Under the pieces are notes generated by a model that was not told the DNA's origin, did not search any database, and saw only the letters and a program-made list of their open reading frames with translations. A DNA stretch of 40,124 nt from Gloeobacterales cyanobacterium ES-bin-313 (GTDB lineage: Bacteria > Cyanobacteriota > Cyanobacteriia > Gloeobacterales > Gloeobacteraceae): positions 1-40,124 of the forward strand of contig JACMLN010000187.1 of the NCBI GenBank assembly GCA_014379585.1. Reading direction: 5' to 3'. The translations under genes were made by a program, and so were the position numbers. Shown one piece after another: positions 1 through 40,124 of the stretch. Numbering within the stretch: the stretch's first letter is position 1; every line of letters begins with the position of its first letter.

Positions 1-580
1 AGATGTGACCTTGACTATTTTTGATCTCGAACTTGTAGACTTCACCAGGACTAAGACCAGGAATAAAAATTTCCCAAATCCCCATTCCTTCCAATCGGCG
101 CATCTGATGCACTCGGCCATCCCAACGATTGAAATTCCCTAAAACACTGACGTTTCGAGCGCTAGGTGCCCAGACAGAGAAATGTACCCCACTAATGCCG
201 TTATAAGTGCTGGGATGTGCGCCTAACTTTTCCCAAAGGCGATGGTGATTTCCCTCCCCAAAGAGGTGCATATCCAAGGGGGAGCACTGCTGCACGGAGA
301 AACTATAGGGGTCGTGGATCAGCCTTGTGGAACCTTCTTTTTCAAGGATCTTGAGTTGATAGGCAAAGACAGAACGATCAGGTGCTACCCATTCAAAGAA
401 ACCAGGATAGCTTTCGTGCATGGGATAGAGCATATTTTCAGGATCAACCACCCAGACAGCCGATGCCCAAGGTTGAAAAGTACGCACAATACCGTCGTGT
501 ACGCCGAGGATGATAAAAGGATCCGCATCAAGATTGGCGGCGAGTTGGTCAACAGTTTCGCGAGCAATAGTTGGGTACAT
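1..580 (-). CDS. glgB: 1,4-alpha-glucan branching enzyme, N-terminal part (cut by window edge)
   Basis: Reading leftwards from an ATG at 580 gives about 193 residues that run off the window. They begin MYPTIARETVDQL and contain the GlgB N-terminal signature FILGVHDG-like (seen as IILGVHDG) and, near residue 150, VHFSVWAPSARNVSVLGNFN followed by RWDG. The latter is the carbohydrate-binding module 48 that precedes the GH13 barrel. The family transfers alpha-1,4 glucan segments to alpha-1,6 branches during glycogen synthesis in the cytoplasm. The ATG has AAGGA a few bases upstream. The catalytic barrel lies outside the window, so activity cannot be judged. The open frame on the plus strand over this region is a shadow. 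Confidence 0.93.
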   Translation of the reverse strand, partial: MYPTIARETVDQLAANLDADPFIILGVHDGIVRTFQPWASAVWVVDPENMLYPMHESYPGFFEWVAPDRSVFAYQLKILEKEGSTRLIHDPYSFSVQQCSPLDMHLFGEGNHHRLWEKLGAHPSTYNGISGVHFSVWAPSARNVSVLGNFNRWDGRVHQMRRLEGMGIWEIFIPGLSPGEVYKFEIKNSQGHI

Positions 581-643
581 GTTCCTTTCTCCCGGGCGGA
601 TACAAGCCATCAGGTATACGTTTCATACAACGTATCACCCGCT

Positions 644-1918
644 TTATCGCATTTTTTCGTAAATTCTTATCGGCTTTGCTCCATATTTGATCGTCCAGTC
701 CTCAGCGTCTAATCCGACTCGCCAGCCTGGGAGGGGCTTTCCTGCCAAGATTTTAGGGTACTGAACAAGCAGTGGATAAAGCTTTTGGTAGCGGGGATCG
801 ACGATGGTCGCAATGAAATCCGCGCGATCAATCTTTGCAGTCCCCTGGATCTTCTCTGGTAGCCAACCACTGATGTAAGCAACTACAGGGCTATCTGTGG
901 CCAATGTACCGGTCTTGTCCCGAAGCCACATGCCTGCTTGCACAGAAGGCCGATTGAGAATCACCCACTGTGGCCACAGTTCGAGGTACTGGAAACTAAA
1001 GAAACCTAAGCACGGAAGCAGTAGCCAACCCACCCAAGGTCTTCCACCCCCAGAGAGGAACGCCAGTAAAGCGATCGGTAGCAGGTAATAGCGACTACTG
1101 CCCGTTAAATTTCCAGCGCTGACGAACACGAAAACTGCTGCCAAGCCTGCACAGACCAGGGTGGCTGAACGTAGATCGGGACGCTTCCAAAAACCTAGTC
1201 CGGCGAGGATCAAGGCAATGACTAAGGGTTTCCAAGAAAAATGCAACAAATTTGCCAAGCGCTCAGAAATCGTGCCCAAACCACGTTGATCCACTGCTGC
1301 CCAAACGGCGGTGGTGCCCACTTCTTGATGGGTCAACCCGTAGCCGATAGAGAGGCCAAGCACTGGAAACAAAGCGATCGGTTTTGGCAAGAACCACAGA
1401 ACTGCCACAGCAACTTCCGGCCAACTTCCCCGGTCGCACAGAGCCACCAAAGCCCAACATAGAGCTGCTCCCCAGGCAACTTCAGCCTCCCACAAGATCA
1501 CCCCAGCGACTGCCAGCAGTGCCGCTAACGGCTCCACAACGCTCAGACTGCCATTGAGAACTGTCACCGGATTGAACAAAAAGACTGCCGCCCAAACATT
1601 TCCTCGCTTCCAGGCAATCAATGCGGCTGTGAGCAAAGTCAGAAAAGCACTGAACCAACCGAGAGCCTCTAAGTTGTGCCAGCCAAAAAGTGACAACACG
1701 CCTGCTCCCATCCAGTGGTAGAGAGGCAGCCAGCCATTGCTATTTCCGGTAATTGGGTCAAGGGAGAGCCCTGTTCGGGCAATGTGGGCAGCAAGCAGCC
1801 AGTGATGATAGCTGTCTTCCCAGGCGATCCCAAGATCCATGCGCCAATGCTCCAGCCACAGCCAAACAACGGCAAGCCCGAAGATTGGCAGTGCCTTGTA
1901 GTCGAGCTGACTGCTCAC
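644..1918 (-). CDS. Polytopic membrane protein, GT-C glycosyltransferase-like
   Basis: A 424-aa protein with about nine to ten hydrophobic segments. An acidic pair in the first outer loop (WEDSYHH, near residue 33) is followed by a GNSNGWLPLYHW motif, an arrangement typical of GT-C lipid-linked sugar transferases (ArnT/PMT-like). The C-terminal ~110 residues are soluble (RYQKLYPLLVQYP and so on). It starts with GTG at 1918, which overlaps the stop of the upstream TPR gene (GTGA, 4 bases), so translation is probably coupled and it is the last gene of a three-gene minus-strand operon. Substrate unknown. The GT-C call rests on topology and the acidic loop pair, not on a full motif match. Confidence 0.7.
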   Translation of the reverse strand: MSSQLDYKALPIFGLAVVWLWLEHWRMDLGIAWEDSYHHWLLAAHIARTGLSLDPITGNSNGWLPLYHWMGAGVLSLFGWHNLEALGWFSAFLTLLTAALIAWKRGNVWAAVFLFNPVTVLNGSLSVVEPLAALLAVAGVILWEAEVAWGAALCWALVALCDRGSWPEVAVAVLWFLPKPIALFPVLGLSIGYGLTHQEVGTTAVWAAVDQRGLGTISERLANLLHFSWKPLVIALILAGLGFWKRPDLRSATLVCAGLAAVFVFVSAGNLTGSSRYYLLPIALLAFLSGGGRPWVGWLLLPCLGFFSFQYLELWPQWVILNRPSVQAGMWLRDKTGTLATDSPVVAYISGWLPEKIQGTAKIDRADFIATIVDPRYQKLYPLLVQYPKILAGKPLPGWRVGLDAEDWTIKYGAKPIRIYEKMR

Positions 1919-3180
1919 GCCTTCACGGTGACTTGGGCGAGAAGATTTCCCATCCAGGTAGAAATTAAAAAGCCACCACCGAATACACCGAGGGCAGGGG
2001 CACTAAACCATAGTCCTTGCTCCCCCAGTGCCAATCCGAGGGTTCCAAGCAACCCACAGACGACGAGTACCGCAGTCAAACTGGCCATGACCGTGCGTGG
2101 CCAGCCGGGGTCGCAGCGAAAAATAGCCGAGAGGGGCAACACGCTCAAGAGCAAAGCGATCGCTGCCATGGAGAAATAAATACTGTTACCTACTACTCCG
2201 ATTGCCCCACAGAGAGTTGCAGTGAGCACCATGCCGCCAAACCAATTGCTTGCCGTGGTTTCTTCCTCCGAGAGGGCAAGACGGCCAAAGCGATCGAGCC
2301 GCAACAAGAGATTCGAAAGGGGAGTCGCGATCCACGAAAAGATCGCAAAGCAAACGTATAGACCGAAGGCAATCCAAAACAGGGGCTCAAGACTTGGAAC
2401 TGCGTCCGAGAGTTTGACGAGCACACCTAAGCTGAGAAAAAGTCCAAGAAAAAAGACGACTCGCAATACGGGCTTGAGCTTATTGCTCCACAGAGCATAG
2501 GCCAGAAACAAGCGATAAAAAAGATTCCGGGCTTTCATGGCTTCCACGATCCCGCGACGTGCCCACTCCAAACTTGGATCAAGGCGTAGAGCTTCTCGAA
2601 AAGATTCAAGGGCGGGTTCGATCTTGCCTAACTCTAAAAATAGCCAGCCTTGATTGGCATGGGTGAGGGCATGATCCGGGTCGCGGCGCAGGGCTTCTTC
2701 GATGGCAATCGAGGCTTGATCGGTTCGCCCTAACTTCACAAGTGCCATCACCCAGACGTTAGTACAGCCTAAATGTTCAGGGTTCACAGATAGTCCCTGT
2801 TCGGCAGCCCGTAATGCTTCTGGCCAACGATCCAGAGAAAAATAAGCACTGGAGAGTAATGAGAAATAGTCCGGCTCGCCGGGATCAAGGCGAAGTGCTT
2901 CTTGAAGGGGACTCAGTGCTTCAGCAAAGCGATTGCGCTGATAAAGAATATTGGCGAGGGCATAGTGGGCAAATGGCAGAGTTGGATCGAGGGCAAGGGC
3001 TGCTTCGACCATGGCAGTTGCTTTTTGGTATGCATTGCGTTGAGAGAGACAGAGGCCCAAGAGGGATGTTGCCACGGCATCATTTGGTGCTTCACTGAGT
3101 TCTTGAACTAACTCCTGTTCGGCAAGATCAAACCGAGATTGACGAAAGAGAATTAAAGCGCGGTCAAAATGGTTTCCCAT
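1915..3180 (-). CDS. TPR-repeat membrane protein
   Basis: A 421-aa protein. Residues 1 to about 200 are TPR repeats (for example FDLAEQELVQELSEAPNDA, FAHYALANILYQRNRFAEAL, ALTHANQGWLFLELGKIEPA). The C-terminal half has five or six membrane segments starting near residue 225. The ATG at 3180 was chosen because its A is also the last base of the upstream TGA (TGATG), which indicates coupling to the AAA ATPase gene. A longer frame would begin inside that gene. A role as a membrane anchor or scaffold for the neighbouring ATPase is inferred from gene order only. No enzymatic motif was seen. Confidence 0.75.
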   Translation of the reverse strand: MGNHFDRALILFRQSRFDLAEQELVQELSEAPNDAVATSLLGLCLSQRNAYQKATAMVEAALALDPTLPFAHYALANILYQRNRFAEALSPLQEALRLDPGEPDYFSLLSSAYFSLDRWPEALRAAEQGLSVNPEHLGCTNVWVMALVKLGRTDQASIAIEEALRRDPDHALTHANQGWLFLELGKIEPALESFREALRLDPSLEWARRGIVEAMKARNLFYRLFLAYALWSNKLKPVLRVVFFLGLFLSLGVLVKLSDAVPSLEPLFWIAFGLYVCFAIFSWIATPLSNLLLRLDRFGRLALSEEETTASNWFGGMVLTATLCGAIGVVGNSIYFSMAAIALLLSVLPLSAIFRCDPGWPRTVMASLTAVLVVCGLLGTLGLALGEQGLWFSAPALGVFGGGFLISTWMGNLLAQVTVKA

Positions 3181-4529
3181 CAGAGTTTCAAGTATTTGAG
3201 AATATCGTCGTACAGCCCTCCTTGATTGGCATAGAGGGCATAATTGCGGGCGGAAGAAAACCATTCGCGGGTGGATGGTTTCAAACTTGCCGAAGCAGCC
3301 AGGAGATCTTTGGTAGTGAGGGGAAGTGGAATACCAGTTTTCATGGCTTCTTGAAGTTTGCGCTCCACGGCCACATCGACTACTGCTTTGAGATCCGCAC
3401 CCGAAAAATTCTCGGTCTTCTGTGCCAACGCACCGTACTCAATATCCTTGAGGGGTTTGCCCTTCAGGTGAATGCGCAGGATCGACTCGCGAGCGGGAGC
3501 ATCTGGGGGTGGTACGAACAAAATCCGGTCAAAGCGTCCCGGACGGCGAAAGGCTGGATCCAAATGCCAAGGGGCATTGGTGGCAGCCAAGATGAGCACC
3601 CCTTCGTTGGTGGTCTGCACACCGTCCAACTCAGCTAAGAATTGATTGATCAGTTGACGGGCACCACCGCCGCGCATATCGGTGCGGTTGGCGGCAAGGG
3701 CATCGACTTCGTCAAAAAAGAGGACACAAGGCTGGTTGCGACGAGCTTGGTCGAAGAGACTATGCAAGTTGCGTTCACTGTTGCCGATCCACATGTCGAG
3801 GACATCGTTGATCCCGACTGCAATAAAAGCGGCTTGAATTTCGCCAGCCGTAGCGCGAGCGAGATGGGTTTTGCCGCATCCCGGTGGGCCGTACATCAAA
3901 ATGCCCCCACCGATGGTCTTGCCATAGGCTCGATACATTTCTGGGTTGGTCAGGGGGTAGAGGATTTTGAGTCGAATTTCTTCTTTGACCAACTCCATGC
4001 CACCAACATTTTCAAAGCGTGTCTTTGGCCGTTCGATGTCTTCAAGCATGTCTAGATCGCCATCGTCATCTGCCCGTATTTTGCCATCGACGACGCTTGC
4101 ATCAGCACTAGCACCAATTCCTAAGCGTTCAGCAAAATCTTCATCCGCTGCTTTTGGATCTGTCTCGATGGCCAACACGTACTGACGCACCGCACTTTCA
4201 ACATCTCCAGCCCGTGCCAATAACTTTGCATAGAGAACCCGCAGTTCTGCATCCGCATCTGGCCCTTTGATCAGACTTTCTAAAAGCACCATGGCTGGCG
4301 TGAACTTTTCGAGTTGATAAAAAGTCTTGACCAACCCACTTTTGAGGCGTTGATTGTCAGGCGACTGGGAGAGGGCTGTGCGGTACTCCTGTTCAGCTTC
4401 CTCGAAACGTCCAAGACCAAAGAGGGTATCGGCGAGATGTTGACGTAGGGGCAGATTGTCAGGCGACAACTGTAGCGCCTCGCGGAGGGCACGCAGGGTT
4501 TCTTCTCCAGCCATGGGCTTCCCAGACAT
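3180..4529 (-). CDS. TPR-AAA+ ATPase, CDC48 D2/meiotic-clade-like
   Basis: A 449-aa protein. Residues 10-130 are three to four TPR-like helical repeats; residues 170-449 are one AAA module. Visible motifs: Walker A GPPGCGKT (214-221), pore loop with an aromatic residue MWIG (246-249), Walker B VLFFDE (269-274), sensor 1 AATN (N318), arginine fingers in FRRPGRFD (328-332). The sequence around Walker B resembles the D2 ring of CDC48/p97. It lacks the protease domain of FtsH. The family unfolds or disassembles protein complexes with ATP; the TPRs probably bind the client or the TPR membrane partner. First gene of the operon. ATG at 4529, with AAAAGG seven bases upstream; a second in-frame ATG follows five codons later. 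Confidence 0.85.
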   Translation of the reverse strand: MSGKPMAGEETLRALREALQLSPDNLPLRQHLADTLFGLGRFEEAEQEYRTALSQSPDNQRLKSGLVKTFYQLEKFTPAMVLLESLIKGPDADAELRVLYAKLLARAGDVESAVRQYVLAIETDPKAADEDFAERLGIGASADASVVDGKIRADDDGDLDMLEDIERPKTRFENVGGMELVKEEIRLKILYPLTNPEMYRAYGKTIGGGILMYGPPGCGKTHLARATAGEIQAAFIAVGINDVLDMWIGNSERNLHSLFDQARRNQPCVLFFDEVDALAANRTDMRGGGARQLINQFLAELDGVQTTNEGVLILAATNAPWHLDPAFRRPGRFDRILFVPPPDAPARESILRIHLKGKPLKDIEYGALAQKTENFSGADLKAVVDVAVERKLQEAMKTGIPLPLTTKDLLAASASLKPSTREWFSSARNYALYANQGGLYDDILKYLKL

Positions 4530-4584
4530 GAATATGCCTTTTATTATCCCCTGAACCCACTGTCGGTGTGCAGTATGTTACAAC

Positions 4585-4608
4585 AAAACCCGCTTTGGAA
4601 GCGGGTTT
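4585..4608 (-). terminator. Rho-independent terminator of tRNA-Val
   Basis: A perfect 10-bp stem, AAACCCGCTT/AAGCGGGTTT, with a 3-base loop. Read on the minus strand it is followed by TTTTGTTG. It starts 10 bases after the 3' end of the tRNA and lies before the AAA ATPase operon, so that operon probably has its own promoter. Confidence 0.8.
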
Positions 4609-4617
4609 GAGGAGTAT

Positions 4618-4690
4618 GGACGCGGAGAGACTCGAACCCCCGACCCCCACGATGTCAACGTGGTGCTCTAGCCAACTGAGCTACGCGTCC
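4618..4690 (-). tRNA. tRNA-Val(GAC)
   Basis: A 73-nt cloverleaf on the minus strand. The acceptor arm is GGACGCG paired with CGCGTCC. The D arm contains AGCTCAGTTGGCTAGAGC. The anticodon stem is CCACG/CGTGG with loop TTGACAT, anticodon GAC (reads GUC/GUU valine codons). The T arm GGGGG-TTCGAGT-CTCTCC is standard, with a mismatch-tolerant stem. No CCA is encoded at the 3' end. Confidence 0.97.
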
Positions 4691-4746
4691 AAGGCAGTTC
4701 CCAGATTAGCACTAGCCAGAGCTAGCGCCAAGGGGAACAGACAAAA

Positions 4747-5883
4747 TTACGGATACAAGGGGGTTTTGCTGAAGAAGTTTCGGGGTCTTAAGTCAAAACC
4801 AGTCCACATGACGAGGGCAACTCCCTGCCAGACGTTGTTGACGTAGCGACCATCCTCATCGTGGGGGATGTGGTAGACGGAGGATTGATACCAGATGACC
4901 GAATCGTTGCCGCTCAGAGATTCGCCATTCACGTAGGTCGGTACTTGGTCGTAGATAATCTCGTTCTCTTTATAGACGGTTGCCCAAAAGTCGTGGTGAG
5001 AGAACGCTTCGAAGTGTCGGGGAGAACCGCTCCGCATCGGTTTGAGGTCGTAGCCAATTGGATTGCCGTTGGCATTGACAATCGAAGTGTTGATGACGTG
5101 TAGTTCGGTGTATTCCTCTGGCAACCAATCGAGGTAATCTTCGTAGCCATCCCCAAAAGGGCTGATGACGTAAGAGGCTTCGAAGGAGTCTTTAGATTGC
5201 AAGTGGCGAGCCACTTGCACAAGGTTATTTTTGGCTCCACCAAGATCCATATCGATTTTCCACAGACCATCGTGGGTGTGGGCAACCAATTCGTGACCGG
5301 GCAAATTGTAGGCTGTGGCACCTAAGCGAAACGTGATGGTTCCGTCATCTTGGAAGCCGTAGCGCATGATGTAGTTGTAATTACTGGCATCCAGAGTTCC
5401 CCAGATCGTCATTTCCTGGGCGCGGCGTCCTTGCTTATCATCTTTCCAGAGCATTTCGCGGTCACGAATCTCTTTCACCACATAGCGATCAAGTTTGCTT
5501 CCACAAGAACCAAGATCGACGCTAGAGACAGGGACAAGTCTAAAATTAAACCCAGTCAAATCGTAGTAGCGCGGAGTCCCAGGATCGTAGGGGGCAAAGA
5601 TGTCTGCTAGGCGCGCATCGTAGAGCACTTGGGTATAAGGTTCGCTGGGAGTGCGTCTAAAGTAAGCACCTGTGATGTAAAGTCCTTTACCGACCGCTCG
5701 CCCGTAGGTAATTTTCCAGCCTGTTTCAGCTTTCCCGCCCGCCGGAAAGTCTTGAACGACTTGATCGGGGGGGGCATCAGCGGGCTGGGTCGTTGCAGGC
5801 AGACAGGTGGTTGTTTGGGCCGCACCAGGCAACGCAGCAACCAAAACAAGCAATAGACTGAACCAATAAGATTTGAATGTCAT
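4747..5883 (-). CDS. Secreted copper amine oxidase catalytic-domain protein (divergent)
   Basis: A 378-aa protein with a signal peptide (residues 1-23, cleavage near GAAQ). The rest aligns by eye with only the catalytic domain of copper amine oxidases: the beta-sandwich entry GWKITYGRAVGKGLYI; SNYNY (167-171), whose Tyr169 is at the topaquinone position; HTH (202-204) and YHIP (His338) at the copper-ligand sites; and a family-like ending GFDLRPRNFFSKTP. It lacks the N2/N3 domains, which seem to be encoded by the gene just upstream. Odd points: the catalytic-base Asp (usual F-D-x-G-E) is Asn113 in GFNFR, and the residue after the topaquinone Tyr is Asn, not Asp/Glu. Start ATG 5883 has AGGAG 5 bases upstream; a GTG at 5886 is less likely. 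Confidence 0.8.
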   Translation of the reverse strand: MTFKSYWFSLLLVLVAALPGAAQTTTCLPATTQPADAPPDQVVQDFPAGGKAETGWKITYGRAVGKGLYITGAYFRRTPSEPYTQVLYDARLADIFAPYDPGTPRYYDLTGFNFRLVPVSSVDLGSCGSKLDRYVVKEIRDREMLWKDDKQGRRAQEMTIWGTLDASNYNYIMRYGFQDDGTITFRLGATAYNLPGHELVAHTHDGLWKIDMDLGGAKNNLVQVARHLQSKDSFEASYVISPFGDGYEDYLDWLPEEYTELHVINTSIVNANGNPIGYDLKPMRSGSPRHFEAFSHHDFWATVYKENEIIYDQVPTYVNGESLSGNDSVIWYQSSVYHIPHDEDGRYVNNVWQGVALVMWTGFDLRPRNFFSKTPLYP

Positions 5884-5892
5884 CACCGCTCC

Positions 5893-6549
5893 TCAATGTT
5901 TTTGGGCTGACGGCACAGCCGCATGGGAATGATTGGGTTCTGGGTCGATTAGTACTTGGTTGGCTGTTAAATCGACGAAAACGATCGGTTGTGCGAGGTA
6001 GCCACCACTGGGAACTTTGAAGAGCAGTCGAACCACCCGATGCCCAAACAGCGGATCTTTTTCGTAGGCGGCGTGACTGACCATGGCTTCTACTTGGATC
6101 TGACCCAGGTATTCGCCGATTTGCTGTCGGACTTTGGGGGTGGTCAGCGCTTTCTCTTTCGCCAAGAGGTATTCAGCTTCGGAAAGATGCACATTGGTGT
6201 GGGAAATCGCATCTACCCGTGTGACAACGCCTTTGGTGAGATCAACGTAGGAAAGGATCGCTACGTCGCCACTGTAACGATAAGAAGTGACGAGCACCAG
6301 CCGATTGCGTGTCACTGCATTTTTGTCGCGGTGTAATTCTGCAGAGATGTTGTAGAGCGGCCCTGTGGCGCGAAGCCCCCGCTCTTGAATGGCCTGTTCA
6401 GCCATCGCAAAAGCACGGCTAGTTTCGGCAGCCGTTGGGGTAAAAAATGCTTCGCGGGCATCTTCTTCGGGAGTTTGCCCCCTGACAACCGCGCTTGGAG
6501 CAAGAACAAGAAATGTCAATAAAATAGAGAAAAAGTGAGATCGATACAT
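5893..6549 (-). CDS. Secreted copper amine oxidase N2/N3-like subunit
   Basis: A 218-aa protein with a signal peptide (cleavage near VVRGQ). Its pattern fits the two small non-catalytic N2 and N3 domains of copper amine oxidases: AISYVDLTKGVVTR-like strands (here VAILSYVDLTKGVVTR), a helix with EAEYLLAKEKALTTPKV, and a second unit ending in PIVFVDLTANQVLIDPEP. The short His-bearing tail (NHSHAAVPSAQKH) could bind metal. It ends 9 bases before the ATG of the catalytic-domain gene, so the two are almost certainly one operon and perhaps one split enzyme. Assigning the domain order N2/N3 is pattern-based and less certain than the catalytic half. Confidence 0.65.
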   Translation of the reverse strand: MYRSHFFSILLTFLVLAPSAVVRGQTPEEDAREAFFTPTAAETSRAFAMAEQAIQERGLRATGPLYNISAELHRDKNAVTRNRLVLVTSYRYSGDVAILSYVDLTKGVVTRVDAISHTNVHLSEAEYLLAKEKALTTPKVRQQIGEYLGQIQVEAMVSHAAYEKDPLFGHRVVRLLFKVPSGGYLAQPIVFVDLTANQVLIDPEPNHSHAAVPSAQKH

Positions 6550-6605
6550 AGTGGTGTGGATTCCACGGGATGAGGGTCAGCATAGAGGCTAGGTCTCAGG
6601 AATCA

Positions 6606-6631
6606 AGTCTTATTTAGTAATTCTTAAGACT
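6606..6631. promoter_or_regulatory. Inverted repeat in divergent intergenic region
   Basis: AGTCTTA and TAAGACT (7 bp each, 12 bases apart) lie in the ~105-bp gap between the split amine oxidase operon (minus) and the permease gene (plus). The position fits an operator or overlapping promoters. A second small palindrome, GTGG-ATT-CCAC, lies at 6556-6566 just before the amine oxidase subunit start. No clear -35/-10 pair was recognised. Confidence 0.3.
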
Positions 6632-6655
6632 GTCAGCACAGAACAAGCAAATGGG

Positions 6656-7789
6656 ATGTGTACACTGGGGTTCGGCCAACTCAAGAGAAAGACTTTGCAA
6701 GAATTTGTGCAACAATTGATCAATGGCTTAACGTTGGGTAGTGTATATGCACTCATCGCGCTTGGCTACACGATGGTCTACGGAATCTTAGAATTGATCA
6801 ACTTTGCCCACGGCGAAGTGTTTATGGTTGGTGCCTTTGTGGCCTTGGCTGTCTTTTCAGGACTGGCCACTTTCGGTTTGCCCTGGTGGTTGTTACTGAT
6901 CGTTGCCTTTCTTTGTGCCATGGTGGTTTGTTCTTTAGTAGGCATGGGTCTAGAGCGTCTTGCTTACCGTCCCTTGCTCAGCGAAGCACGTCCCCTCGGC
7001 AAGATCGAACTCGCAGTGATTGGGACGATCGGTGGCGGCATTTGGTGGCTATTTCACTATTTGCACGGTCGGGTATCGACCATAGACTTGCTCTTAATCC
7101 CTGTGGCTGGAATGGTTGCGGCTTTAAGCTTCTGGGGACTTTTCTACTACCTTAGCCAAAATCGCCCGACCCGCAAAGCACCCCGGCTCTCACTGCTGAT
7201 TACGGCTTTGGGGGCCTCGATCTTGCTGCAAAATGCGATGCGCTTGATCGTCGGGAGTCGAGATCGCATCATGCCCGATGTCGTGCCCCCCGGTGGTCTA
7301 CCTTTTTTGGGGATCACGATCAGCTACACCCAGATGCTGACCGTATCCGTCAGTTTGATTTCGATGGCCGCCTTAACCTACTTGGTGCAGAGTACACGGC
7401 TTGGTAAAGCAATGCGTGCCACAGCGCAAGACACGGAAGCAGCCCAACTGATGGGCATCAATACCAGAGAGATCATCGTCATTGTCTTTATTTTGGGTTC
7501 TTGCTTGGGCGGGATTGCTGGGGTGCTTTTCGGGATCTTCTTTAAGTCGATCAACTTTTTTATTGGTTTTCAAGCAGGTCTCAAAGCCTTTACTGCCGCC
7601 GTTTTGGGCGGGATTGGCAATATTCCAGGAGCCATGCTCGGTGGACTGTTATTGGGCGTACTTGAATCCTTAGGCTCCGGCTATATTTCGAGCGAGTGGA
7701 AGGATGTCTTCGCGTTTATCGTACTGGTAGGTGTGCTGCTGCTGCGACCAGCTGGACTTCTCGGCGAGAATGTACCAGAAAAAGTCTAA
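6656..7789 (+). CDS. livH: Branched-chain/neutral amino acid ABC transporter permease, LivH type
   Basis: The N-terminus has the LivH hallmark LINGLTLGSVYALIALGYTM, then VYGILELINFAHGE. The C-terminal half has GINTREIIVIVFILG and an AAVLGGIGNIPGAMLGG loop (the EAA-like ATPase contact). The family forms one half of the inner-membrane channel of Liv/Nat importers. At 377 aa it is longer than usual (~290-310 aa): between LAYRPLL and APRLSLLITALG there is an extra ~65 residues predicted to form two membrane segments. No partner permease, ATPase or binding protein is adjacent. The ATG at 6656 is used; a TTG at 6695 just before QEFVQQLING is an alternative. The stop overlaps that of the convergent ebsA gene. 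Confidence 0.85.
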   Translation: MCTLGFGQLKRKTLQEFVQQLINGLTLGSVYALIALGYTMVYGILELINFAHGEVFMVGAFVALAVFSGLATFGLPWWLLLIVAFLCAMVVCSLVGMGLERLAYRPLLSEARPLGKIELAVIGTIGGGIWWLFHYLHGRVSTIDLLLIPVAGMVAALSFWGLFYYLSQNRPTRKAPRLSLLITALGASILLQNAMRLIVGSRDRIMPDVVPPGGLPFLGITISYTQMLTVSVSLISMAALTYLVQSTRLGKAMRATAQDTEAAQLMGINTREIIVIVFILGSCLGGIAGVLFGIFFKSINFFIGFQAGLKAFTAAVLGGIGNIPGAMLGGLLLGVLESLGSGYISSEWKDVFAFIVLVGVLLLRPAGLLGENVPEKV

Positions 7790-8148
7790 ACTGCGTAACC
7801 CAAGAGCTTGCGATAGAACAACGAAGGAAAGTCGAGGGTTGTTCCGGTGGTAGCCACTTCCATCAAAAACCCGACAAATTCTGTATTCGCCAAGGACAGT
7901 TCATAGTCCAAAAACAGATCGCCATCGATAAAACGCATCCGGCAGACCGTCGTGTCCGAAGGAAGGCTCTTCAGATCCCAAGAGGCGACAAATGGAATAT
8001 TTGTCGCACCTTCCACCCGGCGCTGTCCTTCTAAGGTTCCCTTTTTGTAGAGGCCAAGCGCTGGCCCAAGATTTTGGCGACGGGAAGCTGGATAGTAGGG
8101 CAAATAAATCGCAACCTCACCAGCGGAAGCGGGCTTCAGGGTTTCCAT
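7786..8148 (-). CDS. ebsA: EbsA-like type IV pilus biogenesis protein
   Basis: A 120-aa soluble protein: METLKPASAGEVAIYLPYY at the start, then GLYKKGTLEGQRRVEG and IPFVASWDLKSLPSDTTVCRMRF, ending DFPSLFYRKLL. This pattern matches my recollection of the cyanobacterial EbsA family, a cytoplasmic partner of the PilB/Hfq secretion-motor complex needed for type IV pili. ATG 8148 was chosen over a GTG two codons upstream. It converges with the permease gene, with the stops overlapping by 4 bases. The family assignment is from memory of the conserved opening motif, so moderately sure. Confidence 0.6.
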   Translation of the reverse strand: METLKPASAGEVAIYLPYYPASRRQNLGPALGLYKKGTLEGQRRVEGATNIPFVASWDLKSLPSDTTVCRMRFIDGDLFLDYELSLANTEFVGFLMEVATTGTTLDFPSLFYRKLLGYAV

Positions 8149-8243
8149 GAACACTCGAATCAGAGACTATGGCAAGAGTACCCACTTGATCTAAAAAACC
8201 GACCATGATAGGCACCGAAATCGTCATGGATACGGGTTTTGGG

Positions 8244-8444
8244 CTACTTACGTTTCTTACCACGCGCTTCAATAATTTGGAGATCTGCAGGCCAAAAACG
8301 TACCTGTTTCGCCCAGTTGCCATTGGTAAAAATCACGCCAACAGCACCATCAACCACTTTTTGTACCTGCCCCTCAAAGCCAAAATAGGTATCTTTTTGG
8401 TTGATCACCTTGACAGGCATTCCAGGGCGTAGATCTGTAGCCAT
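8244..8444 (-). CDS. ndhS: NAD(P)H dehydrogenase-like complex subunit NdhS
   Basis: A 66-aa protein reading MATDLRPGMPVKVIN, then DTYFGFEGQVQKVVDG and IFTNGNWAKQVRFWPADLQ. This is the SH3-like fold of NdhS/CRR31, whose consensus contains DTYYGFQGLVQRV and GGNWDKLV. NdhS forms the ferredoxin-docking site of photosynthetic NDH-1 for cyclic electron flow. The C-terminus is short and basic (ARGKKRK). It lies 31 bases after dgkA on the same strand. Confidence 0.82.
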   Translation of the reverse strand: MATDLRPGMPVKVINQKDTYFGFEGQVQKVVDGAVGVIFTNGNWAKQVRFWPADLQIIEARGKKRK

Positions 8445-8475
8445 TGCGCAAACCTTTGATATTGCTCTTTCCAGC

Positions 8476-8913
8476 TTAGACGAAAACTCGCCAGAGAGCT
8501 GGTAGCAAAACACAGGCGGCCACAAACAAGGAAGCACAAGCCGAGACAAGCACCGCTCCGGCTGCACAATCTTTGGCGATGCCAGCCAACTGGTGGTATT
8601 GATCACCAATAATTAAATCGACAGTCGCTTCAATTGCCGTATTGATCAGCTCAAGAGCAAGGACAACGGCCACCGTCAAACCGAGAATGGCAAGTTCGAT
8701 GAAGGAGACATGGAGAACTGCGCCGAGAGTGAGGGCTAGAGCTCCCATACCAAGGTGAATGCGAAAGTTGCGCTGTGTGGCTGTCGCATAGAGTACGCCA
8801 TTGCCTGCGTAGCGAAAACTTTTACTGAGCGTCTCAGCAACCCGCCAAGAAGTGCGTTGCTTCGCTTGGCTTTTCGCTTTAGAGGACGTTGCTGTAGACA
8901 CGCGACCAGTCAT
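8476..8913 (-). CDS. dgkA: Diacylglycerol/undecaprenol kinase family protein
   Basis: A 145-aa protein with a basic N-terminal ~35 residues, then FRYAGNGVLYA, TQRNFRIHL, three membrane helices, and the family motif ELINTAIEATVD followed by KDCAAGAVLVSA. These are the catalytic Glu/Asn region and the KDxAAGAVL loop of the DgkA family. It phosphorylates a membrane lipid alcohol (undecaprenol or diacylglycerol) with ATP. Its ATG lies inside the 3' end of ybeY (35-base overlap), a pairing common in bacteria. Confidence 0.92.
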   Translation of the reverse strand: MTGRVSTATSSKAKSQAKQRTSWRVAETLSKSFRYAGNGVLYATATQRNFRIHLGMGALALTLGAVLHVSFIELAILGLTVAVVLALELINTAIEATVDLIIGDQYHQLAGIAKDCAAGAVLVSACASLFVAACVLLPALWRVFV

Positions 8914-9376
8914 AAGTTAGATTCACTCCCTCAAGTAACTGACATTGCTTGCTCACCATCTGCTGCCACGATACCTCGTCTGGATGATCCCACCCGAGGA
9001 GGTGCAGTAAACCATGAGCACCTAACCAGGCAAGCTCACTGTATAAAGAATGACCGAATTCTTCTGATCTTCTTGTCGCCCAGGGCACAGATATTGCGAT
9101 ATCGCCTAAATAAGTCAAATCTTCATCCTCAGGAGAGAGGCCCATTGGCTCGGCGGGAAACGCCAAAACATCGGTGGCTGCAGCAATCCCGCGAAATTGT
9201 GTGTTCAGTGTGCAGAGTTCATTGTCATCGGTCAGCCGTAGAACCACCTCGAAGCGCTCTTGGCATTCCATCTGAATCAACCATTGGCCAAACCAAAGAC
9301 TCCATTGCGCCTCCCCAATCGGGTCAGGGACAACTGCCTGAACAACCAATTCCGAATCAAAACATGTTTGCGTCAT
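8879..9376 (-). CDS. ybeY: Endoribonuclease YbeY (16S rRNA maturation)
   Basis: The C-terminal zinc motif reads HGLLHLLGWDHPDE, the YbeY H-x3-H-x5-H signature (HGxLHLxGYDH). The central region has FRGIAAATDVLAFP, matching the usual TDVLSFP. YbeY is a metal-dependent RNase in 16S 3'-end maturation and ribosome quality control. The start is uncertain: ATG 9376 gives 165 aa (family ~155-170); ATG 9394 would add six residues; neither has a good ribosome binding site. First gene of the ybeY-dgkA-ndhS-ebsA minus-strand run. Confidence 0.92.
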   Translation of the reverse strand: MTQTCFDSELVVQAVVPDPIGEAQWSLWFGQWLIQMECQERFEVVLRLTDDNELCTLNTQFRGIAAATDVLAFPAEPMGLSPEDEDLTYLGDIAISVPWATRRSEEFGHSLYSELAWLGAHGLLHLLGWDHPDEVSWQQMVSKQCQLLEGVNLTYDWSRVYSNVL

Positions 9377-9437
9377 TGAAAGAAAATTTAACATAACTTC
9401 AGGCACAAATGCTTGCAATCTTGATGAAGAAGAACGT

Positions 9438-9638
9438 TTGGATTCCCCTTTGGGCTATTGGCTTTTCTGCGGCAGTTTTCTGATCGCGCTCACAGCACAC
9501 CTTTTGGCCAGCATCATTATCTTGGTATGGTGTTTTTGGCGTGAAGCAATGCTTGTCGATTGGCATGGTCGATTGATGCTGTTTGCCCTTGGCTGTGGGG
9601 TAGTGGGAGCACTTAGTCAATACTGGCTTTTCTCGTAA
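9438..9638 (+). CDS. Possible small membrane protein
   Basis: A 66-residue frame starting with TTG and encoding two strongly hydrophobic segments (LLASIIILVWCFW and LMLFALGCGVVGAL) separated by a short charged loop. A GAAGAAGAA stretch upstream is only a weak ribosome binding site and no in-frame ATG exists. It lies alone between ybeY and the apc leader. The hydrophobic pattern argues for a gene; the poor start argues against. No family recognised. Confidence 0.35.
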   Translation: MDSPLGYWLFCGSFLIALTAHLLASIIILVWCFWREAMLVDWHGRLMLFALGCGVVGALSQYWLFS

Positions 9639-9974
9639 CTAAAAATCTTGGCTGAGATGCTGGCACCGCAACGACTGTAGCGTCTCTCATGATACAAAAC
9701 TTATCTTTGAGCGAGGTTGATCTCGCATCCTAGAATATGGTTTCTTTGTTACCAAAGATGCAAGAGCGCAACGTCGAGATTCACTAAACGCAACGTTTCT
9801 TTGTAAACAGCGCAGGACGTGGTTTTATGGGGTTGCCGGCATTGAGGAGTGTACGGGTGAGGGCGCCTAGGAGAGATGTTCTACATCTCTGTTTCACGTC
9901 TAGTCGTGTCTTCTTCGCTCAAGTAAGTCTGGCGTGTACCAGCTGTTGAGTTGACTGTAACGGGAGTGTCAGTT
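9639..9974 (+). promoter_or_regulatory. apc operon promoter and leader region (336 bases without a gene)
   Basis: This gap precedes apcE. A candidate promoter is TTGAGC (9707-9712), 18 bases, then TAGAAT (9731-9736). The rest would be a long 5' leader. It holds a CTTTG-TTAC-CAAAG hairpin near 9744-9757, a direct repeat CGCAACGT (two copies within about 30 bases, ~9768 and ~9789), and a 7-bp hairpin at 9872-9890. A 40-codon open frame from the ATG at 9827 has no family resemblance and is not called. Confidence 0.4.
9872..9890 (+). other. Leader hairpin upstream of apcE
   Basis: AGAGATG-TTCTA-CATCTCT, a perfect 7-bp stem with a 5-base loop, about 85 bases before the apcE start. No U-run follows, so it is more likely an mRNA stability or regulatory element than a terminator. 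Confidence 0.45.
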
Positions 9975-12900
9975 GTGGGTATTAAGGGAACCAGTGGTAG
10001 TAATGTGGCTCGTCCACGCCTTTTTAAAACTGTGATGACTGAGGCGATCAACAGCATTAATGCTGAAGATCGTTATTTCAATTCAGGGGAATTGTCCCAG
10101 GTGGATGGTTTTTTCGCTAGTGGAGATCGTCGCATCGCCATTGTCGAAACGATCACAGCCAATGCCGAGTCGATTGTGTCCCGTGCTGCCAACCGCATCT
10201 TTACGGGTGGTAGCCCGATGGCATACTCCGAGCGGCAAGCGATGAAGCAGCAAAAAGTAGCTGCAGCTGCACTTGTCGATGACGGTTCTGTGGCAATCGT
10301 CGAAACGCGCAGTGGGTTTCTTGATTCTTTGAAGTCGATTTTTAGCTTCGGCGGCAGTGGTGGTGGTGGTGGCAAAGCAAGCATTGACTTTGCAGTGCCT
10401 CCAGACTTTCAGCCGATCAATATTGCTAGCTATGGCCCGGTGCGGATGCAAAAGTCCGTCCGTGACTTAGATTGGTTTTTGCGCTACACCACCTACGCAA
10501 TTCTGGCAGGCGATCCAAATATTCTTGAAGCGAACTGTTTGGGGCTTCGGGAAATTCTTGAGAAAGCCTGTTCGCTCTCAGCGACAATCGTCGCTTTGCT
10601 AGAAATGCGCAAGTCAGCAGTGCGCCTCTTTAAAGATGAAGAAGACGGCAAAATCGTTTCTTCCTACTTGAGCGTGATCATCCGCAGCCTGGATGTGGAC
10701 AGATCCGATGCTCCTCCAGATATTGTTCGCCCCAGCAGCCTGGATCGGCCTGGTCTGAAATTGCCCGCAATTTACAAGTTGTCGGCAGATTCAGTCGTCA
10801 CGTTCAAGATGCCTGTGGTTTACGGAGCGGATGGTCGGGCTAAGGTCACGTTGGCCTCCGAAGAAAAAGAGCGGGTTGTGCGCGCTGCTTACCGCCAAGT
10901 ATTTGAGCGCGATCTCAAAGCTTACGGCCTTGCCATCGGCGATATCGAGAGCAAAGTCAAAAATGGCGAAATCACGGTGCGCGAATTTATCCGCCGCATG
11001 GGTAAATCCGAACTCTATCGCAAGCAGTTCTACACGCCGTTCATCAACTCGCGGGTGATTGAACTGGCTTTTAGGCACTTCTTGGGTCGTGCTCCTGAAT
11101 CCCGCGAAGAAGTCCAGAAGTATTTTTCGATCGTTTCCAGCGCCAGTGTACGGGGTCAGTCCTCCATACCAAGTGGTGGTCTGTATGCCCTGATCGATGC
11201 GTTGATCGACTCCGATGAGTACTCGCGTCTGTTTGGCGAAGATACGGTACCGTACATTCGTTCCTTGGGAACAGAAGCGCAACCAAGCTGGAATTGGGGC
11301 GCAGCTTACCAGCTTTACAACTACGCAGCTCCTCAGCGCAAAGTCCCTCAGTTCATCACGCTGTTCTCGGATTATGTGCAGCCGCTCCCGAACCAACACT
11401 GCTACGGCGCGAGCAACGATCCCCTCGAAATTCAATTTGGGGCGATCTTCAAGAACGACACAATCAATCCGTCCGCCCGTCCCGCACCGATTGGCCGCGA
11501 TGTCAAACGGATCTTGATCCGCAACGGCAGCCCGATCACCAACGAGCGGGGCAACTTGGATGGCATGAGTGCTGGGGCAACTACCCTCGGCCCGAAGATC
11601 TTCAAGCTCACCCAGAATTTGGGCATGCGTTCGCCAAGAATGCTTCAGAATGCCGGGATTACGAGCGTTGAAGGCAATGTCCAAGCGCTGATCACAGCGG
11701 CCTACGCCCAGATCTTTGGTCGCCAAGTCTACAGTGGTCAACGCCTTAAGCAGGCGGAAATCCGGCTTGAAAACGGCGAAATCCCGGTCAAAGAATTTGT
11801 GAGAGAACTGGCTCGCTCCCAAATCTTCCGTTCTTTGTACTGGGAAAAAGTTTACGTCACTAAGTCGATTGAGTACATCAACCGCCGTCTGTTGGGTCGT
11901 CCGACTTATGATCGGCGCGAAAACAACATGCTGTTCGATGTGGCTGCCAAGAAAGGCTTCTACGCCCTCGTTGATACGATCTTGAATTCCCAGGAATATC
12001 AAGACACTTTCGGCGAAGACACGTTGCCCTACGAGCGCTACTTGACACCGGCTGGTCTCAACCTGCGCAGGGGTCGTTTTGGAAATTCCGAAGTTCTCAA
12101 GACAACCATCGGGATTACTCCCCGTGGCGACGCTGAGAAGCTGATGGAAATGGTGCAGAGCCTCGCAACCCCGATCAACGAGCGCAGTCTGCCCGAGCTG
12201 TACACAGATCAAGGTGTTCCGGCTCTCAAGCGCCAGCGCAAGATCTTCAAACAATCCCAATCTCTTGATCGCGATCAATTTGAGGGTCTCGTTAAAGCAG
12301 CCTACGCCCAAGTTTTTGACAAAGATTTTGCGAGCTACATTCGCAACGAATTCAGCGCCCTTGAGAGCAAGTTGCGCAACGAAGAGATCTCGATCAAAGA
12401 ATTTGTGCGGCTGCTTGGCCAATCGGAACTCTACAGAAGGAAGTTCCATGATCGTTACCCCAATACCAAGGTGGTTGAATTTGCGTTCAAGCATTTCTTG
12501 GGTCGGGCAGTCAAAGATCAAAAAGAACTGGCCAAGTTCCATGGGTTGCTTGGCCGCAGTGGCTACAAGGCGCTAGTGAGCGCGCTTGTCGATGGCGAAG
12601 AATATACTCGTATCTACGGTGAGGACACTGTTCCTTACTGGCAATACCCCGTCTTGCCTGCAGCGAACTACCCCAACTCCTTGCAGTTGTACAACCGCTT
12701 CACCCGTCAAGATGACAGTTTGGTGGTTCCTTCTTTCGCGCCGACGCGCTCCAAGATGAACGCCACCCAGATGCCTATGATGATCAGTGGGTTGGCGGAT
12801 CTTGAAGCGAAGAAGACCGAAATGGATGCCAGCAAGCCAATGTTCATCGAACTAGGCCGCTCCTTCCAGGGCGCTGCAGGGCAGTCGGTGGAAGTTGGTA

Positions 12901-13457
12901 CCAGTTCGCTGCGTCGTCAACTCGAACGGACGTATCGGGTCACGCCTCAATCCAGTCGCACCGAAAAAGAGGTGGCAATCAACGCGATCTACCGTCAGGT
13001 GATGGACGTATTCACGGGTATCCCCCCTAGCGATATGCGCCTCAGCGAAGCGGAGAGCAAACTCAAAAACAACGAAATTTCGGTCAGAGAGTTTGTTCGT
13101 CGTCTTGCCAGTTCTAACCAGTACCGCAAGCGTTTCTACGAGCCTTACCCCAACAGTAAGGTGATCGATTTGCTGACTAAGCATTTGCTCGGTCGCGCAG
13201 TTTTGTCCCAAGCGGAGATCCGCACGTACAACAAAATTCTGGCGAATCAAGGTCTCGGCGCTGCCGTAGATGCGATCGTCGGTTCTGAGGAGTACTCCAA
13301 AGTGTTTAACGAGGATATCGTCCCTTATCGGCGTTATCCCACCCTGCCCGCTGGCAACTACCTTGCCAGTGTAAAAGCCAACGATGAGGAACTGATTAGT
13401 ACCCCGTGGTCTAGTCTTTCTCCGAGCCTTGTTGATAACCCTTTCGCTATGCGATAG
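9975..13457 (+). CDS. apcE: Phycobilisome core-membrane linker ApcE (LCM)
   Basis: About 1,160 aa. Residues 1-230 are the phycobiliprotein-like domain: it opens MGIKGTSGSNVARPRLF, has VSRAANRIFTGGSPMAY, and the bilin-binding Cys at about residue 199 in EKACSLSATIVAL. A PB-loop insertion (about 95-140) contains a Gly-rich run. Four linker repeats follow (roughly 290-430, 555-690, 760-890, 975-1110), each with EFVRxLxxSxxYR-like and LGRxxxxxxE motifs. Four repeats indicate a pentacylindrical-type core. ApcE nucleates the core, anchors it to the membrane and is a terminal energy emitter. GTG 9975 was chosen: GGGAG lies 8 bases upstream and the N-terminus matches the family; TTG 9951 would add eight unrelated residues. 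First gene of apcEABC. Confidence 0.97.
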   Translation: MGIKGTSGSNVARPRLFKTVMTEAINSINAEDRYFNSGELSQVDGFFASGDRRIAIVETITANAESIVSRAANRIFTGGSPMAYSERQAMKQQKVAAAALVDDGSVAIVETRSGFLDSLKSIFSFGGSGGGGGKASIDFAVPPDFQPINIASYGPVRMQKSVRDLDWFLRYTTYAILAGDPNILEANCLGLREILEKACSLSATIVALLEMRKSAVRLFKDEEDGKIVSSYLSVIIRSLDVDRSDAPPDIVRPSSLDRPGLKLPAIYKLSADSVVTFKMPVVYGADGRAKVTLASEEKERVVRAAYRQVFERDLKAYGLAIGDIESKVKNGEITVREFIRRMGKSELYRKQFYTPFINSRVIELAFRHFLGRAPESREEVQKYFSIVSSASVRGQSSIPSGGLYALIDALIDSDEYSRLFGEDTVPYIRSLGTEAQPSWNWGAAYQLYNYAAPQRKVPQFITLFSDYVQPLPNQHCYGASNDPLEIQFGAIFKNDTINPSARPAPIGRDVKRILIRNGSPITNERGNLDGMSAGATTLGPKIFKLTQNLGMRSPRMLQNAGITSVEGNVQALITAAYAQIFGRQVYSGQRLKQAEIRLENGEIPVKEFVRELARSQIFRSLYWEKVYVTKSIEYINRRLLGRPTYDRRENNMLFDVAAKKGFYALVDTILNSQEYQDTFGEDTLPYERYLTPAGLNLRRGRFGNSEVLKTTIGITPRGDAEKLMEMVQSLATPINERSLPELYTDQGVPALKRQRKIFKQSQSLDRDQFEGLVKAAYAQVFDKDFASYIRNEFSALESKLRNEEISIKEFVRLLGQSELYRRKFHDRYPNTKVVEFAFKHFLGRAVKDQKELAKFHGLLGRSGYKALVSALVDGEEYTRIYGEDTVPYWQYPVLPAANYPNSLQLYNRFTRQDDSLVVPSFAPTRSKMNATQMPMMISGLADLEAKKTEMDASKPMFIELGRSFQGAAGQSVEVGTSSLRRQLERTYRVTPQSSRTEKEVAINAIYRQVMDVFTGIPPSDMRLSEAESKLKNNEISVREFVRRLASSNQYRKRFYEPYPNSKVIDLLTKHLLGRAVLSQAEIRTYNKILANQGLGAAVDAIVGSEEYSKVFNEDIVPYRRYPTLPAGNYLASVKANDEELISTPWSSLSPSLVDNPFAMR

Positions 13458-13464
13458 GAGCATC

Positions 13465-13638
13465 ATGATGCTGCAATCGTTGTATAATCGGCCCTTGGGA
13501 GCAAAGTTTTCCGTCGCGTCGAGCGCGGGAGAGAGTCCATCCGTCTATCACACTGGGGATTGGCGGAATGGAAAGGGGAATTCGTTCCCCAAAAGGAGAA
13601 CCCAGTCGCAAATGAAACTTCAGGGAGGAAAACCCTAA
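13465..13638 (+). CDS. Possible small ORF between apcE and apcA
   Basis: A 57-codon frame starting MMLQSLYNRPLGAKFSVA, with AGGAG four bases before the first ATG. Its TAA directly abuts the apcA ATG (no spacer). It could encode a small linker-like or leader peptide whose translation couples to apcA. Against it: low-complexity charged C-terminus, no known family, and a stable RNA hairpin inside. A TATAAT at 13483-13488 within it might be part of a second promoter for apcAB, but it lacks a matching -35 box. Confidence 0.3.
   Translation: MMLQSLYNRPLGAKFSVASSAGESPSVYHTGDWRNGKGNSFPKRRTQSQMKLQGGKP
13575..13590 (+). other. UUCG-loop hairpin in the apcE-apcA spacer
   Basis: GGGGAA-TTCG-TTCCCC, a perfect 6-bp stem with a UUCG loop, 48 bases before apcA. 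No U-run follows. In phycobiliprotein operons such structures commonly stabilise the processed downstream mRNA so that the alpha/beta subunits exceed the linker. That role is inferred here. Confidence 0.55.
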
Positions 13639-14124
13639 ATGAGCGTTCTTACCAAAGCGATTGTCAATGCCGACGCTGAGGCCCGTTATCTAAGCCCCGG
13701 TGAACTGGATCGTATCAAGTCGTTTGTCGCCTCTGGTGAGCGGCGTCTGCGCATCGCCCAGACCCTTACCGAAGCCCGCGAGCGCATCGTCAAGCAAGCT
13801 GGCGACCAACTGTTCCAAAAGCGTCCTGATATCGTCAGCCCTGGCGGTAACGCTTACGGCGAGAAGCTAACTGCTTTGTGCCTGCGCGACATGGATTACT
13901 ACCTTCGCCTCGTCACCTACGGAATCGTCTCCGGTGATGTCACACCCATCGAAGAAATCGGTTTGATCGGTGTCAAGGAAATGTACAACTCCCTCCAGAC
14001 TCCTATCCCAGCTGTCGCTGAGGGTGTACGCGGCTTGAAGAGTGCTTCTTTGAGCATGTTGTCCGGTGAAGATGCCACCGAAGCTGGCTTCTACTTCGAC
14101 TACCTCGTCGGCGCAATGCAGTAA
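13639..14124 (+). CDS. apcA: Allophycocyanin alpha subunit
   Basis: 161 aa, the standard length, opening [20 protein letters not shown]. The phycocyanobilin-attachment Cys81 lies in [10 protein letters not shown], and the protein ends [12 protein letters not shown]. It pairs with ApcB into the (alpha-beta)3 discs of the core. AGGGAGG lies about 10 bases before the ATG. Flanked by the structured spacer upstream and apcB 29 bases downstream. Confidence 0.98.
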
Positions 14125-14153
14125 CAAGCGAGAACCATTTAGGAGTTTTGGAA

Positions 14154-14642
14154 ATGCAAGACGCAATTACTTCAGTGATCAACAACTACGACGTGCAGGG
14201 CAAGTACCTGGATGCCGCAGCTCTCGATAAGCTCAAGGCTTACTTCAGCACTGGCGCTGTCCGTGTCCGCGCCGCCGCTGTTATCTCCTCTAACGCTCAA
14301 ACGATCATCAAGGAAGCGGCTGCCAAGTCGCTGATCTACAGCGATCTGACCCGTCCCGGTGGCAACATGTACACCACCCGTCGCTATGCTGCTTGCATCC
14401 GCGACATGGACTACTACCTGCGCTACGCGACCTACGCCATGCTCGCTGGAGATCCTTCGATCCTCGATGAGCGCGTGCTCAACGGCCTCAAGGAAACCTA
14501 TAACTCCTTGGGCGTGCCGATTGCAGCCACCGTCGGTGGTATTCAAGCGATGAAGGAAGTGGTCGCTGGTCTCGTCGGTTCCGACGCAGCCCGCGAAGCA
14601 GGTGTCTACTTCGACTACCTCTCTTCTGGTCTCAGCAGCTAG
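14154..14642 (+). CDS. apcB: Allophycocyanin beta subunit
   Basis: 162 aa opening [20 protein letters not shown]. Asn71 in RPGGNMY is the residue methylated in beta subunits, Cys81 in ACIRDMDYY binds phycocyanobilin, and the protein ends [17 protein letters not shown] lies 8 bases before ATG 14154; a TTG two codons earlier is not used. Confidence 0.98.
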
Positions 14643-14704
14643 ATTCTGTTCGATGGATGGGGAGGGTGAATTCCTCCCCATCGACCACCCGGAGGAGAAC
14701 CACC

Positions 14705-14914
14705 ATGAGTCGATATTTCAAAGTGACGGCCTGTGTGCCCAGCCTCAAGCGGGTGCGTGTTGGTCGTGAATTGCAAAACACCTTCTATACCAAGTTGGTG
14801 CCCTACGAAAACTGGTTTACTGAGCAGCAACGCATTCAGAAAGCCGGTGGCAAGATTATCAGCGTCGAACTGTTTAGTGGCACCAAGGGTGCAAACACAG
14901 GCGTTGGTGCGTAG
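14705..14914 (+). CDS. apcC: Phycobilisome small core linker (LC7.8)
   Basis: 69 aa: MSRYFKVTACVPSLKRVR followed by LQNTFYTKLVPYENW and QRIQKAGGKIISVELFSG, the full CpcD-like fold of ApcC. It caps and stabilises allophycocyanin trimers. GGAGGAG (with AC spacing) precedes the ATG. Last gene of the operon, ending 16 bases before the terminator stem. Confidence 0.97.
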   Translation: MSRYFKVTACVPSLKRVRVGRELQNTFYTKLVPYENWFTEQQRIQKAGGKIISVELFSGTKGANTGVGA

Positions 14915-14930
14915 CCAAATTTTTCAACCT

Positions 14931-14965
14931 AATAGGGGCACAGCAAACTGTGCCCCTATTTTTTT
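14931..14965 (+). terminator. Rho-independent terminator of the apc operon
   Basis: A perfect 13-bp stem, AATAGGGGCACAG/CTGTGCCCCTATT, with loop CAAA, followed on the plus strand by TTTTT. The minus-strand side lacks a U-run. The stop codon of the convergent TPR gene lies inside the stem. Confidence 0.93.
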
Positions 14966-15693
14966 GCCCAGATGCCCAGGAGGATACAGACCCACCAGGG
15001 TTCTAGGCAAAGCCCAAGCAAGCACCCCACAGGCCATTGCCACCAACTAAGCAGACCAAACAGACCAACTGTGAGAAAAAGTGCGCTAATCGCCTGCGCT
15101 TTTCCTTGATTGCTGGTAACAACGTGATTTTGCAAGATCATTTTCTGGGACTGCACAGCGCTCCGGCAACGATCAACCCCGATGAGCAGCGCAATGCCAG
15201 GGGGCAGATACATCAAGACCTCCCACCAAAACTGCTGGGCATTGTGCAAATTCCAGGTTGGCATGGCGGGAGATGGGCGATTTAGGCCAAAACTGCACCA
15301 AGCAAACAAAAGAATTCCCAAGCCAACTAGCCAGAATAGTGCATGAAAGTTAAAGCGTTGGAGTGCCCAAAAATGTTCGAAGTACTGCTCTGTGGCTGAT
15401 TTGAGGATCGAAATGTCCGGACTCTTCTGAGGTAGACCGATCAGCCCATATTGCTTGAGAACTGAACGGGCAAAACGACGTACCTGAATATCCTCAGAGC
15501 CAAGGAGAGAAGGGCAAACACTGAGTAGGGTGTCGTAGTTGCCTATCGCTAAACTACTGCAGGCGATCCACATCAAGACCCGTTCTTTTTCAGTGGGGGA
15601 TTCGATATGAGGAAGTGCCTGCTGAAAGTACAGGAGCGCTTCACTGTATTGTTGTGCCTTGTAGGCAGATAGCCCTTCTTGCAAGTATTGCAC
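14956..15693 (-). CDS. Membrane protein with N-terminal TPR-like repeats
   Basis: 245 aa starting with GTG 15693 (GGGGA about 8 bases upstream). Residues 1-70 form two TPR-like units (LQEGLSAYKAQQYSEALLYFQQAL). After a linker there are about four membrane segments: near 115-135, 160-175, and two close ones at 205-240 rich in Trp. No known family recognised. It converges on the apc operon and ends within its terminator. Confidence 0.65.
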   Translation of the reverse strand: MQYLQEGLSAYKAQQYSEALLYFQQALPHIESPTEKERVLMWIACSSLAIGNYDTLLSVCPSLLGSEDIQVRRFARSVLKQYGLIGLPQKSPDISILKSATEQYFEHFWALQRFNFHALFWLVGLGILLFAWCSFGLNRPSPAMPTWNLHNAQQFWWEVLMYLPPGIALLIGVDRCRSAVQSQKMILQNHVVTSNQGKAQAISALFLTVGLFGLLSWWQWPVGCLLGLCLEPWWVCILLGIWAKK

Positions 15694-15813
15694 GGCAGTT
15701 TTCCCCAGATGTGCAAAATTATAGCAAAGCGTAGAAGGAACAAGAAAGTTTTCTCAACGTCTGCTTTTGGCAGCGTGTGAAAGAATGGAGAATTGGACAC
15801 CTTGGAGATAACC

Positions 15814-17175
15814 ATGGGTCGTATTGGCCTGATCAATGTGATGCTAGTACTGTGCTTAAGCAGTGCAAGTGCAGCCTATGCCCAAGCTGCGATTCCACTT
15901 CCACCCATTCAGTACACAGATAAAACGTTGTCCAACGGGATGCGTGTCCTACTAGTTGAAGATCACAGTTCACCGACCGTGGCGATCAATGTCGGCTATC
16001 ACGTCGGCGGGAAGGACGATCCTTTGGGACGCTCTGGATTTGCCCACCTCTTTGAACACCTGATGTACAAGGGCACAGCCAATACCAAGCCAGAAACCTT
16101 TGATCGCCTGACTGAGGATGTCGGTGGCTCCAATAACGCTTTCACCGCCGAAGATCTGACCAACTACTACGAAATTGTTCCCTCTAACTACTTAGAGACA
16201 CTGCTCTGGGCAGAAGCAGATCGCCTTAAAACCCTCAAGGTCGATGAGCCGAACTTTCAGTCCGAACGCGAAGTGGTGATCGGGGAGTACGAACAAAATT
16301 TTGTCGCCAATCCCTACGGCAAATTGGAATTGCTCATTGACGGCGAAGCCTATACGAAGCATCCCTACAAGCGTGGGGTCATTGGGGTGCCAGAACAACT
16401 GCGCTCTGCCAGCCTAGAGGACGTCCGCAAGTTTCATGACACCTACTACCAACCCCAAAATGCCATCCTCGTGGTGGTTGGGGATTTCGATCCAACTCAA
16501 GCCAATACCTGGATCGACAAGTACTTCGGTGGTATTGCGAAGGGAAATATCCCCATTCCAAGAGTGAGCATTGTTGAGCCAAAACAGACCAAAGAGAAAC
16601 GCATCACCTACTACGGAGACAATGTGCCCTTACCAGCCGTGGCCTTTGTCTACCACGCCGTTTCGGAAGCTTCTTCTGACGCTGCAGCGCTCCAAGTACT
16701 CGAAAACCTTTTGGCTGAAGGGGAAAGTTCTCGACTGTTTCGTTCTTTGGTCTACGAACAGCAGATTGCATCGAGTGTTTCGGCCAGCGCCGATCTGCGC
16801 GAACAGCCTGGGCTTTTTGATGTGTACGCAGTGCTTAATAAAGGCAAGAAGCCCGAAACTGCCGAAAAACTGCTCCAACAAGAGATCGCCAAGTTCCAGA
16901 CTAAACTGGTCAGCAGTGCTGAACTGGAAAAGGCGCGTACCCAACTGACTACAGCCTTAGTGAGAAGCAGAGAGAGCAACAACAGCCGTGCCGTTTCTTT
17001 GGTGCAGGCGACGATTCTCGAAGGAGCTCCAGGGCGGGTGAATACAGCCCTCAGCGAACTGCAAGCTGTTACAGCCGCAGATATTCAGCGAGTTGCTAGT
17101 CAATATCTTGTGCCCAGCAATCGCACTGTGATCTACTTCTTGCCCAAGCGCGCTAAGGATGTCCCCCAAAAATGA
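15814..17175 (+). CDS. Secreted M16 family zinc protease (catalytic subunit)
   Basis: 453 aa with a signal peptide (cleavage near AAYAQA). The inverted zinc motif HLFEH is at residues 78-82, and the third ligand Glu158 (in EREVVIGEYE) lies exactly 76 residues after His82, as in active M16 enzymes. The second half is the M16 C-terminal domain. It probably degrades peptides in the periplasm or outer compartment. ATG 15814 has GGAG 6 bases upstream. Overlaps the next M16 gene by 4 bases (ATGA). Confidence 0.93.
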   Translation: MGRIGLINVMLVLCLSSASAAYAQAAIPLPPIQYTDKTLSNGMRVLLVEDHSSPTVAINVGYHVGGKDDPLGRSGFAHLFEHLMYKGTANTKPETFDRLTEDVGGSNNAFTAEDLTNYYEIVPSNYLETLLWAEADRLKTLKVDEPNFQSEREVVIGEYEQNFVANPYGKLELLIDGEAYTKHPYKRGVIGVPEQLRSASLEDVRKFHDTYYQPQNAILVVVGDFDPTQANTWIDKYFGGIAKGNIPIPRVSIVEPKQTKEKRITYYGDNVPLPAVAFVYHAVSEASSDAAALQVLENLLAEGESSRLFRSLVYEQQIASSVSASADLREQPGLFDVYAVLNKGKKPETAEKLLQQEIAKFQTKLVSSAELEKARTQLTTALVRSRESNNSRAVSLVQATILEGAPGRVNTALSELQAVTAADIQRVASQYLVPSNRTVIYFLPKRAKDVPQK

Positions 17176-18599
17176 AACATGTTGCTTTGCTGCTTGCTGG
17201 CCTTCTGATGGCCAGTCCAGTCCTCGCTGTAGACACACCACCACTCCCCTCTGCTCCACGGCCTGTCACCTACCCCACCCCTGTTGAACGCACATTGGCG
17301 AATGGTTTACGGGTGATCGTAGTGCCCCGTCGCAATGTGCCTCTCATTGCTGCCGCGTTGCTCATCAAAAGTGGTAGCGAAGCCGATCCCACTGAGCGCT
17401 CAGGACTTGCAGAGTTGACGGCTGAATTGCTCACTCAGGGAACAGCGACGCGAACTGCCCAGGAGATTGCCCAAAGCACGGATGCTCTCGGTGCGAATCT
17501 GGATGCGGGTGCAGGCTGGGATGCCAGCCAAGTATCAGTCAGTGCCACAACCCCAAAATTTAGCAGTGCGCTCGATCTGTTTGCTGATGTCGTCTTGCAC
17601 CCTGCCTTTTCACCAGCTGAAATTGCCCGAACTCAAACCCGCAAACTCAGCGACCTGCAATTGGCCTACAGTCAACCGTCGTCCCTAGCACGCCTAGTTG
17701 CTGCCCGTGTGTTGTTTGGCGATGCACCCTACGGCCATCCTAGTGATGGCACACCCACTTCTTTGCAATCGATCACGCAGCCCGATTTGGTGAATTTTCA
17801 CCGCACTTATTTTCGACCCGACAATGCCATCTTGATTATTGGAGGCGACATCACGCCCGATGCTGCCTTCCAAGAAGCGCAACGCATCTTTGGGGATTGG
17901 CAAGCGCCGAACACTCCCTTACCGACTCACGTTCCCGCCTCAGCTGCTCCCGGCAAGCCACGGGTAGTCGTTGTCGATCTTCCCGACGCAGGCCGCACAG
18001 CCATTGTCGTCGGACGAATCGCGATTCCACGCTCCGATCCCAACTACTACGCCGCCGTTGTCGCCAACAATATTCTTTCTGGCTACTCTGGCCGCCTGAA
18101 TACAGAAGTGCGGATCAAACGGGGGCTTTCCTATTCAGCTGGTACTCAGGTCGATGCGCGCCGTGAAGCTGGTCCCTTCTATGCGATGACTCTGGTAGAC
18201 AACAAAAAAGCTGCCGAAGGAGCAACAGTTGTGCTCGATACGGTGACAGGATTCGCCAAGCAACCCGTGGAAAGTGCAGAGCTAGTCTCTCGTAAAGCTG
18301 TTGCCACAGGAGGCTTTGCTCGCTCCCTAGAAAGCATCGGCGGATTAGTCGGACGCGTCGGCTATCTTTCTTTATACGAAATCCCGCTCTCTGAAATCAA
18401 CGCCTACATTCCCAAAGCCGAAGCAATCACACCAGTGCAAGTTCAGCAGTTTGCGGCTGCAAATCTTTCCAAAGATCTTTCAGTGATTCTTGTTGGTAAC
18501 GCCAAACTGTTTTTGGCAGACTTGCGCAAGTCCTATCCGCAAGTAGAAGTGATTTCTGCGAGTAAGCTTGACTTGGGACAGCCAGGATTGAAGAAGTAG
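17172..18599 (+). CDS. Secreted M16 family protein, non-catalytic partner
   Basis: 475 aa with a signal peptide (MKHVALLLAGLLMASPVLAVD). It has the M16 fold (ANGLRVIVVPRRNVPLIAAALLIKSGSE) but the zinc motif position reads LAELTAELL, without the two His residues, so it cannot bind zinc in the usual way. Paired active/inactive M16 genes usually form heterodimers, and the ATGA overlap with the upstream active gene supports that here. Confidence 0.9.
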   Translation: MKHVALLLAGLLMASPVLAVDTPPLPSAPRPVTYPTPVERTLANGLRVIVVPRRNVPLIAAALLIKSGSEADPTERSGLAELTAELLTQGTATRTAQEIAQSTDALGANLDAGAGWDASQVSVSATTPKFSSALDLFADVVLHPAFSPAEIARTQTRKLSDLQLAYSQPSSLARLVAARVLFGDAPYGHPSDGTPTSLQSITQPDLVNFHRTYFRPDNAILIIGGDITPDAAFQEAQRIFGDWQAPNTPLPTHVPASAAPGKPRVVVVDLPDAGRTAIVVGRIAIPRSDPNYYAAVVANNILSGYSGRLNTEVRIKRGLSYSAGTQVDARREAGPFYAMTLVDNKKAAEGATVVLDTVTGFAKQPVESAELVSRKAVATGGFARSLESIGGLVGRVGYLSLYEIPLSEINAYIPKAEAITPVQVQQFAAANLSKDLSVILVGNAKLFLADLRKSYPQVEVISASKLDLGQPGLKK

Positions 18600-18774
18600 A
18601 CCATAGTACGCCTAGGTCTTCTAAGCGTTCGTGCATGTCATTTCCTTTAGTGCTGGTCATGAGGCTTGTTCTTCCGGAACATTGACAGCTTCAAATAAGT
18701 GGGGATAGGCGATTTTTTATTTCAATACCTCAATACTACATTTCCCCATGTGGGAGTGCATAGGACAAACCAAA

Positions 18775-19554
18775 TTACGCTTCAAGTAGATCTGGCTGCT
18801 TGTAGACAATCATGTCAAAAAGGGGCTGGAAGCTAAACCAACCAATATGGTGACTGCCAACTTGGCTATGAGCTACCTCAGCGTGTTCTGGTTCAATGAG
18901 GATCGGTTTGCCAGCAGCCTCGGCGAGTAACTGGGCTTGGCAACAGCGATCCATACTGATGAACCAGTAGGCTGCTTCATCCACACTGTGGCCAACGGTG
19001 AGCAGTCCGTGGTTGCGGAGAATGACTGCTTTATGGGAGCCAAGGGCGCGAGCAATCCGTTTGCCTTCGGCGGGATCGAGGACGACACCGGTATAGTCGT
19101 CGAAAAACCCATGATCGTTGTAAAAGGCACAGGCATCTTGGGTAAGTGGGTCGAGTTTGCGTCCGAGGCTCGACCAGGCACGGCCATGAATCGAATGAGA
19201 GTGGGCGGAAGCAATTACATCGGGGCGGGCAGCGTGGACTTCAGAATGAATCGCAAAGGCAGCGCGATTGACTGGGTAGTTGCCTTCCACCACATCTCCC
19301 TCGGAGTTTACAAGCAGAAGATCACGTACGCGGATGCGACTAAAGTGCATTCCGAAGGGATTGACCCAGAAATGATCTGACTGCTCTGGATCACGAACGG
19401 TAATATGTCCAGCGATGCCCTCATCAAATCCGTAGAAAGCAAACAGGCGAAAAGCCGCTGCCAGACGCTCTTTGAGGTGCTGACAAGTATCAGCAGTTTG
19501 ATCAAAGATAGGTGGCTCCGGCATGGTCGGCTGCAGGCGGGTGAGGCTTTGCAT
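18775..19554 (-). CDS. Class II aldolase/adducin family protein
   Basis: 259 aa. Conserved features: GIAGHITVRDPE near residue 47, VNPFG, HSEVHAARPDVIASAHSHSIHGRAWSS with the metal-binding histidines, and RNHGLLTVGHSVDEA with a further conserved His. The family includes fuculose- and ribulose-phosphate aldolases/epimerases, but this long adducin-like subgroup has no settled substrate. AGGAG lies 7 bases before the ATG. It stands alone. Confidence 0.9.
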   Translation of the reverse strand: MQSLTRLQPTMPEPPIFDQTADTCQHLKERLAAAFRLFAFYGFDEGIAGHITVRDPEQSDHFWVNPFGMHFSRIRVRDLLLVNSEGDVVEGNYPVNRAAFAIHSEVHAARPDVIASAHSHSIHGRAWSSLGRKLDPLTQDACAFYNDHGFFDDYTGVVLDPAEGKRIARALGSHKAVILRNHGLLTVGHSVDEAAYWFISMDRCCQAQLLAEAAGKPILIEPEHAEVAHSQVGSHHIGWFSFQPLFDMIVYKQPDLLEA

Positions 19555-19704
19555 CGCTTAACTCCTGTGTGATTTTTAAGCTAAAAGATTGAAGAATTGA
19601 GAAGCTGCCATGGCAAAAATGGTTCAGTCTACTCCTTCTACTTTAATCTCTCATGGGCGAGAGTCTTACTCCTGATTTTCTATATTTAGCGGGGCTGTTT
19701 TGAG

Positions 19705-22458
19705 CTATTGCCAGTTGCCAATCAGAATGAATGGTGCCCAGTAAAATGGGTCGCTGTAGTTTCCAGCCGTTTTCGAAGTCTGGGCATTACGGGTAGGAAC
19801 AACTCCGAGTCCACCACGTTGATCTTCAAATTGACCCGTCGAGGCACTGTGGATCATGGCGATCTGGGCTTGACGCAATGCCTCTGCTTTGGGCATTCCG
19901 GCTTTCAAATTGGCATAGAGATGATCCATGAGTTGTGCGGTACTGCTGTCACTTACACTCCAAAGGCTACCCAACACACTATTTGCCCCGGAACGCTCTG
20001 CCACACCTGCCAGTCCCAAGCCCGCTTTTTCATCCCCGGATGCGGTTTGGCAAGCACTGAGCGTTAAAAGATCGAGACTGCGAAGGTCGAGATCCTTGAG
20101 ATCATCCAGAGTCAATTTCTTGTCCCAAAGCAAGATAAAAGTGTCTTCTTTGCGGCCTGAAAAGTTGGCATGGGTAGCAAGATGTACAAAAGTTGGATGT
20201 TCTTGGAGGGCATCTCGCAAATTGGCGGTGGTGAAATTTTCATCCAGATAGGCTTCAGAACGAAATAGGCTACCAAGTCCTTCTACCTCGCTTTTCACCC
20301 CCGGCAATGCGTTGAGGCCAGAGCGGGTTTTCGTTAAGCCCATGGCCAAAAGTTGGGAAGATGGATGCGATTTTGCAGGCTTCACTTGGCTGAGGTTCGT
20401 GATGGTTCCGAGGGGATAGCGCTCAACAAGAAACTGTTTGCCATCGTAGAGAGCGCCAACAGGAATGAGACGAAGAACACCGTCAGGAGCATAGACTACA
20501 GTATCGATGGTTTTGGCTTTGATCAGGGCTTCGATCTCCGATTCTACTGGAGCAAAAAACCATTGGTACATCTGTTGGAGATCTGCTTTTGTCTGCGTGC
20601 CTGGGGATTGAAGTTTGACACTTAAAGCAAGCGACAAACGTTCAAGATCTACTTTCTTAACAAAAACGGTTCGGTGCAGAGGTTTGGCATTCGGTGTCAA
20701 CAAAATCAGTTCCAGACGATCTGCCAGAATCAACGGGTAAATCACTGCCGCCTTTGTATCGGTTAAAGTTTTACTCATCCGATCAATATTGGTGGAGAGA
20801 TCGGTATCGGTTGCAGTGAGATTTGTCTGCTTATAAAGGGCTGTGGCGCGGGGCAGGAAAACCTCTTGGAAAGCTTTGGTGAGCGTGTCGATGCGGGCGT
20901 AGAGTTTGTCCGACGCTTCGCGGAGTTGTTGATATTCAGGGTTGTTGCTGTTGCGTTGGGAGATTGAGATACGCTTAATTTTCGCTGCAAGTTCGCCCTG
21001 CTGAGTATAGAGGGCGAGTTCTTGACCCTGGATTTTTTGATAGTCTTCCCAAAGCTTTTGTTCGTCAGGATTGAGTTTCAAGTCTCCAGGTGGAGTCGTT
21101 AACGCCGAACGCAGGTATTCTGTCAGTTCTTCATCTTTAAGCAACTCCAACACTTTTTGGGCTTCACCAACACGCCCTTGTTTTAGCAACAAGTCGGCCA
21201 AATCACGGTACACGTCCGATTTGCTCTCAGCAAAACTCTTTTTAAAAGCTGCATTCAATCCCTTGATCTTCTGACGAGTGGCCTGCAAAGTATTAACAGC
21301 TTGTTTGTAGAAAAGCACAGCAAGTACGGGTTGATTTTTGGCAAGCAACACACGGGCAATGCCCTGTTGAGGCTGGTAGGTTTCTTGAGGACTCCCCAAA
21401 GCATCTAGTAACGCTATCGATTTTTGATAGCGCGTCAGCGCCTTGTCGTACTGTTTGAGATGTTCGTAATTTCTGGCGAGGCGAAAATAAATATGCCCTT
21501 CCGCATCTTTGTCGCCTAACTCACTCGTAATTTCGATGCCTCTTTTATTGAATTGAATCGCCTTTTGATAATCACCTACAGCATCATAGCTATCCCCTAA
21601 GCTACCGCAGACCCTGCCCTCCATGACTTTATCGCCGGTTTTTTTTGCTAGCTCGAAACTTTTTAATTGCAGTTCAATCGCTTTTGGATAATCTTTCAGT
21701 TCAAAGTAAACAACCCCTAAGTTGTTGTAGGCAGAGCTAGTGAGCAGTTCTTTCCATGACCCAGAGGCGAGCTGAATTGCTTGGGTGTAGATCTGAATTG
21801 CCTGCGGATAATCGCCAAGGCTGTCGTAGATGATTCCCATGTTGATGTAGAGACTAGCAATTACCTGATCATCTTTCAAATTTTCTTGGGCAATTTTGAG
21901 TGCTTTCTCGTAGTAGCCCAACGCTTCAGAATAGTCTCCACGATATTGAAATGAGCTTCCAAGACTATCGTAGGCACTTTCTTCGAGCCGTTTATCCCCT
22001 ATTTTCAAGGCTATTTGCAGAGCTTTTTCGGCAGCGTGAATCGACTGATTATGATTGGATTGGGTGGAATAGATGCCGCTCAATCCTAGATAGGCTTTGC
22101 CTTCCATCCCCGAATTTTTGATTTCTTCAGCAAATTTCAAGGCGTTTTCGTAGTATGCAATCGCTTTCGGGAAATCGCCCATATTCCCAGCAATAATACC
22201 GAGATTATTATACAAGATCTGTTGATTGGCCTTGTCCCCAAGCTTTTTGTAGAGTGTGAGTGCCTGCTCCCACCTCATGATCGCTGTTTTATAGTCATAT
22301 TTTTCGGTGGCTTTTACCCCTTGGGAGAATGCCGAATCGGCCTGACTTTCTAAGGAAACTGTCGGTTTTGCATAAACAACAGTCTCTTGAAAAGAACTAG
22401 AAATACATCCCAAAATCAAGCCAGAGATCAACAAACGCGAAAGCAAACAGCGACCCAT
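19705..22458 (-). CDS. TPR-CHAT domain protein, predicted exported lipoprotein
   Basis: 917 aa. The N-terminus is hydrophobic and ends in ILGC, a possible lipobox (Cys18). Residues 35-430 hold about nine TPR units (YDKALTRYQKSIALLDALG and similar). A helical region follows. The C-terminal third is a CHAT caspase-like domain with catalytic His763 (ATHANFSG) and Cys803 (LSACQTASGD), then GANSVLGSLWSVSD. CHAT proteases are caspase/separase-like. In cyanobacteria TPR-CHAT proteins are frequent but mostly uncharacterised. GAGGA lies 4 bases upstream of the ATG. Confidence 0.9.
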   Translation of the reverse strand: MGRCLLSRLLISGLILGCISSSFQETVVYAKPTVSLESQADSAFSQGVKATEKYDYKTAIMRWEQALTLYKKLGDKANQQILYNNLGIIAGNMGDFPKAIAYYENALKFAEEIKNSGMEGKAYLGLSGIYSTQSNHNQSIHAAEKALQIALKIGDKRLEESAYDSLGSSFQYRGDYSEALGYYEKALKIAQENLKDDQVIASLYINMGIIYDSLGDYPQAIQIYTQAIQLASGSWKELLTSSAYNNLGVVYFELKDYPKAIELQLKSFELAKKTGDKVMEGRVCGSLGDSYDAVGDYQKAIQFNKRGIEITSELGDKDAEGHIYFRLARNYEHLKQYDKALTRYQKSIALLDALGSPQETYQPQQGIARVLLAKNQPVLAVLFYKQAVNTLQATRQKIKGLNAAFKKSFAESKSDVYRDLADLLLKQGRVGEAQKVLELLKDEELTEYLRSALTTPPGDLKLNPDEQKLWEDYQKIQGQELALYTQQGELAAKIKRISISQRNSNNPEYQQLREASDKLYARIDTLTKAFQEVFLPRATALYKQTNLTATDTDLSTNIDRMSKTLTDTKAAVIYPLILADRLELILLTPNAKPLHRTVFVKKVDLERLSLALSVKLQSPGTQTKADLQQMYQWFFAPVESEIEALIKAKTIDTVVYAPDGVLRLIPVGALYDGKQFLVERYPLGTITNLSQVKPAKSHPSSQLLAMGLTKTRSGLNALPGVKSEVEGLGSLFRSEAYLDENFTTANLRDALQEHPTFVHLATHANFSGRKEDTFILLWDKKLTLDDLKDLDLRSLDLLTLSACQTASGDEKAGLGLAGVAERSGANSVLGSLWSVSDSSTAQLMDHLYANLKAGMPKAEALRQAQIAMIHSASTGQFEDQRGGLGVVPTRNAQTSKTAGNYSDPFYWAPFILIGNWQ

Positions 22459-22590
22459 TGAGTCCTCACAAACACTTCAATATGCTAGGCAGAAACAGTC
22501 AGGGAATCAAAGCGAAGCTTCCCAGTTCGTGATATTTTTGCAATGTATCGCTTAGATCTTTTCAAGCAATCACGCTAGCCCAAGAGCAAT

Positions 22591-23556
22591 CTAGCCGTTA
22601 AAAGCAGCCATCGCCCGAAACTTCTTATAGCGTTGTTCCCGGCGTTCAGTACCACTCAACTTCAGCAGTTCCTCGAGGTTACGAATCAGAGCATTTTTGA
22701 GGGAGGCAGCAGCAGTTTGGGGTTCGCAATGAGCGCCCCCAGCCGGTTCAGGAACGATTTCGTCGATGATCCCCAACTGTTTGAGGTCACGGGCAGTAAT
22801 TTTGAGGGCAGAAGCAGCTTGTTCGATATGTTTCTTGTCGCGCCAGAGGATGACGGAGCAACTATCGGGGGCAACAACAGAATAGACCGCGTATTCAAGC
22901 ATCAGCACCCGATCCCCGACACCGATGGCGAGGGCACCCCCGGAACCACCTTCCCCGATCACTGCACAGATAATCGGAACATCGAAGGCAAACATGCGCT
23001 GCAAGTTGCGGGCAATGGCTTCGCCCTGGCCACGCTCTTCTGCTTCAAGGCCAGCGTTGGCTCCTGGTGTGTCAATTAAGGCAATGATCGGAAAGCCAAA
23101 GTGGTTAGCATGTTCCATCAAACGCAAAGCTTTGCGGTAGCCCTCAGGCTGAGGCATACCAAAGTTGCGAGCGATGTTGTCTTTGGTATCGCGGCCTTTT
23201 TGGTGGCCAAGAATGACGACAGGATGATCGCCCAAACGGGCTAGACCACCGACGAGGGCGAGATCATCACCAAACAAGCGGTCGCCGTGTAACTCTGTCC
23301 AGTCGTCGCAGAGAACTTGGATATAGTCGAGGGTACTTGGGCGCTTGGGGTTGCGTGCGAGTTGTAGCACTTGAGGAGGGGTGAGATTAGCGAAAAAGTC
23401 TCGCCGCAGGTCAGTTGCACGCGCCTCAAGTTCGGCCAACTGTTCCGAAACATCGACACCGTTCTCCTTGGCGAGTTTACGGATTTGATCGATGCGAGCT
23501 TCAAGCTCGATCAGTTCTTTTTCAAAGTCGAGGGTAGGAACAGTTGGCTGAGACAT
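22591..23556 (-). CDS. accA: Acetyl-CoA carboxylase carboxyltransferase subunit alpha
   Basis: 321 aa. It opens [22 protein letters not shown] and contains [46 protein letters not shown], and [17 protein letters not shown], the carboxyltransferase core. With AccD it transfers carboxyl from biotin to acetyl-CoA in fatty acid synthesis. ATG 23556 fits the usual N-terminus; an in-frame ATG at 23583 has a better ribosome site (AAGGG) and cannot be excluded. Confidence 0.96.
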
Positions 23557-23649
23557 GGTAATGATGTACGAAATATAGACCATATTAACCCTTGCCCAAT
23601 TCTAAAAAGTTCGCGTTATCCTAAAAATCGCTGCACTTTACGTTGATTC

Positions 23650-24831
23650 ATGAAGATCCTTGCCCTGACTTGGGAGTTCCCACCACGAATTGTCGGTGGT
23701 ATTGCCCGACACGTTGCTGAGCTTTATCCCGAAATTGTCAAACTAGGTCACGAAGTCCATTTGCTCACCGTCGAGTTTGGCCAAGCACCGGGCTTTGAAA
23801 TGGTGGAAGGTATTCATGTCCACCGTGTACCCGTGGGTCAAAGCAACGATTTTTTCCATTGGGTCGTGCTGATGAACGAAGCGATGGGAGAGAGGGGTGG
23901 CAAGATCCTTGTCGAAGAAGGCCCATTCGATCTCATTCATGCCCACGACTGGCTCGTCCAAGATGCTGGGGTCGCGTTGAAGTTCAACTTCCGTTTGCCC
24001 ATGGTTGCCACGATCCACGCTACGGAGTTTGGTCGCTACAACGGCATTTATACCGACACCCAGCGCTATATTCACCTCAAAGAATTTGCCTTGGTGTATC
24101 AAGCTTGGCGCACGATCGTCTGTACGAACTACATGCGCGGCGAAGTGGAGCGGGCTTTCGGTTGCCCAGCAGACAAAGTTGATGTGATTGCGAACGGGAT
24201 TGTCGCGGCAAAGAAAGAAAAGGCGGACTTTGACCGCCAATCTTTCCGTCGTCGCTACGCCTACGACCACGAAAAAATTGTCTACTACGTTGGTCGCATG
24301 GCCTACGAAAAAGGTGTTCAGGTCTTGGTCGAGGCAATGCCCAAAGTCTTAGCTGCTTTTCCTGATACGAAGTTTGTGATCATTGGTGGTGGAAATAGCG
24401 ATAACCTCAGACGGCGAGTTGGCGAACTGGGTCTTTGGAGCAAATGTTTTTTCACTGGCTTCATGGCCGATCGTGATCTAGATTGCTTTCAACAAGTCGC
24501 AGACTGTGCAGTATTTCCAAGTCTGTACGAGCCATTTGGCATCGTTGCCCTCGAAAGCTTTGCAGCTGGGGTTCCTGTCGTCGTTTCTGACACGGGGGGA
24601 TTGCCTGAGGTCGTCACCCATACCAAAACTGGGGTAGTAACTTACACAAACAATCCTGACTCCCTGGCGTGGGGAATTTTGGAAGTGATCCGCAATCCTG
24701 GTTATGCGCAATGGCTTCGGGATAATGCCCGCAAGGCCGTCAAAGATACTTTCAACTGGGCAGGAATTGCCCAACAAACTGAGAAGGTTTACCGACAGGT
24801 CGCCATAGAGCGCCAAAATTCTTCTTGGTAA
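23650..24831 (+). CDS. GT4 family glycosyltransferase (starch-synthase-like N-domain)
   Basis: 393 aa. The N-terminus MKILALTWEFPPRIVGGIARHV with Gly-Gly is the donor/acceptor loop found in GT4/GT5 enzymes. FDLIHAHDWLVQDAG and IHATEFGRYNG follow, and the C-domain has VYYVGRMAYEKGVQVLVEA and the E-x7-E motif EPFGIVALE (Glu294, Glu302). It probably adds a hexose from a nucleotide sugar; the acceptor is unknown. Divergent from accA across 93 bases. Confidence 0.9.
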   Translation: MKILALTWEFPPRIVGGIARHVAELYPEIVKLGHEVHLLTVEFGQAPGFEMVEGIHVHRVPVGQSNDFFHWVVLMNEAMGERGGKILVEEGPFDLIHAHDWLVQDAGVALKFNFRLPMVATIHATEFGRYNGIYTDTQRYIHLKEFALVYQAWRTIVCTNYMRGEVERAFGCPADKVDVIANGIVAAKKEKADFDRQSFRRRYAYDHEKIVYYVGRMAYEKGVQVLVEAMPKVLAAFPDTKFVIIGGGNSDNLRRRVGELGLWSKCFFTGFMADRDLDCFQQVADCAVFPSLYEPFGIVALESFAAGVPVVVSDTGGLPEVVTHTKTGVVTYTNNPDSLAWGILEVIRNPGYAQWLRDNARKAVKDTFNWAGIAQQTEKVYRQVAIERQNSSW

Positions 24832-24871
24832 ATCCCAAAACAAATAGGCTGTGCAAGATGAGCAGAGTCTA

Positions 24872-25543
24872 CTACTTTTCTTGGGCAGTGGACAATGCAA
24901 CCTTTTTGCCCAAGAGTTGGTTGAGATAAGTCTTCATCAATGACAGTTCGCTGAGATCCACAAACTGACGGGCAGAATTGTCATTCGGGTTGATCACGAA
25001 CAGTTGGGCGTGGTTTCGCAGTTCTAGTTGCTTGCGCAGCAGCACAGTGCGAGCATCTTTAGAGAGACTGCGGGGCGATTTGCTGAGAAGGGCGTATTCA
25101 GGACGCTCGCTTGCGGCCAGCACAGTTTTGGTCATCTCGCCGCTCCAATCGACAACGACAGATCCTGGTGGCGGATCGTAGGTCTGTTTGGCATTCTTGA
25201 ATCTTTCGCGTAGAGCAATTTCACTGACTCGGATCTTTTCGAGTACCAACTGGCGAATATTGTCCTGCATGAATGAGGGTGCCATGCTGACATCGACCAC
25301 TGAGATAACAACGAAGCGGCGCTGTCCACGGTAGGTAAAGGCCAGTTCTTCGCCAATGCTTTGGGCCTCGTTGGCTTTCTCGCGGTTTGCCAGAAGAATG
25401 GCAACAACTGTATCTTTGAGACTGGGCAGGGGCTGGCCTGTCACATCTTTATCAGGAAGAAACTGCAACGAAAGGGTTTCAGCACAGACAGACGGTGCAA
25501 TCAAGAGCGAACAAGCCAAAAAAGTAGCAAGAAAATGCCTCAT
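24872..25543 (-). CDS. Exported protein of unknown function
   Basis: 223 aa with a signal peptide (MRHFLATFLACSLLIAPSVCAE). The mature part has FRGQRRFVVISVVDVS-like strands (seen as YRGQRRFVVISVVDVS) and a closing FVDLSELSLMKTYLNQLLGKK, and could be a thioredoxin-like or DUF fold, but no catalytic motif is visible. ATG 25543 has GAGGA 10 bases upstream; a TTG at 25549 is closer to it. Its start is only 18 bases from that of the divergent gene. Confidence 0.7.
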   Translation of the reverse strand: MRHFLATFLACSLLIAPSVCAETLSLQFLPDKDVTGQPLPSLKDTVVAILLANREKANEAQSIGEELAFTYRGQRRFVVISVVDVSMAPSFMQDNIRQLVLEKIRVSEIALRERFKNAKQTYDPPPGSVVVDWSGEMTKTVLAASERPEYALLSKSPRSLSKDARTVLLRKQLELRNHAQLFVINPNDNSARQFVDLSELSLMKTYLNQLLGKKVALSTAQEK

Positions 25544-25561
25544 CCCCAACAGATCCTCGAT

Positions 25562-25936
25562 ATGGAAACAACCATTTTAGAAGCGAACCTAGGCAAAAAG
25601 GTTCCGCCTGGAGAAGCATGGAAATGCATAGTGGGTTGCTCACTGTGGTTGAGTATTCTCTTGGTCTATACAGGAGTGTTGCCGGTGGTCGCACAAACTG
25701 TCTATCCTTTGCCCTCCGCTGATGACACGCCTGAAGAAGTTCTTCGTCTTGAAGATCCGGGCTACGGCAATTCCATGATCAATGGCGACAAGCTAAATCT
25801 TGGCGAGTACGCGCGGCTCAGTGCGGAACTGCAAGATTCCATTGAGCCAGCCCCAAAGATCAGCCAAAAGCTGAAGGATCTCATTTTTTTGCTGAAGATT
25901 CGCAAACTGCTGCGCACTTTTCTGCCCTTTTTCTGA
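25562..25936 (+). CDS. Small exported or membrane-anchored protein of unknown function
   Basis: 124 aa. A hydrophobic stretch (IVGCSLWLSILLVYTGVLPVVAQ, residues about 23-45, shown here in part as a signal-like region) ends in an AQ cleavage-type site. An acidic middle (DDTPEEVLRLEDPG) and a basic C-terminal helix (KIRKLLRTFLPFF) follow. A longer frame from ATG 25535 is possible. No family recognised. Divergent from the exported protein gene at 24872. Confidence 0.6.
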   Translation: METTILEANLGKKVPPGEAWKCIVGCSLWLSILLVYTGVLPVVAQTVYPLPSADDTPEEVLRLEDPGYGNSMINGDKLNLGEYARLSAELQDSIEPAPKISQKLKDLIFLLKIRKLLRTFLPFF

Positions 25937-26057
25937 GTTTTGACGAACGATCCATCCATAGTGACGATGAGCAGCGGGTTGAAGCCTGTCTGTTGACAGT
26001 GGGTGATGGGGTCATGCTTGCCCACAAACGCTAGTCCGGGAAGATCGCCTCGCGCCG

Positions 26058-26063
26058 TATAAT
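26058..26063 (+). promoter_or_regulatory. Candidate -10 box of the pur-rib operon
   Basis: A perfect TATAAT 27 bases before the purK ATG. No good -35 box lies 16-18 bases upstream, so it may use an activator or a weak -35. No PurR-like or riboswitch structure was recognised nearby. Confidence 0.4.
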
Positions 26064-26090
26064 CGAGGCTTCGATTGGTAAACGGACAGG

Positions 26091-27227
26091 ATGGGCGCAG
26101 AAAAATTTGGGATGCCGACGGTAGGAATAATCGGTGGTGGCCAATTGGGGAGAATGACTGCATTAGCGGCACATCGATTGGGCATTGCGGTTGTGCTGTT
26201 GGATCCAGATCCGTACTGCTCGGCAGCGCAAGTCGTGCCGCGAATGATCGTCGCTCCCTTCGACGATCCAGAAGCCTTGGAACAGCTAGCCACCAGTGTC
26301 GATGTTGTTACCTATGAAAACGAGTGGTTAAATCCAGAGCAACTTGGTTCCCTGGAAAGACAAGGATACAAAGTGCGTCCATCAGCATATACTCTTGCCC
26401 GGATTCAAGATAAATTTTTCCAGCGCACTGATCTGCAAAAGGCGGGTCTGCCTGTGCCAGTTTTTGCAGCCGTAGACAGTTTGGCGGACTTGGAAGCATG
26501 GGTAGTTGAACAGGGCTTTCCAGTCGTTATTAAAATGCGAGTCCAAGGCTACGATGGTCGCGGCGTGCGTATTGCCCATACCCGTGCTCAACTGGTGGAT
26601 GCCTGGGCTGCCCTCAGTCATCAGCCTTTATTGGCAGAAGCTTTTGTCCCATTTACAAAAGAACTGGCTGTGATGGTCGCCCGTTCTGAACTGGGTGAAG
26701 TGGGTGCCTATCCGGTGGTGGAGACAGTGCAAAAAAATAATGTCTGTCATACAGTCAGTGTCCCAGCCGATATTGACGCACTGATCGCCGAGAAATGCCG
26801 CGATTTGGCCTGCGCTGCGGTGGAGTGCTTTGATGGCGTTGGTATTTTTGGGATCGAGCTTTTTCTTAAGGAAGATGGCATCGTGCTCATCAATGAATTG
26901 GCACCACGCCCCCACAATTCTGGCCACTACAGCTTAGATGCCTGCCTGACAGACCAGTTTGAGCAGTATTTACGGGCAATTTTTGGACTGCCCTTAGGCG
27001 CAACAGCCCTCCACAGTCCAGCGGCGGCAATGGTGAATATCCTTGGGGAAGAATCTATGCATTTAGACTTGAAGGCAATCCTGGATTTTGATGTCCACTT
27101 GCACTGGTATGGCAAGCCTGAATCGCGACCTGGGCGCAAACTGGGTCATATGAATGCAGTTGGAAAAGATCCAAAAGCAGCCTTGGCAAAAGTACTGGCC
27201 GCCCATCAGCGGTTGGGTTTTTCATGA
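26091..27227 (+). CDS. purK: 5-(carboxyamino)imidazole ribonucleotide synthase
   Basis: 378 aa ATP-grasp enzyme. It has [11 protein letters not shown] at the N-terminus, [35 protein letters not shown], and [17 protein letters not shown] near the C-terminus. It makes N5-CAIR from AIR, bicarbonate and ATP in purine synthesis. ATG 26091 is preceded by GGACAGG; the alternative ATG 26112 ([10 protein letters not shown]) has no better site. It overlaps purE by 4 bases (ATGA). Confidence 0.97.
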
Positions 27228-27736
27228 GCCATTCACCCCTTGTCAGCATCATTATGGGCAGTGACTCGGATCTAAAAGTGATGCGCGGCGCGGCAGAAAT
27301 CTGTGAGCAATTTGCCGTGCCCTTCGAAATTGCGATTGTCTCTGCCCATCGCACTCCTGAACGCATGTTTACCTTTGCGAAAACTGCCCATGAACGGGGG
27401 ATTCGGACAATTATTGCGGGGGCTGGTGGTGCAGCCCATCTGCCCGGCATGGTGGCTGCTTTAACGCCTTTGCCCGTGATCGGTGTGCCTGTGCCGATCA
27501 CAGCGCTCCAAGGGGTGGATGCGCTCTATTCCATCGTCCAAATGCCGGCTGGGATTCCAGTGGCAACCGTGGCCATCGGCAATGCCCGCAATGCTGGTCT
27601 TCTAGCTGTGCAGATCTTGGCAACCAGCGACGCCAGTCTTCAAGCAAAAATTCTGGTCTACCGAGAGAGTTTGCGCGAACAAGTAGAAGCAAAACAAACT
27701 CGTCTAGAAGCCCAGGGTTGGCAACATTATTCCTAG
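27224..27736 (+). CDS. purE: N5-carboxyaminoimidazole ribonucleotide mutase
   Basis: 170 aa. It has [22 protein letters not shown] and [25 protein letters not shown], the full PurE active-site set. It converts N5-CAIR to CAIR. The order purK-purE is the reverse of the E. coli purEK operon. It starts inside the purK stop, so the two are coupled. Confidence 0.97.
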
Positions 27737-27744
27737 GAACTGCT

Positions 27745-28035
27745 ATGCAATACCTCGTCATCGTCCGCGTCAAAGAAGAAGCGCCAGTCCATAAATTAAT
27801 GGCTTTGGTCAAACCTGAGGCCGCCAAAGTTTGGGAGTACTACGTCGCCGAAAAAGTCCGGTCTGTATACTACTTTGCCGATATGGACGGTGCTGTGCTT
27901 TTTTTAGAAGCAGCCAATCTTGAGGAAGTAGAAGCTGCAGCCCAAGATTTTCCCATGGTGGAAGCAGGGTTTCTCTCTACCGAAATTATTCCCCTCAAGC
28001 CCTACACGGGATTTTCCTCCCTCTTCAAGGCGTGA
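27745..28035 (+). CDS. Small dimeric alpha/beta-barrel (muconolactone isomerase-like) protein
   Basis: 96 aa opening MQYLVIVRVKEEAP, with EAAKVWEYYVAEKVRSVYY, GAVLFLEAANLEEVEAA and a FPMVEAGFLSTEIIPLKPY close. This is a ferredoxin-like barrel of the muconolactone isomerase/YciI-type superfamily, often of unknown function in bacteria. AGGA lies 7 bases before the ATG. Placed tightly between purE (8 bases) and ribD (3 bases), so co-transcribed. Confidence 0.75.
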   Translation: MQYLVIVRVKEEAPVHKLMALVKPEAAKVWEYYVAEKVRSVYYFADMDGAVLFLEAANLEEVEAAAQDFPMVEAGFLSTEIIPLKPYTGFSSLFKA

Positions 28036-28038
28036 TCC

Positions 28039-29118
28039 ATGGAAGGCGATGCACGCTGGATGGCTCGCTGTCTGGAGCTTGCCCGCCAAGGTTGGGGCTT
28101 GACTTCGCCCAATCCGATGGTCGGGTCTGTGGTTGTTCGAGAGGGGAAGATGGTTGGGGAAGGGTTTCACCCAAAAGCTGGAGAACCCCACGCTGAGGTT
28201 TTTGCCCTGCGAGACGCTGGGGAGTTGGCGGCAGGAGGGACGCTTTACGTTAACCTTGAACCCTGCAACCATCATGGTCGCACTCCACCCTGTACAGAAG
28301 CGATCATTGCCGCTGGGATTCAGCGGGTAGTAGTCGGGATGATCGATCCCAATCCCCGCGTGGCTGGGAGTGGTATTCAGCGACTTCGTAGCGCAAGTAT
28401 TTCAGTCACTACAGGCGTATTGCAGGAAGAGTGTGAAGTCTTAAACGAAGCCTTCGCTCACTTCATCACTACGGGCAAACCCTTCGGAATCTTGAAATAT
28501 GCCATGACCCTCGATGGCAAGATTGCGACATGGACGGGGGACAGTTTTTGGGTAAGCGGAGAAGCTGCCCGTCGCTTAGTGCATCACTGGAGGGCGGGCT
28601 ACGACGCGGTGATCGTCGGTGGTAACACCGTTCGTAAGGACGATCCACAGTTGACAGTCCGGCTTGTCGAGGGTCGCAATCCTTTGCGGGTCGTTCTCTC
28701 CCGCAGTTTGGATTTGCCCTTGAATGCACAAATCTGGGATCAATCAGTAGCGAAAACCCTAGTTTTCAGTAGCCATACTGCAAATCTTGCGGTCAGGAAA
28801 CATTTGGAAAAGTGCGGCGTTGAGGTCTGCGCACTCGAAAATCTGACTCCTGGAGCGGTGTCTAGGGCTTTAGCGGAACGTCAATGCCTCTCGACTTTTT
28901 GGGAATCCGGTGGCACTCTCTCTTGGGCCGCAGTGCATGAAAAAGCAATTCAAAAGCTATTAACCTTTATTGCCCCCTCCCTAGTAGGCGGAGCATCGGC
29001 ACCCACCCCTCTCGCTGGCGAAGGCATAGCGCAGATGGAAAAGGCTCTGCAGCTCGCGAAAGTCAGTATCCAATCCGTAGATAAAGATTGGCTTTTCTGC
29101 GGATACTTGAAGTATTGA
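28039..29118 (+). CDS. ribD: Bifunctional riboflavin deaminase/reductase
   Basis: 359 aa. Deaminase zinc site: His51-Ala-Glu53 and Cys76/Cys85 in PCNHHGRTPPC. Reductase half: TLDGKIATWTGDSFWVSG and VIVGGNTVRKDDPQLTVR, and a C-terminal WESGGTLSWA. It catalyses two early steps of riboflavin synthesis. The gap to the preceding gene is 3 bases, so no FMN riboswitch precedes it; expression follows the pur operon. Confidence 0.96.
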   Translation: MEGDARWMARCLELARQGWGLTSPNPMVGSVVVREGKMVGEGFHPKAGEPHAEVFALRDAGELAAGGTLYVNLEPCNHHGRTPPCTEAIIAAGIQRVVVGMIDPNPRVAGSGIQRLRSASISVTTGVLQEECEVLNEAFAHFITTGKPFGILKYAMTLDGKIATWTGDSFWVSGEAARRLVHHWRAGYDAVIVGGNTVRKDDPQLTVRLVEGRNPLRVVLSRSLDLPLNAQIWDQSVAKTLVFSSHTANLAVRKHLEKCGVEVCALENLTPGAVSRALAERQCLSTFWESGGTLSWAAVHEKAIQKLLTFIAPSLVGGASAPTPLAGEGIAQMEKALQLAKVSIQSVDKDWLFCGYLKY

Positions 29119-29157
29119 GAGTAGAACTTCAACTGCAATTGTATCTGGGAGTCTAGT

Positions 29158-29343
29158 TTGGAACGCGCAAAAGTAGAAGAAACTTTACCACGACAAGTTC
29201 CAATATCGACACTATGCCCAACTTGTGCAGCACTCTGCCTCTGGTATCGGCAAGGTCAAACCTTGTTTGGTGTTTGCTTCGATCATGGTCGGGTTGAAGA
29301 ACTGCATATCTCTAATCACAACTGTGTGCGGAAAGAGGAATAA
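29158..29343 (+). CDS. Small Cys-rich protein, CPTC motif
   Basis: 61 aa from a TTG start with GGGAG exactly 6 bases upstream, a good ribosome site. Sequence features: LCPTCAALC (Cys spacing C-x2-C-x3-C), FGVCFDHGRVEEL and NHNC near the end, six Cys-type ligands in all with two nearby His. It could be a zinc-ribbon-like or metal-binding protein. No family recognised. Follows ribD by 39 bases and meets uvrB tail to tail. Confidence 0.6.
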   Translation: MERAKVEETLPRQVPISTLCPTCAALCLWYRQGQTLFGVCFDHGRVEELHISNHNCVRKEE

Positions 29344-29344
29344 A

Positions 29345-31384
29345 CTACTTACCCAGTAAGCGCTCTCGCAACTTATGGATACGATCACGATACTCAGCTG
29401 CTTTCTCGAAATCGAGCTTTTTCGCACATTCCTTCATTTGGGCTTCTAATGTACCGATCAGCTCTGGAATATCGCCAAGGGCTAATTCTGCGACCTGTTC
29501 ACTGGCCGATTCGAGTTCTTGCTGATTGAGGCGGCGAGAGACAGACAAGAAATCCAAAATACTGTTATCAGTACTTTTGATAATCGGCTGGGGAGTAATG
29601 CCGTTGACGCGGTTGTGTTCAAGTTGGATATTGCGGCGGCGCTCGGTCTCGTTGTAGGCTCTTTCCATGGAGACGGTGAGCCGATCTGCGTACATGATCA
29701 CGGCTCCATTCACATGGCGCGCTGCCCGTCCGATGGTTTGAATCAAAGAGCGCTCTGCCCGCAAAAAGCCTTCTTTGTCGGCATCGAGAATCGCAACCAA
29801 GGAAACTTCCGGCAGATCTAAGCCTTCGCGCAGAAGGTTGACTCCAATCAAAACGTCAAATTCGCCTTTGCGGAGACCTTGGAGAATCTCGATGCGCTCG
29901 ATAGCCTGAATCTCCGAGTGGAGATAGCGGACTTTGACACCCCGTTCTTGCAAATATTCGGTGAGGTCTTCAGCCATACGCTTGGTGAGGGTGGTCACCA
30001 AAGCCCGTTCATTCAGACGCGCCCGCTCTTGGACTTCGTGGAGCAAATCGTCCACTTGCCCATTCACAGGCCGGATCGAAATGGTCGGATCGACAACTCC
30101 GGTGGGACGAATAATCTGTTGAACAATATGTTTGCCACTGACGCGGCCATTGGCAGGGTCGATTTCACCCTCCGAAAGCTCCACTTCCCAGGCTGCTGGT
30201 GTGGCGGAGACAAAAATGACTTGCGGTGGCTTCTCCCAAAATTCGTCGGCTTTGAGGGGGCGATTGTCCGCAGCGGAAGGGAGGCGGAAACCGTGGGAGA
30301 TCAGAACTTGCTTTCGGGCTTGGTCGCCATTGAACATCCCTCGAATCTGGGGAACCGTGACGTGGGATTCATCGACGATCAAAAGCCAATCTTTTGGAAA
30401 GTAATCGATTAAGCAACTTGGCGGATCGCCAGCCTGACGGCCAGCAAGATGGCGGCTGTAGTTTTCAACGCCATTGCAGTAACCAACTTCTCGCAGCATC
30501 TCCAGGTCGTAACGGGTGCGCTGGCTGATGCGCTGGGCTTCGAGCATTTTGTTCTCGCTCTCAAATTTCAACACCTGCGCCTTCATCTCTTCTTCAATAT
30601 CTCGGCAGGCCCGCTCCAACTCCTCTTCTGGGGTGACAAAGTGCTTGGCTGGATAGATATTCAAGCCCGATGAGGACTGCAATACTTCCCCAGTCAGCGG
30701 ATCGACCCAGCGGATCGCATCGATCTCATCACCAAAAAATTCGACTCGGATGATCCGATCCTCGTAGGCTGGCCCAATCTCAACCACATCCCCCCGCACC
30801 CGGAAACGTCCACGGCCAAGATCGATATCGTTGCGCTCGTACTGCACAGTTACCAACGCATGAAGGAGTTCGCGCTGATCGAGATGGGCACCAAGGCGCA
30901 AAGGAATTGAAGATTTTAGATACTCCTCTGGCATTCCCAACCCGTAGATACAACTTACAGAAGCGACAACGATCACATCTTTGCGCTCGAACAGCGAACG
31001 AGTCGCAGAGTGGCGGAGCATATCGATCTCATCGTTCACACTCGCCGTTTTTTCGATATACGTGTCACTACTGGCTATATACGCTTCTGGCTGATAATAG
31101 TCGTAGTAAGAAACAAAGTACTCCACAGCATTGTTCGGAAAAAATTCCCGCAACTCGTTGCATAGCTGGGCTGCTAGGGTCTTGTTGTGCGCGAGAACGA
31201 GCGTCGGCTTGCCCACATTCGCGATCACATTCGCTATCGTGAATGTCTTTCCCGTCCCCGTCGCGCCTAGGAGCGTCTGAAAGCGCACATTGTCAGCAAT
31301 TCCCTGATTGAGAGCGGCGATGGCGGTCGGCTGATCCCCAGTGGGTTCGTAGGGCGAGACAACTTTAAATAAATTCTCAGACAT
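29345..31384 (-). CDS. uvrB: Excinuclease ABC subunit B
   Basis: 679 aa (E. coli UvrB 673). Walker A GATGTGKT near residue 38, beta-hairpin [11 protein letters not shown], helicase motif [39 protein letters not shown], and the C-terminal UvrC-binding coiled coil ([16 protein letters not shown]). It loads on damaged DNA with UvrA and recruits UvrC. ATG 31384 begins [14 protein letters not shown], the usual start; upstream in-frame residues are not homologous. Confidence 0.98.
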
Positions 31385-31512
31385 AGTGTTCAAACGTACA
31401 CAACACCAAAGATTATAACTTGTCGCATCGATTTTGGGGGGAATGGCAGCTTCGCATCGAGTGTAAAGCACCCCAAGAATAGTCTCCGCCAACCCATCAT
31501 GTAGAACAAATC

Positions 31513-31965
31513 ATGAACTTTTGTACGGAGGCTGAATATCAAGAGTTCATGCATTCCTGCCCTGAATTTGAACGGATGTTAGTGCGCTCAGGAATTATTG
31601 TCCTTAAATACTGGTTTTCAGTCAGCGATGAAGAGCAAGAACGCTGGTTCCAAGGTCGCATCAAAGACCCGATCAAGCGCTGGAAACTCAGTCCGATGGA
31701 TTTAGAATCGAGAGATCGTTGGGTGGAATATTCTCACGCAAAAGATCAAATACTTGCACACACAAATATTCCAGAAGCTCCCTGGTTTACAGTCGAAGCC
31801 GATAATAAAATGCGCGCTCGATTGAATTGCATCCATCATCTTTTGAGCAAAATTCCTTACGAGGACATGACCCCTGATCCTTTAGCGTTGCCACCGAGAA
31901 AGCCTGCTGGTGACTACATCCGTCCCCCTAAAAATGAGCAATTCTTTGTCCCAGAAAGATATTGA
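31513..31965 (+). pseudogene. ppk2: C-terminal half of polyphosphate kinase 2 (5'-truncated)
   Basis: 150 residues matching the second half of PPK2: CPEFERMLVRSGIIVLKYWF, SVSDEEQERWFQGRI, KRWKLSPMDLESRDRWVEYS, APWFTVEADNKMRARLNCI. The Walker A (GxxxxGKG) and Walker B (DRSWYNR) halves are absent. Similarity continues four to five codons upstream of the ATG (VEQI, compare the family GVERV) and then breaks, with an in-frame TAG at 31480. So the 5' half was lost rather than the gene being short by design. The lid-region Arg residues remain, but phosphate transfer is unlikely. Divergent from uvrB. Confidence 0.75.
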
Positions 31966-32073
31966 ATTCAGGTCTGTTGGGGTTTAGAAAAAGTCCATAG
32001 CCTTGCTAGTTAGGGAAACCCATGAATCGTTCGGTCAATCGGGAAACCTGGGCACTTTCAAAAGTGCGAGAGT

Positions 32074-32589
32074 CTAGGACATTTCCCGCTTTAACCAAGC
32101 ACAGGCGAGCGTCCAGTGGCGTTTGACGGTGGCTGGACTGATCTCTAGTGCTTCAGCTGTCGCCTCAATGGTCATCTCACCAAAAATGCGCATCTCCAAA
32201 AGGCGGCTCTTGAGTGGGTCTACTTCAGCAAGTTTGGTTAAGGCGGCATCGAGAGCGAGTAGTTCATCGTCAGTTTCGATGTTTGAGTTCGCGATATCCT
32301 CGATGCTGTCGAGGGGAAGAAGAACCGTTCTACCGCCGCGCTTTTGGGCATTTTCTTTGCGGGCGTGGTCGATCAAGATGTGACGCATACAAGTGGCAAC
32401 TACTGCGACGAAGTGGGTATGATCGCGCCACTCATGAGAGTAAGCTGGATTCAGTAACTTGAGGAGTGCTTCGTTCAGCAGCGCTGAAGTCTCAAAAAGG
32501 TGGTTACGGTTCTGGCCTGCTAAGTAATGGCGAGCCAAACGGGTGAGTTCCTCGTAAGTCTGAGGAAGGAACTTCAAGACCACGGGCAT
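32074..32589 (-). CDS. ECF-type RNA polymerase sigma factor (kinase-associated type)
   Basis: 171 aa. Region 2 spans YEELTRLARHYLAG to HFVAVVATCMRHILIDHARKE (residues 12-80), with the AQKRGGRTVLLPL connector typical of the ECF subfamily frequent in Planctomycetes and Acidobacteria. Region 4 helix-turn-helix: MTIEATAEALEISPATVKRH (139-158). In that subfamily the sigma gene commonly sits beside a Ser/Thr kinase gene. ATG 32589 has AAAGG 5 bases upstream; upstream in-frame residues do not match. No anti-sigma factor was recognised. Confidence 0.88.
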   Translation of the reverse strand: MPVVLKFLPQTYEELTRLARHYLAGQNRNHLFETSALLNEALLKLLNPAYSHEWRDHTHFVAVVATCMRHILIDHARKENAQKRGGRTVLLPLDSIEDIANSNIETDDELLALDAALTKLAEVDPLKSRLLEMRIFGEMTIEATAEALEISPATVKRHWTLACAWLKREMS

Positions 32590-32967
32590 TTTTACCTTTC
32601 TGTGTACGCGAAGGGGCTTGATCACAGGGGAGAACGTCATGGAAGAATTCCGCAAGTTGCCCGTCACTATACGCAAACACGTTATTGGTTTCAAGAGGTT
32701 GTTACACAGGAATACAGGCGGTTTCCAAACACTCCCAGGGATTTTTGTGAGCTTCACTACGGAATTATCGGACAGTGAGCCAATTTGCTCCGTTTTTGCG
32801 TTTACTCAGGCAGAAGGAGTTGCCCGGTCTCCCAGAAAAATTTCAGAAAAACTTTACAATGTTTGCCCACGCCCCTTTGCTACTTATCCTTCTTTCTCCC
32901 TGCTCCGCTCAGGGAGGTTTTGGTGGCAGCAATCGGCGAATTGGTTTCTCCCTCAGTAAGTTTCGGT
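32590..32967. promoter_or_regulatory. Divergent regulatory region between the sigma gene and the 84-aa gene (378 bases)
   Basis: No convincing gene. It carries the direct-repeat element TTTTGCGTTTACTC at 32794-32807 and a TAAGTTTCGG box at 32957-32966 next to the 84-aa start. Read on the minus strand there is a looser TTTGCGTATAGTGACGG about 85-105 bases before the sigma gene. A plus-strand frame of 107 codons from 32638 looks non-coding. Confidence 0.45.
32777..32820 (+). repeat. Upstream element, copy A (84-aa gene)
   Basis: The core TTTTGCGTTTACTC (32794-32807) and a downstream GGAGT match copy B at 33317-33360 in the same register, with GTGAGC at the 5' side. About 22 of the last 27 bases are identical. 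It lies 147 bases before the ATG. Confidence 0.5.
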
Positions 32968-33222
32968 ATGGATCCTAGACGCTGGAAACGCATTGAGGAA
33001 CTATTCCACCTAGCCGCTGAACTCCCGGTTGTGGAGCGCACTGCGTTTGTTGTCGCAGCTTGCGATGAAGACGAATCTCTGGCTCAAGAGGTGATCTCCC
33101 TGCTTGCATTTCATCATGAAGAAGATCAAGAAACCTTGCTTATGGAGATGAGATCTCTGGTGCAAGAGCGTCGTATGCGTATGCAGGCTGAACGCGATGC
33201 CGAAACAGAGAATAGCGACTGA
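32968..33222 (+). CDS. Orphan N-terminal leader domain of ECF-linked Ser/Thr kinases
   Basis: 84 aa: MDPRRWKRIEELFHLAAELP, then ERTAFVVAACDEDESLAQEVISLLAFH. Ser/Thr kinases next to this ECF subfamily characteristically start with this helical module (M-x-P-x-R-W-x-x-I-E-x-L-F, ending E-V-x-S-L-L). Here it stands alone, with an acidic/Gln-rich tail and no kinase domain. A cytoplasmic partner of the divergent sigma factor is inferred. The ATG is supported by the conserved opening. The ribosome site is weak. Confidence 0.7.
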   Translation: MDPRRWKRIEELFHLAAELPVVERTAFVVAACDEDESLAQEVISLLAFHHEEDQETLLMEMRSLVQERRMRMQAERDAETENSD

Positions 33223-33316
33223 ATACTCGTTTGCTTAAGTTCGCAGACAGCATGCCTAGGAATTTGCACGAAGGGAATCACCCTGCTGGAAATTCACAAA
33301 AGTTTTTGCAAAGCGT

Positions 33317-33360
33317 GAGCTTTTTGCTGTCAATTTTGCGTTTGCTCCTGTAGGGGGAGT
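33317..33360 (+). repeat. Upstream element, copy B (Spy-like gene)
   Basis: Contains TTTTGCGTTTGCTC (33334-33347) and ends in GGAGT, paralleling copy A. A further shared box TAAGTTTCGG (33384-33393) precedes the Spy-like start, as it does the 84-aa gene start. The region 33223-33403 otherwise holds nothing recognised. Confidence 0.5.
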
Positions 33361-33403
33361 CTACTTCCCTTCGCGTTGCCCTTTAAGTTTCGGAGTACAA
33401 GGT

Positions 33404-34051
33404 ATGAAATTCCACAGCTTAACGGCATCTTCGTGTTCGCCCTTTAAGAACGCTCGGATGTTGTTTGCAGCGGGGATCGTAGCAGGTTGCATGACCTTTA
33501 CCCCCGCCCTCCTTGCCCAAGAAAAACCACCCGCAGCACCCACTTTGCCGCCCCTGCCTGCAACGCTGAAACTCAGCACCACGCAGAAAACAAAGATCAC
33601 CGAACTGCTCACTGCTGATCACACCAAAAATCAGGAAGTGTTCAAGCAGCTCAGTGATGCCAACATGGCCACTCGCGACAAAGTGGATGCCGTGCTGACA
33701 CCTGAACAGCGTGCTGCCATCGCCAAACAGCGCACCAAGCTGGACAAGACTGGCAAGCGTGGTGCACCGGCCACCGTCACCCTGGACAAAGCACCTGTTA
33801 CTGCTTCACTGCCCAAGCTCCCCGATGAAGTAAAACTCACCGATGAGCAAAAGACGCAGATCCAAGCTCTACTTGATGCTGAGAAAGAAAAGACCCTCGC
33901 TCTGGTCAAACAGATCAATGACTACCAGGAAGCAACGCGCAAGCAGGTTGCTTCGATCTTGACGCCTGAACAGCGCGCCGAGTTGGACAAACAGCGCAAC
34001 AAGACCAAGACCCGTGGCGAACGTGTCGTCATCGGTGGCGGTCCTTTCTAG
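33404..34051 (+). CDS. Secreted protein with two Spy/LTxxQ-like units
   Basis: 215 aa. A long signal peptide (about residues 1-38, ending LLAQE) precedes a Pro-rich linker and two related helical units: LSTTQKTKITELLTADH to LTPEQRAAIAKQR, and LTDEQKTQIQALLDAEK to LTPEQRAELDKQR. Each unit has the LTxxQ pair of the CpxP/Spy chaperone family. The two units are clearly a duplication. Role inferred: periplasmic chaperone or envelope-stress sensor. GGAG lies 8 bases before the ATG. Confidence 0.75.
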   Translation: MKFHSLTASSCSPFKNARMLFAAGIVAGCMTFTPALLAQEKPPAAPTLPPLPATLKLSTTQKTKITELLTADHTKNQEVFKQLSDANMATRDKVDAVLTPEQRAAIAKQRTKLDKTGKRGAPATVTLDKAPVTASLPKLPDEVKLTDEQKTQIQALLDAEKEKTLALVKQINDYQEATRKQVASILTPEQRAELDKQRNKTKTRGERVVIGGGPF

Positions 34052-34069
34052 AAAGAAAGCGCATCGCAC

Positions 34070-34101
34070 CTCGTCTGGATGTTCCAGAGCATTCAGACGA
34101 G
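34070..34101 (+). other. Stem-loop between the Spy-like gene and the type III PKS gene
   Basis: CTCGTCTGGATG (34070-34081) pairs with CATTCAGACGAG (34090-34101): 12 bp with one G-U. Inside it, TCTGGA-TGT-TCCAGA (34074-34088) is a mutually exclusive alternative hairpin. No U-run follows, so it is not a standard terminator. It lies 18 bases after the Spy-like stop. Confidence 0.5.
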
Positions 34102-34148
34102 CCGCTCTTAACCCAAAAACCTGTCCCCTCAGCCCAGAGAGTTGCCGA

Positions 34149-35363
34149 ATGAAATCAACTTTTTTCTCGCCAATTGTCGAACCGCGCGAATTTCAAAAGA
34201 AAGCGCGGGGCAATGCAGTGCGAGTCGCCATCGAAAGCATTGCCACAGGGGTACCCGACCATGTCACTCCTCAAGTTCAGGCAGGGGAAGTGATTTCACA
34301 GCTGGCGGGTCTACAAGAAAATCGTAGTCGTATCGAAAAGTTATACAAAAATACCCGCATCGAGACCAGGCATTTAGCGGTGGATCTGCTCTCTCTTGAG
34401 GAACTTGAACGGGTCTGCCAGTTACCTTTAAGCACCAGAATGGAGATGTACAAAGAACAAGCTGTGCCTCTCGCTGAACGGGTAGTCCAGCAGGCAATCG
34501 CCAGGGCAGCCGCTAACTTCCAGACCGATCAGGCTTCTCCAATCTCGGCTCTCAAAGAGGCGATTCGGATGGTCGTCTTTGTCTCTAGCACCGGGTTTAT
34601 TGCCCCTGGGATTGACACTCTTTTGATTCGAAAACTGGGGCTGCGCCGAGATGTAGCACGGGTTCCCATCCACTTCATGGGGTGTGCCGCTGCCATGAAT
34701 GGTCTACGGGTCGCAAGCGATTACGTTAAAGCCCATCCTACCCACAAAGCGTTAGTCGTCTGTCTAGAACTGAGTTCTATCCATGCTCTGTTTGCGGATC
34801 GGCTCAACGACATCATCATCCATAGCATCTTCAGTGATGGCTGTGCCGCTGTGATTCTTGGGGGGTGTACCGAAGCCCAGGCGATTGCGCAAGGCAAAGT
34901 GATCATTCGGGATCACTTCAGTCAATTACTTGATGGCACCGAAGATGGCATCGAACTCAAAGTCCATGAGCACGGCATCACCTGTCAGCTCTCGCGGCAA
35001 CTTCCCGACTATATCGAATCGGGCTTGGCTCCTGTGATTGAGGGGTATTTAGCTCGACGCAAACTGACCAAAGAAAACATCGATCTTTGGGCTGTGCATC
35101 CCGGCGGCGTTCGGATCATCGAGAAGGCACAGCAGGCGCTTGGTTTGAGCGACACCCAAGTTGCCAATAGCTGGGAAGTCCTCAAGCACTACGGCAATAT
35201 GCTCAGTGCTTCGATTCTTTTTGTTCTTGAACGGATGCTGGGCGACGAAATTCTGCATCCTAGGGGTGCTGACGCTGCTCAAGATTCGCACCGTCTCAAC
35301 GGTCTTGCTTTCTCCTTTTCGCCAGGAGTTGGCATTGAAGGATTGTTGTTCCAGAAGTTCTGA
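34149..35363 (+). CDS. Type III polyketide synthase (chalcone/stilbene synthase family)
   Basis: 404 aa. Catalytic triad Cys179 (HFMGCAAAMNG), His317 (WAVHPGG) and Asn350 (KHYGNMLSAS), plus the C-terminal FSFSPGVGIEG loop. The family extends an acyl-CoA starter with malonyl units and cyclises it to resorcinols, phloroglucinols or pyrones. Fatty starters are common in bacteria. ATG 34149 follows GAGAG by about 8 bases. A longer frame from 34014 overlaps the preceding gene and is unlikely. Next gene 36 bases downstream. Confidence 0.95.
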   Translation: MKSTFFSPIVEPREFQKKARGNAVRVAIESIATGVPDHVTPQVQAGEVISQLAGLQENRSRIEKLYKNTRIETRHLAVDLLSLEELERVCQLPLSTRMEMYKEQAVPLAERVVQQAIARAAANFQTDQASPISALKEAIRMVVFVSSTGFIAPGIDTLLIRKLGLRRDVARVPIHFMGCAAAMNGLRVASDYVKAHPTHKALVVCLELSSIHALFADRLNDIIIHSIFSDGCAAVILGGCTEAQAIAQGKVIIRDHFSQLLDGTEDGIELKVHEHGITCQLSRQLPDYIESGLAPVIEGYLARRKLTKENIDLWAVHPGGVRIIEKAQQALGLSDTQVANSWEVLKHYGNMLSASILFVLERMLGDEILHPRGADAAQDSHRLNGLAFSFSPGVGIEGLLFQKF

Positions 35364-35399
35364 GATTTAACCAAGCTTCGCTTTAGCAGAGGATTGCAT

Positions 35400-36899
35400 A
35401 TGACAGGTTTGATTGGGAAAAATGCTGAAGGGTTGAAAGATTCACAATCGCCAAGGCCAGGAAAACCTCCAAAGCCAGATTCGCCACCACCTCATATCAA
35501 TGTTTCACCCAATGTCTGGGTCTACGAAGGCGAAGCTTACGACTTCACAGATTTTATCAAAAAGCATCCAGGGGGCGAGTTCTTCATCGGGCGGATGCGC
35601 AATCGCGATGTCACGACCGTGGTGAATATCTTTCATCGCAATCCTGAGAAGGTGAAGCGCAGGCTCAAGCAGTACGCCCTCGGTCGGCCTGCCACGGCTG
35701 AGGACATGCACCCCAAGTACAATGCGCCCCCATTTCTATTTCGGCCTACTTTTGATGCGTGGCGCGATACACCCCGGTTTCAGTTTGGCGATAAGTCTCA
35801 ATTACTCGATGTGATTCGTAAACGTCTCAACGAGCCGGAGATGGTCAAAAAAGTGGCTCGCATGGATCAGCTTTTTGATGGAATTACCCTTATTCTTGGG
35901 ATCTTTTATGTGCTGGTGGAACTATTGCGCCTCGGTGCGCCTGCTTGGATGCCAGCGCCGCTTTTTGTGCCCTTGATGGTCGTTCTGCGCATCGCGCTTT
36001 CGGGGGCTGGTCACTATTTGATCCACCGTCCGCAGGTGGGACTTACAAAAGCCTTGGGTCAAATTTTTGACCTGAACTACATGCCGATGACTCTGGTGGT
36101 GCTCGATGGACACACTTTGATTCATCATCCTTATGCTCAGAGTGAAGTCGATATAAAGCGCACCGTTTTCACTGGAATGCTGGAGTTGCCCCGCTTCTTT
36201 CGGGTGCCTATCCATACAGTCCATAAGTTCGGCCAGATCTTTAGTGGCATGTTGATCCGCACCACTGAGATCTGGGCACTTGGTCTTAAGGTCGGGATTC
36301 AAGATCTCTACGGTTCCTGGGAAGGGGCAGTTCCCTACATCTTGGGTAGCTACGCAGTTCGCTTTCTTTTGGTTGCTGAGTTCTTTGCCTTCTTGATCGC
36401 TGGGGATCTGCTCACTTGGATTCTTCAGTTCGCGATTACCCTCTGGTTGAGTCAGTTCATGATCGTGGCTAGCCATGACTTTCAGCCCGATGAAGTCGAT
36501 ACCCAGAGCATCCAGCAGCAAGACTGGGGCATTTTCCAAATCGAAAATTCTTACGACTTAACCGTTGTTGGCAACAAGTACATCGACTGTTTTCTTTCAG
36601 CCGGTCTGAGTCCCCACCGCGTCCACCATGTCCTACCTCATCAAAAGAGCGGCTACGCCAACTTGGCCAGCGAGGGGATCGTCCGCGAGGCGGCGGCTGA
36701 ATTTGGTGTGGAATGGCTGCCTCCCAAAAACTTCTTTGTGGATCGGATGCCGGACTTGATCAAGATCTATTTACTGGTTCCCTCTTTTCCAGCTCGGATA
36801 AATGGTCACGGGTTGTGGCGCGAGCACTTCGATCCAATCGCCCTGCGCGAATGCGTCACTTACATGCTGAAGGGCTTCAAAGGCATCGGTTCCATCTAG
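35400..36899 (+). CDS. Cytochrome b5-fatty acid desaturase/hydroxylase fusion
   Basis: 499 aa. Residues 15-32 are Pro-rich. Cytochrome b5 domain, about 35-100: HPGG (His56) and second heme His79, 23 residues apart. Membrane desaturase domain, 155-440: histidine boxes HYLIH (205-209), HTLIHH (238-243) and HRVHH (406-410), with extra His359 and His414. This is the di-iron desaturase/hydroxylase fold with built-in electron donor. Substrate unknown. AGAGG lies 7 bases before ATG 35400. It sits between the type III PKS and the exporter, so it may oxidise the acyl starter or the polyketide's alkyl tail (inference). Confidence 0.9.
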   Translation: MTGLIGKNAEGLKDSQSPRPGKPPKPDSPPPHINVSPNVWVYEGEAYDFTDFIKKHPGGEFFIGRMRNRDVTTVVNIFHRNPEKVKRRLKQYALGRPATAEDMHPKYNAPPFLFRPTFDAWRDTPRFQFGDKSQLLDVIRKRLNEPEMVKKVARMDQLFDGITLILGIFYVLVELLRLGAPAWMPAPLFVPLMVVLRIALSGAGHYLIHRPQVGLTKALGQIFDLNYMPMTLVVLDGHTLIHHPYAQSEVDIKRTVFTGMLELPRFFRVPIHTVHKFGQIFSGMLIRTTEIWALGLKVGIQDLYGSWEGAVPYILGSYAVRFLLVAEFFAFLIAGDLLTWILQFAITLWLSQFMIVASHDFQPDEVDTQSIQQQDWGIFQIENSYDLTVVGNKYIDCFLSAGLSPHRVHHVLPHQKSGYANLASEGIVREAAAEFGVEWLPPKNFFVDRMPDLIKIYLLVPSFPARINGHGLWREHFDPIALRECVTYMLKGFKGIGSI

Positions 36900-36932
36900 T
36901 CCCTGGGAACTTATACAAATGGCAGGATCACC

Positions 36933-38720
36933 ATGAAATTTCTTCGCTTTCTTCTCCAAGTGTCCTGGCAACAGATGCTCCTCGCTGGAGCAACAGGACT
37001 GGTCAGCGGCTGCGGCAATGCGTTCTTGATCTATTTGATCAATCAAGCGATCAATCAGTCCTCGCCACCGAATGCACTGTTCTACTTCGGTGCTCTGGCA
37101 ATTCTGACTTTATTGACAAGCATTCTTTCTCAGTTTTTCTTGATTCGTCTGGCGCAAAACGCGATCTATCAGTTGCGGTTGCGCCTCAGCCAAAATATTT
37201 TGCATTCCCCGCTTACCCACCTGGAAAAGCTTGGCACAAATCGCCTTTTGGCAACGCTTACCGAAGATGTGCGGTTTCTTTCGAAGGCTGTGGCTGTCGT
37301 TCCCGTGCTCTGCATCGATTTGGCAACCATTGTCGGCACGGTCATCTACATGGCTTGGCTGTCCGGCGGGATTTTTGTGATTACCTGCACGATCACGGCT
37401 CTGTCGATCCTGTTTGTCCAGACTCAAGTGCGCAAAGCACAGCAACTCTTTGCCCTTGCCCGTGAAGAGGAAGACCATCTGTTTAAACATTTTCAGGCGA
37501 TTGTTTCTGGGATCAAGGAGTTTAAACTGCACCGTCTGAGGCAGGAAGATTTTCTTGATACTGAACTGCGGGAGACTGCCGAAACGCTGAAGCAGAAAAA
37601 CACGAGAGCAATGGAACGCTTCGCTGCTGCCAATGTGTTGGGGCAACTCACCCAGTTCCTTCTGCTTGGTTTTATTCTATTTTTTCTGGCCAATTTTTGG
37701 CAGATTTCCGTGCCACTGCTGGCGAGTTACATCCTGGCTACGACCTATCTGGCGCTGCCGATGCAAAATCTACTCAGCCGGATGCCGGACTTGATCCAGG
37801 GCAATGTCGCCCTCAAGAAGATCGAACAGATGAACCTTGCCCTCGCCCAACAGACAGAAGTACTTTCGACAAAGCAAGCGATTGTTAGTTCACAGGTGGA
37901 ATTGTCTTTAAATCAAGTCACCTATGCCTACGAGAATGAAGGGGGAATGCTTCCTCCTCCGCACCCCATGGGGGATTTCCCGCCCCACCCGCAAGAGCAT
38001 TTTGCTGGCCATGGTCATCCACCTGAAAGGGGTCTGCCACCCCATCCCCATCCACGACCACACCATGGCGCGAGAATGAACGAAAATGGGCGGGGATTTC
38101 CGCCGAGTCTACCTGAACGCGGTTTTCAACTTGGGCCAGTCAGTCTTTCGTTTCAGTCTGGAAAGATTACTTTCCTGGTCGGTGGCAATGGCAGTGGGAA
38201 ATCCACGCTTGCAAAACTGATCACTGGCCTCTACAGCCCACAATCTGGAACGATCACGCTTAACGGCACCTTGATCACAGAAGAGAACCGTGAGTGGTAT
38301 CGTCAGCATTTCTCGGCCATCTTTTCGGATTTCTTTCTCTTTGATCGCTGCTTGGGGATGGGCAATGCCGACTTAGATCATGAAGCCACGAGGTATCTCA
38401 AGCACTTGCAACTCGACCACAAAGTGCAAGTCAAAAATGGCGTTTTTTCGACGACCCAACTTTCCCAGGGGCAACGCAAACGTCTGGCTTTACTCATCGC
38501 CTACTTAGAAGATCGGCCTGTGTACGTTTTCGACGAATGGGCAGCAGATCAAGAGCCACAGTTTCGGGAGTTCTTTTACAAAGAGATTCTGCCCAGTCTT
38601 AAGCAGCGCCGCAAAACAGTGCTTGTGATCACCCACGACGATCGCTACTTCCACATGGCAGATCAGCTGATCAAACTAGATTACGGTCAGATCGAAAACA
38701 AACTCGCTGAACGGTTCTAG
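36933..38720 (+). CDS. ABC exporter (SyrD/PvdE-like half-transporter) with His-rich insertion
   Basis: 595 aa. Six membrane segments in residues 10-290, then an ATPase domain: Walker A GGNGSGKST (417-425), signature LSQGQRKRLAL, Walker B VYVFDEW. The overall pattern fits cyclic-peptide/siderophore export transporters (YojI/PvdE type). Between the first ATPase strand (LNQVTYAYENEG) and FQLGPVSLSF lies an insertion of about 55 residues (340-395) with nine His and many Pro/Gly (HPHPRPHHG), not seen in the family that I know. Starts 33 bases after the desaturase gene. Confidence 0.9.
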   Translation: MKFLRFLLQVSWQQMLLAGATGLVSGCGNAFLIYLINQAINQSSPPNALFYFGALAILTLLTSILSQFFLIRLAQNAIYQLRLRLSQNILHSPLTHLEKLGTNRLLATLTEDVRFLSKAVAVVPVLCIDLATIVGTVIYMAWLSGGIFVITCTITALSILFVQTQVRKAQQLFALAREEEDHLFKHFQAIVSGIKEFKLHRLRQEDFLDTELRETAETLKQKNTRAMERFAAANVLGQLTQFLLLGFILFFLANFWQISVPLLASYILATTYLALPMQNLLSRMPDLIQGNVALKKIEQMNLALAQQTEVLSTKQAIVSSQVELSLNQVTYAYENEGGMLPPPHPMGDFPPHPQEHFAGHGHPPERGLPPHPHPRPHHGARMNENGRGFPPSLPERGFQLGPVSLSFQSGKITFLVGGNGSGKSTLAKLITGLYSPQSGTITLNGTLITEENREWYRQHFSAIFSDFFLFDRCLGMGNADLDHEATRYLKHLQLDHKVQVKNGVFSTTQLSQGQRKRLALLIAYLEDRPVYVFDEWAADQEPQFREFFYKEILPSLKQRRKTVLVITHDDRYFHMADQLIKLDYGQIENKLAERF

Positions 38721-38857
38721 GAAATAACGCACCGTTTCGCGATCATAAAGTTGCCGAATAAGATCGCAAGAATCCGATGGTGCTTTGCTGGCTCAATCCG
38801 TAGCATTGTGATTAAGCCTGAGCTGAAGGGCAGGCAGAGTAGTCCTTGGAGATTTTT

Positions 38858-39940
38858 GTGAAATGTTCGACAGGTGAACCGTTTTCAACCGATGCACTGC
38901 GATGGAATGCCCTTGCCCAGAGAGATCCGCGCTCGGAGGAGGCATTTCTTTATGGGGTCAAAACTACGGGAATTTATTGCCGCCCTACCTGTGCTTCGCG
39001 CTTGCCTAAGCCTGACAATGTTCGGTTTTTCCAAAGTACGGCTGAGGCGCAGGAGGCTGGTTTTCGACCCTGTAAGCGCTGCCAACCAAATGCCACAGCG
39101 CCACAAGCAGAAAGAGTTGAACTTGTGACTCGGATATGCAAACTGATTGAAACCTCCGAAACTGAACGGCCATTGAGTGAATTGGCGGCAGTAGCAGGGC
39201 TGAGTCAGTACCACTTCCAGCGGTTATTCAAAGAGATCGTCGGGATTTCACCGAAAGCCTACGGGAAAACTCAGCGGGAAAAGCGGGTGCGGGATCAATT
39301 GCAGCAAGGCACATCTGTGACACAGACGATTTATGACGCTGGATTTGGCACAAGTAGTCATTTTTATGAAGGAGCAACGGAGATGCTGGGAATGGCACCG
39401 AGTCAATACAAAACAGGGGCAAGAAATATTGCTATTCAGTTTGCGATTGCGCGCTCTTTTCTGGGTTGGGTTATGGTCGCGGCTACAGAACGGGGTATCT
39501 GCGCCATCGATTTCGGTGACACACCGGAGGCTTTGACAGCGGGTTTGAAGCTGCGCTTTCCGAAGGCGCAACTTCGAGAACCTGACCTGAATTTTTCAGA
39601 TTGGGTGGCTCAAGTAATTGCTTTGATCGAAACACCTAAGCGGGGATTAGATCTACCCCTGGATATTCAAGGAACCGCTTTTCAGCAGCGCGTTTGGAAA
39701 GCCTTGCAGAGCATTCCTTCTGGATCGACGATGAGCTATTCAGAAGTCGCGAAACAGATCGACAGTCCATCCGCTGTTCGAGCGGTTGCCACTGCCTGCG
39801 CTGCGAATACCCTTGCTGTTGCGATTCCTTGCCACCGCGTTGTACGGAGCAATGGGGAACTGAGCGGTTATCGCTGGGGGGTTGAACGCAAACGCGCTCT
39901 GCTAGAACGGGAAGCTTCTCCAGGTTTTGAGGCGGTTTGA
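38858..39940 (+). CDS. ada: Bifunctional DNA-alkylation transcriptional regulator and methyltransferase
   Basis: 360 aa. Zinc/methyl-phosphotriester site Cys41, Cys45, Cys72, Cys75 (GIYCRPTCASR, FRPCKRCQP). AraC-type helix-turn-helix in the middle (LSELAAVAGLSQYHFQRLFKEI). C-terminal O6-methylguanine site PCHRVV with Cys at about 325. All key residues are present. GTG 38858 was chosen because GGAG lies 6 bases upstream; a TTG at 38846 would add four residues. The 137 bases upstream hold nothing recognised. Confidence 0.95.
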   Translation: MKCSTGEPFSTDALRWNALAQRDPRSEEAFLYGVKTTGIYCRPTCASRLPKPDNVRFFQSTAEAQEAGFRPCKRCQPNATAPQAERVELVTRICKLIETSETERPLSELAAVAGLSQYHFQRLFKEIVGISPKAYGKTQREKRVRDQLQQGTSVTQTIYDAGFGTSSHFYEGATEMLGMAPSQYKTGARNIAIQFAIARSFLGWVMVAATERGICAIDFGDTPEALTAGLKLRFPKAQLREPDLNFSDWVAQVIALIETPKRGLDLPLDIQGTAFQQRVWKALQSIPSGSTMSYSEVAKQIDSPSAVRAVATACAANTLAVAIPCHRVVRSNGELSGYRWGVERKRALLEREASPGFEAV

Positions 39941-39988
39941 AGAAAAATGAGTATTGTTACTTGCGGGAAATATGGCGAACGGCACCAA

Positions 39989-40050
39989 AGGGATGGGGCA
40001 AGCCCCTCCCTCTGGACTCCCACCCCGTGGGGGACAGAAGCCTGTCCCCC
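39989..40050. repeat. Palindromic G/C-rich element downstream of ada
   Basis: Two strong hairpins. AGGGA-T-GGGGC/GCCCCTCCCT (39989-40011, one bulged T) and GGGGGACAG-AAGC-CTGTCCCCC (40029-40050, perfect 9 bp). An alternative CCCAC/GTGGG pairing lies between them. The composition is unlike the rest of the window, as in REP-type intergenic repeats. It may also end ada transcription. No gene is called in 39941-40124. Confidence 0.45.
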
Positions 40051-40124
40051 ACACCCCCTTGGCAACTTTAGTGGCTTGGTACTCGGTGTTGCTGGGTTGC
40101 GCAGGCTTTTTGGCACGATGCGGG

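Follow-up and report, generated by a model that had tools for sequence, protein, structure and literature searches.

Can the N-terminal module of a sigma-linked kinase act on a sigma factor when the kinase itself is missing? The question is raised by a divergent gene pair in one contig (the window, 40,124 nucleotides, analysed in full) of the 4.26-Mb draft genome of the Gloeobacterales cyanobacterium ES-bin-313, in which an ECF sigma factor gene lies next to a gene for an 84-aa protein (Table 1). ECF43-type sigma/kinase systems are already known; what is new here is the kinase-less form, with the leader, as the opening module of such kinases is called below, encoded as a separate protein. A natural leader without a kinase beside its sigma factor uncouples recognition from catalysis, so that the way in which such kinases recognise their sigma substrates can be tested directly. 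In Xanthomonas citri, the kinase PknS (PDB 9EED chain A) activates the ECF43 sigma factor EcfK and phosphorylates it both at T51 of sigma2.2 and within the linker (PMC13147305). The phosphorylated Thr of the ECF43 Q-x-T-A motif stands in for the negative charge of the canonical DAED motif (PMC8999054, PMC13147305). The first 81 residues of PknS gave no electron density and are predicted to form 3–4 antiparallel helices on a flexible linker (PMC13147305), so that the crystallised kinase lacks density for exactly the leader module. Most sigma-linked kinases in the present survey begin with the leader, yet neither Pfam nor NCBIfam holds a model for it. The literature searched yielded no dedicated description of the leader, nor any of how kinases such as PknS or PknT recognise their sigma substrates.

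Table 1. Features of the sigma–leader locus and of other genes discussed from the window (positions are those of the window).
Feature	Position	Strand	Remarks
ECF sigma factor, TIGR02999/PF07638	32074..32589	−	171 aa from ATG 32589; profile matches
In-frame upstream extension of the sigma ORF	32590..32757	−	Codon usage non-coding; probably 5′ region
Divergent intergenic region between sigma and leader starts	32590..32967	none	
Stand-alone kinase-leader protein, 84 aa	32968..33222	+	ATG 32968 to stop 33222; residues 1–55 are the leader
C-terminal tail of the 84-aa protein	33136..33222	+	Not similar to kinases; predicted single long charged helix
PPK2 fragment	31513..31965	+	Between uvrB and sigma; profile positions 108–226 of 229
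LTXXQ/Spy-like periplasmic protein	33404..34051	+	Two repeats; directly 3′ of the leader gene
TPR protein	2407..3150	−	
TPR protein	21505..22338	−	

The initial annotation had taken the sigma factor to be of the kind found next to Ser/Thr kinases, and the profile matches bear this out (TIGR02999, 161.9 bits by hmmscan against a cut-off of 126.15; PF07638, 1.8e-40); the label ECF43-type rests on this match, ECF43 and TIGR02999 being taken as equivalent. Its best start is ATG 32589, with a good ribosome-binding sequence (AGAAAGGTAAAA) 5′ of it. The listed open reading frame reaches 32757, with a coding signal in the 171 codons from ATG 32589 and none in the extension, so the protein is probably 171 aa long and lacks the usual LLxxWxxGD first helix of sigma2. 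A promoter-like TTGAAA-17-TATAGT sequence (32694–32666) inside the extension is at chance level. The sigma2.2 motif reads E-T-S-A, against Q-[APTS]-T-A in relatives, and does not match the ECF43-type motif Q-x-T-A, which has a phosphorylatable Thr and no acid at position 1; the residue at the phospho-site is Ser rather than Thr. Across the 111 sigma factors compared, Q occupies position 1 in 93 and T occupies position 3 in 102, while an acid at position 1 was found only in the window sigma and in that of locus L175, which keeps its kinase. The window sigma ranks among the most divergent of the set, and its 10 departures at positions conserved in at least 85% of sequences are the fourth highest count. 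The E-T-S-A motif, the lost helix and these departures are compatible with rewiring once the kinase was lost, and equally with decay. An acid at motif position 1 was considered as a general sign of kinase loss and rejected: L175 has both acid and kinase, and the kinase-free sigma factors of Balneolaceae do not differ from the kinase-bearing ones. A single-sequence search of genome contigs with the window sigma found no close relative, while an alignment query did find relatives. A survey of 388 genomes from the host's class found a close TIGR02999 sigma (E 1e-20) in the host's own order only, which suggests that the gene was either gained from another group or lost in the remaining orders.

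The 84-aa protein is the leader of sigma-linked Hanks kinases without the kinase, and the likeness is far beyond chance. A profile search against kinase N-termini, in which the profile was built only from leaders of Gloeobacterales sigma-adjacent kinases and the 84-aa protein was left out, gave 66 bits (E 1e-19) over residues 1–53, and the closest kinase, that of the L051 operon (G005:C3), shares 54% identity over 54 aa (BLAST). The likeness to kinases ends at about residue 55 and the last ~29 residues match no kinase, so the module of ~80 residues proposed in the initial annotation stands as a leader match but was put slightly too long. Hallmark leader residues are retained, and codon usage fits the window genes better than that of 99% of synonymous random versions. 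The best PDB match of the leader profile is PknS itself (9EED chain A, residues 6–52, E 2.8e-7), and the AF2 model of the 84-aa protein (mean pLDDT 87; helices at 3–17, 21–32, 36–49 and 51–82) has the fold of 3–4 helices predicted for the PknS N-terminus. A Foldseek search with this model returned no significant match, and its other structural matches (VIA Z up to 6.2; rmsd 5.1, 79 aligned) are unrelated helical proteins; no anti-sigma factor was found among the helical-bundle fold matches, an absence that proves nothing.

The adjacent Hanks-type kinase gene expected for an ECF43-type sigma is absent; of such a kinase the locus encodes just the leader. A search of every frame between 31900 and 34000 detected neither a kinase domain nor a remnant of one, in a span that includes the downstream region where a frameshifted kinase would have undercut the idea of a leader standing alone. 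Two TPR proteins elsewhere in the window (Table 1) show low-identity matches to the TPR sensor regions of sigma-linked kinases; these TPR–TPR matches were the only candidate kinase pieces and were rejected as the missing part. The host genome encodes one other TIGR02999 sigma, on contig C115, which is divergent to a complete leader–kinase–TPR protein. The L051 sigma–kinase operon, from the same family, is closest to the window in both sigma (49% identity) and leader, but differs in its co-directional order of sigma and then a leader–kinase–TPR protein of ~864 aa. Since the window shares no synteny with this or the other closest sigma–kinase loci, orthology has to be read from similarity. No close relative of the window pair usable for a direct selection test was found.

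In kinases, the leader is closely tied to sigma factors of this kind. Nearly every kinase adjoining a TIGR02999-type sigma begins with it, across 80 loci drawn from Acidobacteriota, Planctomycetota, Verrucomicrobiota, Balneolaceae and Proteobacteria. Two complete related genomes (G003 and G004) encode 28 kinase proteins: all eight with the leader have a TIGR02999 sigma as neighbour, and the remaining 20 have neither leader nor such a sigma. This split has a chance probability of 3e-7, though common descent of the leader kinases could also produce it. In other phyla the tie, though strong, has exceptions: several leader kinases with no sigma within 1.5 kb occur in Acidobacteriota and others (L201, L205, L209, L213, L220, L226). 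Leader distances correlate with sigma distances more than kinase-domain distances do (r 0.47 against 0.21 over 77 pairs; partial correlation given the kinase 0.45, p 0.0005). Within one kinase subfamily, however, the leader loses this lead over the kinase domain, which shows that the excess correlation comes from kinase subfamilies mixed under one leader family, and the mirror-tree comparison was dropped as proof of leader–sigma contact. What the distances do show is that leader and sigma remain together even as the kinase domains change, which does not imply physical contact; the same leader heads kinases of different subfamilies beside the same sigma family.

Several damaged or rearranged leader kinases were also observed. 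Two Gloeobacter-like genomes each carry a truncated one, comprising the leader and the start of the N-lobe with no further kinase found: G004:C1:605585, a 192-aa frame (L232, 5334–5909, minus strand), and G005:C2:88498, a 235-aa frame (L054, 2687–3391, plus strand). At L117 (5531–6211, plus strand), the first 20 residues of the leader are fused to TPRs with the kinase domain deleted and the adjoining sigma intact. The leader kinase of G005:C41 (L055, 1543–3126, minus strand) has a frameshift near 1690, and its remainder lies in another frame.

Stand-alone leaders also occur outside the window. About a dozen leaders encoded by short open frames turned up in 58 genomes of Balneolaceae, the family to which Fodinibius halophilus belongs. 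Kinase-free sigma–leader pairs were found at L230 (in the genome of Fodinibius halophilus), L237 and L244 (the same as the Balneola locus L176), the last two at the same pckA locus, flanked in both cases by a peptidylarginine-deiminase-like gene and pckA. The L237 and L244 sigma factors, from two species, are 68% identical and their leaders only 34%, which points to weaker constraint on the leader there. Six genomes hold orphan leaders of ~60 aa (L231, L238, L239, L240, L242, L243), whose conserved neighbourhoods overlap and include a TonB-dependent receptor and a gamma-glutamyltranspeptidase. These six are under purifying selection: pN/pS is 0.33–0.49 in 14 of 15 pairs and 0.80 in the remaining pair, most synonymous sites being close to saturation, and each frame would have a 2–4% chance of staying open if randomised. 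At L236 and L242, a free leader shares one strand run with a sigma and a leader kinase; L236 (G655:C13, 1144–5412, minus strand) encodes a sigma, a free 100-aa leader and a leader kinase, so that free and kinase-bound leaders are adjacent. By comparison, 48 leaders in 25 Acidobacteriota genomes included no leader frame shorter than 160 aa. The Balneolaceae genes resemble the window in having the leader alone, at L230, L237 and L244 directly beside a TIGR02999-type sigma, but are co-directional, with proteins that stop soon after the leader (58–86 aa), and their paired sigma factors carry S-[KR]-T-[ED] motifs and retain the N-terminal helix region. Together, the pairs and the conserved orphans indicate a module able to live alone, and the leader as a separable unit in nature, as the initial annotation had suggested, is well supported.

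The window pair may be viewed as an ECF43-type sigma/kinase unit in which the catalytic and sensor regions would have disappeared and the leader survived as a helical 84-aa protein of its own. It is like the EcfK/PknS (Xanthomonas citri) and EcfP/PknT (Vibrio parahaemolyticus) systems in its leader, homologous to PknS residues 6–52, in its sigma of the TIGR02999 kind found beside such kinases and in a sigma2.2 motif without the canonical DAED. It differs from both in having no kinase domain, membrane segment or TPR sensor, in a leader that is a separate divergent gene, in an ETSA motif in place of QTTA/QATE and in the absence of helix 1. The most likely role of the leader in the parent systems is to dock the kinase on the cognate sigma, which would let the kinase phosphorylate the Thr of the sigma2.2 Q-x-T-A motif. 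Once freed, the leader would most likely bind the same sigma without phosphorylating it and serve as a small soluble regulator, either an anti-sigma factor or an adaptor, and the E at motif position 1, where canonical ECF sigma factors have the D of DAED, could free the window sigma from phosphorylation. The homology, the kinase loss, the leader–sigma association and the conserved stand-alone leaders elsewhere were observed directly; sigma binding, the direction of its effect and independence from phosphorylation are what we infer. Small soluble anti-sigma factors (NepR, ASD-type) are likewise short, helical and ECF-sigma-adjacent, an analogy in manner of working only; we know of no sequence similarity between them and the 84-aa protein.

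That the window leader acts on the window sigma is the most likely single reading of the locus, at slightly below an even chance. A strong but lesser contender is that the kinase of a sigma–kinase pair was deleted and that leader and sigma, now functionless, remain open by chance or recency. The window sigma's missing LLxxWxxGD helix and many departures from conserved positions are what such decay would produce, and the neighbouring PPK2 gene, which appears truncated to its C-terminal half, favours a decaying neighbourhood; in addition, truncated leader kinases are known in the family (G004:C1:605585, G005:C2:88498), and L117 joins a leader start to TPRs with no kinase between. Yet both open reading frames are intact with coding-like codon usage, the hallmark leader residues have been kept, and leader and sigma are equally diverged from L051, with low pN/pS (0.41 and 0.43) at near-saturated synonymous sites; moreover, two Balneolaceae species have kept comparable kinase-free pairs at one shared locus. 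The leader as such probably has a job of its own, although in the window genome it may be a leftover; a function for the window pair is likely.

Much less probable is an adaptor role in trans, whereby the free leader would bring another Hanks kinase, such as that of C115, to the window sigma or compete with that kinase's leader. The host genome does offer partners, with 22 kinase-domain matches at E 1e-10 or better, one of which has its own leader and its own TIGR02999 sigma. A Ser still occupies the phospho-site of the window sigma, and the L236 and L242 operons combine a stand-alone leader with a sigma and a leader kinase; the tail of the 84-aa protein, however, is unlike any kinase region. 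A very improbable reading is that the leader serves as a module for kinase regulation or dimerisation without touching the sigma, its proximity reflecting common descent of one kinase lineage. The several leader kinases without a neighbouring sigma would fit such a module, as would the finding that the distances of leader and kinase in one kinase subfamily agree as well with the sigma as with each other, but the leader persists kinase-free beside sigma factors at four loci in two phyla (the window, L230, L237, L244), and one leader type is found on kinases of different subfamilies beside the same sigma family. With direct action of the leader on its sigma as the preferred reading, a wider generalisation, that kinase leaders have repeatedly been freed as phosphorylation-independent sigma-binding regulators, here with a Q-to-E charge replacing the phosphate, is offered only tentatively and is rather unlikely to hold in full; if true, kinase N-termini would have given rise to a small and new class of regulators that bind sigma factors. 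The LTXXQ/Spy-like protein encoded next to the leader gene is a possible stress-response neighbour.
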